NCBI RefSeq assembly: GCF_000422945.1
Contig: NZ_AUHA01000003.1
Location: forward strand, 1-64,000
Reading direction: 5' to 3'
DNA: 64,000 nt
Source of the DNA: Daejeonella oryzae DSM 19973
Lineage (GTDB): Bacteria; Bacteroidota; Bacteroidia; Sphingobacteriales; Sphingobacteriaceae
The notes under the pieces are model-generated. The model saw only the letters and a program-made list of their open reading frames with translations. It had not been told where the DNA came from and did not search any database. Shown piece after piece: positions 1-64,000 of this stretch; the stretch's first letter is position 1, and the number at the start of each line of letters is the position of its first letter. The translations under genes and the position numbers were made by a program.

Positions 1-29
1 TTCTGACTAACGTTTTATAACTCCTTGAT

Positions 30-1373
30 TTACAATTGCAAATTAAGCTCGTCCGTCCTGATGTCAAACCTAGCAATTAGCTTTTTCATTTCCTGAACTT
101 TCCTCTTTCTTTTCTGATCTAGAAATTCATAAGTGGTCTCGGCTCTGTAAGGGACTTTTTTTACCAGCATGTTCCAAATAATAACAGCCAGTTTTCTGGC
201 TGTTGCAGATATAGCCGACACACGTCCCTTTCTGAAAGCGATGCGCTTAAAGAAATTGGACAGAGCTGTATCTTTCAGATTTCCTATGGCATTGGCGGCA
301 TTTCGAAGGGCTATTTTTAACCGGTTACTTCCTTTAGGTATTTTATTACTCAGTACTTTGCCTCCGCTTATTTTATTATTGGGCGAAAGTCTTAACCAAC
401 TGGAAAACTGCTTGGCTGATTCAAACTTATGTATCCCATTGCCTACCTCGCTCATCAGAGTGAGTATAGTGGAATAGCTTACTCCTTCAATTGCCAGCAG
501 GTCTATCCCCTCAAAATATTGATAAGAGAGCAGGTTGATGTCCATGTTCTTGGGCGTATTCTTATTTACTTTCTTGTAAACTTTTTTATCAATGGCATGC
601 TGCTTTTTATTGTCGTCCTGGCCAATCTGTTCATTCAGGAGCTTTTCGATTTCACCATCGCATTCTGTAATTTTTGACTGCAGGTTTTGGTACATCTGGT
701 ATTCATGACCCAGTGCAAACAAGTAATCTTTTCTCCCGTTCCATTGTAAGGCTTTGGCAATCTCCTCTTTTGATTTTTTACAATTGCCATGGCGGTAAGC
801 AGCTAGTCTTTCCGGATTGGTTTCTCCCTTGCAAATGGCATCGATCATGGCAAGCCCCGAGAGACCGGCTACATCTTTGACTACCACATCCAGACGCAGA
901 TTCAGTAGCCGTAGATACTTCTGCATTTTCTTAGTAGTGCCTGCTGCCTGTTCTAATAAATTAGTCCGGTGCCTGCAATAGGTGCGTAACTGCTCCGTGG
1001 CTTCATCCGGTAAAAAGCTTCCGCTTAATAAACCTAATGTATGTAGTTTTTGAATCCACTGACAATCCTGTACATCCGTTTTCTTTCCCTTAATGTTTTT
1101 AGTGAACTTGCCGTTGCACAGAATTACCTCCAACCCTGCGGACTGAAGCGCAGCATATAGACTTTGCCAATAAGTGCCTGTACTTTCCATAGCCACAGTT
1201 CTGATTCCATTACCTAAAAACCACTGGGCCATTTCTAATAAATTCTCATTGTAAACACCAAACTCCCTGACATCAGATTCTGCCTGACCGATAGCTGCAT
1301 AATGTGACCGGCTTCCAACATCAATCCCAGCAGCACAAGGATTGATCACTTCCATAGATACTTTTTTGCTCAT
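30..1373 (-). CDS. IS110-family transposase (DEDD recombinase)
   Basis: This 447-residue protein is a full-length IS110 recombinase. The N-terminal RuvC-like DEDD domain shows D18 in GIDVGS, E63 in AMESTGTYW, and D100 and D103 in KKTDVQDCQ, so all four acidic residues are present. The C-terminal half is the Transposase_20 domain, with a helix-hairpin-helix stretch (LLAIEGVSYSTILTL) followed by the FSSWLRLSPNNKISGGK region that carries the serine active site in this family. The reading frame is intact. Known members act with a bridge RNA made from the element end to pair donor and target DNA. The long non-coding end lies upstream of this gene, which fits the IS110 rather than the IS1111 subgroup. 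Confidence 0.93.
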   Translation of the reverse strand: MSKKVSMEVINPCAAGIDVGSRSHYAAIGQAESDVREFGVYNENLLEMAQWFLGNGIRTVAMESTGTYWQSLYAALQSAGLEVILCNGKFTKNIKGKKTDVQDCQWIQKLHTLGLLSGSFLPDEATEQLRTYCRHRTNLLEQAAGTTKKMQKYLRLLNLRLDVVVKDVAGLSGLAMIDAICKGETNPERLAAYRHGNCKKSKEEIAKALQWNGRKDYLFALGHEYQMYQNLQSKITECDGEIEKLLNEQIGQDDNKKQHAIDKKVYKKVNKNTPKNMDINLLSYQYFEGIDLLAIEGVSYSTILTLMSEVGNGIHKFESAKQFSSWLRLSPNNKISGGKVLSNKIPKGSNRLKIALRNAANAIGNLKDTALSNFFKRIAFRKGRVSAISATARKLAVIIWNMLVKKVPYRAETTYEFLDQKRKRKVQEMKKLIARFDIRTDELNLQL

Positions 1374-1476
1374 AAAACATCTTTTTGATTTGAAAAAATG
1401 CCCTAAGGGAATGTATCTTTGACATGTAATTATTCTGAACGGGGTAGCAAATCTGCTCCACCACTGAAATCATCTC

Positions 1477-1506
1477 AAAGCCTTTTTGTTACAGCAGAAA
1501 GGCTTT
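1477..1506 (-). ncRNA. Hairpin in the non-coding end of the IS110 element, candidate part of a bridge RNA
   Basis: AAAGCCTTT (1477-1485) and AAAGGCTTT (1498-1506) form a perfect 9-bp stem around a 12-base loop. The hairpin lies between the transposase start and the presumed element end, where IS110-subgroup elements encode their bridge RNA. I cannot fix the ends of the RNA or show target-pairing loops by eye, so this is an inference from position and structure. Confidence 0.35.
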
Positions 1507-1635
1507 TTACATTCCAACCAGGATTGCACCCGGGCTATAATGCGCCAGTTTTAAAATCGGTCTCGCAAAGGGCAATTAGAAAGGTACTAACGTTAGCTGT
1601 GGAAATCAATTTTTTGGTCGAAATAGGGAGGATTG

Positions 1636-1770
1636 CCCACAACGTTTTGCAGCTACAAAAAGTTGGCGATTTCGGAGACGAAAACTGTCTGCCAGCAGTG
1701 AAATTGATACTAAGCACAAAGCTTTATTTAACCACTGAACCCGCTTTTTTGCCAAACACCTGTTAGCAAC
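1636..1770 (-). repeat. Cassette-like palindromic repeat, copy A
   Basis: This unit of about 135 bases begins 4 bases after the stop codon of the 1775-2521 gene, reading on the minus strand. Its core (1670-1723) matches the core of copy B (2989-3042) at 40 of 54 positions without gaps, sharing TTTCGGAG, AACTGTC and AAGCACAAAGCT. The outer arms, AACGTTTTGCAGC on one side and TGTTAGCAAC on the other, pair only loosely. Size, the AAC and GTT at opposite ends, and the position just after a gene resemble attC sites of integron cassettes, but no integrase is visible in the window. Confidence 0.6.
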
Positions 1771-1774
1771 CGAT

Positions 1775-2521
1775 TTATTTCTTCGCTCGCTCTAGTTTCT
1801 CAATTAAATCATCAGCTATGTCTATATATTGTTTCTTTTCATTGTCAGATAGATAATATCCTTCATGAAGTATTTTGTTTCTTGTCTGTAGTAATTCACG
1901 AATCTTCAAATACTCCATTTCGTTTGATGTGAAATTTTCTGTCAAGTATCGAATAACTTGATTTATAGAATTTGATTTAGAATCACTGATGTTGTTTGAT
2001 TTCATTATTGATGTTGTTAATTGCTCAATAATTTGCCACCTTTTTACAATGTCAAAGCTTTCAATGCTTGAGTAAGTCTTTGTGGATGTTTCGGTGCTGA
2101 AAATTAAATGTCTTCTTGTCAACAATTGTCCGTAGAGAAATGCAACAAGAGTAATTAAGATACCAAGAACGGCTATTATCAGTCCAAAGTCGTTTTCAAG
2201 AGAAAATTTCTTGTTCTGGTATAAATAAATAAGAATCCCTGCAACTGCATAAACTGCTCCGCTTAGTGATAGAAGCATTGTCCAGCGTTTTCTTTTATAT
2301 TCTTGGTATTTTTCTTTCTCAATAGTATGTTTTATTGGTTGTTGTGCTTCCAATATGTCCCGAAGAGAAATTTCTTTATTCGCTGTATTCCTTTCTTGTG
2401 CTATTGAAAATGCTTTTTCTACAAGAGATTGTTTAAAATCTTCTGTCAATTCGGTCAATGCCTCTTTTGCTGAAGGAGTGAGTTTTGAATATATGTTATC
2501 GTTATTCATTGTTGTTGTCAT
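1775..2521 (-). CDS. Membrane protein with histone-fold-like N-terminus and HEPN-like C-terminus
   Basis: I do not recognise this 248-residue protein as a named family. Residues 14-60 read as a long helix followed by a loop and EISLRDILEA, the pattern of helix 2, loop 2 and helix 3 of a histone fold. Two membrane helices follow (about 81-101 and 112-134). The C-terminal cytoplasmic part ends in TRNKILHEG, which gives R214 and H219, the R-x4-H signature of HEPN nuclease-like domains, followed by a helix. Its start overlaps the end of the upstream small membrane gene by 20 bases, so the two are probably co-translated partners. The pair sits between two cassette-like repeats. The histone-fold and HEPN assignments are from pattern only. 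Confidence 0.6.
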   Translation of the reverse strand: MTTTMNNDNIYSKLTPSAKEALTELTEDFKQSLVEKAFSIAQERNTANKEISLRDILEAQQPIKHTIEKEKYQEYKRKRWTMLLSLSGAVYAVAGILIYLYQNKKFSLENDFGLIIAVLGILITLVAFLYGQLLTRRHLIFSTETSTKTYSSIESFDIVKRWQIIEQLTTSIMKSNNISDSKSNSINQVIRYLTENFTSNEMEYLKIRELLQTRNKILHEGYYLSDNEKKQYIDIADDLIEKLERAKK

Positions 2522-2903
2522 TAAGGATTAAATAAACTGCTGAAACCACAGCGACAAGAAAAACTATTAAGAACATAATTACATATCCAATGTCTTTGAA
2601 TTTGTCTGTGTCAAAAAGTCCACCAGCAATTGTGGAAGCGACAAATGCTAAAATTTGCATAAATATTTGTCGCTTTGGTTTTCTTTTTCTTATGCCATAA
2701 TTTTTTGCAAAAACAACAGCGTCATTGATGATTGCAGCGGTCACTTCTGCATTGGCACTTGATGTCCTTCGGCTTTCCTCAATTCTACTTGCTTCATCTA
2801 AAACATCTTCAATATATGATTTAGAGACCTTCCTAATCTCTGTCTTTGCTGTCGCACTGAGATTTTGAAGTTTATCATCTGATATGTCAATTTCTAATTT
2901 CAT
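2502..2903 (-). CDS. Small membrane protein with histone-fold-like N-terminus
   Basis: This 133-residue protein has an N-terminal cytoplasmic segment, LSATAKTEIRKV at 15-26 and then a long acidic helix to about residue 46, followed by a loop and EVTAAIINDAVVFA (53-66). That order resembles the second and third helices of a histone fold. A basic linker RKRKPKR (72-78) leads into two membrane helices (about 80-97 and 105-127) and an acidic tail. It shares this architecture with the downstream gene, which it overlaps by 20 bases, so a heterodimer through the histone-like parts is plausible. Function is unknown, and nothing excludes a plain coiled-coil membrane protein. Confidence 0.6.
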   Translation of the reverse strand: MKLEIDISDDKLQNLSATAKTEIRKVSKSYIEDVLDEASRIEESRRTSSANAEVTAAIINDAVVFAKNYGIRKRKPKRQIFMQILAFVASTIAGGLFDTDKFKDIGYVIMFLIVFLVAVVSAVYLILNDNNNE

Positions 2904-2954
2904 TCACTTATTTTCATTGTTATATTCTTTGTTTATGCGGTCGCTCAAAATTCG

Positions 2955-3091
2955 CTACTAACGTTTTCGGGTTTTGCGTTCTGGCGGGTTTCGGAGCACA
3001 TAACTGTCAAACAGCACTGAACTTGTATAGAAGCACAAAGCTCCAAGTTTACACGTCACCCCGCCTGACGCAAAGCCCGTGTTGGCAGTAG
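2955..3091 (-). repeat. Cassette-like palindromic repeat, copy B
   Basis: The outer arms 2955-2988 and 3059-3091 are an imperfect inverted repeat: CTACTAACG..CGGGTTTTGCGTTCTGGCGGG matches the reverse complement of the right arm, CTACTGCCAACACGGGC.TTGCGTCAGGCGGGG. The core (2989-3042) matches copy A at 40 of 54 positions. On the minus strand the unit starts 7 bases after the stop codon of the ATPase gene. Its 137-base length lies within the usual attC range. I do not see the exact integron core consensus, so the call is attC-like only. Confidence 0.65.
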
Positions 3092-3097
3092 TTTTTC

Positions 3098-4612
3098 TTA
3101 TTCTGTCAATTTTAATTGTTTACTCAACTTAAGTCCTGTAATAAATTCATTTAACAACTCAAGATTAAGTTTTGGTGATGACCTTAATTTGTCTTCTCTA
3201 CCTTCATCATCTTTTTGCCCGGGTTCAACTTGTTGGAAATTTCTTGGATTGGCGTTTGGAAATAATCCAATATCAATTAGATAGGCAGAATACCTTGTTC
3301 CGTCACTTGGAGCCGAACTAGTATTTGAGTTTGCAATGTGCAAGAGTCTCAAGTCAACCAATTCCTTGATTGCTTGATTTATTTGTGGGTGTTGTAGAAC
3401 ATCCGAATTAGAAACTAAAAATGAATTCCATCTTTTCTTGTCAACAATTTCTCTTCTTATAAATTGCAAATAATGTTCAAGAACTTCCTTTTCTTCCAAA
3501 CTGTCAGTTTTAAATGCTTCAAGTTTATTTGGTAAATTTTCAATGCTAGTTTCAATAACGAGAGGTTTACTGATTGTAGACTGTCCGTTGATTATTTTGT
3601 TCCCAAGTGTCAAAAATAGTGTGAAAAAATCTCTTGGAACGCCCCCGGAAGCCAAGCATAAAAATCTAAATCCATTTTCGGAAAAGAGTTTTTCATAATC
3701 AATTTCAACTTTTACTTTCTTATTTATATTGTACAATAATTCTTTCATAAAACTTACTAGAGCATTAAAGTTTTCAAGACTATAATCAAGATTCAGAGAT
3801 TGTCCATCGTGTCCAATTTCCATTCCGATATAAGTATCACTTTGAACATACAAAGATGTTCGATGCTTTATTGAAGCTATTTTCAAGTAAAGTCTAGTAT
3901 TTTTGGAAATTCTGTGAAAAAAGTCAGCAAAATAAGGTTGGTCAGATTTACGGATAAAGTAAAAGTCATCAAGAATTAGAAATAAGTCTTTGTCGAGGTA
4001 TTCTGATGCTTTTTGTATTAGCTCCTTGAACTCAGTAAGTTCATTTCTTAAAATATTAAGTTTATCGATTCTGAGAGTTTTTGATGACTCAGACTCTTCT
4101 TGAATTTCTGATCCTATTTTAGCAGTTGATTTACCATATCCGCTTGATGCTTCACCTGAAAATTTGCTTCCACTTTTTACTCTCGTTGATTCGTCATATT
4201 GGTCTGGGTTAGCAAGTCGAGCTTCAAGTTTGGTGAGATACTTGTTTAAGTCTTTAATTATGTTTTGGGCTTTTTGTCTTTTTACTAATTCCCACCATTT
4301 ATAAGATTCAATCAATGATTTATTCAGCTGTTTAATAACTAGTCTTAATACTTGGATAATAGAGTTAGGAAAACTAATGTCTTTGAAATCATCAAGATTA
4401 ACAGTCATTACTTCTGTGTTTGTGGCACTTGTCTTCAATGACTTTAAAAGAAGTGATTTGCCCGAACCACGTCTTCCAAAAATCACTTGATTCTGTTTGC
4501 TTAAAAGTCTTTCAACGTGTCCTTTAGGGTCAAGATATTCAATTGTCGTCTGGTCTGTTACACGAATATTTTCTTCTATGTATCTTAAAACTTTATTTAG
4601 GTCTTGTGTCAT
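3098..4612 (-). CDS. P-loop ATPase of AAA/Orc1-like type, accessory
   Basis: This 504-residue protein has a Walker A motif GRRGSGKS at residues 46-53 and a Walker B motif LFLILDDF at about 210-217, an arrangement like Orc1/Cdc6-type and STAND-like ATPases. A Ser/Gly/Lys-rich low-complexity stretch lies between them (about 143-180). The later FLCLASGGVPRDFF segment resembles the sensor-2 helix region, and the C-terminal part may be a winged helix. I chose the ATG at 4612 because the domain begins there; an upstream ATG at 4675 would add 21 residues that look unrelated. The gene is followed at once by cassette repeat B and is not part of the neighbouring secDF unit. A role in defence is possible but unproven. 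Confidence 0.7.
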   Translation of the reverse strand: MTQDLNKVLRYIEENIRVTDQTTIEYLDPKGHVERLLSKQNQVIFGRRGSGKSLLLKSLKTSATNTEVMTVNLDDFKDISFPNSIIQVLRLVIKQLNKSLIESYKWWELVKRQKAQNIIKDLNKYLTKLEARLANPDQYDESTRVKSGSKFSGEASSGYGKSTAKIGSEIQEESESSKTLRIDKLNILRNELTEFKELIQKASEYLDKDLFLILDDFYFIRKSDQPYFADFFHRISKNTRLYLKIASIKHRTSLYVQSDTYIGMEIGHDGQSLNLDYSLENFNALVSFMKELLYNINKKVKVEIDYEKLFSENGFRFLCLASGGVPRDFFTLFLTLGNKIINGQSTISKPLVIETSIENLPNKLEAFKTDSLEEKEVLEHYLQFIRREIVDKKRWNSFLVSNSDVLQHPQINQAIKELVDLRLLHIANSNTSSAPSDGTRYSAYLIDIGLFPNANPRNFQQVEPGQKDDEGREDKLRSSPKLNLELLNEFITGLKLSKQLKLTE

Positions 4613-4633
4613 ATTCTTAAAATTACTGCCAGC

Positions 4634-4699
4634 TAGTATATATACTATGTGGTAATATATTAGTAGAACCTGCATATATATCCTCTATATATACTATGT
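4634..4699 (-). promoter_or_regulatory. Palindrome and direct repeat upstream of the ATPase gene
   Basis: A perfect 14-bp palindrome TAGTATATATACTA (4634-4647) lies 21 bases upstream of the ATPase start codon. The 14-mer TATATATACTATGT occurs at 4637-4650 and again at 4686-4699, a spacing of 49 bases. This could be an operator with a second half-copy, or a duplicated junction at the edge of the island. No clear TAnnTTTG element is visible here. Confidence 0.35.
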
Positions 4700-4810
4700 T
4701 TTCTAATTAGAATTAATCCTTCGTCAGGTAAATAACCAGTTTGATTAATTTTCTTAAAGATAGATTTGTTATCCTAAAAATCAAGAAAGATTATCAAACA
4801 GAATCCTGCA

Positions 4811-4846
4811 AACAAAAAAAGCCCCGCATTATAGATGCGGGGCTTT
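4811..4846 (-). terminator. Rho-independent terminator of secDF
   Basis: AAAGCCCCGCAT (4818-4829) and ATGCGGGGCTTT (4835-4846) form a 12-bp stem with a 5-base loop. On the minus strand the stem is followed by a run of T. It ends 16 bases beyond the secDF stop codon. Confidence 0.9.
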
Positions 4847-4862
4847 GAAAATATTTGGATTA

Positions 4863-7850
4863 TTATTTAAGCTCTACTGCTTTTGGAGCTTTTGTTTTAT
4901 CTGCTTTTTCGCGGATAAACTCAACTACAAACGGTGTAGCCACAAATAAAGAAGAGTAGGTTCCGAAGATTACCCCGATCAGCATGGCAAACGAGAAGCC
5001 TCTCAGGATTTCTCCTCCAAAGATGAAGATGATCACTAATACTGCAATGGTACATACACCCGTAATAACCGTACGGCTTAAGGTACTGTTCAGGGCGTTG
5101 TTAATTACCGATGGCAGATTTTCATCCTTGGTATGGTGCTGGGCAATGTATTCCCGTACACGGTCAAATACTACTACTGTATCGTTAATTGAATAACCCA
5201 TCACCGTAAGGATTGCAGCAATAAATGCCTGGTCGATATCTAATGAGAATGGCAATAATCCGTTTAACAAAGAGAAGATGGACAGGAGGATAAGCACATC
5301 ATGCAGTAATGCAATAATTGCGGATACACCAAACTGCCATTTTCTGAAACGAACCAGGATATACAGGAATATAACGATGATAGAGAATATTACCGAGTAA
5401 ATGGCCGATGTTTTAATATCATGGGCTATGGTCGGGCCTACCGTCTGAGAATCTTTGATCTCATATTTCGGACTGATTTTCTTTAAGCCTTCATTCAATT
5501 TAAGCAACACCTGATCCGTTGCTTCGGCAGTGTTTTCATCAATCAGGTAGGAGGTGGTAATTTTTACCTCGTTGGATGAACCAAAAGTTTTTACTTCGGG
5601 AGCAATACCAAATTCATCAAGAAGTATGCTGCGCACATCATCTGTCTGAACAGGCTTGTCGAACTCAACAAAGTACGAACGTCCACCTTTAAAGTCAACG
5701 CCTAAACTGAATCCCCTGGTAAACATGGAAATTAATCCGGCTACGATAATAATGGAGGAAAAAATATAGAAACGTTTACGACCGGAGATGAAATCGAATT
5801 TAGAATCTTTAAATAAGTTCTGAGTTGCTTTTATAGAGAAACTGATATCCTGATCTTTTTTCAGCATCCATTCGAATACTAAACGCGAAATAAAGATGGC
5901 CGCGAATAATGAAGTAACGATACCGATCATTAAGGTAGTGGCAAATCCAACAATTGGTCCGCTTCCGAAAATGTACAGAATTACCCCGGTTAAAAACGTC
6001 GTGATGTTTGAATCTAAAATAGAAGACATCGCTTTTTTATAACCTTCGGCAATTGCCAAACGGGTGCTTTTGCCTTCGGCTAATTCCTCGCGGATACGCT
6101 CATAAATAAGTACGTTGGCATCTACCGACATACCCAGTGAAAGCACGATACCGGCAATACCAGGCAAGGTTAACACAGCGCCCAGAGAAGCAAGTACGCC
6201 CATCAGGAAGAATAAGTTGACGATCAATGCAATGTTGGCAACCCATCCGGCTTTGCTGTAATACAATCCCATAAATAACAGGATGACAATAACACCGGCA
6301 ATGGTTGAAATTAATCCGGCTTCAATGGATTCTAATCCCAAAGACGGACCAACTTCATAAGAACTTACAATTTTAGCGGGAGCAGGCAAACGGCCGGCTT
6401 TTAAAATATTGGCTAAATCCTGAGTATCTTCTACCTGGAAGTTACCGCTGATGGAAGAAATACCGTTTGGAATTTCGCCCTGTACAGTAGGAGCTGAGTA
6501 TACTACGTTATCTAAAACGATAGCAACACTTTTCTTGTTATTTGCGTCCGCAGATGCTGCTGCAGTAAGGCTGCGCCATTCGCGGGCACCATCACTGTTC
6601 ATAATCATTACCACTTCCGGGTTTCCACGCTGATCGTAATCTGCACGGGCATCAGAAATTACATCGCCGCCCAAAGCCGGACCTCCGTCCATTTTTGTCG
6701 GTCTTAACGCGTATAGTTCAAAAACTTTTGAATCTGCGGTTACCGGTTTAACTCCCCATGCTAATTTAACATTTTGAGGAATTACCGAACGGATAGCAGG
6801 AGATGACAAATAGCTTCCGATTTTGGCGGTGTCTTTTTGTGCAGCGTATCCTACAACCGGACCCGGGCGTAAACCTGTTTCCCCATTTTGTCCTTGGAAT
6901 GTAGAGGGACTTAATAATGCGAATAATGGATTTTGTTTGGCCTGCTCTAACTGTGATTTTCCTAAAGTAGAAGTATCTTTTTTAGTTGAATCTTTCTTGG
7001 TCAGGGTTGCCAGTTTTCCACTTGCTGTAGAATCAGCAGCGGCGTTGGTAGAAATTGCTTTTGTAGTATCTGCCGATGTATTGCTTGACGCAAGTATTTT
7101 GTTGATGTTTTCCAGTAAGGGGAAGATCTCTGTGTTCTCGTACGTTTCCCAGAATTCAAGCTTTGCCGAACCCTGTAATAATTTACGTACACGCTGCGGA
7201 TCTGAAACTCCCGGTAATTCGATTAATATACGGCTGGTTCCTTCCTGCAACTGAATGTTTGGAGCAGTTACACCAAATTTATCAATACGGGTACGAAGAA
7301 TGTTGAACGAGCGGTCGATAGCGCTTTTGCCTTCTGCCTTTAAAAAGTTCAGAACATCAGAATTGCTGGCCGTGATTTTTACATTGGCTGCGTTCTCTTT
7401 GGTAGCAAACAAAGGAGCAAGTTTTCCGTTCGGACTGATTTTTTCAAATTCTTCTCCAAACAGGGTAATAAAATCCTGCTGACTTGTTTTCAAACGAGTT
7501 TCGGCGTTTACCAGCGCTCTTTTAAAATTGGCGTCCTGGTTGTTGTTGGAAAGATTACGTACCAGTTCGGTTAACGAAATCTCCATCGTTACGTTCATTC
7601 CACCTTTTAAGTCAAGTCCCAGAGGAATTTCACGTTCTTTGGCATATTGGTAAGTAACATATTTCAGACTTCCAAAAACAGGCTGTGTTGCCATTGAATC
7701 CAAATACACTCTTTCTCTTGCCTGATCTCCGTTGGCATACTCTTTGGCATTATTTTCTACATGTTTTGCTATCCACGTGAAAGAGAGTGAATATAAACAC
7801 GCAATTGTTAGCGCTATTGCAGCGAATTTTACTAGTCCTTTACCTTGCAT
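4863..7850 (-). CDS. secDF: Fused protein translocase subunits SecD and SecF
   Basis: This 995-residue membrane protein joins SecD and SecF, which use the proton gradient to help the Sec channel move proteins across the inner membrane. The SecD half has the first membrane helix at about 8-28, the D1 motif LGLDLKGG near 77-84 and the helix motif LGMSVDANVLIYERIREE. The SecF half repeats the layout with GVDFKGG and MGYSINDTVVVFDRVREY. Between the SecD D1 and D4 regions, residues about 255-300 form a Ser/Thr/Ala/Lys-rich low-complexity insertion in the periplasmic part. The fusion is common in Bacteroidota. The gene appears to be transcribed alone and ends at its own terminator. Confidence 0.96.
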   Translation of the reverse strand: MQGKGLVKFAAIALTIACLYSLSFTWIAKHVENNAKEYANGDQARERVYLDSMATQPVFGSLKYVTYQYAKEREIPLGLDLKGGMNVTMEISLTELVRNLSNNNQDANFKRALVNAETRLKTSQQDFITLFGEEFEKISPNGKLAPLFATKENAANVKITASNSDVLNFLKAEGKSAIDRSFNILRTRIDKFGVTAPNIQLQEGTSRILIELPGVSDPQRVRKLLQGSAKLEFWETYENTEIFPLLENINKILASSNTSADTTKAISTNAAADSTASGKLATLTKKDSTKKDTSTLGKSQLEQAKQNPLFALLSPSTFQGQNGETGLRPGPVVGYAAQKDTAKIGSYLSSPAIRSVIPQNVKLAWGVKPVTADSKVFELYALRPTKMDGGPALGGDVISDARADYDQRGNPEVVMIMNSDGAREWRSLTAAASADANNKKSVAIVLDNVVYSAPTVQGEIPNGISSISGNFQVEDTQDLANILKAGRLPAPAKIVSSYEVGPSLGLESIEAGLISTIAGVIVILLFMGLYYSKAGWVANIALIVNLFFLMGVLASLGAVLTLPGIAGIVLSLGMSVDANVLIYERIREELAEGKSTRLAIAEGYKKAMSSILDSNITTFLTGVILYIFGSGPIVGFATTLMIGIVTSLFAAIFISRLVFEWMLKKDQDISFSIKATQNLFKDSKFDFISGRKRFYIFSSIIIVAGLISMFTRGFSLGVDFKGGRSYFVEFDKPVQTDDVRSILLDEFGIAPEVKTFGSSNEVKITTSYLIDENTAEATDQVLLKLNEGLKKISPKYEIKDSQTVGPTIAHDIKTSAIYSVIFSIIVIFLYILVRFRKWQFGVSAIIALLHDVLILLSIFSLLNGLLPFSLDIDQAFIAAILTVMGYSINDTVVVFDRVREYIAQHHTKDENLPSVINNALNSTLSRTVITGVCTIAVLVIIFIFGGEILRGFSFAMLIGVIFGTYSSLFVATPFVVEFIREKADKTKAPKAVELK

Positions 7851-7902
7851 TTTATTTAATTGTGTAGTAATGTTGCGATAAGCCGTCTTTTGATTAAGAC
7901 GG

Positions 7903-7910
7903 CAAATCTA
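7903..7910 (-). promoter_or_regulatory. Candidate -7 element for secDF
   Basis: On the minus strand 7910-7903 reads TAGATTTG, an exact match to the Bacteroidota -7 consensus TAnnTTTG, 53 bases before the secDF start. I see no convincing TTTG -33 box. A perfect 8-bp hairpin, GCCGTCTT (7882-7889) with AAGACGGC (7896-7903), overlaps the presumed transcript start. Confidence 0.4.
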
Positions 7911-7963
7911 ATTAAATTTTCTATTTATGGAATTTTTAACGAAGATTTTATCCTGCCTGATTT

Positions 7964-8449
7964 TTAGCGTTTAATGTAGCTGATGAATGAATAGGCGTAC
8001 GCGTTTTTCTCGTCTTTCTGATGTTCGGTTTTGTCTTCTTCTTTCCAGATGTTCGGGTCTATTTCCGGAAAAAAAGTGTCTGCATCAAAAACTTCATGGA
8101 TGCGGGTGAAATATAATTTAGTGGCTAATGCCAGTGACTGGTTAAATATCTGCGAGCCGCCGATAATAAATACCTGCTCGCCGGCCGGGCAAAGTTGTAA
8201 TGCTTCTTCAAGCGAGTTGACAAGTTCTGCACCTTCAATTTTGAGATCGCTCTGTCTTGTGATTACAATGTTCCTTCGGTTTGGAAGCGGTTTGCCTATA
8301 GAATCAAACGTTTTCCGTCCCATTATTATTGGATGCCCGGTAGTCAGGTTTTTAAAATGTTTTAAATCTGCGGGTAAATGCCAGGGCAACTGGTTGTTTT
8401 TGCCAATGCCATTATTTTCATCAGCAGCAACAATTATAGATAAGTTCAT
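7964..8449 (-). CDS. folA: Dihydrofolate reductase
   Basis: This 161-residue enzyme reduces dihydrofolate to tetrahydrofolate with NADPH, restoring the cofactor oxidised by thymidylate synthase. The N-terminus shows the family signature NGIGKNNQLPWHLPADLKHF with the catalytic acidic residue (D27 type), then the NADPH-binding GRKTFDSIGKPLPNRRNIV segment and IIGGSQIF. Length is normal for bacterial DHFR. It follows thyA in the same direction after 78 bases, and the two enzymes act in one cycle, so joint transcription is likely. Confidence 0.96.
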   Translation of the reverse strand: MNLSIIVAADENNGIGKNNQLPWHLPADLKHFKNLTTGHPIIMGRKTFDSIGKPLPNRRNIVITRQSDLKIEGAELVNSLEEALQLCPAGEQVFIIGGSQIFNQSLALATKLYFTRIHEVFDADTFFPEIDPNIWKEEDKTEHQKDEKNAYAYSFISYIKR

Positions 8450-8527
8450 TTTTTATAATTAGTACCAATTAAAAATACGGGGTATTTCGTATAGGCATCC
8501 GTTCTTAATTTTTCTGCTTCTTAATTA

Positions 8528-9322
8528 TTATACGGCAACCTGGGCTTTGATATGCGGGTGCGGATCATAATTTTCAATGGTGAAATCCTCAAACGTAAAA
8601 TCAAAAATATCCTTAACCTCCGGGTTCAATTTAATTTGAGGGAGTTTCCGGGTTTCGCGGCTCAACTGAAGTTTAGCCTGCTCTAAATGATTGTTGTATA
8701 AATGAGCATCGCCAAGGGTATGAATAAATTCACCGGCCTGCAATCCGCAAACCTGCGCCACCATTAAGGTTAATAAAGCATAGGAAGCGATGTTGAAGGG
8801 AACGCCCAGAAATATATCGGCGCTGCGCTGATATAACTGGCAGCTCAGTTTTCCGTCGGCCACATAAAACTGGAAGAAACAATGGCAGGGCGGAAGGGCC
8901 ATGTTTTCTATTTCGGCCACGTTCCAGGCAGAAACAATCAGCCTGCGTGAATCCGGATTTGTTTTAATCTGGTGAATGACCTGGCTGATCTGGTCTATAT
9001 GTCTTCCGTCGGCAGTTGGCCATGATCTCCATTGCGAACCGTAAACAGGTCCCAGTTCTCCGTTTTCATCAGCCCACTCGTTCCAGATACTAACACCGTT
9101 TTCTGTCAGATACTGAATATTGGTATCGCCTTTTAAAAACCAGATCAGTTCATGGATGATAGATCGAAGGTGAACTTTTTTGGTAGTAAGCATGGGGAAA
9201 CCTTCCTGTAAATCAAACCGCATCTGATGTCCAAATACGCTGATGGTTCCGGTTCCGGTGCGGTCATGCTTTTGTGTTCCCTTATCCAGCACATGCTGCA
9301 TCAGGTCTAGATACTGTTTCAT
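8528..9322 (-). CDS. thyA: Thymidylate synthase
   Basis: This 264-residue enzyme methylates dUMP to dTMP using methylene-tetrahydrofolate. The active-site cysteine is C146 in [13 protein letters not shown], the phosphate-binding arginine lies in RTGTGT (about 21-26), and the dUMP-binding segment [17 protein letters not shown] is intact. The end [11 protein letters not shown] is the usual C-terminal tail that closes over the active site. Length equals that of E. coli ThyA. It lies upstream of folA on the same strand and diverges from ispE across an 83-base gap. Confidence 0.97.
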
Positions 9323-9330
9323 TGATTATT

Positions 9331-9363
9331 CTAAGGTGTACAAATTAAATAAATGTATTTTTG
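9331..9363 (+). promoter_or_regulatory. Candidate promoter of ispE
   Basis: TATTTTTG at 9356-9363 fits the Bacteroidota -7 box TAnnTTTG. ATTG at 9331-9334 is a near match to the TTTG -33 box, with 21 bases between them. The transcript would start near 9370, some 35 bases before the ispE start codon. Confidence 0.5.
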
Positions 9364-9405
9364 GCATCCTACTAATGTGCAAAATTACGAACATGTTCAG
9401 AACTC

Positions 9406-10209
9406 ATGATCTTATTTCCAAACGCTAAGATTAACATCGGGCTAAATATACTTAATCGTCGACCCGATGGTTACCATAATCTGCAAACAATATTTTATCC
9501 GGTTGCCATAAAAGATGTTCTGGAAGTGGTGGAATCAGCACAGCTGCAATTCAGTTCTTCGGGAATACGCATCCCCGGAAATGCAGAAGAAAATTTATGC
9601 CTGAAAGTGTATCATCTGCTTTCGCAGGATTTTAACCTGAATCCGGTACATATTCATTTGCATAAAAATATTCCAATTGGTGCGGGCCTTGGCGGAGGCT
9701 CGGCGGATGCCGCATTTCTCATCCGCCTGATCAACCAAAAGTTCAGTCTTGGAATTTCTAATGAAGGAATGGAAAATTATGCCCGGCAGCTTGGCGCTGA
9801 CTGTGCATTTTTTATTCAGAATAAACCAGTTGTTGCTTATGAAAAAGGCGACCAGTTTTTACCTGTGAACCTTGATCTTGGAAAATATTTTATGGTTGTG
9901 GTGATGCCCGAAATTCATGTTTCTACCGCTGATGCATATTCGGGAGTTGTTCAAAATAATTTTTCTGTGCCTCTGGAAGAGTTAATTCACTTACCCCTAA
10001 CAGAATGGAAAAATCACATCAGGAATGATTTTGAAAAGTCTGTTTTTTCAAAATTTCCGGATATTAAAAAAGTGAAAGATCATTTATATGAACGCGGAGC
10101 CATTTACTCGTCCATGAGCGGGAGCGGAGCTTCGGTATACGGAATCTTTGAAAAGGAACTGAAATTGCCGGAGCTGGAACGCAACAATCTGGTTTTTTAC
10201 GGAGTTTAA
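9406..10209 (+). CDS. ispE: 4-diphosphocytidyl-2-C-methyl-D-erythritol kinase
   Basis: This 267-residue GHMP kinase phosphorylates CDP-ME in the non-mevalonate (MEP) isoprenoid pathway. The N-terminus FPNAKINIGLNIL has the conserved lysine (K8), the ATP-binding loop PIGAGLGGGSADAAF is at about 90-104, and GADCAFF supplies the catalytic aspartate. The C-terminal SGSGASVYGIF loop is also typical. The start at 9406 places the conserved lysine where the family has it. A polyprenyl diphosphate synthase elsewhere in the window (60644) would use products of this pathway. Confidence 0.95.
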   Translation: MILFPNAKINIGLNILNRRPDGYHNLQTIFYPVAIKDVLEVVESAQLQFSSSGIRIPGNAEENLCLKVYHLLSQDFNLNPVHIHLHKNIPIGAGLGGGSADAAFLIRLINQKFSLGISNEGMENYARQLGADCAFFIQNKPVVAYEKGDQFLPVNLDLGKYFMVVVMPEIHVSTADAYSGVVQNNFSVPLEELIHLPLTEWKNHIRNDFEKSVFSKFPDIKKVKDHLYERGAIYSSMSGSGASVYGIFEKELKLPELERNNLVFYGV

Positions 10210-10233
10210 TATAGCTTTTCCGTGTTTTAGAGT

Positions 10234-10782
10234 TTAGTTTAATTTTTTCTGCTCTAACTGCGGAAGTAACCAGTCGGTTAATTTTCCTTCTTTCTCCAGA
10301 ATTACCACTTTTTCGATCAGCGGATCTTTTTCCAGATTATTTAAATTTAACTGATAGTCTTTTACTAAATGGGCTATGCCCGCAATATTGGCCGGAACTA
10401 AATTTTTATCCCCAAGATGTTCTAATTGATACTGTGCATACCCAAACATAAAGCTTAAAAGGAGATCGGCATTTTTGCTGGATAATTTCATGATGTACGG
10501 CTCGATGATGATATTCACATACGGACTGCCGTAAATCCATTTAACCAGGAAATCCTCTGCTTTACGACGTTCTTCCGGATTGAAAGTTCGGGGATGTTCA
10601 GCCAGCCAGTTAATACATTTTAAAACATCGCTTTCATATTGCCTGAAATCTGATGTGCTGTTTAGCGAATAATTACGGGGCGCAATGTCTTGTGCATAAA
10701 CCCGGCTGCTGCCTGCAAGCAGCATGAATAGCAGGCAGAATTTTAAACTATTAATCTTAACGGATGTAATCCCGATCTTCAT
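10234..10782 (-). CDS. Exported protein of unknown function
   Basis: This 182-residue protein has a signal peptide (hydrophobic 13-24, likely cleavage after VYAQ near residue 31) and a mostly helical mature part. I do not recognise a domain. It overlaps the end of the upstream LapA-like gene by 26 bases, so the two are probably translated together. The mature part is acidic to neutral and has no cysteine cluster or obvious catalytic motif. A periplasmic role is inferred only from the signal peptide. Confidence 0.75.
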   Translation of the reverse strand: MKIGITSVKINSLKFCLLFMLLAGSSRVYAQDIAPRNYSLNSTSDFRQYESDVLKCINWLAEHPRTFNPEERRKAEDFLVKWIYGSPYVNIIIEPYIMKLSSKNADLLLSFMFGYAQYQLEHLGDKNLVPANIAGIAHLVKDYQLNLNNLEKDPLIEKVVILEKEGKLTDWLLPQLEQKKLN

Positions 10783-11059
10783 CGCTTAAGTAATTGCCAT
10801 TTTCTGAAATTGTTTCACTTGAATCTTTAAACGTAGCGGGATGCCGGTCTGATGAGTCCATGTGTTCAAGTTCTTTTTTACGCGGCCTTCCCAATAAGTA
10901 ACCAACAATAAGTCCCATGGTAAAAATAACGCCAAGCACAGCTAATTTAGGGACACTGGCATCACCGAAGATCCAAAAGTTTACCTCATCGGTATTCTTC
11001 ATCAGGATAATGGTTACGAGGGCAGAAATGATAATTATAAAAATGGTTTTTGCGTTCAT
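10757..11059 (-). CDS. LapA-like (DUF1049) small membrane protein
   Basis: This 100-residue protein has two membrane helices (about 4-20 and 37-57) around a short loop with MKNTDEVNFWIFG, the pattern of the LapA/DUF1049 domain. A basic stop-transfer segment GRPRKKE and a polar acidic tail follow. LapA proteins are linked to envelope and lipopolysaccharide assembly in proteobacteria; the role here is unknown. It begins 8 bases after the stop of the large upstream envelope gene and overlaps the next gene, which suggests a three-gene transcript. Confidence 0.75.
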   Translation of the reverse strand: MNAKTIFIIIISALVTIILMKNTDEVNFWIFGDASVPKLAVLGVIFTMGLIVGYLLGRPRKKELEHMDSSDRHPATFKDSSETISENGNYLSDEDRDYIR

Positions 11060-11067
11060 AAATTTCT

Positions 11068-13920
11068 TTAGTAGCTGTATGTAAAGCTCATTTCGAATAT
11101 CGGATTTTTAGCAGGTTTTTCATTAACTAAAATAAATTTCCCCCCAAGGGCGAAATTAGGAAGGTAAAAGCGCAGCAGATTCATGTCGGCCTGTAATTCG
11201 GCTCCGTAAGTTCGTGGTGCAAAAGTCCTGCCTCTGCCCACATTTTCGAAATCGCTGAACAGGCCGCCACGAAATCTCTTGATATAGGCTAAGGTTCCAA
11301 TCTCCCAGTCGGGGTAAAATAGCGGAAAGCGATAATTTAATAGCAGCGTGCTTTCCAGATTTCTGGTTGGCGTTAAATTGTTATAGCCGCTCACTCTCGG
11401 AATGTCAACCGTCAGATCATAGGCTCCGCTGTTGATCTGGTAATTTAAGCGGGCCTGTACCGAATGGTTTTGAAAGAATCCCGGAGCATAAAACAGGCTT
11501 CGAAAACTAAAAATGTCTCCATCAATATTTTCGAATGGAAAGTGCTGGTACGTGAAGCTGAAGTTTTGACCCCATTCGGGAGCCAGATCCCTTGCACTTC
11601 TGCGGCTGTTCCGGTTTAAATAAAGCTGGTATTTCATCGGGAATTTTAAAATGCTTCTGAAATCACCCGGCCTGTTTTCAATACTGTATCTTGATGTATA
11701 GCTGCTCGAGGTATTTAATCCAAAACTGTAAGTCTGATTAAGCTGATTAAATAAAAAAGGAACACTTATTTCAATTTCTGTAAGATGTTCTCTCCAGTTT
11801 ACCGGAATAAAAACAACCTGATTGTTGATTTGCTGACGGGAATAAGAGAGTCTTGCCTGATTGATGTATCTGACATCCAGAACAGGATAAAACCTCTTAT
11901 AAGTGAATCCTGTTAAAAACTCACTTTTATTCAGCTCATTGTTAAACTGGTATCCGGCATAAAAATCAAGTGTGTTCAGCTTATTATTCGATTTTATTTT
12001 TAAGCCTATGGTCGGATCATCCGGATCTGATGCATCGGTTATGAGAGCAAGACTGTGAAAATAAAACAGGTTTGTAAGCTCTTTATATGGTTTTGAAGTA
12101 TAGGTTAATGATGGGATGGAGTCAAATACATTTCCATAATTTTCCTGCTTTGCTAAAGGCTGGGCATAATTGATAAAATGGTTAGAGAGTTCTGATGCAG
12201 CAACGCCCTGTTCGTTTCCAAATTTTATGCTGGCAACATCATGCCCGCTTACCTGATAATTATTAAACAGGATCTGATCTGATGCAGAATCGTAAGATGG
12301 ATTATAAGCGCCATATTCGGAGAAAGTAAGCTGAAAAATAATCCTGCTTTGGCGGTCGAACCGATAAATATTATCTATCCCGTTATAATGGGCTCTAAAC
12401 AAAATCTGATTTTCTGCATATTTTGGATTGGATATGAGTTGGGATTGCGGAGGTAAAAGCTCCGTTATCTTCCCATTTTCCTTTCTGATTTCGGCTAAGG
12501 TTATTCCTGATTTATTTACCGCTGTAAAAACTATTCGACTGTTGTCTGCGCTATAAGACGGAAATTGAAGGTTATAATTCAGATCATTTGGATATTGCTT
12601 GATTTCCTCACCTGTTTCGGCATTTAGTTCTACAATATTCATTTTGTTGTCGAGCGATAATTTTACGGCAACAATACTTTTACCATCGGAGCTTAAAGAA
12701 GGAGAGAAGAGCCTGCTCTTATGACTTAGCTGTTTAAATTTTTTTGAAGCGATATCATAAATATTAATTACGCTGAATGACCGCTTCTGAAATCGTTTGT
12801 CGTAACGGAACTCGTCCCAAACAATTTTTCCTGCAGCGTAATTAAAATTGGGCTGTTCCTGGTAACCGATTTTTAAAATATTTTTTTCTTTTCCATCAGC
12901 ATCAATCTGAACTATAACCGGAGCTATGGCCAGGCCTTGTTTTAAAACTAAAATTTTTCCCGGTCCGAAAATCTGCGGAAAATAATAATCTGCAGGAGTC
13001 TGATCTTTTCTAATATTCAGCACATCGTATTTTTGATGCCGCGTTTTTTGTGATTGATTTTGCCAAAGTTGCCGGAGTTCTGAAACTGTAGAATCGTGGA
13101 AATTTTTGCTGTTCATCCCGCTCAGTTTTTTAAGCGAATTGCTCAGGCTGTAGGGCCGAAAGGGATTGCGTTTGATCCGGGTTAAAATACTGTCGATCGA
13201 TCCTTTGCCATAGTCGCGTCTTAGTTTGCTGGTCATGAAATATCCAAGCTGATAATATCCGGGTGACCGGTCTTTAACGGATCCAAAATAATTTTTAGAA
13301 TAGCTGTAGTCTTTACCGCTTAGTGTATTTGTTCTTAAAACTAATTCCCATTCCGGCAGCCTTCCACGACCTGCATTTGTAAGTGCAGTTTCAATGCCAA
13401 CTGCATCGCCTTCATAAAACCACGGGGGTAAGGTGATGCCAAATATTGCCAGTGCCAGCTCTTCAAATAAGGGCGCCTTAAACCTACTTGTCAGCTTTTC
13501 AAATTGTACCACATGCCTGAGTTCATGAACTGCCAGACTGTTGAGCCAATCCTGGTAATCGAACGATTGCGGGGGAGGGGTAAAGAACTCAGAACGGCGG
13601 GGTGCCATCTGTACAAAACCGTTTGATTCTGTTCCCTGGTTTTGCAGAATGATCGAAATTTTCCTGGGCTCTTTGGACAAGCTGCTGCTAACTTTTGAGA
13701 TGATTTCTTCCAGGGTATTGGCCATGCGTTGTGCATCCACTTCAAGTCCTGCGGGGTAAATAATCTGAAAGTGGCTGGTGTTAATTTGAAGGAATTTAAT
13801 TGAAGGTGGGTTCTGTTCACTACCGAATAACTGTCCGAATGCTGTTTGTGAATTTATACATAAAGTGAATATTATAATAGTACTGATAATTAGTGTTTTA
13901 AAATTATAATTAAATGTCAT
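11068..13920 (-). CDS. Exported gluzincin-like metallopeptidase with propeller-like and beta-barrel-like regions
   Basis: This 950-residue protein has a signal peptide (about 8-29, cleaved near AFGQ). A peptidase-MA-like region follows: H132-E-L-R-H136 is a zinc HExxH motif, and WFYEGDA supplies a candidate third ligand, E170. Residues about 300-570 contain TolB-like repeats of the type SADNSRIVF and SSDGKSIVAV, suggesting a beta propeller. The last 300 or so residues are rich in alternating aromatic strands and end in SFTYSY, as outer-membrane barrels do. The combination suggests a cell-surface protease or an assembly factor. Substrate is unknown. It heads an apparent operon with the LapA-like gene. 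Confidence 0.75.
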   Translation of the reverse strand: MTFNYNFKTLIISTIIIFTLCINSQTAFGQLFGSEQNPPSIKFLQINTSHFQIIYPAGLEVDAQRMANTLEEIISKVSSSLSKEPRKISIILQNQGTESNGFVQMAPRRSEFFTPPPQSFDYQDWLNSLAVHELRHVVQFEKLTSRFKAPLFEELALAIFGITLPPWFYEGDAVGIETALTNAGRGRLPEWELVLRTNTLSGKDYSYSKNYFGSVKDRSPGYYQLGYFMTSKLRRDYGKGSIDSILTRIKRNPFRPYSLSNSLKKLSGMNSKNFHDSTVSELRQLWQNQSQKTRHQKYDVLNIRKDQTPADYYFPQIFGPGKILVLKQGLAIAPVIVQIDADGKEKNILKIGYQEQPNFNYAAGKIVWDEFRYDKRFQKRSFSVINIYDIASKKFKQLSHKSRLFSPSLSSDGKSIVAVKLSLDNKMNIVELNAETGEEIKQYPNDLNYNLQFPSYSADNSRIVFTAVNKSGITLAEIRKENGKITELLPPQSQLISNPKYAENQILFRAHYNGIDNIYRFDRQSRIIFQLTFSEYGAYNPSYDSASDQILFNNYQVSGHDVASIKFGNEQGVAASELSNHFINYAQPLAKQENYGNVFDSIPSLTYTSKPYKELTNLFYFHSLALITDASDPDDPTIGLKIKSNNKLNTLDFYAGYQFNNELNKSEFLTGFTYKRFYPVLDVRYINQARLSYSRQQINNQVVFIPVNWREHLTEIEISVPFLFNQLNQTYSFGLNTSSSYTSRYSIENRPGDFRSILKFPMKYQLYLNRNSRRSARDLAPEWGQNFSFTYQHFPFENIDGDIFSFRSLFYAPGFFQNHSVQARLNYQINSGAYDLTVDIPRVSGYNNLTPTRNLESTLLLNYRFPLFYPDWEIGTLAYIKRFRGGLFSDFENVGRGRTFAPRTYGAELQADMNLLRFYLPNFALGGKFILVNEKPAKNPIFEMSFTYSY

Positions 13921-14581
13921 AAAAGCCTATTGCTAAATTTGTTAGTATTTCGTATGTAGATGTGGTCTTTTTATATGAAGTAAAAATCAAATATTTAAAT
14001 GTAAGTATCTGATTTTAAATAATTAATGCTAAACATACTATTAGATTTATTTTGATTTTATACTCATAAAATCATCTTTTTAACTGCAGAATTATCTTCA
14101 TATATAGTTATGATGTCTGATGCCAACCTGCATTTATTATTATACTAAGTAAGGTATTTTAAATCAATCCTGAGTATGCTGAACATAAATTTTCAGCGGG
14201 ATTTCTATCATCAAAGCAGCTTTTAAAATCTCTCTATCCCTTAACCGGATTTACCGAATTGAGGTTCCTTTGAGTTAAAAAATTACCGGTAAATCCAGGA
14301 AGTGTTTTATATCCACAGAGCATATTTCTGTTGCTCAAATTTGACGGGCTAGCTGAACTTTAAGCAGATAATTTTGCAATCCATCAGGGTAGGAAAATTT
14401 ATAGGGATTTTGACTTTATAGCCGATCACTGGGAAGTGACAAAATTGCAAATTGTAAATGCCTTCTGATTTCAATTTGATTAATCCTGAAGATTAATCAT
14501 TAGTTTTAAAAACCTGATTTACGGGATAGTTACTGATAAGTAATTGATCAGTTCTATTTTGACCTTAGTGTATAAGTGTGG
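13921..14581. other. Gene-free stretch of 661 bases
   Basis: I find no credible coding region here. It lies between the start of the large peptidase-like gene and the end of the EamA transporter gene, both on the minus strand, so it must hold the promoter of the former. Two copies of the 8-bp palindrome GATTAATC (14478-14485 and 14491-14498) and a short inverted repeat (ACTGAT 14532-14537 with ATCAGT 14547-14552) are the only local structures I noted. No terminator with a T-run is evident for the transporter. Confidence 0.5.
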
Positions 14582-15505
14582 TTAAACAACAGGCAGGTTT
14601 TTCTTGAGTCTCCTCTTTTGAATTTGATGTTTTATCAGCGGAAAAACAAAAATTGAGGTCAGTACAATTACAGCTCCGGCATAAAATCCAGGAGTCATTT
14701 GTTCTCTTTTCCCGAAAAATAACCATGCTAAAATGATTCCGTATACAGGCTCAAGATTGGTGATTAACGCTACTCTGAAGGCACTTAATTCTTTCATTAC
14801 TTCCACCCCTGCAACGTATGCAATAGAGGTGCAAATAGTTCCCAGAATCAGCAGATATCCGAGGTCGGCCATGCTGAGTCTCATGCCGCTGTCAAAGCCT
14901 TCGGTAAACAGCATGAAGATAGAAACCCAGACCCATGCACCAATTAATTCATAAAAACTGATTATCGGAGCGGGACGATTTTTAACCTGTTTGGAGTTAA
15001 TAATTGAAAAAAGACTGGCACAAAGGGCGCTTAAAAGTCCACAGATAATGCCAAATGAATACTGGGATTCGAATCTGAAAATGAGAAAAATTCCGCAGAT
15101 GATTAAAAAACCGGTTAGTATTTCAAGTTTAGAAATTCTTTGCTTTTTAAGAAGGGGCTCTAAAATGGCTGTAAAAAGGGTTAGAGAAGACAGGCACACG
15201 AGTGCAACAGACACTGTAGATGACTTTATAGATTGAAAAAACAAGATCCAATGCGCTCCTACAATTGCACCGGTAAAAAATAATTTTATAAACGTTTCTG
15301 AGTTTACTTTAAAACTGGTTTTAGTGGTTTTGAAGTATATAAACAGTGTTATAAAAGCTATCAATACCCTGTACCAAACCAAATGCGTGGCAGAAATAGA
15401 TATCAGGGCACCCAATATGCCCGTAAAACCCCAAACCAATACTGTTAAATGAAGGATTACAAGGTTGCGTTTAACTGCTGAACTGCCTGAGAAATTTTGA
15501 CGCAT
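14582..15505 (-). CDS. EamA-family (DMT) transporter
   Basis: This 307-residue inner-membrane protein has about ten hydrophobic helices arranged as two EamA repeats, each of five. The first repeat begins with LVWGFTGILGALI and the second with GIICGLLSALCASLFSI; LEPVYGIILAWLFFGKRE is the conserved last-helix motif. The family exports metabolites and amino acids, but the substrate cannot be read from sequence. It lies 6 bases after the LptF/G-type gene and probably shares its transcript. Confidence 0.88.
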   Translation of the reverse strand: MRQNFSGSSAVKRNLVILHLTVLVWGFTGILGALISISATHLVWYRVLIAFITLFIYFKTTKTSFKVNSETFIKLFFTGAIVGAHWILFFQSIKSSTVSVALVCLSSLTLFTAILEPLLKKQRISKLEILTGFLIICGIFLIFRFESQYSFGIICGLLSALCASLFSIINSKQVKNRPAPIISFYELIGAWVWVSIFMLFTEGFDSGMRLSMADLGYLLILGTICTSIAYVAGVEVMKELSAFRVALITNLEPVYGIILAWLFFGKREQMTPGFYAGAVIVLTSIFVFPLIKHQIQKRRLKKNLPVV

Positions 15506-15511
15506 GAAGAA

Positions 15512-16591
15512 TTATTTTGGGGCCTTTATCAGTAGATAAATTCCCACAAGACCGAATATTAAGTTGGGAATAATGACTGCAATTAAAGGTGGAAGGCCCC
15601 CTTTTAAAGCAAACATGGTTGAAAATTGTATAAACAAGATGTAAGCAAAACTCAGGAAAATCCCAATTCCTAAAGGCAATCCAATGCCGCCTCTAACTTT
15701 ACGTGATGACAGAGAAACGCCCATCAGAGTTAGCACAAATGCAGATAAAGGATAAACAAATCGTTTGTATTTTTCGAGCTGAAGCCTTACAATTACTCCT
15801 GTGCCACGCGTTTCCTCTTTTTCAATCCGATCGTTCAGTTCACGCATATTCATGGCCTCATAAATATTATCGTAAATTTCAAAATCTTTAGGCCTGATAT
15901 CCAGCGTGGTATCTTTACTCACCCCATAGGTCATACTCTCTTTCAGCCCGTCAATTTTGCGGATCGAATAGTTATCGATGATCCATTTTTTCTTCACAGA
16001 ATCCCATGCTATCCTGTCGGCAACCAGCTTTTCTTTTAACTCGTCGCCGCTAAATTTATCCAGGGTAAACTTGTATCCTATACGTTGAGAATTATCAAAG
16101 TTTTCGATATAAACATAGCTGTCTTTATCAATCTGCATATGGGTAAACATCCTTGAATTATCCTTTTTGGGATTGATGTATTTATTTTCGAAATCAACTT
16201 TTAAGCGATTGGTTTCAGGAATAATAAACAGATTGAAAATTAAAGTTACCACAAAAATGAATGTGGATGAGATGAGGTAGGGCCATAAAAACCGCTTAAA
16301 ACTAACTCCGCCGCTTAATATTGGAACTATTTCAGTTTGATCGGCCATTTTTGCAGTGAATAATATAACTGCAATAAAATTGATTAAAGGAGAGAGGAAG
16401 TTCAGATAAAACGGAATAAATCCCGCATAATATTCAAAGATGATTTTGTTTAAAGGTGCATTATGCTTTAAAAAATCATCCAGTTTTTCAGAAACATCGA
16501 AAACGACAATTATAATAGTAAAAATCCCGAGCGTAAATATAAACGTGCCCAGGTATTTTTTTATAATATACCAATCAATGATCTTAATCAT
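15512..16591 (-). CDS. LptF/LptG-family permease
   Basis: This 359-residue protein has the YjgP/YjgQ layout: a membrane helix at the start with IIKKYLGTFIFTLGIF, two more helices to about residue 110, a large periplasmic beta domain (about 125-270), and three C-terminal helices with SSRKVRGGIGLPLGIG. In the Lpt system such permeases extract lipopolysaccharide from the inner membrane with the LptB ATPase. Which of LptF or LptG it corresponds to cannot be decided here. It sits 6 bases after tgt in the same direction. Confidence 0.9.
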   Translation of the reverse strand: MIKIIDWYIIKKYLGTFIFTLGIFTIIIVVFDVSEKLDDFLKHNAPLNKIIFEYYAGFIPFYLNFLSPLINFIAVILFTAKMADQTEIVPILSGGVSFKRFLWPYLISSTFIFVVTLIFNLFIIPETNRLKVDFENKYINPKKDNSRMFTHMQIDKDSYVYIENFDNSQRIGYKFTLDKFSGDELKEKLVADRIAWDSVKKKWIIDNYSIRKIDGLKESMTYGVSKDTTLDIRPKDFEIYDNIYEAMNMRELNDRIEKEETRGTGVIVRLQLEKYKRFVYPLSAFVLTLMGVSLSSRKVRGGIGLPLGIGIFLSFAYILFIQFSTMFALKGGLPPLIAVIIPNLIFGLVGIYLLIKAPK

Positions 16592-16597
16592 GTTATT

Positions 16598-17728
16598 TTA
16601 TAAACGCTGAGATAATTGTTTAACCATTTTATTCTTCCATTCATAAAAATCGCCCGCAATAATTTTTTCCCGTGCTTCAGTAACCAACCATAAATAGAAA
16701 TGCAGGTTGTGTAAGGTAGCTATTTGAGAACCCAAAATCTCTTTAGAATGCACCAGATGACGAAGATACGCTTTGGTATAATTTTTATCGGCAAAAAGAT
16801 CACTGTCCTCTTCAAGAGCAGAAAAATCATTTTTCCATTTCTCATTGCGGATATTTATAAAGCCATTTCTGGTGAATAACATACCGTTTCGGGCATTTCG
16901 GGTAGGCATTACACAATCGAACATATCAATTCCAAGGGCGATATTTTCTAGAATATTAACCGGGGTTCCCACTCCCATCAGGTAACGCGGTTTATCCAAC
17001 GGAAGAATTTCACATACAATATCGGTCATGGCATACATTTCTTCTGCGGGCTCTCCAACCGATAAACCGCCAATTGCATTTCCTTCGCGTTCAAATGAAG
17101 CGATGACTTCGGCCGATCTTTTTCTAAGGTCTTTATAAACAGAGCCCTGTACAATAGGGAAAAGGGATTGGGAATAACCGTACTTCGGTTCGGTTTCATC
17201 AAAACGTGTGCAGCAGCGTTTCAGCCAGCGGTGTGTCATTTCGATGGATCGCCGTGCATACCCATATTCGCATGGATAGGGTGTACATTCATCAAAAGCC
17301 ATAATAATATCGGCACCAATAGTTCGCTGGGTATCCATTACATTTTCAGGAGTAAACAGATGTTTTGAACCATCTATATGCGATCTGAATGTTACACCCT
17401 CTTCTTTTATTTTGCGTACTTCGGATAATGAATATACCTGATAACCTCCGCTGTCTGTTAAAATGGGCTTATCCCATCCATTGAATTTATGTAATCCTCC
17501 GGCTTTTTCAAGTGTATCCAAACCGGGACGCAGATATAAATGGTACGTATTCCCCAAAATAATCTGGGCCTTTATATCATCTGCAAGTTCACGCTGATGA
17601 ACAGCTTTAACCGTTCCTGCGGTCCCCACAGGCATAAATATGGGTGTTTTTATTGTTCCGTGATCTGTAGTAATTTCACCTGCACGTGCTCTGGAAAATT
17701 TATCTGTAGCGTCTAATTTAAATTTCAT
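16598..17728 (-). CDS. tgt: tRNA-guanine transglycosylase
   Basis: This 376-residue enzyme exchanges guanine 34 for preQ1 in tRNAs with GUN anticodons during queuosine synthesis. The active-site aspartates are D92 in LTDSGGYQVYS and D271 in MFDCVMPTRNARNG. The QGSVYKDLR and GGLSVGE motifs for substrate binding are present. The usual zinc site CxCxxC is missing: the region 302-318 (FSALEEDSDLFADKNYT) has no cysteine, although the later histidine in TLHN (H340) remains. I recall other Bacteroidota enzymes of similar form, so this may be a lineage trait. It heads a likely operon with the LptF/G-type permease and the EamA transporter. Confidence 0.95.
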   Translation of the reverse strand: MKFKLDATDKFSRARAGEITTDHGTIKTPIFMPVGTAGTVKAVHQRELADDIKAQIILGNTYHLYLRPGLDTLEKAGGLHKFNGWDKPILTDSGGYQVYSLSEVRKIKEEGVTFRSHIDGSKHLFTPENVMDTQRTIGADIIMAFDECTPYPCEYGYARRSIEMTHRWLKRCCTRFDETEPKYGYSQSLFPIVQGSVYKDLRKRSAEVIASFEREGNAIGGLSVGEPAEEMYAMTDIVCEILPLDKPRYLMGVGTPVNILENIALGIDMFDCVMPTRNARNGMLFTRNGFINIRNEKWKNDFSALEEDSDLFADKNYTKAYLRHLVHSKEILGSQIATLHNLHFYLWLVTEAREKIIAGDFYEWKNKMVKQLSQRL

Positions 17729-17874
17729 TCTATATCCTTCTGAGGAACCGGCGCAAAAATAGGAAAATTTAAACCCTTACGCTCACTACTGTGCTTGCAA
17801 AACAGGACTTTAGGCGCTTTTAATTTATCAACAATGATAAATCTTTATTTAAAAATTAGAAATTTGCGATTCAC

Positions 17875-19008
17875 TTGAATGAATACCAGCAAAGCGTGAA
17901 TTATTTCTACATTATTATATTAATTGTATTCCAACTTAGCTTTATAATCCAGCTTTATTATACAATTATTATTCACCAAAACCTTCTGACTTTTAAAAAC
18001 AAAGCTTTAAAAGATCGTATACATCCGGTATCAGTAATTATTTGCGCCCGCAATGAGGAACGAAATCTGAAAAAAAACTTAGCATTTATACTTGAGCAGG
18101 ATTATGAAAATTTTGAAGTGGTGCTGGTGAATGATTGTTCTATTGATGATTCTGAACTGGTTTTGCGTAAGTTTTCTGCCCAATATCCACATCTCAATGT
18201 AGTTACTATTAATGAGCACGAACGTTTTAAACATGGTAAAAAATTTGCGGTAACATTAGGCATTAAAGCCGCTAAACATGAGCATTTATTATTTACTGAT
18301 GCCGATTGCAAACCGGTTTCAAAAAGCTGGATCAGGCATATGCAAAATAATTTCAGCGATTCAAATGAAATTGTCTTAGGTTATTCTCCGTATCAAAAGC
18401 TTAGCGGTTTTATCAATAAACTTATCCGGTTTGATACTTTTTTTACGGCTTTAAATTACTTGTCTTTTGCTTTAGCAGGAAGGCCGTATATGGGGGTTGG
18501 AAGAAATATGGCCTATAAAAAGTCTCTATTTTTTAAAGGAAAAGGGTTTGCATCACACATGCATATTCTTTCCGGAGATGATGATCTGTTTGTGAATCAA
18601 AATGCTACACCCCGCAATACGGCTATAGAAATACATCCCGAATCGCAGGTTTGGACTGATCCTAAAACTACCTTTTCCTCCTTTTTGAAGCAGAAAATCA
18701 GGCATCAGGGAGCGGGAAAAGTTTATAAATCTGCACATAAACGGATGCTGAGTATGCAGGCCGGATCGGCCATTATATTTTATTTAACGCTATTTATCCT
18801 TATCGGGATGAATGCTCAGTGGTGGTTGCTTCTAAGTTTGTTTTTAATCCGGCTTGTAAGTCAGATAGTTATCTATTCTCCGATATTAAAACGCCTCAAT
18901 TACCCCGATCTTGTCCTCTGGCTTCCTGTTTTCGATATCATTTACTACTTTTATATACTTGCTCTCAACATTATTACCTTGTTCAAGAAGAAAATAGAAT
19001 GGAAGTAA
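17875..19008 (+). CDS. Family 2 glycosyltransferase, membrane-anchored
   Basis: This 377-residue protein has an N-terminal membrane helix (about 10-33), a GT-A catalytic domain with PVSVIICARNEE, VLVNDCSIDD and the metal-binding FTDADC, a QKIRHQGAGK segment in the position of the QxxRW motif, and two or three C-terminal membrane helices. The acceptor and product are unknown. The start is a TTG at 17875, as no in-frame ATG precedes the domain. Its last 10 bases overlap the sigma factor gene, placing it first in a tight run with rsmG and dprA. Confidence 0.85.
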   Translation: MNEYQQSVNYFYIIILIVFQLSFIIQLYYTIIIHQNLLTFKNKALKDRIHPVSVIICARNEERNLKKNLAFILEQDYENFEVVLVNDCSIDDSELVLRKFSAQYPHLNVVTINEHERFKHGKKFAVTLGIKAAKHEHLLFTDADCKPVSKSWIRHMQNNFSDSNEIVLGYSPYQKLSGFINKLIRFDTFFTALNYLSFALAGRPYMGVGRNMAYKKSLFFKGKGFASHMHILSGDDDLFVNQNATPRNTAIEIHPESQVWTDPKTTFSSFLKQKIRHQGAGKVYKSAHKRMLSMQAGSAIIFYLTLFILIGMNAQWWLLLSLFLIRLVSQIVIYSPILKRLNYPDLVLWLPVFDIIYYFYILALNIITLFKKKIEWK

Positions 19009-19613
19009 ATCCAAATTTTTCAGACAATGCCAAAAATGATTTTTACCTCGTAGAAAAGGCTAAAGTTGGGAACCAGAAGGCATATGCTGATTTAATGCAA
19101 CGCTACAAAGACTCCATTCATTTTATGGCCCTAAAAATGGTCAACAACAAAGATGATGCAATGGATCTTACGGTTGAGACATTCGCGAAAGCATTTGAAA
19201 ATTTAGAAAAGTATAAGCCCGATTTTGCTTTCAGCACCTGGCTGTTTCGAATCGCTACAAATAACTGTATCGATTTTATCCGCAAAAAGAAGATCCAAAC
19301 CATGTCTATTGACAGCATGGTTGATGATGACGGAGATAACCGACCCTTACAGATCAGATCTGACACGTTAAATCCGGAGGAAACATCCATCAAGAAGCAG
19401 CAAGGCGAGCAGTTGAAAGAAATCGTGGATAAGCTTCCGTCCCGTTACCGCACCTTAATTATGCTGAGATATTTTGAAGAATTATCTTATGAGGAAATCG
19501 CGACACAATTAGATTTGCCTCTGGGGACGGTAAAAGCACAGCTTTTTCGTGCAAGAGATCTGTTATCAAATGTTATGAACCGAAACAAGAAGAATAACCG
19601 CAGTGACTTCTGA
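18999..19613 (+). CDS. Sigma-70 family RNA polymerase sigma factor (ECF type)
   Basis: This 204-residue protein has sigma region 2 (about 20-90; DLMQRYKDSIHFMALKMV, DAMDLTVETFAKAF, FSTWLFRIATNNCIDFIRKK) and region 4 (about 140-195; LPSRYRTLIMLRYFEELSYE, LDLPLGTVKAQLFRAR). The frame is open further upstream to 18819, but I start at the ATG at 18999, since the domain begins there and the extra residues would lie inside the glycosyltransferase gene. It overlaps that gene by 10 bases and rsmG by 11. No anti-sigma factor is adjacent, which is unusual for an ECF factor. Confidence 0.9.
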   Translation: MEVNPNFSDNAKNDFYLVEKAKVGNQKAYADLMQRYKDSIHFMALKMVNNKDDAMDLTVETFAKAFENLEKYKPDFAFSTWLFRIATNNCIDFIRKKKIQTMSIDSMVDDDGDNRPLQIRSDTLNPEETSIKKQQGEQLKEIVDKLPSRYRTLIMLRYFEELSYEEIATQLDLPLGTVKAQLFRARDLLSNVMNRNKKNNRSDF

Positions 19614-20235
19614 AATCATTTTCAACTATTTTCCTGAACTAAGTGCTAAACAGAAAGAGCAGTTTACACAATTAGATGAGCTCTACAGGCATTGGAATGC
19701 TCAAATCAATGTTATTTCCCGTAAGGATATAGATAAATTATACCTGCACCATATTTTACATTCTCTGGCAATTGCTAAAGTAATTTCGTTTAAACCAGGA
19801 GAAAATATTCTGGATGTAGGTACAGGCGGAGGTTTTCCGGGCACTCCATTAGCTATTTTATTTCCCGAGACACAATTTCATTTAGTGGATTCAATCGGGA
19901 AGAAAATAAAGGTTGTTCAAGAAATTTCTAAAGCGATAGGTTTAAAAAATCTGCGTGCAAGCCATGCAAGAGCCGAGCAGATTGATGAGAAATTTGATTT
20001 TATTATTTCCAGGGCTGTTACCCAGTTAAAGGATTTTTATCCCTGGATAAAAAATAAGTTTGGTAAGGATTCCAGCAACGATCTTAAAAACGGAGTTTTA
20101 TATCTGAAAGGCGGTGACCTTGCACAGGAAATTAAAGAATCAGGGCTGAAAAATGTAAAGCAATTCCCGATAAATGCTTATTTTGATGAAGAATTTTTCG
20201 ACACAAAATATGTCATTTACTTTTCAGCTCAATAA
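19603..20235 (+). CDS. rsmG: 16S rRNA (guanine-527-N7)-methyltransferase
   Basis: This 210-residue enzyme methylates G527 of 16S rRNA using S-adenosylmethionine. It shows the RsmG N-terminal helix pattern (LDELYRHWNAQINVISRKD), the SAM-binding motif ILDVGTGGGFPG at about 69-80, LVDSIGKKIKV, and ISRAV near the active site. The start is a GTG at 19603 that overlaps the sigma factor gene by 11 bases, so translation is probably coupled. dprA follows after 3 bases. Confidence 0.94.
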   Translation: MTSEIIFNYFPELSAKQKEQFTQLDELYRHWNAQINVISRKDIDKLYLHHILHSLAIAKVISFKPGENILDVGTGGGFPGTPLAILFPETQFHLVDSIGKKIKVVQEISKAIGLKNLRASHARAEQIDEKFDFIISRAVTQLKDFYPWIKNKFGKDSSNDLKNGVLYLKGGDLAQEIKESGLKNVKQFPINAYFDEEFFDTKYVIYFSAQ

Positions 20236-20238
20236 AAT

Positions 20239-21333
20239 TTGTCTTTACTTCATCAAATAGCTTTAACCCAAATTCCCGGGGTTGGGCATACCAATGCCCG
20301 AAATTTGATGAGCTATTGCGGTTCTGCAGAAGAAATATTCTCTGCTAAATTCAATGTTCTTAATAGTATTCCCGGAATCGGGCCTAAGACTGCAGCTTCT
20401 ATATGCAATCATGCAGGCTTTGATAGAGCAGAGGCCGAGATGGAATTTATTGAAAAATATAAAATAAAACCCCTCTTTATTACAGATAAGGATTATCCTC
20501 AGCGCCTTAAAAATTGTGGTGATGCCCCGGTAATTCTATATTTTAAAGGGGAAACGGATTTAAATGCAGCAAAAGTTATCAGTATTGTTGGTACTCGTAA
20601 TGCAACAGATTATGGAAAAGAATTGTGCCGGCAACTGGTTGAGGATTTGCAGCCTCATCATCCATTGATAATAAGCGGTCTGGCTTATGGTATAGATAGT
20701 ATGGCACATAATGAGTGCTTGAAAAATCAAATCCATACGGTAGGCATTTTAGGGCATGGTTTAGACCGGATATATCCTGCTTTAAACAGAAATCTTGCAG
20801 GAAAAATGCTTGAATGCGGCGGATTGCTTACTGAGTTTCCTTCGAAAACAAATCCCGACAGGGAGAATTTTCCAAAACGAAACCGGATAATTGCCGGTAT
20901 TTCTGATGTTACGATTGTAGTTGAGGCAAATATAAAAGGCGGAGCTTTGATTACTGCTGAGATTGCCAATTCATATAATCGCGATGTATTTGCATTTCCG
21001 GGCCGGGTGCAGGATGAATACAGTTCTGGCTGCAATTACCTGATAAAAACTAATCGGGCTAATTTAATCTCAGGGGTAAAAGATTTAGAATACCTGTTGG
21101 GATGGTCAGAAATCCATGCTAAAAAGCAAAAACCTCAGCTGAGTTTATTATTAAATTTATCTGCTGCCGAACAAAAAATTGTTGATGTTTTAAAAACCCG
21201 CGATTTGGTTGAAGTAGATGAGCTGGCCATTAAAACCAATTTGCAGCAAAGTAAACTAGCTGTGAGTATTTTAGGATTAGAAATGCAAGGCATTATTATA
21301 GCCCTGCCCGGCAAAGTTTATAAATTAGCCTGA
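20239..21333 (+). CDS. dprA: DNA-processing protein DprA
   Basis: This 364-residue protein loads RecA on incoming single-stranded DNA during natural transformation. It has an N-terminal helix-hairpin-helix part (IPGVGHTNARNLM, IPGIGPKTAASIC), the Rossmann-like DprA core with IVGTRNATDYGKE, ISGLAYGIDSMAH and the signature FPKRNRIIAGISD, GGALITAEIAN and GCNYLI, and a C-terminal winged helix (about 300-362). The start is a TTG at 20239, 3 bases after rsmG. All expected domains are present, so the protein should work, though transformation in this organism is not shown. Confidence 0.95.
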   Translation: MSLLHQIALTQIPGVGHTNARNLMSYCGSAEEIFSAKFNVLNSIPGIGPKTAASICNHAGFDRAEAEMEFIEKYKIKPLFITDKDYPQRLKNCGDAPVILYFKGETDLNAAKVISIVGTRNATDYGKELCRQLVEDLQPHHPLIISGLAYGIDSMAHNECLKNQIHTVGILGHGLDRIYPALNRNLAGKMLECGGLLTEFPSKTNPDRENFPKRNRIIAGISDVTIVVEANIKGGALITAEIANSYNRDVFAFPGRVQDEYSSGCNYLIKTNRANLISGVKDLEYLLGWSEIHAKKQKPQLSLLLNLSAAEQKIVDVLKTRDLVEVDELAIKTNLQQSKLAVSILGLEMQGIIIALPGKVYKLA

Positions 21334-21338
21334 AAGCT

Positions 21339-21839
21339 TCACCCTTGCTCTTTATTCTTCGGGAAATCAAAAAATATCATTTTTCCGGTTCCTTTACTTA
21401 CCATTTCCCAATTGTCAAAAGGAAATTCAATCAGTACCATTCCGCATGTAGGTATATTGAAAATATCTGCTTCACATAAATTTTCTGCAAAAGTTGTTAA
21501 ACCAGGATTATGGCCAAATAGCGCAACAAGGTCAAATGTATTATCCAGACTATTTATAACTTTCAATAGGCTTTCAGCACTGGCCTCATAAATAGCCGGT
21601 TCTTTCTGAATGCCGGACGGTTTTATCTTAAATGCTTCAGCAAAATAATTGGCAGTTGTTTTAGCTCTCATTGCCGGACTGGTGACAATATGCTGTGGAA
21701 TTATTGATTTTTTAACCAGCCGGTGTGCCATTTCGGGAGCATTGCGATGCCCGCGATCATTAAGGGGCCGGTCGAAATCCTTTTGGGAAGGATCATTCCA
21801 GTCTGATTTTGCGTGCCGTATTAAAAGAAGTTGTTTCAT
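21339..21839 (-). CDS. sixA: SixA-type histidine phosphatase
   Basis: This 166-residue protein belongs to the phosphohistidine phosphatase branch of the histidine phosphatase superfamily. The catalytic RHG-type motif reads LLIRHAKSDW with H9, followed by DRPLNDRGHRNAPEMA, the later arginine in TSPAMRAKTT, and the second histidine in FGHNPGLT. SixA proteins remove phosphate from histidine phosphotransfer domains; an Hpt protein is encoded 5 kb away (27048), but a link between them is only a guess. It converges with dprA, leaving 5 bases between stop codons. Confidence 0.88.
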   Translation of the reverse strand: MKQLLLIRHAKSDWNDPSQKDFDRPLNDRGHRNAPEMAHRLVKKSIIPQHIVTSPAMRAKTTANYFAEAFKIKPSGIQKEPAIYEASAESLLKVINSLDNTFDLVALFGHNPGLTTFAENLCEADIFNIPTCGMVLIEFPFDNWEMVSKGTGKMIFFDFPKNKEQG

Positions 21840-21891
21840 AGTTTGTTCTTCATTAAGTTATTGCGCTTAAAATCCGCGTTAAGCAAAAAAG

Positions 21892-22854
21892 TTAATTCCT
21901 AATTTTTAACCCGATTGAATTCAGGTCGATATTGTTCATGCATTTGAAATGTCCGCGGGGACATTTATCATAACCAATTTTAGAACAGGGGCGACAGGGC
22001 AGTCCTTTAACTTCAAAAAACGAAGAGTCATCCGCATTATAAGGATACATTCCGAATTCAGGAATTGTGTTTCCCCAAACCGAAATAATAGATTTATTAA
22101 ATGCCGCGGCAATATGCATCAAACCCGTATCATGGGTTATAATTTTCTGCGATTGCTTTACCAGGAAAGCTGATTGGTCAATTGAAAATTTTCCGCAGGC
22201 ATTGTAAACATGACTTCCTGCAAATCTGCAAATTTCTTCTGCCCGCATGGAGTCCTCAGGCCCACCCAATAATACAATCGGCGTAGTAATCAGCTTACAA
22301 AGTTCTATTAATTTTTGCTGAGGAAGCCTTTTAGTTGCATGCTGCGCACCAATAACCAGGCCTGTAAAATTTTGATGAGATGAAGGAAGCATATTTTTTA
22401 GATCATATTCTTCGGCAAGAAAATAATCTAAACCTTTTCCATCATTTTTAACACCTAAAAACTCAACAGTTTTTAAATAACGGTCAACAATATGGATTTG
22501 CGGGAGTTTGTTGAGATGTAAATTCACCATCATCCATTTCTCCAAATTCAGTTTATCAAAAGAAACGGAATGAACAGACATTCTGAATTTAATAATTCGG
22601 GTACGAAGATTATGATGAAGGTCAATTATATGATCAAAGTTTTCCGTTTTTAATTTCTCAATAGTAGATCCAAGAGAATTTTCGAGCAAGTGCAATTTAT
22701 CTATATAGGGATTGCTCTCCAAAATTGGTTTGAAAGCTTTTTTAGTTAAATAATGTATTTCTGCATGTTTAAGCTGCTGTTTTAAACATCGTATAACCGG
22801 CGTGGTTAATACGATGTCGCCAATTGAACTAAAGCGAATAATGAGGATTTTCAA
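21892..22854 (-). CDS. Family 9 glycosyltransferase (heptosyltransferase-like)
   Basis: This 320-residue protein has the two-domain GT-B fold of ADP-heptose:LPS heptosyltransferases. The N-terminus IRFSSIGDIVLTTPVIRCL is the family hallmark, DHIIDLHHNLRT follows, and the second domain carries LLGGPEDSMRAEEIC and THDTGLMHIAAAF, which bind the nucleotide sugar. A cysteine cluster near the end (GLPCRPC, YDKCPRGHFKC) is often seen in this family. It probably adds a sugar to the lipopolysaccharide core. It lies downstream of polX on the same strand with a 45-base gap. Confidence 0.9.
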   Translation of the reverse strand: MKILIIRFSSIGDIVLTTPVIRCLKQQLKHAEIHYLTKKAFKPILESNPYIDKLHLLENSLGSTIEKLKTENFDHIIDLHHNLRTRIIKFRMSVHSVSFDKLNLEKWMMVNLHLNKLPQIHIVDRYLKTVEFLGVKNDGKGLDYFLAEEYDLKNMLPSSHQNFTGLVIGAQHATKRLPQQKLIELCKLITTPIVLLGGPEDSMRAEEICRFAGSHVYNACGKFSIDQSAFLVKQSQKIITHDTGLMHIAAAFNKSIISVWGNTIPEFGMYPYNADDSSFFEVKGLPCRPCSKIGYDKCPRGHFKCMNNIDLNSIGLKIRN

Positions 22855-22899
22855 TTATGATGGAATTAGTAAGAATTTTATGTCTGCGGTATTTCTTGT

Positions 22900-24591
22900 T
22901 TAGCCCTTATTAATTTGAGTTTTAAATCTTAGCTTCTCAAAATAATCGCTTATCTCAAATAGATTCATGCTATTTAAACAGTTTGATGCAGAAACTCCGC
23001 CCTTGCGTGCTGTAAAAATACCATATTTCATATCCAATAAACCTTCTTTTCTATGCGCATCCGGGTTAATGGAAAGCATTACACCTTTTGAAACGGCATA
23101 TTGGTGCCATCTCCAATCCAGATCTAAACGCAATGGATTTGAGTTAATTTCTATCACTACCTTATTTGCGGCGCAGGCATCTATAACTTTTTTATGATCA
23201 ATTGGATAACCGCTGCGGGTTAAAAGCATTCTTCCGGTAGGATGACCCAAAATAGTTGTATATGGATTTTCTATAGCGGTTATTAAACGCTGAGTCGCCT
23301 TTTCTTCGGGCATTTTTAAAATTGAATGTACAGAAGCAACTACGAAATCAAATGTTTTTAAAATATCATCGCTGTAATCCAGAGAGCCGTCGTAAAGAAT
23401 ATCAGACTCTATTCCTTTAAAAATTCTGAAAGGCGCTAGCTTTTTATTTAAAACATCAATCTCTCGGTGTTGCGCAGCTACCCGAATTTCGTTCAAACCC
23501 TTTGCATAAAATGCGGATTTGGAATGATCGCAGATTCCCAGATATTCCAGACCGAGATGATCCCTGCAAAACATCGACATTTCTTCCAGACTGTGAACTC
23601 CATCACTCCAGGTGCTATGATTGTGTAAGCTGCCTTTTAAATCAGATTCTTTAATTAGTACAGGAATTTGATGATTCTTAGCGGGCTGAATTTCGTTTCC
23701 GCCTTCCCGCATTTCGGGTTCAATAAATTGAAGAGAAGCCTTATTATAAATATCATGCTCAGTTTTGGAAGTAAGTAATTGTCCGGACAAGAGCTTTTCA
23801 ACTTCTTCAACATGTTCAGTACTACCGGTTTTTCGGAATAGCTGTTCAGCAAAATCTTCCGGCAGGCAGAAATTAATTAAAACCCGAATTCCTTCTTCGT
23901 TTTCTGCTTCAATTGAAGTATTAGCTGTCGAAATTATTTTTAATCCGGTGTTGGCTATCGCGATAGCTTTTTCTTCAGAAAACTCAAGTCCGCAAAGGAT
24001 ATCCAGGTTATCAATAATTTCACATTTACGGCGGTAAGGACCGGTAAAACTAATCAGATCTGTTTTTAAAATATTCTGAATGTCCTCAATCAGTTTCTCA
24101 GCAAAATTTTCTATTCCTGCATAGAGAAACCGTCCGCTGCTGGCCATCTTAAATTCGATTACCTTTTTGATTTCTTCCTGAGTTTTTAATCCAAATCCTT
24201 TGGCTTCAATCAGGCGATTTTCATTGCAGGCATAATACAGCTCGCCGGTATTTTCTATTCCAAGGTCTTTCCACAACACAGCTATTTTTTTGGGGCCGAT
24301 ACCTTTAATCTGGAGCATATCTACAACCCCAATTGGAGTTTGCCGGAGCAGATTTTCCATGTCCTTAATTTCATTGGTATGGATCAGTTCATAAACTTTT
24401 GAAGCAGTACTTTTGCCAAGGCCTTCAATTTCTTCCATTTCTTTCAGACTTTTACCCGAAACAGGGAAGGGAAGTTTATCAACTTTGAAAGCTGCATTTG
24501 CCATTGACTTGATTTTAAATGGGTTTTCGTTATGAAGTTCCATCAGCTGGCTCAGCAGCCGCAAGGTTCTGGCTATAGTTTTATTTTCCAT
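22900..24591 (-). CDS. polX: PolX family protein with PHP domain; polymerase site degenerate
   Basis: This 563-residue protein has the PolX layout: an N-terminal helical domain with helix-hairpin-helix motifs (GLGKSTASKVYEL, IKGIGPKKIAVLW), a polymerase palm (about 175-265) and a C-terminal PHP phosphoesterase domain (from about 318). The PHP metal ligands are intact: LHNHSTWSDG (H323, H325), GICDHS, ESDILYDG, VASVHS, GHPTGR and NPDAH. The palm motif that should read GDxD is IDNLDIL, so N195 replaces the first catalytic aspartate, and N240 in RVLINFC stands where the third is expected. The nuclease should work and the polymerase probably does not. A family X member fits by length. Confidence 0.92.
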   Translation of the reverse strand: MENKTIARTLRLLSQLMELHNENPFKIKSMANAAFKVDKLPFPVSGKSLKEMEEIEGLGKSTASKVYELIHTNEIKDMENLLRQTPIGVVDMLQIKGIGPKKIAVLWKDLGIENTGELYYACNENRLIEAKGFGLKTQEEIKKVIEFKMASSGRFLYAGIENFAEKLIEDIQNILKTDLISFTGPYRRKCEIIDNLDILCGLEFSEEKAIAIANTGLKIISTANTSIEAENEEGIRVLINFCLPEDFAEQLFRKTGSTEHVEEVEKLLSGQLLTSKTEHDIYNKASLQFIEPEMREGGNEIQPAKNHQIPVLIKESDLKGSLHNHSTWSDGVHSLEEMSMFCRDHLGLEYLGICDHSKSAFYAKGLNEIRVAAQHREIDVLNKKLAPFRIFKGIESDILYDGSLDYSDDILKTFDFVVASVHSILKMPEEKATQRLITAIENPYTTILGHPTGRMLLTRSGYPIDHKKVIDACAANKVVIEINSNPLRLDLDWRWHQYAVSKGVMLSINPDAHRKEGLLDMKYGIFTARKGGVSASNCLNSMNLFEISDYFEKLRFKTQINKG

Positions 24592-24613
24592 GGTATAATC
24601 TGTTCAAAAGTAA

Positions 24614-24641
24614 AAAACCCTTCAATAGTTTGAAGGGTTTT
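24614..24641 (-). terminator. Rho-independent terminator between sppA and polX
   Basis: AAAACCCTTCA (24614-24624) and TGAAGGGTTTT (24631-24641) form an 11-bp stem with a 6-base loop and A/T tracts on both sides. It lies between the sppA stop and the polX start, both on the minus strand, so it should end the sppA transcript. Confidence 0.8.
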
Positions 24642-24693
24642 TATAGATAAAGAATAAAGAGTATTTGAATGATTTTAAACTTCCAATCTCAGA

Positions 24694-26460
24694 TTACTTA
24701 ACCGTAATGTTATAAGGCAATCGTGCCTGGATGCCCGAAATACTCAATGCTTGTTTAGCTTGCTGGTAGAAAATAAAATTGTCACCCAATTCGCGTTTTG
24801 CAAAATAGGTTCTTACTTTATCACCCGATTGATCAAATAAAGACTGAAACGGATCTATCTGGCTTGGGTACTCCACAATTCTGTATTTTTCTAATCCTGC
24901 TTTCTTAGCGGCAGAATTAATTGCATCGTTAATATTTCCTAAGCGGTCAACCAGTCCGTTCTTAAGTGCCTCGGTCCCGCTCCAAACTCTACCCTGACCA
25001 ATACTGTCAATATAGGATTGAGATTTTTTACGTCCGGTAGCCACTTTCTGTGTAAACGTGCTGTAAATATGATTCACCTCATTTTGTATGATCATTCGCT
25101 CTACATCTGTTAATGGCCTGCTTACTGTTCCCAGATCAGCGAATTTTCCTGTTTTCACACCGTCGAAAGTAATTCCGAGTTTGTTGTTAAAGAATTTTTG
25201 CATGTTCGGAATAATTCCGAACACACCTATAGAACCGGTAATTGTATTGGGTTGAGCAAAAATTGAATCTGCGGCACAGGCAATATAATATCCACCCGAA
25301 GCGGCTACATCCCCCATAGAAACGATAACAGGTTTTACTTTTTTAGTCAGAATTACTTCACGCCAAATAACATCTGAAGCCAGGGCGCTTCCGCCCGGAG
25401 AATTTACACGTAATACAACCGCTTTTACTTTTTTATCTGTTCTGGCCTTACGTATCGCTCTCGAAATTCTTTCTGATCCAATGGTTTCATCGTTACCCTC
25501 TCCGCTGATTATTTCACCCGATGCATACACAATAGCAATTCTGCTATCTGATGGACCTTTATCTTTATCATTGCCGGGATAATCAGCAATATTTACAGAT
25601 TTTATATCTTTACTTTTCTCGATTCCGCTCAGTGATTTTAACTCATCTAAAACCTGGTCTTTGTATTTTAAGCCATCAACCATTTTGTAATTCAAAGCAT
25701 CTCCGGCATTGCGGATCAGTGCGTTGTTAGCTATGGAAAAAAGTGAATCTTTCGGGATTTTTCTGCTGGCAGAAATTTGCGTTAAAAAATGATCGTACAT
25801 TGATCCTAAAAAAGACTCAACCTGTTTACGGTTTGGATCACTCATTTTATCCAAAATAAAAGGCTCTACTGCACTTTTATACGTACCCACTTTTATAACC
25901 TGAGCCTCAATTTCTAACTTTTCAAGAGTTCCTTTAAAGAACATCATCTCAGAACTTAATCCCCGGAAATCAATCAAACCTTCAGGATTTAGGTAAATCT
26001 TATCTGCAACCGAAGCCAGATAATAAGCTCCCTGAGTATACACTTCGCCGTAGGCTATAATAAATTTCTTGCTTTTTTTAAATTCAATTAATGCGTTACG
26101 TATTTCTTCTGTAGTGGCAAATCCTGCCGGAATCATACTTACATCTATATAAATCCCTTTAATGTTGTCATTTTCCCGGGCGTCGCGGATGTTTGCCAGG
26201 ATATCATTCAATCCCAGTGATTTTTTAGATTCAAATCCGATTAAATCGAAATTTGAAAACGGATTTTTGTCGGTTTGCTCCGTGATGGCATTGTTAAAAC
26301 TTAAATGCATCACTGTATTGGATGCGATCTCCGCTTTTTTATCATCGCCGGCACTGGCCACGATGCCGGCAACCAGAATAGCAAGCAACAAAATGATTAC
26401 AAAAAATGACAGGATAACACCTATCATGGAGGCAAAAACAAATTTGAAGAATTCTTTCAT
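24694..26460 (-). CDS. sppA: Signal peptide peptidase SppA, 67-kDa type
   Basis: This 588-residue membrane-bound serine protease degrades signal peptides left in the membrane. A single N-terminal membrane helix (about 9-35) is followed by two tandem crotonase-like S49 domains. The first half supplies the general-base lysine in KVGTYKSAVEPF. The second half carries the nucleophile serine in GDVAASGGYYIACAAD, followed by ITGSIGVFG. Length matches the long, E. coli-like form. It is transcribed away from folK. Confidence 0.94.
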   Translation of the reverse strand: MKEFFKFVFASMIGVILSFFVIILLLAILVAGIVASAGDDKKAEIASNTVMHLSFNNAITEQTDKNPFSNFDLIGFESKKSLGLNDILANIRDARENDNIKGIYIDVSMIPAGFATTEEIRNALIEFKKSKKFIIAYGEVYTQGAYYLASVADKIYLNPEGLIDFRGLSSEMMFFKGTLEKLEIEAQVIKVGTYKSAVEPFILDKMSDPNRKQVESFLGSMYDHFLTQISASRKIPKDSLFSIANNALIRNAGDALNYKMVDGLKYKDQVLDELKSLSGIEKSKDIKSVNIADYPGNDKDKGPSDSRIAIVYASGEIISGEGNDETIGSERISRAIRKARTDKKVKAVVLRVNSPGGSALASDVIWREVILTKKVKPVIVSMGDVAASGGYYIACAADSIFAQPNTITGSIGVFGIIPNMQKFFNNKLGITFDGVKTGKFADLGTVSRPLTDVERMIIQNEVNHIYSTFTQKVATGRKKSQSYIDSIGQGRVWSGTEALKNGLVDRLGNINDAINSAAKKAGLEKYRIVEYPSQIDPFQSLFDQSGDKVRTYFAKRELGDNFIFYQQAKQALSISGIQARLPYNITVK

Positions 26461-26548
26461 TATAGAGGTAAAAGGTTTATCTATGCAATAATACTAATAT
26501 AGAGATTGATAAAATCGAATTTTGTTACATCGTGACTCTAAATAAACT

Positions 26549-27031
26549 ATGGAACAGGTGTATTTATTACTGGGAAGTAACCTGGGCGACAGCAAGAAAT
26601 ATCTTTCAGACGCGGTTCAGATTTTAGAAAACAGAGTAGGGAAAGTTTTAAAACTTTCATCATTATATCAAACTGAATCCTGGGGCAAAACAAATCAGCC
26701 GGATTTTATCAATCAGGTAATTAGTCTGGAAACTAATTTAGAGCCCCGAAAGCTTTTGGAAGAAATTCTTAGTATAGAGAATGAACTGGGTAGAAAACGT
26801 GTAGAAAAGTGGGGTTCTCGTACTATTGATATTGATATTTTGTTTTTCGGGAACCGCATAGTGGAGGAGGAAGGCTTGATTATACCTCATCCTTTGTTGC
26901 ATACCCGGCGATTTACTTTAATGCCACTTTGCCAATTAGAACCGGATTTAATTCATCCCGTTTTAGGAGATAGCGCAATTAATCTGTTACAAAAAATTGA
27001 TGATAACCTCGAGGTAAAAAAACTACCTTAG
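26549..27031 (+). CDS. folK: 2-amino-4-hydroxy-6-hydroxymethyldihydropteridine pyrophosphokinase
   Basis: This 160-residue enzyme transfers pyrophosphate from ATP to hydroxymethyl-dihydropterin in folate synthesis. It shows LLLGSNLGDSKKYL at the start, the pterin-binding SLYQTESWGKTNQPDFINQV segment, the ATP- and magnesium-binding WGSRTIDIDILFFG (two catalytic aspartates), and IPHPLLHTRRFTLMPL. Length matches E. coli HPPK. It is followed after 16 bases by the Hpt protein gene in the same direction. Confidence 0.96.
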   Translation: MEQVYLLLGSNLGDSKKYLSDAVQILENRVGKVLKLSSLYQTESWGKTNQPDFINQVISLETNLEPRKLLEEILSIENELGRKRVEKWGSRTIDIDILFFGNRIVEEEGLIIPHPLLHTRRFTLMPLCQLEPDLIHPVLGDSAINLLQKIDDNLEVKKLP

Positions 27032-27047
27032 CGCCAAAATTATTATT

Positions 27048-27434
27048 ATGCCGGATAACAATGCCAACAATCTTACCGAATTCGAAATTGATTTATCCTA
27101 TTTAAGCGATGTAGCTGGCGGAAGCAGCGAATTCATGATCGAGATGATTGATATGTTTCTGGATCAAACTCCCGAATATTTTGAAGAGATTGATCAGTCA
27201 ATCAACGACCTGGACTGGTCTAACGTAGCTACTCTAGCCCATAAAATAAAACCAACTCTGGCATTTATGGGTGTTGATTTTGCCCGAATTGAAATGGCCG
27301 AATTAGAGCGGAAAGCTAAAAACTTAGATTCAGTTGAAACTATTCGTCCAATGTTTGATAATCTGATGAATCTTAGTAAAATCCTTTACATTAAGCTTGA
27401 AGAAGCCAAAAAAAGACTCTTAACCGAAGGCTAA
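27048..27434 (+). CDS. Histidine phosphotransfer (Hpt) domain protein
   Basis: This 128-residue protein is a free-standing Hpt domain, a four-helix bundle that passes phosphate between kinases and response regulators. The phosphorylated histidine is H65 in LAHKIKPTLAFMG, with the conserved lysine after it and a glycine at the expected distance. The N-terminal helix begins with IDLSYLSDVAGGSSEFM. No kinase lies next to it. The nearest partners in this window are the response regulator at 41187 and SixA at 21339, both unproven. It converges with purS, overlapping its stop by 4 bases. Confidence 0.9.
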   Translation: MPDNNANNLTEFEIDLSYLSDVAGGSSEFMIEMIDMFLDQTPEYFEEIDQSINDLDWSNVATLAHKIKPTLAFMGVDFARIEMAELERKAKNLDSVETIRPMFDNLMNLSKILYIKLEEAKKRLLTEG

Positions 27435-27682
27435 ACTGCTTTTAATTCAAAATGATAGCTTTCCATAATCAGGTTAGCCAGAAGATTTTTGCATGCTTCA
27501 TCAACTTTTGCACTTGCAGCATTTTCATCAGCAGCATCAATCTCTAAGGTAATGTGTTTACCGATACGTACATTCTGAATTTCTCCCAAACCCAAATTTT
27601 TCATACTGCTTGTTACTGCTTTTCCCTGTGGATCTAATATTTCTTTAAGGGGCATTACAGTTATTTCTGCTTTGAATTTCAT
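27431..27682 (-). CDS. purS: FGAM synthase subunit PurS
   Basis: This 83-residue protein matches PurS, the small subunit that bridges PurL and PurQ in purine synthesis. It shows AEITVMPLKEILDPQGKAV at the start, then MKNLGLGEIQNVRIGKHITLEID and the C-terminal helix with CKNLLANLIMESYHFEL. Its ATG overlaps the stop codon of pssA by 4 bases, so it is translated with a phospholipid gene rather than with other purine genes, none of which are seen nearby. Confidence 0.9.
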   Translation of the reverse strand: MKFKAEITVMPLKEILDPQGKAVTSSMKNLGLGEIQNVRIGKHITLEIDAADENAASAKVDEACKNLLANLIMESYHFELKAV

Positions 27683-28392
27683 CTTGGTCTGAATTGAATT
27701 AGTGATAATAAAAAATATAAGAATATAATTATCGGTACGGCTGCAAATTTAAGAATTACCACTAAAAGTAAGCCTGAAATTATTAAAATATATCTGAACA
27801 GGTTATCCTTGAAATTTAAAGTCTTAAACTTTAGAGAGATAAGTGGAATTTCAGTTACTAAAAGTATACTCATACCCAGACTGAAAATAAACAGGAAGAA
27901 GGGGTTTAATATATAAGAGGATAAAAACCAGTTTCCATCTGACAATATAAAGGGAAGAGACCCAATTAAAATGGCATTGGCCGGTGTGGGAAGTCCGATG
28001 AAATTTTCAGATTGGCGCACATCCACATTAAATTTCGCAAGCCGCAATGCAGAGAATATTGCTATCAGGAAAGCCGAATAATTTAAATAATTGCTCAATT
28101 CACCTACCTGTGGAGATTGAAGGAATAACTGATAAATTATTACCGAAGGTAAAAAACCAAAACTGACCATATCTGCCAGTGAATCTAATTCTTTTCCTAT
28201 TTCTGAATAGGCTTTCAGAACACGGGCCAGCATTCCATCTAAAAAATCAAACACCGCAGCAATCGCAATTGCATAACTGGCAAAGATCAGTTCGCCTTTA
28301 AAGGCATATACAACTCCCAAACATCCGCAAAAGAGATTTAAGCAAGTAATAAAATTCGGTATATGTCTTTTCATAAGCAGATTTGGGATCAA
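27679..28392 (-). CDS. pssA: CDP-diacylglycerol-serine O-phosphatidyltransferase
   Basis: This 237-residue inner-membrane enzyme makes phosphatidylserine from CDP-diacylglycerol and serine, the step before phosphatidylethanolamine. The CDP-alcohol phosphotransferase signature D-G-x2-A-R-x8-G-x3-D-x3-D is complete in DGMLARVLKAYSEIG followed by KELDSLAD. About six to eight hydrophobic helices follow the usual pattern, and the N-terminus PNFITCLNLFCGCLGVVYA is typical of type II PssA. It overlaps purS by 4 bases and lies 51 bases downstream of rho's stop codon on the other side. Confidence 0.93.
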   Translation of the reverse strand: MIPNLLMKRHIPNFITCLNLFCGCLGVVYAFKGELIFASYAIAIAAVFDFLDGMLARVLKAYSEIGKELDSLADMVSFGFLPSVIIYQLFLQSPQVGELSNYLNYSAFLIAIFSALRLAKFNVDVRQSENFIGLPTPANAILIGSLPFILSDGNWFLSSYILNPFFLFIFSLGMSILLVTEIPLISLKFKTLNFKDNLFRYILIISGLLLVVILKFAAVPIIIFLYFLLSLIQFRPR

Positions 28393-28443
28393 AAATAAAC
28401 CAGCAAAGAATAAACGTAATGGTTACTCTTTGCTCTGTTTTCT

Positions 28444-30105
28444 TTACGAGTTCATTGAAATTAAAAACTCTTCATTAGTTCTGGTTCCACGCATTTGAGA
28501 TTGCAGGAATTCCATTGATTCCTGTGAATTCATATCTGCTAAATGATTACGTAAAATCCAGATACGTTGTAAGGTATCCTTATCAAGTAATAAATCATCA
28601 CGGCGGGTACTCGAAGCAGTAAGGTCAATTGCAGGGAATACGCGTTTATTAGATAATTTACGATCTAATTGTAATTCCATGTTACCGGTTCCCTTAAATT
28701 CTTCAAAGATCACCTCATCCATTTTAGAACCTGTTTCTGTTAAGGCGGTTGCTAAAATGGTTAATGAACCACCATCTTCAATGTTACGGGCTGCACCAAA
28801 AAAGCGTTTCGGTTTGTGTAAAGCATTAGCATCAACACCACCGGAAAGAATTTTGCCTGAAGCCGGGGCAACCGTATTGTAAGCACGGGCTAAACGGGTA
28901 ATAGAGTCGAGAAGAATAACCACATCGTGGCCACATTCAACCATTCGTTTAGCTTTTTCAAGAACAATATTGGCAATTTTTACATGGCGCTCGGCCGGCT
29001 CATCAAATGTAGATGAAACAACTTCTGCACGTACGCTTCTCGCCATATCTGTAACCTCCTCAGGGCGCTCATCAATAAGCAATATAATGAGATAAACTTC
29101 CGGATGATTTTTAGCAATTGCATTCGCCACATCTTTTAAGAGCATCGTTTTACCAGTTTTGGGCTGGGCTACAATTAATCCACGCTGACCTTTACCTATT
29201 GGAGTAAACAGATCTATGATGCGGGTAGAGTGATTATTGGCATCCACAAAAAGATTTAATTTTTCTGTGGGAAACAAAGGCGTTAAAAATTCAAAAGGAA
29301 CACGGTCACGAACATCAGCCGGCAGGCGGCCGTTAATAGCTTCAACCCGTACCAGCGGAAAATATTTTTCGCCTTCTTTTGGCGGACGTATACTTCCGCG
29401 AACGGTATCTCCGGTTTTGAGACCGAATAATTTTATTTGAGACTGGGAAACATAAATATCATCCGGAGAAGATAAATAATTGTAATCTGAGGAGCGTAAA
29501 AAACCATATCCGTCCGGCATGATTTCTAAGATCCCTTCGTTTACAATTACATTATCAAAATCCATGCTAATGGCTGTTTCCTGATTTCTGTTTGGCTGAT
29601 TCGGATTACGGCGATCAAATTTGCGCTGCTCAGGCTGATTGTGAGTTTTTGCAGGAGCAGTTTTTGGTTGCGGATCAGCCGCCGGAGGATCAGCCGCAGG
29701 GGTTTCAGATTGTATATTTGCAGAAACCTGCTCCTGATTAGCAATTACAGGTTGTTCAATACTTACTTCTTCAGAAACTGAAGGTGAATCCGCCTGAATT
29801 TCATCCTCCTCATTAAAATCAAATAACCGTGTATTATCTAAAGGTACTTCCTGATGTTTTGCGTTCTCAGCTTTAGGTTTCAGGGTTCTCAAACGTTTGC
29901 GTGGTTTTTCTTCAACAGCAGATTTATCGGAAACTAAACCGTTTACAGAATTACCGTCAACAGAAGAAGAATCACTGTTCTTCTCTAAAATTTTACTGAT
30001 CAGATCTTGTTTTCGTAACGTGTCGGTATCTGCAATACCGTGGTTTTGAGCAATCTCACGCAGCTCAGACACGAGCTTATCGTTCAATTTATTAATATCC
30101 AGCAT
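28444..30105 (-). CDS. rho: Transcription termination factor Rho, with long disordered insertion
   Basis: This 553-residue hexameric RNA helicase ends transcription. The N-terminal helical domain (1-43) with [10 protein letters not shown] is followed by about 135 residues of low-complexity sequence (44-178) rich in Glu, Pro, Ala, Asn and Gln, which most proteobacterial Rho proteins lack. The RNA-binding cold-shock-like domain follows ([16 protein letters not shown]), then the ATPase with Walker [13 protein letters not shown], Walker [17 protein letters not shown] and the Q/R loops. Such insertions are known in Rho proteins of several phyla and can add RNA-binding or phase-separating behaviour; that is not shown here. 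Confidence 0.96.
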
Positions 30106-30350
30106 TAAGTTTTTATGTTTTAGGATTTTTTGGTTTATAAGAATTTACCCTGAAGAATTACAATCAACAAATTTTCAATAATGTAAGAGCTAATCAAGAA
30201 TTTTGTGTGATTTTCCCGAAATCAGGAGTAAACTGAGATAACGCCACAATTGTATACAATAAAATGAAATAAACAAAACTTTTATTTCTTTTTTTAAATT
30301 AACTATCTTCTTTATTTACTTTCGCACAATTTACAAAAGGATTGAGAAGA

Positions 30351-31184
30351 ATGAACAGGCAGCAACTTATTGAACAGATTAAGAAAAAAAGATCCTTCTT
30401 ATGCGTTGGTCTTGATACAGATATAACGTTGATTCCTGAATTTTTATTGGATACTCAAGATCCGGTTTATGAATTTAACAAGCAAATTATTGATGCCACG
30501 CAGGATTTATGTGTTGCTTATAAACCTAACAGCGCTTTTTATGAAAGTCGCGGCATAGCAGGCTGGCAAAGCTTGATTAAAACCTGGGAACATCTTCCTA
30601 AGCACTGCCTCAGTATTATAGATGCAAAAAGAGGGGATATCGGCAATACCTCTTCCATGTATGCAAAGGCTTTTTTTGATAAGCAATCTTCAGGAATGAG
30701 CTTTGATGCAATTACTATTGCACCCTATATGGGGAGTGATTCTGTGCTGCCGTTTCTATCTTTTCCTGATAAGTGGGTAATTCTTCTTGCGCTCACATCA
30801 AATGAGGGTGGTAAAGATTTTCAGTTATTATCGTCAAATGACCAGTCATTGTATCAATCGGTTATAGACAAAGCTCAGCAATGGGGAAATCCAGATAATT
30901 TAATGTTTGTAATTGGGGCAACACGCGGAGATTCTTTTGAAAAAGTTAGAGAACACGCACCGGATAATTTTTTACTCGTTCCCGGAATTGGAGCTCAGGG
31001 TGGAAATTTACAGGATGTTTGCCGTTATGGCCTTAATAAAGATTGCGGATTACTGGTGAATTCATCTCGTTCTATAATCTACGCATCAAAAGAGAGAGAT
31101 TTTGCAGAAAAGGCCCGTGAGCAGGCTTTAATTATTCAGCAGGAAATGAGCATCGAGCTGGATAAGCTGGAAAACTTCAATTAA
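30351..31184 (+). CDS. pyrF: Orotidine 5'-phosphate decarboxylase
   Basis: This 277-residue enzyme makes UMP, the last step of pyrimidine synthesis. It shows FLCVGLDTD near the start, CVAYKPNSAFYE, the catalytic IIDAKRGDIGNTS, APYMGSDSVLPF and FVIGATRGDSF. Its length and order match the longer group of PyrF enzymes found in Bacteroidota and actinobacteria rather than the short E. coli type. I start at the ATG at 30351; a TTG 9 bases upstream is also in frame. It is divergent from rho over 245 bases that hold both promoters. Confidence 0.94.
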   Translation: MNRQQLIEQIKKKRSFLCVGLDTDITLIPEFLLDTQDPVYEFNKQIIDATQDLCVAYKPNSAFYESRGIAGWQSLIKTWEHLPKHCLSIIDAKRGDIGNTSSMYAKAFFDKQSSGMSFDAITIAPYMGSDSVLPFLSFPDKWVILLALTSNEGGKDFQLLSSNDQSLYQSVIDKAQQWGNPDNLMFVIGATRGDSFEKVREHAPDNFLLVPGIGAQGGNLQDVCRYGLNKDCGLLVNSSRSIIYASKERDFAEKAREQALIIQQEMSIELDKLENFN

Positions 31185-31232
31185 TCTGAATAGACATTTA
31201 ACCTGATTCAACATTGCTCTTCACACCTGATC

Positions 31233-32171
31233 ATGCTTAAAAACCCCAATCTTAAACTTATAATAGCTGTAATCAGTATTGCTTTTTTTTGGGGAACTAC
31301 TTTTTTGGGTATCAGAATAGGCGTAGAAACTATTCCACCAATTTTGGTTACCGGCTTACGTAACATACTGGCCGGTTCTATCTTATTGGGATTTCTGTTG
31401 ATAAGCAGAAAATTTGAATGGATGACCTGGCCGCGTTTAAGAAGAAACCTGATTATCTCCTTTATGATGATCGTATTAGCGAATGGATTGACCACCTACG
31501 CAGAAGTTTACATATCCAGCGGACTGGCATCATTAATTTCAACTCTATCTCCTTTGTGTGTTTTGCTTTTAAATCTGGCATTTGGTCATGAAAAGCTTTC
31601 CTGGAAAATTATTTTGGGAGTTTTTTTAGGAATCTGCGGCATGTATTTAATTTATCAGAATAACATTGCAGATCTATTCAATCCGGAATACCGTTTGGGA
31701 ATTATGGCCATTCTTTTTGCTGTTTTAATGTGGGCATCCGGCACCATTTTTACGAAAAAAAGTGCTATGCAACCTGGAAATATGTTTATGAACCTGTGCG
31801 TTCAAATGCTTTTTGCAGGAGTGTTCATGCTTTTATTGCAACTTGTTATTCAGCCCGATATTCATTCAGAGAGCTGGAGTTTAAGGAGCATTCTCGCTGT
31901 TATTTACCTGGCAATTTTCGGTTCATTAGTGGGTTATGTAGCCTATACATATGCACTATCTAAACTTCCATCAACCAAAGTTTCTATCATCACTTATATT
32001 AATGTAGTGGTAGCCCTCTCGCTCGGATGGCTTATTTTGGATGAAAAATTATCTGTTAAAATTATTATGGCAGCAGTATTAATTATCGGGGGGGTAGTGA
32101 TCGCTAATTTGCGCAAAAGAATGCCCGTTGCTATTCCTACACAACCACCTTTGCCACCAATTATAGAATAA
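31233..32171 (+). CDS. EamA-family (DMT) transporter
   Basis: This 312-residue membrane protein has ten helices in two EamA repeats. The first begins with ISIAFFWGTTFLGIRIG, and the second contains MAILFAVLMWASGTIFTKK; the end YINVVVALSLGWLILDEKLS is the usual last-helix motif. It is unrelated in detail to the other EamA protein at 14582. The substrate is unknown; members export amino acids, purines or sugars. It follows pyrF after 48 bases and may share its transcript. Confidence 0.88.
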   Translation: MLKNPNLKLIIAVISIAFFWGTTFLGIRIGVETIPPILVTGLRNILAGSILLGFLLISRKFEWMTWPRLRRNLIISFMMIVLANGLTTYAEVYISSGLASLISTLSPLCVLLLNLAFGHEKLSWKIILGVFLGICGMYLIYQNNIADLFNPEYRLGIMAILFAVLMWASGTIFTKKSAMQPGNMFMNLCVQMLFAGVFMLLLQLVIQPDIHSESWSLRSILAVIYLAIFGSLVGYVAYTYALSKLPSTKVSIITYINVVVALSLGWLILDEKLSVKIIMAAVLIIGGVVIANLRKRMPVAIPTQPPLPPIIE

Positions 32172-32239
32172 ACAATTATCCGTTTCAAATTCTGAAGTTG
32201 CAGAAGGAAAACAAATGGTAAATTTTATTAAATTTAAGA

Positions 32240-33520
32240 ATGCCCTTTCCCGAAGAGTTCCTGCATTATTTATGGAAATTCCGTTTGTTTGAACAGGGGC
32301 AGCTTCAAACCAGTTCGGGTGAAAGCCTGCAGATTTTTTCTCCTGGGATACATAATAAAGATTCCGGTCCTGATTTTGAAAATGCACGCATCAAAATCGG
32401 TGAGCATACCTGGGCCGGCAATGTTGAAATTCACCTGAAGTCATCCGATTGGGAACGCCACCATCATCAGTCAGACAAGGCGTATGAAAATGTCATTCTT
32501 CACGTCGTTTATCAATCCGACAGGCAAATCCTCAGGCAAGATCAAAGCAGAATTCCAGAATTGATATTAGAAGATTTAATTCCGGAAGGTGCCTGGTTTC
32601 GTTATCAGGAATTAATGATGAGTTTAAACTGGATTCCGTGCGAGAAATTAATTTCCTCATTAAATTTTGCTCATGTTGATTTCTGGCTTTCGCGGATGAT
32701 AGTTGAACGGATGGAAAGTAAAAATGGCATGATAAAGCAACTTTTGCAGGAATTTAATGGAAGCTGGGATGATGCATTTTATATATGCATTGCCCGAAAT
32801 TTTGGATTTAAAACTAATGCACTTCCTTTTGAGTTACTTGCCCGATCTATTAGTCAGCAAATACTAGCCAGACATAAGGACAATCTTTTTCAGATTGAGG
32901 CATTGTTATTTGGTCAGGCCGGCTTTCTGGAAGAGAAATTTAATGATGAATATCCGGCTCTTTTAAAAAAAGAATATCAATTTTTAAAAGCTAAATATTC
33001 ATTAATAAGCGGTGATAAATTTATCTGGAAATATTTGAGATTAAGACCTCAGAATTTTCCCTGCATCCGCATTGCTCAGTTTGCAGCCCTGATCAGTAAA
33101 TCGAGTTTTTTATTCTCAAAAATAATTGAAATAACTTCTGTTGATGAGCTGCGATGGCTGTTTTCTGATCTTAAAATAAATGATTATTGGCAAAACCATT
33201 ACCGTTTTGATCAGCCTTCAGCCCGATCATCCAAAAAACTTGGCGAAGATTCAATAAATAATATTCTTATAAATTCAGTTGCTGTTTCTACATTTGCATT
33301 TAGTCAGCAAATGGGTTTACAGGCATATATGAATAATGCTTTGTCGCTGCTTGAGAAAATCCCGGGGGAAACAAATCAGGTTTTGAACCGTTTCAATTTA
33401 CTGGGAGTAAAAGCGGATACCGCATTCAGGTCGCAAGCTTTAATGCATTTAAAAGCTTCCTATTGCGACCATAAAAAATGCTTACATTGTGGTATCGGAA
33501 TCAAATTATTAAAACAATAA
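32240..33520 (+). CDS. DUF2851 family protein
   Basis: This 426-residue protein matches the DUF2851 family, common in Bacteroidota and of unknown function. The N-terminal part contains GIHNKDSGPDFENARIKIG and WAGNVEIHLKSSDWERH, a motif set with histidines and acidic residues that recalls metal-binding nucleases, though I cannot assign one. The C-terminus has a short cysteine cluster, YCDHKKCLHCGIG. It is followed after 6 bases by a PspC-like gene. Confidence 0.85.
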   Translation: MPFPEEFLHYLWKFRLFEQGQLQTSSGESLQIFSPGIHNKDSGPDFENARIKIGEHTWAGNVEIHLKSSDWERHHHQSDKAYENVILHVVYQSDRQILRQDQSRIPELILEDLIPEGAWFRYQELMMSLNWIPCEKLISSLNFAHVDFWLSRMIVERMESKNGMIKQLLQEFNGSWDDAFYICIARNFGFKTNALPFELLARSISQQILARHKDNLFQIEALLFGQAGFLEEKFNDEYPALLKKEYQFLKAKYSLISGDKFIWKYLRLRPQNFPCIRIAQFAALISKSSFLFSKIIEITSVDELRWLFSDLKINDYWQNHYRFDQPSARSSKKLGEDSINNILINSVAVSTFAFSQQMGLQAYMNNALSLLEKIPGETNQVLNRFNLLGVKADTAFRSQALMHLKASYCDHKKCLHCGIGIKLLKQ

Positions 33521-33526
33521 AAATAG

Positions 33527-33742
33527 ATGTTACAGGATTTAATAACCTTTTTTGAAAAAAAATCTTTTGGTGTCTGTACTTATTTAGGTGAGCGTTTTAA
33601 TATATCAATCTCAAAAATCCGCCTTTTTTTCATCTATTCTTCTTTTCTTGCGGTAGGTTTTCCGCTTGTGTTTTATTTTCTGGCAGCTTTTATTCTGGAT
33701 ATACGTAATTACGTTAAACGGATTAGGATCTGGGATTTTTAA
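33527..33742 (+). CDS. PspC-domain-like small membrane protein
   Basis: This 71-residue protein has one long hydrophobic segment (about 33-57) after a short N-terminal part with GVCTYLGERFNISISKIRLFF, the pattern of the PspC domain (a glycine-rich start, a short loop, then a helix). PspC proteins take part in membrane-stress sensing, but this single-domain form is too small to assign. It lies 6 bases after the DUF2851 gene, in the same direction, and converges with the ankyrin gene. Confidence 0.75.
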   Translation: MLQDLITFFEKKSFGVCTYLGERFNISISKIRLFFIYSSFLAVGFPLVFYFLAAFILDIRNYVKRIRIWDF

Positions 33743-33771
33743 AACTTCATTTTTAGGTGGTATTATTATTA

Positions 33772-34422
33772 TTACTCAGATAAGATCTTTGCTATATCAT
33801 GATACCCTTTGTCTGCGGCAAGGTCTGCAGGAGTTTTTCCGCCTTCCATTCTAACATTTACCAAAGCACCGGCTTCGAGCAATACAATTAACAACTCTAT
33901 ATTTCCGTTTTGCGCTGCAGAGTGAAGCGGAGTTACTCCGGACATTTGAGAAATATTAACTTTTGCACCCGCCTCCAACAGCATTTTAGCAATCATGGTA
34001 TGATCTGATGCTACTGCAGAGTGCAGCGGATAAACGTTGTATCCATTTTTAGAAGGTAAATTGGGATCGGCCTCCTTTAATAGTAAATATCGGGTGATAT
34101 CTTCGTTTCCAAAATAGGCAGCAAGTCCCAAAGGTGTAAAGCCATCTTCAGAAAAATCATTAACTATTGAGGGCTTTAAATAGATTAGATGTGCCACTTC
34201 ATCAAATTTGCCTACCGCTGCCGCTTCAAATATGCTGATGTTTTTGACATACTTTAAAATAATCGATGAAATGTCAGGTTTCTTATAATAGCAGGAAAGC
34301 ATTAAAGGCGATATTTGCTGGTTCGTATTTTCTGAAGCCAGCGAAGGATTTTTTTCTAAAAGATCATTTAAAGCCCTTGCGTTGCCAGATTCTATAAACT
34401 CTTCAAGTAAAGCTAAACTCAT
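33772..34422 (-). CDS. Ankyrin-repeat protein
   Basis: This 216-residue protein consists of about six ankyrin repeats. Clear examples are DGFTPLGLAAYFGNEDITRY, NVYPLHSAVASDHTMIAKML and GVTPLHSAAQNGNIELLIVL, each with the TPLH-type turn. There is no signal peptide, so it is probably cytoplasmic and binds a protein partner. The last repeat (GKTPADLAADKGYHDIAKIL) closes the stack. The partner is unknown. Confidence 0.9.
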   Translation of the reverse strand: MSLALLEEFIESGNARALNDLLEKNPSLASENTNQQISPLMLSCYYKKPDISSIILKYVKNISIFEAAAVGKFDEVAHLIYLKPSIVNDFSEDGFTPLGLAAYFGNEDITRYLLLKEADPNLPSKNGYNVYPLHSAVASDHTMIAKMLLEAGAKVNISQMSGVTPLHSAAQNGNIELLIVLLEAGALVNVRMEGGKTPADLAADKGYHDIAKILSE

Positions 34423-34475
34423 ATTTATCTGCTATTGATCGGTCAATGTAGCCAAGATCAATGATACAAAAATAA

Positions 34476-34508
34476 ATAAAAAATCCCGCCCTGAATATCA
34501 GGGCGGGA
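34476..34508 (-). terminator. Rho-independent terminator for a minus-strand transcript upstream of ftsK
   Basis: TCCCGCCCTG (34484-34493) and CAGGGCGGGA (34499-34508) form a perfect 10-bp stem with a 5-base loop. The T-tract lies on the minus-strand side (ATTTTTTATTTATT), so the transcript must come from the region 34509-34721, upstream of the ankyrin gene and of ftsK. No coding gene lies there. Confidence 0.75.
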
Positions 34509-34590
34509 AACTTAAACAAACTCAACTTAAACCAAAACCTAATCTTAAATATCTTTTAACCCTGAAAAGGGTTTTGCAAACTGTATTTTT
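34476..34590 (-). ncRNA. Candidate small RNA upstream of ftsK
   Basis: The strong minus-strand terminator at 34476-34508 has no gene upstream of it, so it probably ends a short RNA. On the minus strand, a hairpin ACCC..GGGT (near 34557-34570) follows a weak promoter-like TACAGTTTG. The upstream limit is a guess, and the family is not recognised. Confidence 0.25.
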
Positions 34591-34691
34591 AATTTATATA
34601 ACTGTAAGAGTTTAATAAAACATAAAGGTTTAATTTGCCTAGAAAAAAAATCAATACTTCTCCGGGAATATCCGAATATTAGAGATTACGT

Positions 34692-34699
34692 TATATTTG
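34692..34699 (+). promoter_or_regulatory. Candidate -7 element for ftsK
   Basis: TATATTTG matches the Bacteroidota TAnnTTTG box exactly and lies 22 bases before the ftsK start codon. I see no TTTG -33 box at the expected distance, so this is tentative. Confidence 0.4.
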
Positions 34700-34721
34700 T
34701 CAGTACTAACATAAATTACGA

Positions 34722-37250
34722 ATGCCTGTAAAAGGAAATCAGTTCAGAAACACCAATTCTTTTCGTCAAGAGACAAAATCTAAAGCTGCACCAAGGGAAC
34801 GGGCTCCTAAAGAAAAAACAGAAATATTACCGCGATTTACTTTTAATGATGGCCGGCCGGTTAAAATTTTAGGCTTGTTTTTTCTTATAGTTTCTCTGTA
34901 CTTTCTGGTGGCCTTTACTTCTTACCTGTTTACCTGGCAGGAAGATCAAAGCTATGTGATGGATTCAAATGGCGGTTGGGGTAATTTATGGAAAACTCAG
35001 CAGGAATTATTAGAGCTTGGTTTTAAGCAGCCCGTGGTCGAAAACTGGTTAGGTAAATTCGGCGCCCTGCTTTCTCACCAGTTTATTTATGAATGGTTCG
35101 GGGTTGCCAGTTTTCTTTTTATTGCCGTGTTTTTTATCATCGGCTATCGCATGCTTTTTAAGATTACAGTATTATCCATTAGTAAGACTTTAGGCTATTC
35201 TTTTTTCCTGATTCTGTTTATTTCACTAACATTCGCTTTTTTTCATGGATTTATTTCTGAATATCCTCATTTTCTGGAGGGAGAATTTGGATTCTGGAGT
35301 AACCGGCTTTTGCAGGCCCAGATCGGGAATGCCGGCATCGCCGGACTTCTGGCTTTCGCCGGATTAACAGCTTTGATAGTTGCGTATAATATCGATTTCA
35401 AAATCCCGGGAGGCAAAAAAGAACCTGTTTATACTATACCGGAAACTCCTGAGGAAATTAAATTGGAAGATGAAGTTCGATATGAGCCTGTGGAATTTAA
35501 CCTGAATAAAAACGCGAACGATGCGAATAAGAAATTAAAACAGGATCTTCCAGTAAAAGAAACTGTATATGAAGAAGAACCCGAAGTTCATGTTCCGCTA
35601 ACTTTAAGTCCTTCCAAAAACATTCCTATGGAAACTGCTGCTCTGGTAGCAGAGGAGATAAAAGCTGATCCGGAATTAACTATAGAAAAGACCGAGGAAG
35701 AGAAAAAAGCAAATGAACTGGTAGAACAATTTGGAATGTACGATCCAACACTTGATCTGTCGACTTACAAATATCCTCCGTTGGATCTCCTGGAAAACTA
35801 TGGCTCCAATAAAATTTCAGTAAATGCAGAAGAATTAGAAGCTAATAAAAACAAGATTGTTGAAACCCTTAATCATTACAACATTGAGATTGATAAGATC
35901 AAAGCGACCATTGGGCCGACAGTAACGCTATATGAAATTATTCCAGCACCGGGGGTGAGGATTTCTAAAATTAAAAATCTGGAGGATGATATAGCATTAA
36001 GTCTTGCAGCCCTGGGAATCCGGATTATTGCACCCATGCCGGGTAAAGGAACGATAGGAATTGAAGTTCCCAATCAGCATCCCGAGATGGTATCTATGCG
36101 CTCAGTTTTGGCCACCGAAAAATTTCAGAATACCACGATGGATCTTCCCATCGCATTGGGAAAAACCATTTCGAATGAAGTTTATATTGCAGATTTAGCT
36201 AAGATGCCTCACCTGCTGGTTGCGGGTGCCACCGGGCAGGGTAAATCTGTAGGAATAAATGCCATTCTGGTTTCTCTACTTTATAAAAAACATCCTTCAC
36301 AATTGAAATTTGTTCTGGTAGATCCTAAAAAGGTAGAATTAACTCTATTCCGTAAAATTGAGCGGCATTTTCTGGCCAAGCTTCCGGGCGAAGCAGATGC
36401 AATTATAACCGATACAAAAAAAGTAATTGCTACTTTAAATTCCCTATGTATAGAAATGGATCAGCGTTATGACTTATTGAAAGATGGTCAGGTTCGGAAT
36501 CTGAAAGAGTATAACCAGAAATTTATCAACAGAAAACTAAACCCCAATGATGGTCATCGTTTTCTTCCGTTTATCGTACTGGTTATTGATGAATTCGCAG
36601 ATTTAATGATGACAGCGGGCAAAGAGGTTGAAGCGCCGATTGCCCGTATTGCCCAATTGGCAAGGGCTGTAGGAATTCACCTGGTTATTGCAACCCAGCG
36701 TCCTTCTGTTAATATTATTACAGGTACAATAAAAGCCAATTTCCCGGCAAGGCTTGCTTTCAGAGTATTATCCAAGATTGACTCAAGGACGATTCTTGAT
36801 TCCGGAGGTGCGGACCAGCTGATAGGCAGGGGAGATATGCTCTTATCCACTGGAAGTGACCTGATAAGGATACAATGCGCCTTTGTAGATACTCCGGAAG
36901 TTGAACGGATTTCTGATTTTATAGGTGCACAGCGTGGATATCCATCGGCCTGGATGCTGCCTGAATATATTGATGAGAATGCTGAATCATCCTCGAAAGA
37001 TTTTGATGCGGATGACCGTGACTCACATTTTGAAGAAGCAGCCCGACTTATTGTAATGCATCAGCAGGGTTCAACTTCTTTAATTCAGCGCAAGCTTAAG
37101 TTGGGTTATAACCGTGCCGGAAGAATAATAGATCAGCTGGAAGCAGCAGGTATTGTTGGTCCGTTTGAAGGAAGTAAAGCAAGAGCGGTATTAATTCCGG
37201 ATGAATATTCTTTGGAACAGTTCTTGGATACTTTGGATAAAAAGGATTAA
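34722..37250 (+). CDS. ftsK: DNA translocase FtsK
   Basis: This 842-residue septal protein pumps chromosomal DNA and links segregation to division. The N-terminal part has four membrane helices (about 49-220), and an acidic linker (about 240-340) follows. The motor shows FtsK alpha/beta regions with Walker A AGATGQGKSVGIN near 497, VLVDPKKVELTLF, Walker B VLVIDEFADLMM and ATQRPSVNIITG. The C-terminal gamma domain (about 770-835; QGSTSLIQRKLKLGYNRAGR) is a winged helix that reads DNA polarity signals. All parts are intact. A LolA-like gene follows after 18 bases. Confidence 0.97.
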   Translation: MPVKGNQFRNTNSFRQETKSKAAPRERAPKEKTEILPRFTFNDGRPVKILGLFFLIVSLYFLVAFTSYLFTWQEDQSYVMDSNGGWGNLWKTQQELLELGFKQPVVENWLGKFGALLSHQFIYEWFGVASFLFIAVFFIIGYRMLFKITVLSISKTLGYSFFLILFISLTFAFFHGFISEYPHFLEGEFGFWSNRLLQAQIGNAGIAGLLAFAGLTALIVAYNIDFKIPGGKKEPVYTIPETPEEIKLEDEVRYEPVEFNLNKNANDANKKLKQDLPVKETVYEEEPEVHVPLTLSPSKNIPMETAALVAEEIKADPELTIEKTEEEKKANELVEQFGMYDPTLDLSTYKYPPLDLLENYGSNKISVNAEELEANKNKIVETLNHYNIEIDKIKATIGPTVTLYEIIPAPGVRISKIKNLEDDIALSLAALGIRIIAPMPGKGTIGIEVPNQHPEMVSMRSVLATEKFQNTTMDLPIALGKTISNEVYIADLAKMPHLLVAGATGQGKSVGINAILVSLLYKKHPSQLKFVLVDPKKVELTLFRKIERHFLAKLPGEADAIITDTKKVIATLNSLCIEMDQRYDLLKDGQVRNLKEYNQKFINRKLNPNDGHRFLPFIVLVIDEFADLMMTAGKEVEAPIARIAQLARAVGIHLVIATQRPSVNIITGTIKANFPARLAFRVLSKIDSRTILDSGGADQLIGRGDMLLSTGSDLIRIQCAFVDTPEVERISDFIGAQRGYPSAWMLPEYIDENAESSSKDFDADDRDSHFEEAARLIVMHQQGSTSLIQRKLKLGYNRAGRIIDQLEAAGIVGPFEGSKARAVLIPDEYSLEQFLDTLDKKD

Positions 37251-37268
37251 TACATTTATCAAAATAAG

Positions 37269-37919
37269 ATGAGAAAAATAATTTTTATGGCTTTTGTTCT
37301 GCTTGGTACCTCATTATGCGCCACGGCACAATCGGATCCGAGAGCTAAAGCTATTTTAGCTCAGGTAAGCAAAAAATATCGCTCATATGATGCTATAAAA
37401 TCAGAATTTACCTACACATTGGATAATCCTCAGGCAAAAATCAAACAAAGTCAGTCGGGTATTTTATATGTGCGTTCAAAGACAAATAAGTATAAAGTTA
37501 TTTTAAAGGAACAGGAACTGATTAGTGACGGCAAAAATCAGTGGACGTATTTAAAGGCAGATAAAGAGGTACAATTGAGCGGAGTTGATTTAAGCTCGGA
37601 TGCTTTAAATCCCGCAAAGATTTTTACCATTTATGAGAAGGGCTTCAAATATCTTTACACTGGTGAAACTAAAGCCAATAACCGGGTTTACCAGAATATA
37701 GATTTAACTCCTGTGGATGGTAAGGGAACTTTTTTTAAAGTTCGTTTAAAAATAGATAAGCTTAATAAACAAATTGTAAACGCACTTATTTTTGACAAAA
37801 ACGGTAATAAGTATACATATGCAATCAAAAGTTTTACCCCGAATGTGAAAATTTCTGATTCTGTATTTTCATTCGATGTAAAGAAATATCCCGGTGTTGA
37901 ACTGGTAGATTTAAGATAA
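37269..37919 (+). CDS. LolA-like outer-membrane lipoprotein carrier protein
   Basis: This 216-residue exported protein has a signal peptide (about 1-20, ending CATAQ) and the LolA-like half-barrel: an N-terminal strand region with YDAIKSEFTYTLDN, SGILYVRSKTNKYKVIL, a hydrophobic-site region (DGKNQWTYLKADKEVQL), and the C-terminal VFSFDVKKYPGVELVDLR, which ends as LolA-family proteins do. LolA ferries lipoproteins across the periplasm. The placement behind ftsK is the same as in many bacteria, which supports the call. Confidence 0.88.
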   Translation: MRKIIFMAFVLLGTSLCATAQSDPRAKAILAQVSKKYRSYDAIKSEFTYTLDNPQAKIKQSQSGILYVRSKTNKYKVILKEQELISDGKNQWTYLKADKEVQLSGVDLSSDALNPAKIFTIYEKGFKYLYTGETKANNRVYQNIDLTPVDGKGTFFKVRLKIDKLNKQIVNALIFDKNGNKYTYAIKSFTPNVKISDSVFSFDVKKYPGVELVDLR

Positions 37920-37935
37920 ATTTTTAAATTATTTT

Positions 37936-37971
37936 AAAAAGGCGGAAGGTTTAATCATCTTCCGCCTTTTT
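37936..37971 (+). terminator. Rho-independent terminator of the ftsK-lolA unit
   Basis: AAAAAGGCGGAAG (37936-37948) and CTTCCGCCTTTTT (37959-37971) form a 13-bp stem with a 10-base loop, followed by a T-rich tail. It starts 16 bases after the LolA-like stop codon. Confidence 0.88.
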
Positions 37972-38030
37972 ATTTTAACCGAATGTTCAATCGGTTAGGC
38001 TTTGAAAATATTTTAAGTATTTTTGATTCA

Positions 38031-38309
38031 ATGGCTATATCAAATACCCAATCTACCTTAGATAAATTAGAATTATTACTTAACGCATTGAACTACAAAG
38101 TACGTTATGAGAAAGGTAATTTTAAAACAGGTGCATGTGTCCTTGAAAAAAGCAGGATAATTGTTGTGAATAAATTTTCTAATCTCGAGAGCAAAATTCT
38201 CTCATTATCTAAACTGCTGCGAGAATTGCCTGCGGTAGATGATTCGGAGCTTTCAGAAAATCAAAAAACATTTCTTTATCAACTCAAACAAACAAAATTA
38301 GAATTTTGA
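38031..38309 (+). CDS. Small conserved protein of unknown function
   Basis: This 92-residue protein contains KLELLLNALNYKVRYEKGNF followed by KTGACVLEKSRIIVVNKF and ESKILSLSKLL, a pattern I recall from small uncharacterised Bacteroidota proteins. I start at the ATG at 38031; an in-frame ATG at 37983 would add 16 residues with no match to that pattern. Its TGA stop shares bases with the TTG start of the MBL gene that follows, so the two are probably coupled. Confidence 0.7.
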   Translation: MAISNTQSTLDKLELLLNALNYKVRYEKGNFKTGACVLEKSRIIVVNKFSNLESKILSLSKLLRELPAVDDSELSENQKTFLYQLKQTKLEF

Positions 38310-39067
38310 AGGTCACATTTTTAGGAACAGGAACCTCACAGGGCATCCCCGTAATTGCCTGCGATTGCCGGGTTTGCTCCTCAGCAGATTATCGGGATAA
38401 GCGACTTCGGGTTTCAGTTTTATTAGAAGTGGAGGGGAAAGTTATTGTAATAGATTCCGGCCCTGATTTCCGGTATCAGATGCTAAGGGCGGGTGTCAAA
38501 CACCTGGATGCAATTGTGTTTACTCATGAGCATAAAGATCACGTTGCCGGAATGGATGATATTCGGGCGTTTAATTTTAAGCAACAAACAGAGATAGAGG
38601 TTTACGCCCATCCAAGGGTACAGGAAGCTTTAAAAAAAGAATTTTCTTACATCTTTTCATCTTTAAAATATCCCGGAATCCCGAGGATTAATATGCATAC
38701 AATTGAAAATAATTCATTTCAAGTATGCGGAGTTCCTTTCTTACCTGTAGAAGTGATGCACTTTCAGCTTCCCGTATTCGGTTTCAGAATTGGCGATTTT
38801 ACATATATAACCGATGCTAAAACGATTACCGATCAAGAGAAAGAAAAGATCAGGGGAACCAGAATTTTGGTAATTAATGCTTTGCAGCGGGAAAAGCACA
38901 TTTCACATTTAACACTTGATGAGGCAATTAAACTGGCTGAAGAAATTGGTGCAAATGAAACTTATTTTACCCACATGAGCCACCGCTTGGGAACGCATTC
39001 CGAAATATCAGCAATGCTTCCGCAGGGAATTTTCCTTGCGTATGATGGATTGGTTTTAGAAGCCTGA
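38306..39067 (+). CDS. MBL-fold metal-dependent hydrolase (PhnP-like)
   Basis: This 253-residue metallo-beta-lactamase-fold protein has the THEHKDHVAGMDD metal motif, DSGPDFRYQ, a zinc cysteine region DCRVCSS near the start, EVMHFQLPVFGFRIG and the TDAKT site, ending TYFTHMSHRLGTH. The pattern matches phosphodiesterases of the PhnP type. Substrate is unknown. The start is a TTG at 38306 that overlaps the preceding gene by 4 bases. Confidence 0.88.
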   Translation: MKVTFLGTGTSQGIPVIACDCRVCSSADYRDKRLRVSVLLEVEGKVIVIDSGPDFRYQMLRAGVKHLDAIVFTHEHKDHVAGMDDIRAFNFKQQTEIEVYAHPRVQEALKKEFSYIFSSLKYPGIPRINMHTIENNSFQVCGVPFLPVEVMHFQLPVFGFRIGDFTYITDAKTITDQEKEKIRGTRILVINALQREKHISHLTLDEAIKLAEEIGANETYFTHMSHRLGTHSEISAMLPQGIFLAYDGLVLEA

Positions 39068-39129
39068 GATAAGAATGGATACAGATTGAAGGGTAAGTTG
39101 AAAAGAATTTTCCTTACTTAATTAAAAAG

Positions 39130-39213
39130 TGCCCGGGAGCAGATTCGAACTGCCACGCCCTTTCGAGCGCCACCCCCTCAAAGTGGTGCGTCTGCCAATT
39201 TCGCCACCCGGGC
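39130..39213 (-). tRNA. tRNA-Leu (anticodon GAG)
   Basis: On the minus strand, GCCCGGG (39213-39207) pairs with the 3' acceptor CCCGGGC before A73 at 39130. The D arm, a long class II variable arm (CGCTCGAAAGGGCG) and the TTCGAAT loop are visible. The anticodon stem CCACT/GGTGG encloses TTGAGGG, giving the anticodon GAG. CCA is not encoded. Length is 84 bases. Confidence 0.92.
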
Positions 39214-39236
39214 TTTTTATTCTTTTTAACTTACCG

Positions 39237-39320
39237 TGCCCGAAGAGAGACTCGAACTCTCAAGGATATAACTCCAACGGCTTCTGAGACCGCAACGTTT
39301 ACCAATTTCGCCATCCGGGC
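39237..39320 (-). tRNA. tRNA-Leu (anticodon CAG)
   Basis: On the minus strand, GCCCGGA (from 39320) pairs with TTCGGGC before A73 at 39237. The D arm GGCGAAATTGGTAAACG, a class II variable arm, and the TTCGAGT loop are present. The anticodon loop CTCAGAA gives the anticodon CAG. It lies 23 bases upstream of the tRNA-Leu(GAG) gene, so both are probably cut from one transcript. Confidence 0.92.
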
Positions 39321-39334
39321 ATTTTTTCGAACTG

Positions 39335-39342
39335 CAAATATA
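39335..39342 (-). promoter_or_regulatory. Candidate -7 element of the tRNA-Leu pair
   Basis: On the minus strand 39342-39335 reads TATATTTG, an exact match to TAnnTTTG. It ends 14 bases before the first tRNA, leaving room for a short leader. No clear -33 box was seen. Confidence 0.5.
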
Positions 39343-39440
39343 AAATCTTAGGCCGTATATTATCATTCAATTATTAATTATCGTATAATTTTGGCATTAT
39401 CAATATATAAGATAAATTTAAGTCCTTTATTAAGAACTAG

Positions 39441-39881
39441 ATGATAGCTAAAAAAATAATTGTTTTAATATTTATTTCGTTGTTCACGATACCTGCTTTT
39501 TCCCAAAGCTCTGATGCTATAATGGGTAAATGGTTAAATTCTTCGGGAGAAGGCCAAACGATGATCTATAAAAAAGGTAGTTTCTACTACGGTAAACTGG
39601 TCTGGCTCAAAAATCCGAATGATGAAGAAGGGAAACCTAAAATGGATAGTAAAAATCCGGTAGCGTCTTTAAAAACCAAACCGTTACTGGGATTGGAAAT
39701 TCTTAAAAAATTCAAATATACCGATGAAGGAGTATGGGAAAACGGATCAATTTATGATCCAAAGACCGGCAAAACCTATAGTTGTAAACTAAGCATGGTT
39801 AGCAGCGATAAGCTGGATGTAAGAGGATATGTCGGCTTTTCTTTATTGGGAAGAACAGAAACCTGGACCCGTGTTCGATGA
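39441..39881 (+). CDS. DUF2147 domain protein, exported
   Basis: This 146-residue protein has a signal peptide (about 1-21, ending PAFSQ) and the DUF2147 pattern: IMGKWLNSSGEGQTMIY, YYGKLVWLKNP, LLGLEILKKF, WENGSIYDPKTGKTYSCKL and FSLLGRTETWTRV. The family forms a small lipocalin-like beta barrel of unknown function, usually in the periplasm. Its stop overlaps the start of the next gene by 4 bases. Confidence 0.9.
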   Translation: MIAKKIIVLIFISLFTIPAFSQSSDAIMGKWLNSSGEGQTMIYKKGSFYYGKLVWLKNPNDEEGKPKMDSKNPVASLKTKPLLGLEILKKFKYTDEGVWENGSIYDPKTGKTYSCKLSMVSSDKLDVRGYVGFSLLGRTETWTRVR

Positions 39882-40912
39882 AGAAAATAACATTTGCAAG
39901 TTTTTTGGTTCAGGTATTAATTTTCAGCACTGTAAGTGCTCAGGAAATCACTTTAATAGATTCCGGAAAAAATAGCAGTATCAGAGGTTTATCAATTGTT
40001 GATGATTCTGTAGCATGGATTAGTGGCAGCAACGGCTACACAGCCCTGAGCACTAATTCGGGTAAAACCTGGAAATGGAATCAGCATCCTAAATACAACA
40101 AGCTTGATTTTAGAGATATTGAAGCTTTCTCTTCCCGGGAGGCCATTATTGTTAGTGCAGGTACGCCGGCAGTCATACTGAAAACTGCAGACGGAGGTAT
40201 AACCTGGAAAGAAGTTTATTTTAATGATTCTCCCGAGATCTTTTTAGATGGTATGGATTTCTGGACTAAGGACCATGGGATTGTTTATGGAGATCCTATT
40301 AATGGAAAAATTCAGCTTCTGGAAACCAGGGATGCAGGCATTACCTGGAAAAATATCAGCAATAATATAAAAATTCCGCTGGCCGAAGGGGAAGCAAGTT
40401 TTGCAGCCAGTGGAACTACCATTCGCACCGGCAAAAAAGGAAAGGTGTGGATAGCTACCGGCGGAATGAAATCAAGAGTTTTCCATTCTAAAAATTTCGG
40501 GAAAACCTGGAAAGCATTTGAATGCCCCATTATCCAGGGAAATAATTCATCAGGACCTTTTTCTATTGCTGTAAATTCCAAAAATATGGTTGCTGTTGGA
40601 GGCGATTACCTGATTGATACTTTAAGAACTAACAATATGCTTCTCAGTGGTGATGCCGGTAAAACCTGGGCAACACCTCAGATTTCTCCTTTTGGTTACC
40701 GTTCGGCTGTAGAATATATCACGCAAAATATATTGGTATCCACAGGTCCTACCGGGACGGATATTTCTATTGATGGAGGTAAGACATGGAAAAATATATC
40801 GCCGCAAGGATTTAATACGGTCAGAAAAGCTAAAAATGGTAAAATGATTTTATTAACCGGTTCAAAAGGCAAAATCGCTAAACTTTATTTACCTGATGTT
40901 TTGAAAGATTAG
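39878..40912 (+). CDS. Exported beta-propeller protein (YCF48/BNR-like repeats)
   Basis: This 344-residue protein has a signal peptide (about 1-21) and repeats of the BNR/sialidase and YCF48 type, seen in the recurring S/T-G-K-T-W motifs (SGKTWKW, DGGITWKE, AGITWKN, FGKTWKA, AGKTWAT, GGKTWKN). These form a beta propeller. Such proteins are often annotated as oxidoreductases without experimental basis, so I give none. It overlaps the DUF2147 gene by 4 bases. Confidence 0.85.
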   Translation: MKKITFASFLVQVLIFSTVSAQEITLIDSGKNSSIRGLSIVDDSVAWISGSNGYTALSTNSGKTWKWNQHPKYNKLDFRDIEAFSSREAIIVSAGTPAVILKTADGGITWKEVYFNDSPEIFLDGMDFWTKDHGIVYGDPINGKIQLLETRDAGITWKNISNNIKIPLAEGEASFAASGTTIRTGKKGKVWIATGGMKSRVFHSKNFGKTWKAFECPIIQGNNSSGPFSIAVNSKNMVAVGGDYLIDTLRTNNMLLSGDAGKTWATPQISPFGYRSAVEYITQNILVSTGPTGTDISIDGGKTWKNISPQGFNTVRKAKNGKMILLTGSKGKIAKLYLPDVLKD

Positions 40913-41080
40913 CATCTTCAAGAGAAATTTCAAATATAAATATTTTTAAATAATAGGAAATATTCAAAGCTCATAAGTGCTCATTAGCGCTCAATGACAT
41001 AAAATACGCTTCTTGCTTTCTGTAAAATTAAGCTAATTACATATCAGATATTTAATTTAAATATTATCTTTCCTAAACCT

Positions 41081-41088
41081 TAAATTTG
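41081..41088 (+). promoter_or_regulatory. Candidate -7 element of the polysaccharide locus
   Basis: TAAATTTG fits TAnnTTTG, 98 bases upstream of the response regulator start. No -33 box is clear. If used, the first gene would have a leader of about 90 bases. Confidence 0.35.
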
Positions 41089-41186
41089 CTCAGGTACGTA
41101 TAAGACTAAACGCTGATGCAATCTGACTCAGATTTATCATCTTCTAATCCTTAATTGAAATTCTAAGATTGAATTGATTTATAAAT

Positions 41187-41564
41187 ATGATTTCCAAAAT
41201 ACTAATAGTTGAAGATGAAGTTTTAATGCTAAAAGCATTAGAGTTTCGCCTGCGTAAAGACGGATATGAAGTTCATACTGCTGCTGATGGGGCTGTTGCT
41301 TTAGATTTGATTCAGGCTCAGAGTTTTGATCTTATTATTACTGATATTATGCTCCCATTTGTGGGCGGCCTGGAAATAGTGAGTAAAGTAAAAGGTAACC
41401 CTCAAACCAAAGATACTCCGGTAATTATGCTTTCTGCAGTTGGATTAGAAAATATAGTGCTGGAAGCTTTTCAGCTGGGTGCAGATGATTTCATTACCAA
41501 ACCCTTTAATTTAAGTGAACTAAGTATTCGTGTGCGGAAACATGTTAAACAACCTTCCATATAA
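41187..41564 (+). CDS. Single-domain response regulator
   Basis: This 125-residue protein is a bare receiver domain. The acidic pair lies in LIVEDE (E9, D10), the phosphorylated residue is D53 in IITDIMLPFVGG, and the switch serine and lysine are in IMLSA and FITKPF. There is no output domain, so it must act through protein contacts. It is the first gene of the unit leading to the HEAT-repeat protein and the processive glycosyltransferase, and may control them at protein level. Confidence 0.93.
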   Translation: MISKILIVEDEVLMLKALEFRLRKDGYEVHTAADGAVALDLIQAQSFDLIITDIMLPFVGGLEIVSKVKGNPQTKDTPVIMLSAVGLENIVLEAFQLGADDFITKPFNLSELSIRVRKHVKQPSI

Positions 41565-41579
41565 CACATTTCTAAAACA

Positions 41580-42725
41580 ATGAACTCAATATACTCCGTT
41601 GTGGATTATTTAAGAGATTTGTTTACCACAAGACTTCCGTATTTTCCATCTAATATACGTTCGGCTTTAATAATTATCCTGTTTTGCGCCATTGTTTTCG
41701 CAGAGTTGTATATGTATATAGCTGTCAGAAGAATTAGGCAAAATGCGGCTAAAAGGAAAAAAGATAAGTGGAATGATACTATTTCAAATCTGCTTGCTAA
41801 CATTATAATTTATGGTGATGATGATGATACTGAAACGATAATCAATCATTTTCTGCCCCAATTTAAAAAGCTTCCGCTTTACAGGCCATTTATAAAAAAA
41901 ATGCTCACTAAGGAGTTGCTTGAATACCACGCCAATTTTATTGGCAAAACCGCCGATGTTTTAAGAGGATTATACCTTCGGTTAAATTTACACAAAGAAG
42001 CCATTGCAAAACTTAAAAGCAATTACTGGGAGAAAAAAATTGAAGGCATTCGCGAAATCACGCAAATGAATCTGAGAACGGAAGCAGAAAATATTCTGCA
42101 GTTTACAGACGAAGAAAACGGGCAACTGCGTATGGAAGCACAAGCAGCATTTGTGAAACTGAGTGATGATAACCCATTCCGGTTTTTAGATCGGGCCCGC
42201 GAAAGAATTTTAGACTGGCATCAGCTGGTTTTGTTCGAAGTAATTACCAAGACAAAAAACGTTCAGATTCCATTATTCTCAAAATGGCTTTCTTCTAAGA
42301 ACGATTCGGTGGTTATGCTCTGCTTAAAACTGGTTAACCATTATCAGCAATGGGATGCCATACCGCTGATGGTTTTACTATTTAAACATGAAAATTTAAA
42401 AATCAGGGCCCGGGCTATAGAGAACATTGGCAAAATGGAAGCTGAAATGGTTGAAGAGAATTTGTTTGAAATGTATTTTAATCAGCCAATTGAAATTAAA
42501 TTAAATGTAATCGAAGCATTGGGCCGTATTTCTTCAGGCAATTATCTTGATTTTTTAAAATCCAGAACTTACTCTGAAAACTTTAAAATCCGCATGGCTG
42601 CCTTGTATGCCATAAAATTGCACGGCCCTTCGGGCGAGGATTTATTATCAAAAATCTATCATGATTCTACATTTCAAAATAGATCAATTGTAGAACATGT
42701 ATTAGACCAAAGGATTAAAAATTAA
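41580..42725 (+). CDS. Membrane-anchored HEAT-repeat protein
   Basis: This 381-residue protein has one N-terminal membrane helix (about 27-47) and a long helical region with HEAT-like repeats in the C-terminal half (IKLNVIEALGRISSGNYLDF, FKIRMAALYAIKLHG, LKIRARAIENIGKME). HEAT repeats usually bind proteins. Being placed between the response regulator and the glycosyltransferase (its stop codon shares a base with the start of that gene), it could be the adaptor through which the regulator acts. This is an inference from order only. Confidence 0.8.
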   Translation: MNSIYSVVDYLRDLFTTRLPYFPSNIRSALIIILFCAIVFAELYMYIAVRRIRQNAAKRKKDKWNDTISNLLANIIIYGDDDDTETIINHFLPQFKKLPLYRPFIKKMLTKELLEYHANFIGKTADVLRGLYLRLNLHKEAIAKLKSNYWEKKIEGIREITQMNLRTEAENILQFTDEENGQLRMEAQAAFVKLSDDNPFRFLDRARERILDWHQLVLFEVITKTKNVQIPLFSKWLSSKNDSVVMLCLKLVNHYQQWDAIPLMVLLFKHENLKIRARAIENIGKMEAEMVEENLFEMYFNQPIEIKLNVIEALGRISSGNYLDFLKSRTYSENFKIRMAALYAIKLHGPSGEDLLSKIYHDSTFQNRSIVEHVLDQRIKN

Positions 42726-44158
42726 TGAGCTTATATTACTTTTTCTTTGAGGAATTTTTAAATAATGCCATTTTCTACTATGCGCTTATTGTGATGTTTT
42801 CGTACATCTTTCTAACTTTTTTATCAGCAGTAGAAATGAAATCCTATCTGAGGAAAAACAGTTATGTAGATTATAAGGCCATTTTGGTTTCTCCGCATGC
42901 ACCCTCAGTTTCTATTCTGGCTCCGGCATATAACGAAGAAGCATCTATTATTGATAATGTGCGTTCATTACTATCGCTTCATTACAGCAATTTTGAGGTG
43001 ATTATTATTAACGATGGAAGTTCAGATAATTCAATGGCTGTGCTGATTGAACATTTTGGACTGGAAAAAGTAAAATTCGCTTTAAATGAACAGATCAAAA
43101 CAAAACCTCTACGTGGAATTTACAAATCAAAAGATCCGGCATTCTCCCGTTTAACGGTAGTTGATAAAGATAATGGAGGCAAATCAGATGCTTTAAACAT
43201 GGGTATTAATGTATCCGGCAAAGATCTCATTCTTTGTATTGATGTGGATTGTATTGTGGAACAGGATGCGATATTAAAAATGGTTAAACCATTTTTAGAC
43301 GAGGGTAAAAGAGTGATAGCTACCGGTGGTGTGGTTAGAATTGCTAATTCATGCGAAGTTCGTGACGGCCGTTTAATTTCAGTAAATATGCCTGATAAAA
43401 TTATTCCCCGCTTTCAGGTTTTAGAATATATCCGGGCTTTTTTAATGGGAAGAATGGCCTGGAGCCGCTTAAATGGCTTGTTGCTCATCTCCGGCGCAAT
43501 GGGTCTTTTTGATAAAGAAATTGTGATTAAAGTAGGAGGGTACAACCACAATACCGTGGGAGAAGATATGGAACTGGTGGTTCGGATGCGCCGTTATATG
43601 CATGATCAGGATTTGCGTTACCGTGTGGTTTACACGCCCGATCCTCTTTGCTGGACTGAATCGCCTTCTAGCGCAACTATATTGGGCCGACAGCGGAATC
43701 GCTGGACACGCGGAACAATGGAAGTGTTATGGCTGCATAAGGATTTGTTCTTTAATCCCAGGTATGGCTTTCTCGGATTGCTGAGTTATCCGTACTGGTT
43801 CTTTTTTGAATGGTTAGCTCCAATACTTGAATTTGTAGGACTGTTTTGCTTTATTATAATGGCCATCATGGGATACATCAACTGGGAATTTTCTTTGATC
43901 CTGTTTTCCATGGTTTATTTTTTCGCCATTATGTTATCAACAATAGCGGTTCTATTCGAAGAAATGTCATATCAGCAATACACCAAAGGTTCAGATTTAT
44001 TTAGATTGTTAGGAATGGCTGTTTTAGAACCTATAATATATCACCCGTTAACTGTGTACTGGGCAATTCGCGGAAATATTGACAAGCTGACCGGAAAAAC
44101 ATCATGGGGAACCATGACACGTACCGGATTTAAAACCAAGATCAAACAAGCTGCATAA
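42725..44158 (+). CDS. Processive family 2 glycosyltransferase
   Basis: This 477-residue inner-membrane protein resembles polysaccharide synthases of the PgaC/IcaA and cellulose-synthase type. A membrane helix (about 15-38) precedes the GT-A domain: SILAPAYNEEASI, IIINDGSSDNS, CIDVDC (metal), GEDMELVVRMR and the acceptor motif QRNRWTRG. Three or four C-terminal helices follow (about 350-460). These motifs are those of a chain-extending enzyme. The sugar used is not certain, and no biofilm role is shown. Confidence 0.9.
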   Translation: MSLYYFFFEEFLNNAIFYYALIVMFSYIFLTFLSAVEMKSYLRKNSYVDYKAILVSPHAPSVSILAPAYNEEASIIDNVRSLLSLHYSNFEVIIINDGSSDNSMAVLIEHFGLEKVKFALNEQIKTKPLRGIYKSKDPAFSRLTVVDKDNGGKSDALNMGINVSGKDLILCIDVDCIVEQDAILKMVKPFLDEGKRVIATGGVVRIANSCEVRDGRLISVNMPDKIIPRFQVLEYIRAFLMGRMAWSRLNGLLLISGAMGLFDKEIVIKVGGYNHNTVGEDMELVVRMRRYMHDQDLRYRVVYTPDPLCWTESPSSATILGRQRNRWTRGTMEVLWLHKDLFFNPRYGFLGLLSYPYWFFFEWLAPILEFVGLFCFIIMAIMGYINWEFSLILFSMVYFFAIMLSTIAVLFEEMSYQQYTKGSDLFRLLGMAVLEPIIYHPLTVYWAIRGNIDKLTGKTSWGTMTRTGFKTKIKQAA

Positions 44159-44164
44159 TATAAT

Positions 44165-46210
44165 ATGGAAAATACTTATTTCGAAGATCCTGAATATCCG
44201 TTTTTAGATAAAATCCAAAAATGCATGGGCCTGTTTATAAATCTCAGCCTTGCCTTTTTATTAGCCTTATTATTAATCAGATCATTTGAGTTAATTTACC
44301 TCATCCAAAGCAATAACGTTCCTGCAGATTTAAATAAGATCATTTGGGAAGCGGTGCTGTTTGATATTTTATTCTTCTTTAAAATTCTTCCATTTTTATT
44401 CATTCCATTCCTGATTGTTTTTTTTGGAAGTAATATCAAAAAAGCCAGTTACTGGACTTTCGGAGTTATAGGCAGTATTTTTATCCTGATTTATCTTTTA
44501 CTGATCAAATACTTTTCGGTTGCATTGGTTCCTCTGGGAGCAGATTTGTTTGGCTATTCTATGAACGATATAAAGCAAACCGTTGCCGGATCTCCCAGTA
44601 TGGATACTTTTTCAATAGTTGGTATTCTTGCAGTATTAATAATATTCTGGTTGGTTTTATCTTTTGTGAACCGAAAATCGTTTGTAAAGCCAAAAGTTGC
44701 TATGGTGGTTTTAGTACTAGCCATCTTACTTGTTTATAATGGCTTATCCGCTTTGCCGCCTTCTACCTCCTTTAAATCAGAATTTTCATATAATCTGGCA
44801 GTAAATAAGGCCGCATTCTTTACTGAAAAAACCACGGGATATTTTATAAACAGCGAACCAGAAATAGATATTTATGCCATAAATTATCTCGAAGATGATG
44901 ATGCCACGGGATTTAAGCGCTTTAATTATACCGACAGCAATTACCCGTTTTTACGAACAGAGGACAGCGAGGATGTGCTGGGAAATTTTTTAAATATTGA
45001 TTATGCAAGCAAACCTAATATTGTTTTTATACAGGTAGAAGGACTGGGAAGGGCATTTAGTGGACCCAACTCATATCTGGGCAGTTTCACACCTTTTTTA
45101 GATGAGCTTTCTGAAAAGAGTTTGTACTGGGAAAATTTTGTTGCCTCACAGGGAAGAACATTTGCTTCATTGCCTTCAATTCTTGGATCGCTTCCTTTTG
45201 CCGAAAAAGGCTTTAGTGATTTGGGTGCTAAAATGCCTAAGTTTTTATCGCTTCAAAATATCCTTGCTAAAAATGGGTATCATAATAATTTTTACGGCGG
45301 ATTCGAAATGGAATTTGATAATCAGGGTCAGTTTATGAAAAATGCAGGCACTGATAAGATCGTGGGATTAAAAGATTTTGGAAGCGGTTATCAAAGAAGT
45401 CCAAACGGAGCTTCGGGTATGAATTGGGGTTTTGCAGATCGTGATCTGATGAAAAAGTCATTGCAGATGGAAAGTATGCGTAGGCAGCAACCGTATCTTA
45501 CTTATATAGAAACCATTAGCATGCATACGCCTTACACAATTCCAAACCAGCAGCAGTTTCTTTCAATATTTGAAAAGCGTATGCAGTCACTGGGCTTTGA
45601 TGAAGCAAAAAAAATGAATTACCGTCAATATCAGAATATCTATTCTTCAATCATGTACACTGATGATGCTTTGAGATATTTTTTTGATGAGTATGCCAAA
45701 CTTCCTGCTTATAAGAACACCATATTTATTATAACCGGAGATCACAGGTTACCGGAAATACCCATGTCAACCAAAATTGACCGCTATCATGTGCCTTTGA
45801 TTGTTTATTCGCCAATGCTGAAAAGAACTGCTAAAATACGGTCAATCTCATCTCATATGGATATTACACCTTCATTACTCGCTTTAGCAAAACATAGTTA
45901 TAAATTAAATACCCCATCAAGTGTAACCTGGATTGGCTCCGGTTTAGATACTTCCAGAAATCTTAGAAATATTCATAACTATCCGCTAAAACAAACTAAA
46001 AGTGATCTCCATAATTTTATATCAGGATTGTTTTTTATAGATCAGGATATTTTGTTTTCAATTGGTGATAATATGAGTCTGGTACCTTTAAATGATGAAG
46101 CGAAATTAAACCAGGTTCGCTCAGAATTTAATCAATATAAAGCCAGAAATGATCGTTTCAAAAAGGAATTTAAAATAATGCCCGATCAACTTTACAGTCA
46201 GTTTAAATAG
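44165..46210 (+). CDS. LTA-synthase/sulfatase-like membrane protein
   Basis: This 681-residue protein has about five N-terminal membrane helices (to about 200) and a periplasmic alkaline-phosphatase-like domain (about 270-620). The motifs are IVFIQVEGLGRAF, SQGRTFASLPSI (the likely nucleophile threonine), NNFYGGFEMEFD and FIITGDHRLPE for metal binding. Relatives transfer phosphoglycerol or phosphoethanolamine to envelope polymers, so a modification of the polymer made by the upstream GT2 is plausible. It follows that gene after 6 bases. Confidence 0.85.
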   Translation: MENTYFEDPEYPFLDKIQKCMGLFINLSLAFLLALLLIRSFELIYLIQSNNVPADLNKIIWEAVLFDILFFFKILPFLFIPFLIVFFGSNIKKASYWTFGVIGSIFILIYLLLIKYFSVALVPLGADLFGYSMNDIKQTVAGSPSMDTFSIVGILAVLIIFWLVLSFVNRKSFVKPKVAMVVLVLAILLVYNGLSALPPSTSFKSEFSYNLAVNKAAFFTEKTTGYFINSEPEIDIYAINYLEDDDATGFKRFNYTDSNYPFLRTEDSEDVLGNFLNIDYASKPNIVFIQVEGLGRAFSGPNSYLGSFTPFLDELSEKSLYWENFVASQGRTFASLPSILGSLPFAEKGFSDLGAKMPKFLSLQNILAKNGYHNNFYGGFEMEFDNQGQFMKNAGTDKIVGLKDFGSGYQRSPNGASGMNWGFADRDLMKKSLQMESMRRQQPYLTYIETISMHTPYTIPNQQQFLSIFEKRMQSLGFDEAKKMNYRQYQNIYSSIMYTDDALRYFFDEYAKLPAYKNTIFIITGDHRLPEIPMSTKIDRYHVPLIVYSPMLKRTAKIRSISSHMDITPSLLALAKHSYKLNTPSSVTWIGSGLDTSRNLRNIHNYPLKQTKSDLHNFISGLFFIDQDILFSIGDNMSLVPLNDEAKLNQVRSEFNQYKARNDRFKKEFKIMPDQLYSQFK

Positions 46211-46250
46211 AATTTATTGTGATGGAAATATCAGCTGAAAATTATTGCTG

Positions 46251-47432
46251 TTATTTTTTCTTGGCTTTTAAACCTTCTTCATAATCGTTTAATATCCGCG
46301 TTACGATGGGAGCATAAAATTCCCAGAAAAAACTGGATCGCTCTGCGGCTATATCGTCATTATAAAACATTTTGCGGAAGAAACGGATACCTTTAAAATA
46401 AGAACCTGCCTGCGTTATCGGATTATCTGCAAAGTCACCGCAAAAATAATAGAACTTATAATCGGCACGGTCATGCTCTATAATAGCCGGAAACTGCGGC
46501 GGAATGCCATTTTCTTCGAGAATTTTTCTGCCCCGGGAAGTCACTTCTAAATTGTAAAAAGATAAAATCTGGTTGCTTCTTGAAGTTTGGATTACATCAA
46601 ACCAAAAAGGGTATTTCATAGACTTAGGAATATTATACTTCTCACGGTTATATTTAGAAGTAATAATATGAGGAACTTCTGAATTCAGATCTTTTACATA
46701 TTCCAGAATTACAATTTTTTCATTCTTATTTACAAAAGCGATTCCGGCTTTTTTAAAGGGCCATTTATTGTTGTTTTGCTTTTTGTAATCCCGAAGAAGC
46801 CAAACAGGTAGTTCCTTATTCTGAAGGGTATCAAAAGAATCGAAATATTTGCCAACCCATCCGGTCCATTTTATTTTAAAAGTTTTTTCCATTTCTGCGG
46901 CAATGGCCGGAGAAGTAGGAGTTGCAAACGTGTTAAATTCTGTAATGATCAGCTTTTTTTGCTGTTTCATTTTTTTAATCAGGTGCATATCATTGGCAGA
47001 TAGTCCGCCGTATATTAAACGTTGCCTGTCCGTGATATTTCTTCCTAAAAACCATTCTGTAGAGTAAATTCCATACGTATCTGTAACGTACATCATATCG
47101 CTCAGGGTGCCAATCTGGTCTAACTGATCAGTTGAAAATTTTTCTAATCCTTTCAGCTCGTATTCTTTATTCTCTTTAGGAAAAAATCCGAAATAATCTT
47201 TTTTAACTCCGTAGAGATCATCATTGGTTTTTGAATACTTCTGATTTCTTAATACCCAAGTAAGTGAAGCATGCTCCTGTCCGGCCACATTTAAAACCGT
47301 TTTGTCTACAATGGCTATCACAAGTTTGGTTTTCGGCCACACCAGCCATGCCAGCCACATCCAAACAGGCAACAGCATTACAAAATAAAACAAAAGTACA
47401 CCGGCGGAAAGTCTCCTTTTATTCTTTTTCAT
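46251..47432 (-). CDS. Membrane-anchored protein of unknown function in the polysaccharide locus
   Basis: This 393-residue protein has one N-terminal membrane helix (about 11-33) and a large domain outside the cytoplasm. I do not recognise a family with certainty. GLSANDMHLIKKMKQQKKLI followed by ITEFNTFATPTSP suggests an alpha/beta fold like that of class I amidotransferases, which is a guess. Its start overlaps the stop codon of the YaiO-like gene by one base, which implies joint expression and a role in the same envelope pathway. Confidence 0.7.
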   Translation of the reverse strand: MKKNKRRLSAGVLLFYFVMLLPVWMWLAWLVWPKTKLVIAIVDKTVLNVAGQEHASLTWVLRNQKYSKTNDDLYGVKKDYFGFFPKENKEYELKGLEKFSTDQLDQIGTLSDMMYVTDTYGIYSTEWFLGRNITDRQRLIYGGLSANDMHLIKKMKQQKKLIITEFNTFATPTSPAIAAEMEKTFKIKWTGWVGKYFDSFDTLQNKELPVWLLRDYKKQNNNKWPFKKAGIAFVNKNEKIVILEYVKDLNSEVPHIITSKYNREKYNIPKSMKYPFWFDVIQTSRSNQILSFYNLEVTSRGRKILEENGIPPQFPAIIEHDRADYKFYYFCGDFADNPITQAGSYFKGIRFFRKMFYNDDIAAERSSFFWEFYAPIVTRILNDYEEGLKAKKK

Positions 47433-48694
47433 TAAAATTTATGCTGAAAACTAACGGACCCGTTATATTGATTGCCATAGGTTTTGCTCAGATATTCTTC
47501 ATTAATATAGGTGCCGGTAAATGTAATTACGGATCTCTTTTTAATGGTGTGCGAAAAATCTAACCCAGCTTTAAAGCTGTTTAATAAATTGGGTACATCA
47601 AGTAGTCGAGATCTGTCATCGGGTGAAGCACCGGTTCCCAGGTTGAATCCGAAAAAGTCGTCGCGGTTATCGTTTAAAATAAATCTGACAATCAGGTTTA
47701 CTGACGCAGAAAGCGTACCATCAGAAGGCGTAAGATAGGAGCGGACATTGTAAAAATTATTGCCTAAATATTTTCCCAATCCCAAAACAAATACATCTGT
47801 TGACGTGCTGAACTGCAGGTGCCTGATACCTAGCTCTGCCTCAAAACTTTTTGGTAATGATTTGTATAAAGAAACTCCAACACGGTATTTTGGATAAAGC
47901 CCGTCGCCGCTTAAAGCCGCCGCCGCACCTACGTATGCGTACAGACCTTTTACTATTTGCGGGTAACTTTCTCCCTCTATTTCAGTTCCATGAGAATTAA
48001 ACCGATTGGCATAATTGACTCCCAGTGTATAGGAAAATGATTTATTGCGGTTGCCATAATAAATACCAGCAATTTGCCAGGGATCATCAAATCGCTTATC
48101 AAAATGTATAAATGAATATCCAACACCTATTCTGTGAATCCTTAATCCGTCTTTTAAACTTTCATTTTGTTCTGATACCAGTTTGCTTTCCGGATTTTTT
48201 ATAAGATATTCTGAAGTCAGTTCATACGCTTCTTTGGATCTTTCAAGCGCATTTAATGCCTTTGCTTTTCTAATGATGAAATCTTCTGAGCCGGGATAAA
48301 AATTCAAAGCAGTTTCTGATAACTGCAAAGCTTCAGAATATTGATCGTTGAAATATTCAACATCAAAGTTGGCACTTAACGCATCTTCGTTCTTTGGGTT
48401 TAGAGCAAGAACTTTTTTAAATTCCATACGGGCACTGTCCGGCTTATCGCTCCAGGTATACAATCTTCCCAGAAAAATCCGGATATCAGCGTAATCAGGA
48501 CTGCTTTCTAAAGCCTTTTTGGATAAAGAGATGGCTTTTGGATAATTGCTGTTGTCAAATGCTTCTGTTCGGGCAAGTTTAAAAAGCTCATCAGAATCAA
48601 GATCTTCTTGTGAAAAAACAGTTTTAGAATTGAAAAAAAGGAGAATAAAAGTTAAGCAGAGATTATATGTCAGGAGCGTAGATGTTTTTTTCAT
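47432..48694 (-). CDS. Outer-membrane protein with TPR-like N-terminus and YaiO-like barrel
   Basis: This 420-residue protein has a signal peptide (about 1-28), TPR-like helices (about 35-180; NYPKAISLSKKALESSPDYA, KKVLALNPKNEDALSANFDV), and a C-terminal beta barrel that ends in SFQHKF with the terminal phenylalanine typical of BAM substrates. The layout resembles the YaiO family linked to secreted polysaccharides. It runs opposite to the synthase genes and is transcribed with the next gene. Confidence 0.82.
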   Translation of the reverse strand: MKKTSTLLTYNLCLTFILLFFNSKTVFSQEDLDSDELFKLARTEAFDNSNYPKAISLSKKALESSPDYADIRIFLGRLYTWSDKPDSARMEFKKVLALNPKNEDALSANFDVEYFNDQYSEALQLSETALNFYPGSEDFIIRKAKALNALERSKEAYELTSEYLIKNPESKLVSEQNESLKDGLRIHRIGVGYSFIHFDKRFDDPWQIAGIYYGNRNKSFSYTLGVNYANRFNSHGTEIEGESYPQIVKGLYAYVGAAAALSGDGLYPKYRVGVSLYKSLPKSFEAELGIRHLQFSTSTDVFVLGLGKYLGNNFYNVRSYLTPSDGTLSASVNLIVRFILNDNRDDFFGFNLGTGASPDDRSRLLDVPNLLNSFKAGLDFSHTIKKRSVITFTGTYINEEYLSKTYGNQYNGSVSFQHKF

Positions 48695-48890
48695 TCAGTA
48701 TTATAATACGGTTGGAATATAAAATAGTTATTTACGGCTAAAAAGCTAAAAGGTTCAAATCTATATAATTAATGTATGAAATTTTACAAGCCTTAAACTC
48801 CTTTTTTAACCTCAAAAAAGATTTAATTGGAATCAAATTCTTTTTGATGGCGGGCTTTTAGCTTCTAACATTTACCATTAACTTGGCGCC

Positions 48891-50519
48891 ATGAATATAG
48901 AGTTTAATAAGAACGAAGATATTAATAAACAACTTCTGTACGATGTAAATACCCGGCTAAAGAAAATATATGCCGGTGGTGGTGCAAAGGCCGCCGAAAA
49001 GCAAAAAGCTAAAGGAAAAATGCTGGCCCGCGAACGGATCAGCTATCTGATTGATGCTGATTCTGAATGGCTTGAAATTGGTGCTTTTGTGGCCGAAGAT
49101 ATGTACCAGGAGCAGGGAGGATGTCCTTCAGCGGGTGTTATTACAGGAATCGGATACGTTTCGGGCCGGCAATGCATGATCGTGGCAAATGATGCAACGG
49201 TAAAAGCGGGCGCCTGGTTTCCGATGACAGCAAAGAAAAATCTGAGGGCACAGGAAATTGCCATGGAAAACCGTTTACCAACAATTTACCTGGTAGATTC
49301 TGCCGGAGTTTTTCTGCCCATGCAGGATGAAATTTTTCCGGATAAAGAACATTTCGGGCGTATTTTCCGAAATAATGCCTTAATGAGCAGCAGCGGTATC
49401 GTTCAAATTTCTGCAATTATGGGTTCATGCGTTGCGGGGGGTGCATATTTGCCAATTATGAGTGATGAAGCGATGATTGTAGATGGTACCGGGTCGGTTT
49501 TCCTTGCTGGAAGTTATCTTGTTAAATCTGCCATTGGCGAGGATATAGATAATGAAACTTTAGGCGGAGCAAGCACTCACTGCGAAATATCGGGTGTTAC
49601 AGATTATAAACATCCAAATGATCAGGCCTGCCTGGATTCTATCCGTAATATCATGAGCATGATCGGTGCGCCACAAAATGCGGGTTTCGACCGTATTAAA
49701 TCTGCATCTCCAAAAAAAGAAGAAAAAGAGATCTATGGCATTCTACCAGAAAACAGGGAAAAGCCATATGATATGCGTGATATTATTGAACGCCTGGTTG
49801 ATAATTCTGAATTCGAAGAATATAAGCAATTGTATGGTCAGAGTATTATTTGCGGTCTGGGCCGTATTGATGGCTGGGCTGTTGGAATTGTGGCCAATCA
49901 GCGTAAAGTGGTTAAAAGCAAAAAAGGAGAGATGCAGTTTGGCGGAGTTATCTATTCTGATTCGGCTGATAAAGCTACCCGCTTTATAATGAACTGCAAT
50001 CAGAAAAAAATTCCACTGGTTTTTTTGCAGGATGTAACCGGATTTATGGTTGGCAGCCGTTCAGAACAGGGTGGAATAATAAAAGATGGTGCTAAAATGG
50101 TGAATGCCGTTGCCAATTCCGTAGTGCCTAAATTCACTATCGTAATTGGAAATTCATACGGAGCAGGCAATTATGCAATGTGCGGAAAAGCCTATGATCC
50201 ACGACTGATTTATGCCTGGCCTTCAGCTAAAATTGCAGTAATGGGCGGATCTCAGGCTGCAAAAGTATTATTGCAGATTGAAGAGTCATCCCTTAAAGCA
50301 AAAGGAGAAGAAATAACACAGGAGCGTGAAGACGAGTTGCTTAAAGAAATTACCGACAGATATACCCGCCAAACAACACCGTATTATGCCGCATCACGCC
50401 TATGGGTGGATGGGATTATTGATCCCCTGGAAACCCGAAAGGTAATTTCTATGGGAATCGAGGCGGCAAATCAGTCACCAATAGAGAAGAAATTTAACGT
50501 TGGCGTAATGCAAACTTAA
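48891..50519 (+). CDS. Acyl-CoA carboxylase beta (carboxyltransferase) subunit
   Basis: This 542-residue enzyme carries out the carboxyl transfer step from biotin to an acyl-CoA. DSAGVFLPMQDEIFPDKEHF near residue 137, GIVQISAIMGSCVAGGAYLP, LGGASTHCEISGV and GNSYGAGNYAMCGKAYDPR place it with methylcrotonyl-CoA carboxylase beta-type subunits more than propionyl-CoA carboxylase. The matching biotin-carrying alpha subunit is not in the window. The specificity call is recalled pattern only. Confidence 0.88.
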   Translation: MNIEFNKNEDINKQLLYDVNTRLKKIYAGGGAKAAEKQKAKGKMLARERISYLIDADSEWLEIGAFVAEDMYQEQGGCPSAGVITGIGYVSGRQCMIVANDATVKAGAWFPMTAKKNLRAQEIAMENRLPTIYLVDSAGVFLPMQDEIFPDKEHFGRIFRNNALMSSSGIVQISAIMGSCVAGGAYLPIMSDEAMIVDGTGSVFLAGSYLVKSAIGEDIDNETLGGASTHCEISGVTDYKHPNDQACLDSIRNIMSMIGAPQNAGFDRIKSASPKKEEKEIYGILPENREKPYDMRDIIERLVDNSEFEEYKQLYGQSIICGLGRIDGWAVGIVANQRKVVKSKKGEMQFGGVIYSDSADKATRFIMNCNQKKIPLVFLQDVTGFMVGSRSEQGGIIKDGAKMVNAVANSVVPKFTIVIGNSYGAGNYAMCGKAYDPRLIYAWPSAKIAVMGGSQAAKVLLQIEESSLKAKGEEITQEREDELLKEITDRYTRQTTPYYAASRLWVDGIIDPLETRKVISMGIEAANQSPIEKKFNVGVMQT

Positions 50520-50551
50520 ACCAATTAGATTAATAAATTTTGTATTGGAAT

Positions 50552-50591
50552 AGCTATAAATTACGTTAGTATAATAACATAATTTATAGCT
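50552..50591. repeat. Perfect 12-bp inverted repeat
   Basis: AGCTATAAATTA (50552-50563) and TAATTTATAGCT (50580-50591) are exact inverted copies 16 bases apart. They lie between the carboxylase gene and a small gene starting at 50599. There is no T-run, so it may be an operator or a 5' hairpin rather than a terminator. Confidence 0.5.
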
Positions 50592-50598
50592 GTTTGTC

Positions 50599-50826
50599 AT
50601 GAAAGCTAAACAAAAATCTCATTCATCAGGCCATAAATCCTATGATAAGGGAACAACCCACACTTCCTTCAGTCAAAATAATATTGGCACATTGGGTCAC
50701 GTGTCAATAAAGCATGATGAGGGTAAAGGCAGTTTTAAAAAGGTAAGCGAGTTGGTTAACAAAAGCCGAAAACCTAATGTTGAAGGTTTAGGTGAGAATG
50801 AGGAAAATCATTCAACCCGGTTCTAA
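50599..50826 (+). CDS. Small hydrophilic protein of unknown function
   Basis: This 75-residue protein is rich in Lys, Ser, His, Gly and Asn (KAKQKSHSSGHKSYDKGTTH, QNNIGTLGHVSIKHDEGKG) and looks unstructured. I do not recognise a family. It has no signal peptide or membrane segment. The 12-bp inverted repeat ends 8 bases before its start codon. It may be a stress-type small protein, but that is only a guess from its composition. Confidence 0.5.
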   Translation: MKAKQKSHSSGHKSYDKGTTHTSFSQNNIGTLGHVSIKHDEGKGSFKKVSELVNKSRKPNVEGLGENEENHSTRF

Positions 50827-50985
50827 GATTTCTTTTAATTTTTAAATGGCTGTGTTTTTCTAGTCTATTTTTTCAGCCAAAAGGCTTTTCTATGTTCTAT
50901 CGTTTAGTTGATTTTGGAGTAAATATCCGGATTAGTAAGTGAGGATTTTACTTGATTTTATTATAGAATTTCCTGACAAATACAT

Positions 50986-51017
50986 ATTGCCTGCCCCACT
51001 TGAAAAAACTAAATTTG
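50986..51017 (+). promoter_or_regulatory. Candidate promoter of trxB
   Basis: ATTG (50986-50989) is one change from the TTTG -33 box, and TAAATTTG (51010-51017) fits the -7 box exactly. The spacing of 20 bases is as expected, and the transcript would start about 12 bases before the trxB start codon. Confidence 0.55.
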
Positions 51018-51035
51018 TTTTCCAAAATTTAGATA

Positions 51036-52004
51036 ATGACACAAGAAACTGAACATGTTCAATGCCTGATTATAGGCTCCGGTCCGGCCGGATATACTGC
51101 CGCTATTTATGCTGCCCGTGCAGATCTGAAACCTGTGATGTATACCGGTATTGTTCCGGGCGGTCAATTAACTCAAACTACAGATGTAGATAATTTTCCG
51201 GGTTACCCAAATGGAATTATGGGGCCGGAGATGATGGAAGATTTTCGGAAACAGGCCGAGCGTTTCGGAACGGATATTCGCTTTGGCTATGTTACTAAAG
51301 TTGATTTTTCAACCCAGCCTCACCAGGTTGTGGTAGATGAAAGCAAAACTATAACTGCTGATACAGTAATTATCGCTACAGGTGCCTCTGCAAAATGGCT
51401 TGGACTTGAGAGTGAACAAAAATACAATGGCTTCGGCGTTTCGGCATGTGCCGTTTGTGATGGTTTCTTTTTTAAGGGACAGGATGTGGCAATTGTTGGA
51501 GCAGGTGATACCGCGGCAGAAGAGGCAACTTACCTTGCAAAACTTTGTAAAACGGTGCATATGCTGGTACGTCGTGATGAATTCAGGGCATCCAAAGCCA
51601 TGCAGCACCGTGTTTTAAATACGCCTAACATCATTATTCATTATAATTCCGAAACAAAGGAAATTTTGGGCGACGGAAAAAATGTAACCGGAGTTCGGAT
51701 AGTAAACAATGTAAATTCGGAAGAAAAAACGATTCCCGTAACCGGATTTTTCGTAGCTATCGGTCATAATCCAAATACTGAAATTTTTAAAGGATGGTTG
51801 GATATGGACGAAACTGGATACCTGATTACCAAGCCCGACAGTACTCAGACGAATATAGAAGGTGTTTTTGCCTGCGGCGATGCACAGGATAAATTATGGC
51901 GTCAGGCGGTTACCGCAGCCGGAACTGGTTGTATTGCGGCACTTGAATCCGAACGTTATCTGGCAGCAAAAGAGCATCAGCCTGTTAAATCCGTTATTGC
52001 TTAA
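51036..52004 (+). CDS. trxB: Thioredoxin-disulfide reductase
   Basis: This 322-residue flavoprotein reduces thioredoxin with NADPH. It shows the FAD motif GSGPAGYTAAIYAARA (about 15-30), the redox pair C138-A-V-C141 in SACAVCDGFFF, the NADPH motif IVGAGDTAAEEATYLAK, and VFACGDAQDKLWRQAVTAAG, which binds FAD at the end. The length is normal. It has its own promoter, and thx follows about 100 bases downstream in the same direction. Confidence 0.97.
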   Translation: MTQETEHVQCLIIGSGPAGYTAAIYAARADLKPVMYTGIVPGGQLTQTTDVDNFPGYPNGIMGPEMMEDFRKQAERFGTDIRFGYVTKVDFSTQPHQVVVDESKTITADTVIIATGASAKWLGLESEQKYNGFGVSACAVCDGFFFKGQDVAIVGAGDTAAEEATYLAKLCKTVHMLVRRDEFRASKAMQHRVLNTPNIIIHYNSETKEILGDGKNVTGVRIVNNVNSEEKTIPVTGFFVAIGHNPNTEIFKGWLDMDETGYLITKPDSTQTNIEGVFACGDAQDKLWRQAVTAAGTGCIAALESERYLAAKEHQPVKSVIA

Positions 52005-52104
52005 TCAGGATTATTAATATCTTAAAATATTATCGGTTGTTCTGATGCAAACTATATCATCCTGTGGGTGTTAGCATTAAATAGTGATGTTAATTTCATG
52101 AATT

Positions 52105-52251
52105 ATGGGAAAAGGTGATATCAAAACAAAACGAGGAAAAATTACCAATAGAAGTTTTGGTAAACTCCGCTTACGCAACCCAAATGCAAAGCAGGAGGAA
52201 GCGACCGTTACAGTTAAATCTTCTTCTAAAAAAAAGGATGCCTCCGGTTAA
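52105..52251 (+). CDS. Small ribosomal subunit protein THX
   Basis: This 48-residue protein, too short for most gene finders, begins MGKGDIKTKRGKI and continues with NRSFGKLRLRN, which matches THX of the small ribosomal subunit, known from Thermus and Bacteroidota. The N-terminal 25 basic residues are the conserved part; the Ala/Glu/Lys tail is extra. Its stop codon overlaps the stem of a terminator, so the gene ends its own transcript. Confidence 0.88.
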   Translation: MGKGDIKTKRGKITNRSFGKLRLRNPNAKQEEATVTVKSSSKKKDASG

Positions 52252-52269
52252 AGGGAGGCATTCTTTTTG
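52238..52269 (+). terminator. Rho-independent terminator of thx
   Basis: ATGCCTCC (52238-52245) and GGAGGCAT (52254-52261) form an 8-bp stem with an 8-base loop followed by TCTTTTT. The stem includes the last codons and stop of thx. Confidence 0.8.
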
Positions 52270-52281
52270 CAGTTAAAGTGC

Positions 52282-52878
52282 ATGCGCAGCTTTAACCTCC
52301 GAACCAGAACCGCCCTGATTCTGATCACTTCTATAATAACTATTCTCTTTCTAATTTTTATTGCTTTTTACATTAAGCGACAGTTTGCATTAACGCGGAC
52401 AGTGCTCAATGAAGATATTATGATTGAAAAAATCAGCAATATGGGTAAGCTGGAATTGGTTAAATACTCCATGAAAGATGTGCTGGAGAAAAAAGAACTT
52501 CGAATGATTTTGCCAGATAAGCGGATTTTATTTGTTGCCGCAGGGGAGGTTACCGGTTGTATTGATCTAACCAAAATAAAGAAAGAAGACATCATCAGTT
52601 CAAACGATGATTCGGTAACTGTTTTTTTGCCCGCCCCAGAAATCTGTTACACCAAACTGGATCACCAGAGATCAAAAGTATACGATGTCTCAGGAGTAAT
52701 TTTTCCAAGCGATTCGAAAGATATGGTGGAAGGCATTTACAAACTTGCCGAGCAAAAGTTGCTTGAAAATGCCAAACAGCAAAATATTTTAGGAAAGACT
52801 CAGGAAAATGCGAAGCTTATTTTTCAGCCCATGCTTGAAAATATCTCAGGTAAAAAAGTGACCGTTAAGTTCAGATAA
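52282..52878 (+). CDS. DUF4230 family membrane-anchored protein
   Basis: This 198-residue protein has an N-terminal membrane helix (about 11-32) and a domain with LVKYSMKDVLEKKE, ILFVAAGEVTGCIDLTKIKKEDI and VTVFLPAPEI, as in DUF4230, whose function is unknown. I start at the ATG at 52282 rather than a TTG at 52267, because the latter lies inside the thx terminator. It is followed by the GH20 gene in the same direction. Confidence 0.85.
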   Translation: MRSFNLRTRTALILITSIITILFLIFIAFYIKRQFALTRTVLNEDIMIEKISNMGKLELVKYSMKDVLEKKELRMILPDKRILFVAAGEVTGCIDLTKIKKEDIISSNDDSVTVFLPAPEICYTKLDHQRSKVYDVSGVIFPSDSKDMVEGIYKLAEQKLLENAKQQNILGKTQENAKLIFQPMLENISGKKVTVKFR

Positions 52879-52940
52879 TTTATTTAGGATTATTGAGAAG
52901 GAAATATTTTTATAGATTTGAAGGAACTGATATAATTTTT

Positions 52941-55247
52941 ATGAGAAGATTTTTCCTGTTTACTTTCGTAATTTTAATAAGCGCCCAATTCAGTAAATCT
53001 CAAACCAATGATCCCAATCTGGGAATTATTCCGGTTCCGAAATCTATAAAACCGCAAACCGGCCAATTTACGTTTAGCAATCAATATGCAATTCAATACG
53101 AAACCGAAAGCGATCAAAAAATAGCTCAGCTATTTCATGACTACTTAAAAGAAGTTCATTTTTTGGATTTGGTAGTAGCCAAAAATTTTATAAAAGCTCC
53201 GGAAGGAATTATCAGATTTTCTTCAGCTGAATATAAAGGTTCAAATCCCGAAGGATATGAATTATCGGTAAATCCTACTCAGATAAATGTTTCTGGAAAA
53301 GGTGCAGGTTTGTTTTATGGACTTAAAACTTTAATGCAGCTTATTCCAAAACATACGCAGGCTGCTCCACAAATTAATAGTGTTCTTATAGAAGATGAAC
53401 CTCGTTATAAATATCGCGGAATGCATCTGGACGTGGTTCGGCATATGTTCCCGGTTTCTTTTATTAAAAAATACATCGATTTATTAGCTCAGTATAAGCT
53501 TAATTCTTTTCACTGGCATTTAACAGATGATCAGGGCTGGCGTATTGAAATAAAAAAATATCCGAAATTAACTCAGGTAGGAGCTTATCGCGATCAAACG
53601 ATTATTGGCCATTTTCATGATCGTTTTCCTCAACGGTTCGATCAGACTCAGTACGGAGGATTTTATACTCAGGAAGAAATTAAGGATGTGGTGAAATATG
53701 CTTCTGAAAAATTCATTACCGTCATTCCCGAAATTGAAATGCCGGGTCATGCACTTGCGGCTCTATCGGCTTACCCTGAATTGGGTTGCGGTCCGAATCC
53801 GGGTCCTTACAAGGTAGCTGAGAAGTGGGGAATATTTGAAGATATTTTTTGCGCCGGAAAGGAGAGCACCTTTTCTTTCCTTGAAGATGTTTTATCAGAA
53901 GTAATTCCGCTTTTCCCGGGCACGTATATTCATATTGGTGGAGATGAAGCTCCAAAGACTCAATGGAACAAGTGCCGTTTTTGTCAAAAGCGTATAAGTG
54001 ATAATAAATTAAAAGATGAGCATCAGTTGCAAAGTTATTTTGTTCAGCGGATCGAGAAATTTGTAAATTCTAATGGAAGGCAGATCATTGGCTGGGATGA
54101 AATACTTGAAGGTGGTCTGGCCCCGAATGCAACTGTTATGAGCTGGAGAGGAACTGTTGGAGGAATAGCTGCTGCCAAATTAAATCATAATGTAATAATG
54201 ACTCCTGATTCTCATGTTTATTTTGACCACTATCAGGGGAATGCCGTTCAGGAACCTTTAACAATACATGGACTCTCTACTCTGGAAAAAGTATATAATT
54301 ATAATCCCACTCCTGAAAATCTCGATCCAAAGTTTCAGAAATATATTCTTGGGGTACAGGCAAATGTTTGGACGGAATATATGGCTACTTCTGCAAAAGT
54401 AGAATACATGGTATTGCCACGCCTGCTTTCACTTTCTGAAATAGCCTGGAGCGCTCCGGAAAGAAAGAATTTTAAAAATTTTAATGAACAAAGAGTGGCT
54501 AAACATTTGGGGGCAATTGACCAGACTGACTTTTTATACCGCATTCCTACCGCTATCGGGGCTATGGATACTACGTTAATCGGATCTCAGTTTACCCTTG
54601 ATTATAAATTGCCGGTTGAAGGCGGAAAGATATTTTATACAATAGATGGGTACAATCCACGAGCTACAGATCTTCTGTATGATAAGCCTCTTAATATTAA
54701 AGTGCCGGAGGATGATCAGCGGATAGTTAAAACCATAGTGATCACTCCATCAGGAAAAACCAGTGCGGTTACCACCACTATTTTAAGTAATTTATTGCCC
54801 CTGGCTTCTGCATCGGTTACAACTAAAGGGGCAGGACTCAATTATTACTACGTACCCGGAGTTTTTAACTCAACGGATAAAATTGATATATCAAAATCAG
54901 CGGAGCGGGGAATTGCACCGGTTTTAAATTTAACTAAGTTTCGGAACAAATCCCGTACCTACGGTGCTGTATTTAATGGTTATATTTTTATTGAAAGCGA
55001 CGGGATTTATAAATTCAGTACATTTTCTGATGATGGATCGGTGGTGATGATTGATGGACAGTTGGTTGTTAATAATGATGGTAAACATACCGGTTTTGAA
55101 ACCTCAGGAGCAGTAAACTTGTTGAAAGGATACCATCAGATTCAGGTTAGTTATTTTCAGCAGGGCGGCCAGTCAAATCTTCGGGTATTTATTACTGAAC
55201 CCGGAAAAGAAAAAGCAGAAATTCCTGCACGTTTGTTATTTAACTAA
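52941..55247 (+). CDS. Beta-N-acetylhexosaminidase, GH20, with C-terminal PA14 domain
   Basis: This 768-residue exported enzyme removes terminal N-acetylhexosamine. I start at the ATG at 52941, which gives a signal peptide (MRRFFLFTFVILI); an in-frame start 48 bases upstream would place 16 odd residues before it. A GH20b domain precedes the catalytic barrel with HWHLTDDQGWRIEIKKYP and the catalytic pair D335-E336 in HIGGDEAPK. A chitobiase C-terminal-like segment follows, then a PA14-like sugar-binding domain (about 615-765; FIESDGIYKFSTFSDDGSVV). The substrate may be chitin fragments or host glycans; this is not shown. Confidence 0.94.
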   Translation: MRRFFLFTFVILISAQFSKSQTNDPNLGIIPVPKSIKPQTGQFTFSNQYAIQYETESDQKIAQLFHDYLKEVHFLDLVVAKNFIKAPEGIIRFSSAEYKGSNPEGYELSVNPTQINVSGKGAGLFYGLKTLMQLIPKHTQAAPQINSVLIEDEPRYKYRGMHLDVVRHMFPVSFIKKYIDLLAQYKLNSFHWHLTDDQGWRIEIKKYPKLTQVGAYRDQTIIGHFHDRFPQRFDQTQYGGFYTQEEIKDVVKYASEKFITVIPEIEMPGHALAALSAYPELGCGPNPGPYKVAEKWGIFEDIFCAGKESTFSFLEDVLSEVIPLFPGTYIHIGGDEAPKTQWNKCRFCQKRISDNKLKDEHQLQSYFVQRIEKFVNSNGRQIIGWDEILEGGLAPNATVMSWRGTVGGIAAAKLNHNVIMTPDSHVYFDHYQGNAVQEPLTIHGLSTLEKVYNYNPTPENLDPKFQKYILGVQANVWTEYMATSAKVEYMVLPRLLSLSEIAWSAPERKNFKNFNEQRVAKHLGAIDQTDFLYRIPTAIGAMDTTLIGSQFTLDYKLPVEGGKIFYTIDGYNPRATDLLYDKPLNIKVPEDDQRIVKTIVITPSGKTSAVTTTILSNLLPLASASVTTKGAGLNYYYVPGVFNSTDKIDISKSAERGIAPVLNLTKFRNKSRTYGAVFNGYIFIESDGIYKFSTFSDDGSVVMIDGQLVVNNDGKHTGFETSGAVNLLKGYHQIQVSYFQQGGQSNLRVFITEPGKEKAEIPARLLFN

Positions 55248-55258
55248 AATATTTAAGA

Positions 55259-55897
55259 ATGTATTCTCTAAAGTTATGGCATGTAACAGTGCTTTCGGCC
55301 TTTATTATATCAGCTTGCAACCAGGAAGAAAAGGAATTACCTGCAGCTTCTAAACCAGTTGAAGTTAAATTAGCTGAGCCTTTTCGTTTTCATAAAGCAG
55401 TAGAAGTGAAACCCGGTTTAACATTGGACGTGGTAAGTTGGGGTCGCGGTTCAGAATCGGTAGGCGCTTACCTGATTCTTAGATCTGATTCAACTCATTT
55501 AAAATACAAATCAATTTCGGGCGAACTGGATGGTGAAATTGTAGATGTATGGAATATGGATATGGACGCCGACGGCGATCCGGAATTATATATCCAGGCA
55601 AAAGGCGAGGGAGAAGGATCTCATTTGAGTATGTATGTTTATGAATTTAATAACAGCGGTTCTGCACGTCAGATTACATTCCCGAATCTAAGCGGTAAAT
55701 CCAAAAAAGGATATAAAGGCGGAGATTCTGTTTACATAAAAGATGATGTGCTGATGCGGGAATTTCCTGTTACTAATGACGAGGATAAAAATAATCCGAC
55801 CACCGAAAAAAAGATTTTAAAATATCAGCTGAGAAATAACAGTTTTAGTGTGGATGAAGTAAAACAAGAAACAGATACAGCCGCTAAAAAGAAATAA
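55259..55897 (+). CDS. Lipoprotein of unknown function
   Basis: This 212-residue protein starts with a hydrophobic segment and a lipobox IISAC, so the cysteine near residue 20 should carry the lipid anchor. The mature part is acidic with a stretch MDMDADGDPELYI that resembles the calcium-binding loop of FG-GAP repeats. I do not recognise a family. It follows the GH20 gene after 11 bases and may be co-transcribed. Confidence 0.75.
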   Translation: MYSLKLWHVTVLSAFIISACNQEEKELPAASKPVEVKLAEPFRFHKAVEVKPGLTLDVVSWGRGSESVGAYLILRSDSTHLKYKSISGELDGEIVDVWNMDMDADGDPELYIQAKGEGEGSHLSMYVYEFNNSGSARQITFPNLSGKSKKGYKGGDSVYIKDDVLMREFPVTNDEDKNNPTTEKKILKYQLRNNSFSVDEVKQETDTAAKKK

Positions 55898-56506
55898 TTA
55901 TTCAGTATCCTGATTGCCAAATTGCTTTTGAAGCCTCTCCAGGTTTGAGATCATATCTTCGAGTTTGCTTTCCTCTTTCTGGATATACCTTTTCATTACG
56001 TAAAAATAACAGAAAGCTATCCAGGCCGTGGTAAAAATCAGGCCGGATAAAGTGATCCATAAACTTGCCATAATCGCAATTTCAATGAAGTAGAGTATCA
56101 GGCCGATGCTGAGAAAAAGTGTATAGATGCGGTATTTACGGGTGTTTAAAATATAGCGGTCATGTTTATATTTTTTGAGATAAGCAATATAATCCTCCGG
56201 CTTTTTCATCAGCAGTGATTCATCCTTGATCCTCCTGTAATCTCTAACTTGAGTATACATATAATACATGAAGCAAATGATTACTATTAACATGGCTGCA
56301 TGTGTGGTCCACATTTTAAACGGACTGTAAGCCCAGCCAAAAATTATCAAAGCAATAGAAAGGCTCATGCCTGCTAATTCTAAAAGAAGCTTATTGGCAA
56401 AGCCGTTTTTAGTTTTTCTTACCCGTTTTAAAATATCGCCGTGACTGATTTTAGGCACGGATACCTGGTCATGCCAGATACTTTTCAGCGCATCAAAATC
56501 TTTCAT
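55898..56506 (-). CDS. Membrane protein, putative anti-sigma factor of the adjacent ECF
   Basis: This 202-residue protein has an N-terminal cytoplasmic part of about 45 residues (FDALKSIWHDQVSVPKISHG) and two pairs of membrane helices (about 45-82 and 125-172), ending in a coiled coil. It overlaps the ECF sigma gene by 14 bases, an arrangement typical of sigma/anti-sigma pairs. I see no zinc-type motif, so the anti-sigma role rests on position and shape. Confidence 0.65.
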   Translation of the reverse strand: MKDFDALKSIWHDQVSVPKISHGDILKRVRKTKNGFANKLLLELAGMSLSIALIIFGWAYSPFKMWTTHAAMLIVIICFMYYMYTQVRDYRRIKDESLLMKKPEDYIAYLKKYKHDRYILNTRKYRIYTLFLSIGLILYFIEIAIMASLWITLSGLIFTTAWIAFCYFYVMKRYIQKEESKLEDMISNLERLQKQFGNQDTE

Positions 56507-56990
56507 TCCGGTTATAAAGTTCTGTTAATTTCTGTTTAATCCGATGAATCTTCACTCTCAAATTCCCGTCCGAAATTCCTGAAATTTGTGCTATTTCGGG
56601 ATATGGAACCTCATCAAGTACCATGGTTATAAGTATTCTCTCGTTTTCTTCCAGCTGAGATATACACTTATAGAGAGAAGCAACCTGGTCATTTTTGTCA
56701 GATAATTCTTCCGGTTTATTTTCTATAATGCTGGTAGTCAACTCGTCTTTCGGATGTCTTTTTTCTACACGTAAATAAGAAAGGCAAGTATTCACGGCAA
56801 TTCGGTAAATCCAGGTAGAGATTAGCGCCTGGTTACGAAATTTATCCAGATTTTGCCAGACTTTCATAAAAGTCTCCTGCATCAGGTCATTGGCAGAATC
56901 TTCATCGCCGGTATAACCATAACATAGATGGTAAATTTTTCGGGAGTTTTTCTGAAAAATGTCTTTAAAATTTGCTTCCTTATCTACCAT
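56493..56990 (-). CDS. ECF RNA polymerase sigma factor
   Basis: This 165-residue protein has sigma region 2 (about 10-80; YHLCYGYTGDEDSANDLMQE, TWIYRIAVNTCLSYLR) and region 4 (about 105-158; CISQLEENERILITMVL, PYPEIAQISGISDGNLRVKI). It is transcribed with the putative anti-sigma gene, which overlaps its end. It is a different factor from the one at 18999, and lacks that protein's acidic linker. Confidence 0.92.
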   Translation of the reverse strand: MVDKEANFKDIFQKNSRKIYHLCYGYTGDEDSANDLMQETFMKVWQNLDKFRNQALISTWIYRIAVNTCLSYLRVEKRHPKDELTTSIIENKPEELSDKNDQVASLYKCISQLEENERILITMVLDEVPYPEIAQISGISDGNLRVKIHRIKQKLTELYNRNERF

Positions 56991-57037
56991 TGATTTTATT
57001 CCTTTTTTAGATGTTACCGATCAGGAATTGTTACACG

Positions 57038-57562
57038 TTAATTAATGGCATACAAATTTTTATTGATCCATGAAATTTTACCTGCTGCTAAACTGAGCAT
57101 TTCTTCAAATTCTTGCACATAATCAAACTGTAGGTCTTCATGTAATTTGGGAATAATTAATTTTATTTTATCTAATTGCCGGATGAATAATGCCTGAAGT
57201 GGTTTGTGAGAAGTTCGGGTATCTGCATATTTTATAAAAGAATTGCAAAACCAGAGGAGCAGCTCAATTTCAACTTGTTTGGATGCGGTATATTTAATAT
57301 AACGGTTCATCAATCTCAATATCTTCCGTAAAGATTTGCTGCTGTAGTAATAATGGTGCTGGAGATTTTTAAAATCCTCATTCAAAAAAGTTTTTACCTT
57401 TTCTGAATATTGGAGTGGTTCTGAGGCATCATACAGCAAGTAATTTAATAATTCTTTATTTTCTTTTTTATACTTGGCAAGACGCAAACACAGGTCAGTT
57501 AGTTCCTGTACACTCTTGTGTGAAAGTTCTTTTTTTATATCCGTTAGCTTCTCCGGTTTCAT
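57038..57562 (-). CDS. Protein of unknown function
   Basis: This 174-residue protein is helical and basic (KKELSHKSVQELTDLCLRLA, KSLRKILRLMNRYIKYTASK) without signal peptide or membrane segment. I do not recognise a domain. The sequence has no catalytic-type motif; the shape recalls HEAT-like alpha solenoids. It lies 48 bases upstream of the sigma gene in the same direction and diverges from the symporter, so it may be part of the same transcript as the sigma pair. Confidence 0.65.
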   Translation of the reverse strand: MKPEKLTDIKKELSHKSVQELTDLCLRLAKYKKENKELLNYLLYDASEPLQYSEKVKTFLNEDFKNLQHHYYYSSKSLRKILRLMNRYIKYTASKQVEIELLLWFCNSFIKYADTRTSHKPLQALFIRQLDKIKLIIPKLHEDLQFDYVQEFEEMLSLAAGKISWINKNLYAIN

Positions 57563-57628
57563 CCTCTACGATTGGTTTGCTTGGTAAATCTAAATAATTA
57601 CTTTTGCTGTCGACACTAAACCTCAAAA

Positions 57629-59044
57629 ATGAAGATTAATAATATTGGGTTAACCGTTCTTATAACCGTTTCACTCGCCGCAATTTTAACATTTCTAAAT
57701 TTCTATCATGTTTTAGAGGTTCCGGATATTGCCTTATTAGCTGTTCGCTGGCTGGCAATTGCAGCCTTATTCCTTTTTGGATTAAAAAGGAAATCATTAA
57801 CCAGCTGGATTTTAATTTCTATGGTTGTAGGTGCAGAAATCGGGCATGATTTCCCCGAAATTGGAATGAAGCTGCAGGTGCTGAGCAAGGTATTCCTTAA
57901 AATGATTAAAACGATTGTTGCACCTTTATTATTTGCAACACTTGTTTATGGAATTGCCGGACATTCTGATCTTAAGCAGGTTGGCCGAATGGGTTGGAAA
58001 TCAATTTTATATTTCGAGGTAGTAACTACAATCGCTTTATTTATTGGATTAATAGCCATTAATATTTCAAAAGCAGGAGTGGGAATTAAACTCCCGGCAG
58101 GTGTTCATGAGGAATTGCCGAGTGTTCCTCCTCAAACCCTGAATGATATTATATTACATATTTTCCCCGAGAACGTAGCCAAATCTATTGCTGAGGGACA
58201 GGTTTTGCAAATCGTAGTTTTCAGTATCATTTTTGGTATTGCACTGGCCATGGTTCGTGAAGATAAACGCCAGCCCATGCTGAAGTTTACTGAGAGTCTC
58301 TCTGAAGTGATGTTTAAATTCACTAATATTATTATGTATTTTGCTCCGATAGGGGTTGGTGCAGCCATTGCTTATACCGTTGGACATATGGGTCTGGGTA
58401 TTTTAGTGAACTTGCTGCAATTACTAATGACCTTATATGTTGCATTAATTGTGTTCCTTTTAGGTGTATTATTACCTATTGCTTTAATAGTAAAAGTTCC
58501 TATTAAAAAGTTTTTGCAAGCTATTGCCGAGCCGGTTTCAATTGCATTTGCCACAACAAGTTCTGAGGCGGCCTTGCCAAGGGCCATGGAAGCTATGGAG
58601 CGTATTGGTGTTCCACGTAAAATTGTGGCCTTTGTAATGCCAACCGGTTATAGCTTTAATCTGGATGGTACCACGCTTTATTTATCATTAGCAGCAATTT
58701 TTGTTGCACAGGCTGCCGGTATTCCTTTAACAATCGGTCAGCAGTTATTTATGGTATTTACTTTAATGTTGACAAGTAAAGGTGTCGCAGGAGTGCCACG
58801 TGCCTCTCTTGTTATCTTACTTGGTACAGCAGCTTCTTTCGGGATGCCCGTTTGGCCCATCTTTATTATTCTTGGAATTGATGAACTGATGGATATGGCA
58901 CGTACTTCTGTGAACGTAATTGGTAATTGTCTGGCAACTATTGTTATTGCAAAATGGGAGGGAGAATTTAATCCTCCGGTAGAATTGGCGGAGCCAAATA
59001 CTGCCAGAATTCATAATCTGGAACATATTGCGGAAGAGAAATAA
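57629..59044 (+). CDS. Dicarboxylate/amino acid:cation symporter (DAACS family)
   Basis: This 471-residue membrane protein takes up C4-dicarboxylates or glutamate/aspartate with a cation. It shows the family pattern of eight helices and two hairpins: IAFATTSSEAALPRAMEAME is the serine-rich HP1 loop, GYSFNLDGTTLYLSLAAIF is the TM7 motif, and VAGVPRASLVILLG marks HP2. The substrate cannot be fixed. It starts after a 66-base gap from the divergent unknown gene. Confidence 0.92.
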   Translation: MKINNIGLTVLITVSLAAILTFLNFYHVLEVPDIALLAVRWLAIAALFLFGLKRKSLTSWILISMVVGAEIGHDFPEIGMKLQVLSKVFLKMIKTIVAPLLFATLVYGIAGHSDLKQVGRMGWKSILYFEVVTTIALFIGLIAINISKAGVGIKLPAGVHEELPSVPPQTLNDIILHIFPENVAKSIAEGQVLQIVVFSIIFGIALAMVREDKRQPMLKFTESLSEVMFKFTNIIMYFAPIGVGAAIAYTVGHMGLGILVNLLQLLMTLYVALIVFLLGVLLPIALIVKVPIKKFLQAIAEPVSIAFATTSSEAALPRAMEAMERIGVPRKIVAFVMPTGYSFNLDGTTLYLSLAAIFVAQAAGIPLTIGQQLFMVFTLMLTSKGVAGVPRASLVILLGTAASFGMPVWPIFIILGIDELMDMARTSVNVIGNCLATIVIAKWEGEFNPPVELAEPNTARIHNLEHIAEEK

Positions 59045-59077
59045 AAAAGATTTCTGTTATTTTATTAGAAAACTATT

Positions 59078-59578
59078 ATGAGTGATCGCGGTAAAAAAAT
59101 ATTTTTAGCCATTTGTATTATTACGCCTTTTTTGTTGTACTGCTTCTATTACTATGGCATTATGATTAAAAACGCACCGTATAAATTTTCAGAATTTGAA
59201 TCTATTACCTTTAAATTCGGACTGGGTGATAATCTGGTTAACCAATACAACTCTAAAACCGGCAATTACCAATATCTCAATTCAAAAGATTCACTGGTAA
59301 AAACAAATGTGAAGTTAACCAAAGATGATTTGCTGTACCTGCATCGCAAAGCAGCTGAACAGGGATTCTGGAATTTTCCTGAAGTTTTTTCGGGCTCAGA
59401 CAAAACTAAAAGTTTAAAGTCTCCGCACTATTATATTGAGTACAATTATAAGAATAAGAGCAAGCATGTTCTCTTTGATGCTGATTATAATGAAAAACAA
59501 AAATTGGGTGATGCTGCCAGGCAGCTGGTCAAGGAAATAACTAATGTAATTAATGATGCACAGGACAGGCATAATTAG
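59078..59578 (+). CDS. Membrane-anchored protein of unknown function
   Basis: This 166-residue protein has an N-terminal membrane helix (about 9-29) and a small exterior domain with EQGFWNFPEVF and SPHYYIEYNYKNKSKHVLFD, a pattern seen in small uncharacterised Bacteroidota proteins. I cannot name the family. It follows the symporter after 33 bases in the same direction. Confidence 0.7.
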   Translation: MSDRGKKIFLAICIITPFLLYCFYYYGIMIKNAPYKFSEFESITFKFGLGDNLVNQYNSKTGNYQYLNSKDSLVKTNVKLTKDDLLYLHRKAAEQGFWNFPEVFSGSDKTKSLKSPHYYIEYNYKNKSKHVLFDADYNEKQKLGDAARQLVKEITNVINDAQDRHN

Positions 59579-59690
59579 TCGCATTAAGCCGGAAAATTAA
59601 TAAGGTTTTGACCATACATAGTTGCGAATTTTTTTAAAAGAATCTTGAGAAGCTTTTGTGGGCTTAACCATGTTAAAAAAGCTCTTTCAA

Positions 59691-59725
59691 TTTGTTTCAG
59701 TTTAAGGATTTAATTTCTATATTTG
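59691..59725 (+). promoter_or_regulatory. Candidate promoter of rplU-rpmA
   Basis: TTTG (59691-59694) and TATATTTG (59718-59725) are both exact matches to the Bacteroidota -33 and -7 boxes. The spacing of 23 bases is a little long. A transcript would start about 34 bases before rplU. Confidence 0.5.
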
Positions 59726-59765
59726 CACCTCATTAAAAATTAAGTATTTAAATAATTATCTAATA

Positions 59766-60077
59766 ATGTACGCAATAGTAAATATAGCCGGACAGCAATT
59801 CAAAGTTGCAAAAGACCAGCACCTTTTTGTACACCGTTTACAAGGAGATGAAGGCGCTAGTATTGAATTTGACAATGTATTATTAGCAGAAGATGGTGGT
59901 AAATTCAAAGTCGGCGTTGACGCTTTGAAAGGTGCTAAAGTTTCAGCTAAGATCGTGTCTCATTTAAAAGGAGATAAAGTTATCGTTTTCAAAAAGAAAC
60001 GCCGTAAGGGTTACAAAAAGAAAAATGGTCATCGCCAGCAGTTCACTAAAATTGAAATCACAGGCATTACTTTATAA
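59766..60077 (+). CDS. rplU: Large ribosomal subunit protein bL21
   Basis: This 103-residue protein matches bL21: [20 protein letters not shown] at the start, [20 protein letters not shown] and [20 protein letters not shown] at the end. The length is normal. It forms an operon with rpmA, 80 bases downstream, as in most bacteria. Confidence 0.97.
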
Positions 60078-60157
60078 GTTTTATTTACAGGTTTTATGCC
60101 TGTACTGATTAAGTTTAAAATTCTGAACTGGTTTTCAGTTCATAAATAAAATATAGA

Positions 60158-60568
60158 ATGGCACATAAAAAAGGAGCCGGTAGTTCCAGAAACGGTCGCG
60201 AATCGCATAGCAAGCGTTTAGGTATTAAAATTTTTGGTGGTCAGGCTGCGTTAGCAGGTAATATCATCGTTCGTCAGCGTGGTACAAAACACCACCCGGA
60301 TAAGTTTGTAGGTATTGGTAAAGACCATACTTTATTTGCTTTGATCGACGGAACAGTTATTTTCAAAAAGAAACGTGATGATAAATCATACGTATCAATT
60401 CTTCCAATCGAAGATCAAATTGCTGAGACTGTTGAAGTAAAATCAGCACCGGCTAAGAAAGCAAAAGCACCTGTTGAAAAAGAAGCTCCTGCAAAGAAAG
60501 CTGCTGCTAAAGAGGAAACTTCTGTTGAAGAAGCTCCTGAAAAATTAGCTCCTTCAGAAGAATTGTAA
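60158..60568 (+). CDS. rpmA: Large ribosomal subunit protein bL27 with long C-terminal tail
   Basis: This 136-residue protein has the bL27 core (1-88): [41 protein letters not shown] and [13 protein letters not shown], which reaches into the peptidyl-transferase centre. Residues about 93-136 are an extra tail rich in Ala, Lys, Glu and Pro. Most bL27 proteins end near residue 85-90. The tail is hydrophilic and probably lies on the ribosome surface. Confidence 0.96.
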
Positions 60569-60586
60569 AAAATTTGAATATTAAAT

Positions 60587-60616
60587 AAGCCCGGCTGATA
60601 TTTTTCAGCCGGGCTT
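60587..60616 (+). terminator. Rho-independent terminator of rplU-rpmA
   Basis: AAGCCCGGCTGA (60587-60598) and TCAGCCGGGCTT (60605-60616) form a 12-bp stem with a 6-base loop. TATTG follows on the plus strand and A/T on the other. It lies between rpmA and the convergent prenyl synthase gene and may serve both. Confidence 0.85.
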
Positions 60617-60643
60617 TATTGTTTAATGAATTTGAAGATTTTT

Positions 60644-61618
60644 TTAGCTTTCTCTGACGAGTAAAGTTTCTGCAAATTTGCGCAAAATCTCTTTTTTAGA
60701 AGTTTCTGCAGATACCTGTTCCAATGCCCGGATAGCTTTTTCGGCGAAATTCATCATTTCTTTCTCTGCGAGATTTTTAACGCCTAATTGGTCATAAATT
60801 TCCGTTACCGCCTGTACCTTATTCCCCGGATCTTTTTCTGTATGTTCCAGCCATTTTTCAAGGCTATTATTTAATTCTCCGGTAGCCAGCGCACGTGCAC
60901 TGATAAGCATGAACGTTTTTTTATTTGAGAGAATATCACCCCCAACTTGTTTTCCAAATTTCTCAGGATCGCCATACACATCCAGAATATCATCATGAAG
61001 CTGAAATGCAATTCCAAGATTTTCGCCAAACTGATATAATAGTTCAGCATCAGTTAATGAACTTCCACCTATTAATGCCCCAATTTTTAAAGCTCCGCCA
61101 AGCAAAACAGCCGTCTTTAGCCTTATCATGTTGATATATTGCTCAACATTCACCTCAGAAACCGATTCAAAGTTCATATCCATCTGCTGGCCTTCGCAAA
61201 CTCCAACAGCTGTATCATTAAAAATTCCCAGTATCTGTGCAATGATTTCGGTTTCTACCTGCATCATCAGTTTATAGGCTTCTACCAGCATCACATCTCC
61301 CGAAAGGATAGCTACGCTTTGATTCCACTTTTTATGAACAGTTGGTTTTCCCCGGCGCAGAGGAGCATTATCCATAATGTCATCATGCATCAGGGTAAAG
61401 TTGTGAAAAACTTCAATTCCCAGAGCCGGCTTTATTGCTTTGCTGATATTATCGCTGAAAAGATTGCAGGCCATTAACAGGCTGGCAGGCCGCAAGCGTT
61501 TGCCTCCCAACTCCATCAGGTAAGTTATAGGCTGATATAATTCTTGAGGTGATTCAGGATATTGTGATTCGGAAATGGCCCGGTCTATGATTTTCTGTAG
61601 TTCTTCTATGGATTGCAT
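60644..61618 (-). CDS. Polyprenyl diphosphate synthase
   Basis: This 324-residue enzyme builds a prenyl chain from isopentenyl diphosphate, for quinones or cell-wall lipid carriers. The first aspartate-rich motif is DDIMD in HNFTLMHDDIMDNAPLRRG, and the second is HDDILDVYGD. GGKRLRPAS at the start and KKTFMLISARALA are also typical. Chain length cannot be set by eye, as the residues before the first motif (FHNFTLMH) do not decide it. Confidence 0.92.
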   Translation of the reverse strand: MQSIEELQKIIDRAISESQYPESPQELYQPITYLMELGGKRLRPASLLMACNLFSDNISKAIKPALGIEVFHNFTLMHDDIMDNAPLRRGKPTVHKKWNQSVAILSGDVMLVEAYKLMMQVETEIIAQILGIFNDTAVGVCEGQQMDMNFESVSEVNVEQYINMIRLKTAVLLGGALKIGALIGGSSLTDAELLYQFGENLGIAFQLHDDILDVYGDPEKFGKQVGGDILSNKKTFMLISARALATGELNNSLEKWLEHTEKDPGNKVQAVTEIYDQLGVKNLAEKEMMNFAEKAIRALEQVSAETSKKEILRKFAETLLVRES

Positions 61619-61675
61619 TCAGGGTAATGTAATTCTTGAATCCAAACTTAGCAAAATTTAAGTCCTTTGATAAGT

Positions 61676-62683
61676 CTAATTTTTCTTCAGGAATTTTAAG
61701 AGAGGCTGAATAAATTGCAGGTATGATTCAATGTGCGGCAAATGACCAACATTCTCAATTTCTACCAGCTCAGAATTTTTAATTCTTGATGCTGTTAGTT
61801 TACCTAAAGCTGGATAATTTCCCAGACTGTTTTGAATCTCCTTAGGAGCTTTATTTTTACCCAGGGCGGTGCGGTCACGCTGACCAATTATCAGAAGAGT
61901 TGGGTTTTTGATATTTTGAAACTCATAGCACACGGGCTGGGTAAAAATCATATCATATGTTAAAGCCGAATTCCATGCAATTCTAGGATAATCAATATCA
62001 TTGGTCCAGGCGGCTTGCATGTTTAGCCATTGTTCATAATCTGGTTTCCATTTATTATCATAATAAAAAGTAAGCTGGTAATTTTTACTTTTTTCGTACG
62101 TCTGGCCAAGCTCATTCTGATACCAATCGTCTACCGTCTGGTATGGAACATGTAATCTCCAGTCTTCAAGTCCGATGGGATTTTCGAGTATTAATTTATC
62201 AACCAGTTGGGGATACATTAGCGTGAACCGGGTAGCCAACATACCGCCCATCGAATGACCTAGCAAACTAATATTATTTATCTTAAGAGTATCCAGAATA
62301 GTTCGTGTGTTTTGAGCAAGCAATTGAAATGTATACTGAATACGATTGGGTTTGGATGATTTCCCAAAACCTATCTGATCCGGCATGATCACCCGATAGC
62401 CATTTTCTGCAAGATCAGTTGCTGTTTGCTTCCAGTAGGCAGCATTGAAATTTTTTCCGTGAAGCAGAACCACAGTTTTTCCTTTTGGATTTTCAGGTTT
62501 CAAATCCATGTAGGCCATCTTTAGGTCTTCACCCTGTATACGGAGATTTATGTAATGTACCTGAAATGGATACTCAACTGTTTCCAGATTAAGGCCTGCT
62601 GGTTTATTTTTGCCCGGCTGTGCTATCAGTTTCCCCTGGATACAAAATATGGCAAGAGCCAGAAAAAACGATTTCATCAACAT
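61676..62683 (-). CDS. Exported alpha/beta hydrolase
   Basis: This 335-residue protein has a signal peptide (about 1-21) and the alpha/beta-hydrolase fold: VVLLHGKNFNAAYW (oxyanion hole), SLLGHSMGGMLATRF with the nucleophile serine, LLIIGQRDRTALGK with the acid, and VGHLPHIES with the histidine. The substrate is unknown. It follows the dienelactone hydrolase-like gene after 20 bases. Confidence 0.88.
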   Translation of the reverse strand: MLMKSFFLALAIFCIQGKLIAQPGKNKPAGLNLETVEYPFQVHYINLRIQGEDLKMAYMDLKPENPKGKTVVLLHGKNFNAAYWKQTATDLAENGYRVIMPDQIGFGKSSKPNRIQYTFQLLAQNTRTILDTLKINNISLLGHSMGGMLATRFTLMYPQLVDKLILENPIGLEDWRLHVPYQTVDDWYQNELGQTYEKSKNYQLTFYYDNKWKPDYEQWLNMQAAWTNDIDYPRIAWNSALTYDMIFTQPVCYEFQNIKNPTLLIIGQRDRTALGKNKAPKEIQNSLGNYPALGKLTASRIKNSELVEIENVGHLPHIESYLQFIQPLLKFLKKN

Positions 62684-62703
62684 ACTTTCGGTTAATTTGA
62701 TTC

Positions 62704-63561
62704 TTATTTCCCTGTTAATTTATCCTTAAACAATCCCATAGTTCTTTCCCAGGCTAATTTAGCTGCAGTTTCATTGTACCGAGTCGGGGAACTGTCATTA
62801 TTAAACGCGTGGTTTACCCCATCGTAAATAAATAATTTATAATCAATGTGATTGTTTTTTAAAGCCTCTTCGTATGCCGGAATTCCGGCATTGATGCGTT
62901 CATCAAGGCCGGCATAATGAAGCATAATACTCGCTTTAATTTTTGGAACATCTTCTGTTTTTGCCTGTGAACCATAATAAGCAACGGCCGCCCGAAGTTT
63001 TGGATCATGAACCGCAAGTTTGTTGGCCATGCCGCCCCCCCAACAAAAACCAACACAGCCTGCTTTGCCGTTTCCGTCGGCATGCTTTCGCAGATAGTCA
63101 AGACCTTTAAGATAATTTTGAAGATTTTTCTCCGGGTCTAATTTGCCTATAAGCTCTCTGGCTTTGTCCTCATCCTCCGGAGTTCCTCCAAAAGGAGAAA
63201 GTGCATCAACCCCCATGGCTAAATATCCTTCGGAAGCAACTCTTTTTGTTACCTCTATTGTATGCGGGTTTAATCCGCGGTTTTCGTGGATTACCAATAC
63301 ACATCCTAAATGCTTTTTGCCTTTGGGCTTTACCAGAAAAGCTTTCATTTCACCATCAGCTCCGGGATAGGTAATGTTCTCCAGAATCAGGTTATCATCA
63401 TTAATCTCTGTTGCTGATGCATAATTGTTTTCCAGTAATGGCAAAACACTTAAAGCTAAAGCTGTGCTCCCGGTAAGGATTGCCAGTTTTTTCATGAAAT
63501 CTTTTCGCGAGATGCCGCTGTGCGTGTATTCATCGTAAAGAGTGATTATTTTCTGATCCAT
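62704..63561 (-). CDS. Dienelactone hydrolase family protein, exported
   Basis: This 285-residue protein has an N-terminal segment SRKDFMKKLAILTGSTALAL that resembles a Tat signal with R-K in place of R-R. The hydrolase domain shows the oxyanion VIHENRGLNPHT, the nucleophile cysteine in VGFCWGGGMA, and GVNHAFNND for the histidine. A cysteine nucleophile is the mark of the family. The true substrate is unknown; it may not be dienelactone. It is followed in the same direction by another hydrolase. Confidence 0.88.
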   Translation of the reverse strand: MDQKIITLYDEYTHSGISRKDFMKKLAILTGSTALALSVLPLLENNYASATEINDDNLILENITYPGADGEMKAFLVKPKGKKHLGCVLVIHENRGLNPHTIEVTKRVASEGYLAMGVDALSPFGGTPEDEDKARELIGKLDPEKNLQNYLKGLDYLRKHADGNGKAGCVGFCWGGGMANKLAVHDPKLRAAVAYYGSQAKTEDVPKIKASIMLHYAGLDERINAGIPAYEEALKNNHIDYKLFIYDGVNHAFNNDSSPTRYNETAAKLAWERTMGLFKDKLTGK

Positions 63562-63807
63562 ATAAAAAGAATTTTAGAGTAAATAAATCTAATTAAAATA
63601 TCCAGTAAATGCGTATGTGCGGGGTTTTCAGGTATGTGCATTTATCAGAAAATTTTTAATTCTTATTTTAATCTAATGCTGAGTAAGATAGAAAGGGATA
63701 TCCACGGAACCAGTCAGCAGCTGAATTAAAATGTCAGATGATCTTAAAATATTTGTTATACTTTATTTTTTAAGGAATCTGGATCTGAAAAAAAGAAAAA
63801 TATTAAT

Positions 63808-64000
63808 TTATTGAACCACCTGATCTTTTGATACCTGATTGATTTTTTTTGCCCGGTATATTTTTATCTGAAGAAATGAAATCATCAGCGCAAGGGAGAC
63901 GAGGATAATTAGCAACAACATATTAATTTCATGCAGAATGGAGGAGAAGTTACCTCCGTAAAATGCCACCTTTCTAAATCCGCTTAAAAAGTGCGTTAAA
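63808..64000 (-). CDS. C-terminal end of a membrane protein, possibly an ABC-2-type permease (cut by window edge)
   Basis: The minus strand from 64000 to a TAA at 63808-63810 is open and encodes 63 residues. They include LTHFLSGFRKVAFYGGN, then a membrane helix MLLLIILVSLALMISFL and a basic tail, ending DQVVQ. The LTHFLSGFR stretch recalls the C-terminal loop of ABC-2-type permeases before their last helix. The start lies beyond the window, so the family call is tentative. Confidence 0.55.
   Translation of the reverse strand, partial: LTHFLSGFRKVAFYGGNFSSILHEINMLLLIILVSLALMISFLQIKIYRAKKINQVSKDQVVQ

Follow-up and report, generated by a model that had tools for sequence, protein, structure and literature searches.

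A two-gene membrane module with a predicted HEPN RNase and histone-like N-terminal domains, carried as a candidate integron cassette in Daejeonella oryzae

In a 64,000-nt stretch of the genome of Daejeonella oryzae DSM 19973 (contig NZ_AUHA01000003.1, positions 1 to 64,000; the window in the following), two overlapping genes, here called S and L, encode membrane proteins of 381 residues combined that recur as a pair in other bacteria. We suggest, with a probability of roughly 0.55, that S restrains L, a predicted membrane-bound HEPN RNase, until a trigger allows L to pair and to cleave RNA, and that the two proteins would act as a toxin or defence module. What can be read directly from the DNA and its translations is the gene pairing, the membrane hairpins, the intact HEPN motif and the mobile setting. 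The parts of the pair are as follows:

2502..2903, (-) strand: gene S, 133 aa, first gene of the pair; histone-like N-terminal domain and two membrane helices
2712..2867, (-) strand: S residues 13-64, histone-like helix 2-loop 2-helix 3 segment with the conserved EA-R-E...E(V/I)T...A
2526..2669, (-) strand: S membrane hairpin, TM1 79-97 and TM2 108-126 by hydropathy
1775..2521, (-) strand: gene L, 248 aa; histone-like N-terminal domain, two membrane helices and predicted C-terminal HEPN domain
2348..2485, (-) strand: L residues 13-58, histone-like segment, missing from L in two of the five pairs
2132..2278, (-) strand: L membrane hairpin, TM1 82-100 and TM2 112-130 by hydropathy
1778..2086, (-) strand: L residues 146-248, predicted HEPN domain
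1865..1882, (-) strand: R214-N-K-I-L-H219, an R-x4-H motif as in HEPN RNases, with R, N and H unchanged in 5/5 homologues

By the coordinates of the open reading frames, the end of S and the start of L overlap by 20 nt. A preliminary description of this DNA had quoted the two overlapping frames, an N-terminal segment of each, the string TRNKILHE and residues R214 and H219, and all of these are present in the translations as given; it let L end in the R-x4-H motif, which is there but lies 29 residues before the C-terminus. The two membrane helices that it assigned to each protein are likewise seen by hydropathy in S and L of the window. Window L has 6 K/R in the 15 residues before TM1 and window S has 7, and the homologues described below have 4 to 7 basic residues at this place where TM1 passes the hydropathy threshold (in S of Lactococcus and Sinorhizobium TM2 alone passes it). 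Because basic residues precede TM1, both termini of S and of L are most likely cytoplasmic. In S, the Pfam scan recognised no enzymatic domain.

Together with the window we found five pairs in which S is followed by L, always adjacent, on one strand and in the same order, with junctions that overlap by 20, 8 or 4 nt or leave gaps of 0 and 3 nt. The other four lie on plasmids of Lactococcus, Rhodococcus and Sinorhizobium and in one genome of the same family (G776), and the five cover four phyla, i.e. Bacillota, Actinomycetota and Pseudomonadota (plasmid records) and Bacteroidota (window and G776). The co-occurring homologues that the preliminary description had called for therefore exist, and the S-L unit is conserved across phyla. 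In tblastn searches of plasmids at an E limit of 0.01, Lactococcus pUCCL635A was the single plasmid matched by L and, independently, by S, and the two matches fall in adjacent overlapping genes; judged by these alignments, the agreement of independent searches on adjacent genes of one plasmid is more than chance. With the limit relaxed to 10, L also matched Rhodococcus pRB29 over nearly its full length (E about 1), in a gene that overlaps a 118-aa S gene by 4 nt, and this pair was confirmed via S (E 2e-7 with S of G776 as query). The G776 pair was found by a three-row L profile (E 1.1e-12), and Sinorhizobium pCB3126_2 was matched by S of G776 (E 5e-10) and has an L gene directly behind S. In G776 and Sinorhizobium, L starts 0 and 3 nt after the S stop codon, in the same frame as S.

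The S-L pair is rare in the sampled genomes. Leaving the window aside, none of 59 close relatives has L with its partner, and the same holds for 394 other members of the phylum and for 394 of the class; among 399 of the order, one has the pair. S gave no member in samples of 59, 394 and 285 genomes. These samples overlap one another, and weak matches in 18 sampled genomes were read and set aside. Among 19 genomes of the same genus that were searched, L had no match at E 0.001. Scans of viral contigs, which used between two and six short peptide patterns each, returned no S or L member, and phage records searched with window L gave no match. PHROGs, run on three of the five pairs, listed weak matches of unknown function and one structural-protein match, and the NCBIfam scan covered window proteins only.

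Several candidates were rejected. A Roseobacter phage match to S of G776 (E about 1) lay under a ribonucleotide reductase gene, a Haloferax match (E 0.2) was antisense to an annotated gene and an Agrobacterium match was an AHJR-HepT fusion. A HEPN protein of Rhodothermales, the only one that the genome-contig scan returned (the same place as locus L006), has no S partner, and the HEPN-motif proteins at L006, L013 and L042 and a SIR2-like protein at L044, all recognised by eye, have no S-like neighbour; the loci L003, L005, L007, L009, L011, L012, L014-L018, L043, L045 and L046 were unrelated by eye. The L042 gene (1438-2172, (-)) encodes a 244-aa membrane protein with the C-terminal HEPN-type motif RNLIAH, possibly another kind of membrane HEPN protein, and the 556-aa protein at L044 (1489-3159, (-)), which the HEPN part of the L profile matches at E 4.8e-4, is possibly a SIR2-HEPN fusion. 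Phyllobacterium and Rhodococcus DK gave further matches in the homologue searches.

We regard the C-terminal region of L as very probably a member of the HEPN superfamily, on the strength of several tests taken together, no single one of which is decisive. Anantharaman et al. (2013, PMC3710099) define the superfamily by R-x4-6-H, the R being followed by a polar residue. The motif reads RNKILH, RNKIVH, RNRIAH, RNKIVH and RNDIVH in the five L, each with a polar residue after R, and in the alignment W162, E166, L211 and I217 are invariant together with the R, N and H; K or R stands four residues beyond E166 in two of the five, compared with the Ex3[KR] that is typical of the upstream acidic position in the superfamily. 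Conservation of R214 and H219 was one of two tests that the preliminary description had set for its interpretation (the other concerned plain coiled coils in predicted structures), and R and H are kept in all five. Pfam HEPN_RiboL-PSP (PF18735) matches the C-terminal region of three L with E 1.4e-3, 9.6e-6 and 1.8e-4 (19.0, 26.1 and 21.9 bits, all below the gathering cut-off of 28.4 bits) and gives no match to the other two; HepT-like matches this region of a fourth L at E 0.0033, below its curated cut-off. Sinorhizobium L has no HEPN match in Pfam at E up to 10 and is counted as L because gene order, alignment and motif agree. The CARF_HEPN model of PADLOC matches Lactococcus and Rhodococcus L over the HEPN part (0.0041 and 9e-4), DpdF matches one of the two S of these pairs (0.026), and no model of PADLOC 2.0.0 matches either protein of the window pair at E up to 1. 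The HEPN-motif protein of Rhodothermales aligns with L 190-243 at 37%.

The structure models of S and L are single-sequence predictions, and the L model has pLDDT 57 and pTM 0.39 overall, with a better C-terminal part (pLDDT about 52-80). For residues 146-248 of this weak model, VIA-align 2 places 2hsb on top (Z 9.2, rmsd 2.5, 94 aligned), followed by 1wwp (Z 8.4) and 6m6w / MntA-HepT (Z 8.0); 1wwp and 5yep, also among the structure matches, are HEPN proteins. Titles identify 11 of the first 20 rows as HEPN, HepT or Csm6, Csm6 being itself a HEPN protein. Unrelated or unnamed rows start at Z 7.9, and since helical bundles commonly give Z values below about 13, such a value is no proof alone. 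In Foldseek, HEPN structures rank first for the C-terminal part of L (best E 0.47, probability 0.97), with nothing at E at or below 0.001. The HEPN-type domain that the preliminary description had seen in the larger protein is well supported by the motif in all five L and by Pfam and structure matches that agree. The motif is of the active type as described for HEPN RNases (PMC3710099), and we predict RNase activity.

Around the pair in the window lie three further features:

2951..3096, (+) strand: attC-like site on the upstream side of the cassette, an imperfect hairpin with z -2.74
1635..1770, (+) strand: attC-like site on the downstream side of the cassette, z -1.69, its outer part apparently cut off by the IS110 end at about 1634
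30..1373, (-) strand: IS110-family transposase, a neighbour outside the pair, whose element abuts the downstream attC-like site

The upstream site folds better than 197 of 200 shuffles, and contig C7 of the same genome carries a 126-nt copy of it at 86% identity; the truncated downstream site folds better than 188 of 200. Since relatives of these sites occur on contigs C1, C2, C5 and C7, the pair is, as judged from sequence, flanked by attC-type sites repeated in the genome, in the manner of an integron cassette. An integron-integrase-like gene (C2:738612-739418, within a 478-residue open frame; matched in pieces of 103 and 91 bits, cut-off 265) lies at the far end of contig C2, about 0.8 kb away from an attC-like stretch, and a second integrase-like match, broken by a stop, lies near attC-like stretches of C5. 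All 9 listed ORFs of at least 120 aa in contig C7 6000-15000, and all 12 in contig C5 60000-72000, are on one strand, with attC-like repeats between some of them, and both regions look like further integron cassette arrays. The same IS110 end is also present on contigs C4, C8 and C10; because the match to the C10 copy continues about 15 bases beyond the IS end into similar sequence (window 1555-1770 compared with C4, C8 and C10), these alignments suggest that the IS110-family element targets attC-like sites. The upstream neighbour of the pair, 3098..4675 (-), encodes a P-loop ATPase with sub-cut-off matches to Sll1717-family and DS41_1 anti-phage ATPases and may represent another cassette of defence type.

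Three of the five pairs are plasmid-borne (Lactococcus, Rhodococcus, Sinorhizobium), and that of G776 sits between purN and purH, genes named by eye from their translations. A recognised candidate defence operon stands beside one of the five only: the Sinorhizobium pair adjoins PDC-M01A/B genes (E 6e-146 and 9e-80), the A component of which also matches Septu PtuA. Another neighbour of that pair is a gene for a 901-aa protein (L048 6980-9685 (-)) with a caspase-like PADLOC match at E 8e-6. Among integron cassettes of Vibrio, at least 16 of 179 from V. cholerae and 9 of 57 from V. parahaemolyticus are described as anti-phage (PMC12409362). The mobile or defence-type setting expected in the preliminary description agrees with the attC-like flanks, the integrase-like gene, the three plasmids and the Septu-like operon beside the Sinorhizobium pair, and it is because of this genomic context that defence or addiction appears the likeliest role of the module.

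The N-terminal domains, or heads, of S and L probably adopt a histone-type fold. The conserved S pattern A / EA-R-E / E-T / A aligns on histone helix 2, loop 2 and helix 3, and in hhalign against a histone reference of ten histone-fold sequences, the S head profile scored 26.1 (E 1.5e-4, probability 52%) and the L head profile 20.65 (E 0.0019, probability 15%). None of 150 block shuffles reached the real score for S (maximum 17.6) or for L (maximum 19.1), the reversed profiles scored lower (10.7 vs 26.1 for S and 16.2 vs 20.65 for L) and the control regions of L reached 11.1 (HEPN part) and 5.9 (membrane part). Against the PDB, the best match of the S profile was a chain with two H2B copies (E 0.0074; a single copy alone 20), other H2B entries (E 0.8 to 1.2) ranked below unrelated proteins (0.24 to 0.67), and TAF13 came third for the L profile (E 0.33) behind two unrelated proteins; PDB sequence searches with full-length S, full-length L and two-row profiles gave nothing convincing. 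In Pfam, window L matches TFIID_20kDa (E 0.0011, with one membrane family ahead of it at 0.0009) as well as CBFD_NFYB_HMF (E 0.035, 14.8 bits), and the S consensus matches CBFD_NFYB_HMF (E 0.0054, 17.4 bits; its reversed control has an unrelated match at 0.0096), both below the CBFD_NFYB_HMF cut-off of 21.4 bits. The L consensus has no histone match in Pfam. A ribbon-helix-helix reading of S (Pfam ParD, E 0.0052) was set aside, without being excluded, as the match is repeated in no homologue. In hhalign the S and L heads alone match at E 0.0012 (probability 19%) and the whole profiles at E 3.3e-6 (probability 88%) over head and TM1; by these profiles the two families are related over the N-terminal domain and TM1, and the long form of L may be a duplicate of S fused to HEPN.

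Alternatively, the N-terminal domains could be a common membrane-proximal helical hairpin or coiled coil with no more than a resemblance to helices 2 and 3 of histones, in which case the membrane HEPN pair would still stand. Histone helix 1 is undetected in both proteins, the alignment starting after helix 1 with about 12 residues N-terminal to it; single-sequence Pfam scans return a histone family for one of three long-form L and for none of the five S; DUF7167 (0.006) and a short coiled-coil family (0.015) are listed close to the histone match in the scan of the S consensus; and the S model, whose structure search gave no useful match, is one long helix 9-69. This model (pLDDT 62, pTM 0.29) is however of too low confidence to decide, both S and L align on the same helix 2-loop 2-helix 3 unit with scores that neither shuffling nor reversal reproduces, and the H2B, TFIID_20kDa and TAF13 matches arise from different searches, so that we consider a plain hairpin or coiled coil rather unlikely. 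The histone-fold reading of both N-termini is thus retained in part: the helix 2-loop 2-helix 3 profiles beat all shuffles, but helix 1 is undetected and the family scores stay below their cut-offs. A histone-fold heterodimer like the one that the preliminary description had proposed cannot be the general tether, because the head is present in S of all five pairs and in L of three; the L of G776 and Sinorhizobium, which lack it, cannot be longer because they start in frame right behind the S stop codon. Such a heterodimer is possible in three pairs at most, and the membrane hairpins would remain as the contact between S and L in the pairs with a headless L. Seven of the eight heads have a net charge of -3 to -6, and DNA binding is unlikely because they are acidic.

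Combining these data, we suggest that S and L would constitute a membrane module of two genes, present here as a mobile cassette, and that it would work as follows: (i) L would be a HEPN RNase held at the inner face of the cytoplasmic membrane by its two-helix hairpin, and S, encoded first, would be a membrane partner without a nuclease, the histone-like domains and the hairpins providing the association surfaces, (ii) in the resting cell S most likely would keep L in a form in which the HEPN domains cannot pair, and (iii) a membrane trigger, e.g. phage entry or loss of the S-L complex, would let the HEPN domains pair and cut RNA so that growth stops, as in toxin-antitoxin systems or abortive infection. 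HEPN RNases are active as dimers, and antitoxins are often encoded first and overlap the toxin gene. S is encoded first in all pairs and overlaps L in three; because this arrangement is antitoxin-like, S is favoured as the restraint on L. The S-L complex, the inhibition by S, the RNase activity, the trigger and the defence role are inferred. A more far-reaching version, which we put forward tentatively and at less than even odds, is that a non-DNA-binding histone-type fold serves as a membrane-side dimerisation switch, in which paired heads would keep the HEPN RNase split and their release would yield the active HEPN dimer. The pair would then be a type of anti-phage or addiction module that is absent from the papers searched and that integron cassettes and plasmids have carried into at least four phyla.

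The division of labour might also differ. L could be a stimulus-dependent membrane RNase for stress regulation of host RNAs, following an Ire1-like logic with S as the sensor and no role as toxin or in defence. Stimulus-dependent RNA degradation has been proposed for membrane HEPN proteins (Anantharaman et al. 2013, PMC3710099), and the place of the G776 pair between two pur genes would suit such a function, but the patchy presence of the pair, down to the 19 same-genus genomes in which L is unmatched, and its plasmid, cassette and defence-neighbour settings argue against it and make it distinctly unlikely in our view. Yet more improbable is an effector role for S, as a pore-forming SLATT-like membrane protein with two helices, L then being a sensor or RNA-binding regulator: SLATT_4 is found on window S at E 0.11 and SLATT_3 on Rhodococcus S at E 0.31, but with 12.3 bits against a cut-off of 55 and 11.7 against 26.3, over what is mainly the hydrophobic stretch, and the invariant catalytic-type motif sits in L, not in S. 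The reading in which S restrains the RNase L is therefore preferred.

The combination of S and L was not found in the literature searched, and we place it with the membrane-associated HEPN modules. In the open-licence literature searched, neither a histone fold with transmembrane and HEPN parts in bacteria nor a histone fold with an anti-phage function in bacteria was found, and histone folds and HEPN are mentioned only apart. As far as the part of Anantharaman et al. (2013, PMC3710099) available to us goes, membrane HEPN proteins fall into three groups, of which the Abi2/Swt1 group has an all-alpha domain, one TM helix and a C-terminal HEPN. L resembles that group in its cytoplasmic helical domain, membrane anchor and C-terminal HEPN with an intact motif, and it differs from this and the other membrane HEPN proteins described there in its two TM helices, its histone-like N-terminal domain and its upstream partner S. 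Transmembrane histones without the usual DNA-binding residues are a named category (Schwab et al. 2024, PMC11390915), and S and L are similar in joining a histone-like domain to membrane segments, with seven of the eight heads acidic; unlike those proteins, they have no detected helix 1, their genes are paired and the head of L is joined to HEPN. The available text of that paper contains no nuclease fusion, and its main text no word starting 'Bacteroid'.

With the HEPN-MNT system (MntA-HepT) the pair shares the two-gene unit with an RNase-type HEPN component, and the L model matches HepT structures; unlike in that system, S is a membrane protein and both partners are membrane-bound, and none of the five S has a Pfam match to the minimal nucleotidyltransferase domain. 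The family of PDB 3jrt is an integron cassette HEPN (PMC3710099) and in this is like the pair in the window; in contrast to that family, for which the available description mentions no membrane part or partner gene, a two-gene membrane module is carried here. The S-L pair therefore links three things that have been kept apart, i.e. bacterial histone-like domains that probably do not bind DNA, membrane HEPN RNases and integron or plasmid modules, in a small two-gene system that is testable through named residues and through homologues on Lactococcus, Rhodococcus and Sinorhizobium plasmids. Should the heads control the RNase, this would assign a function to one class, or more, of transmembrane histone-like proteins.
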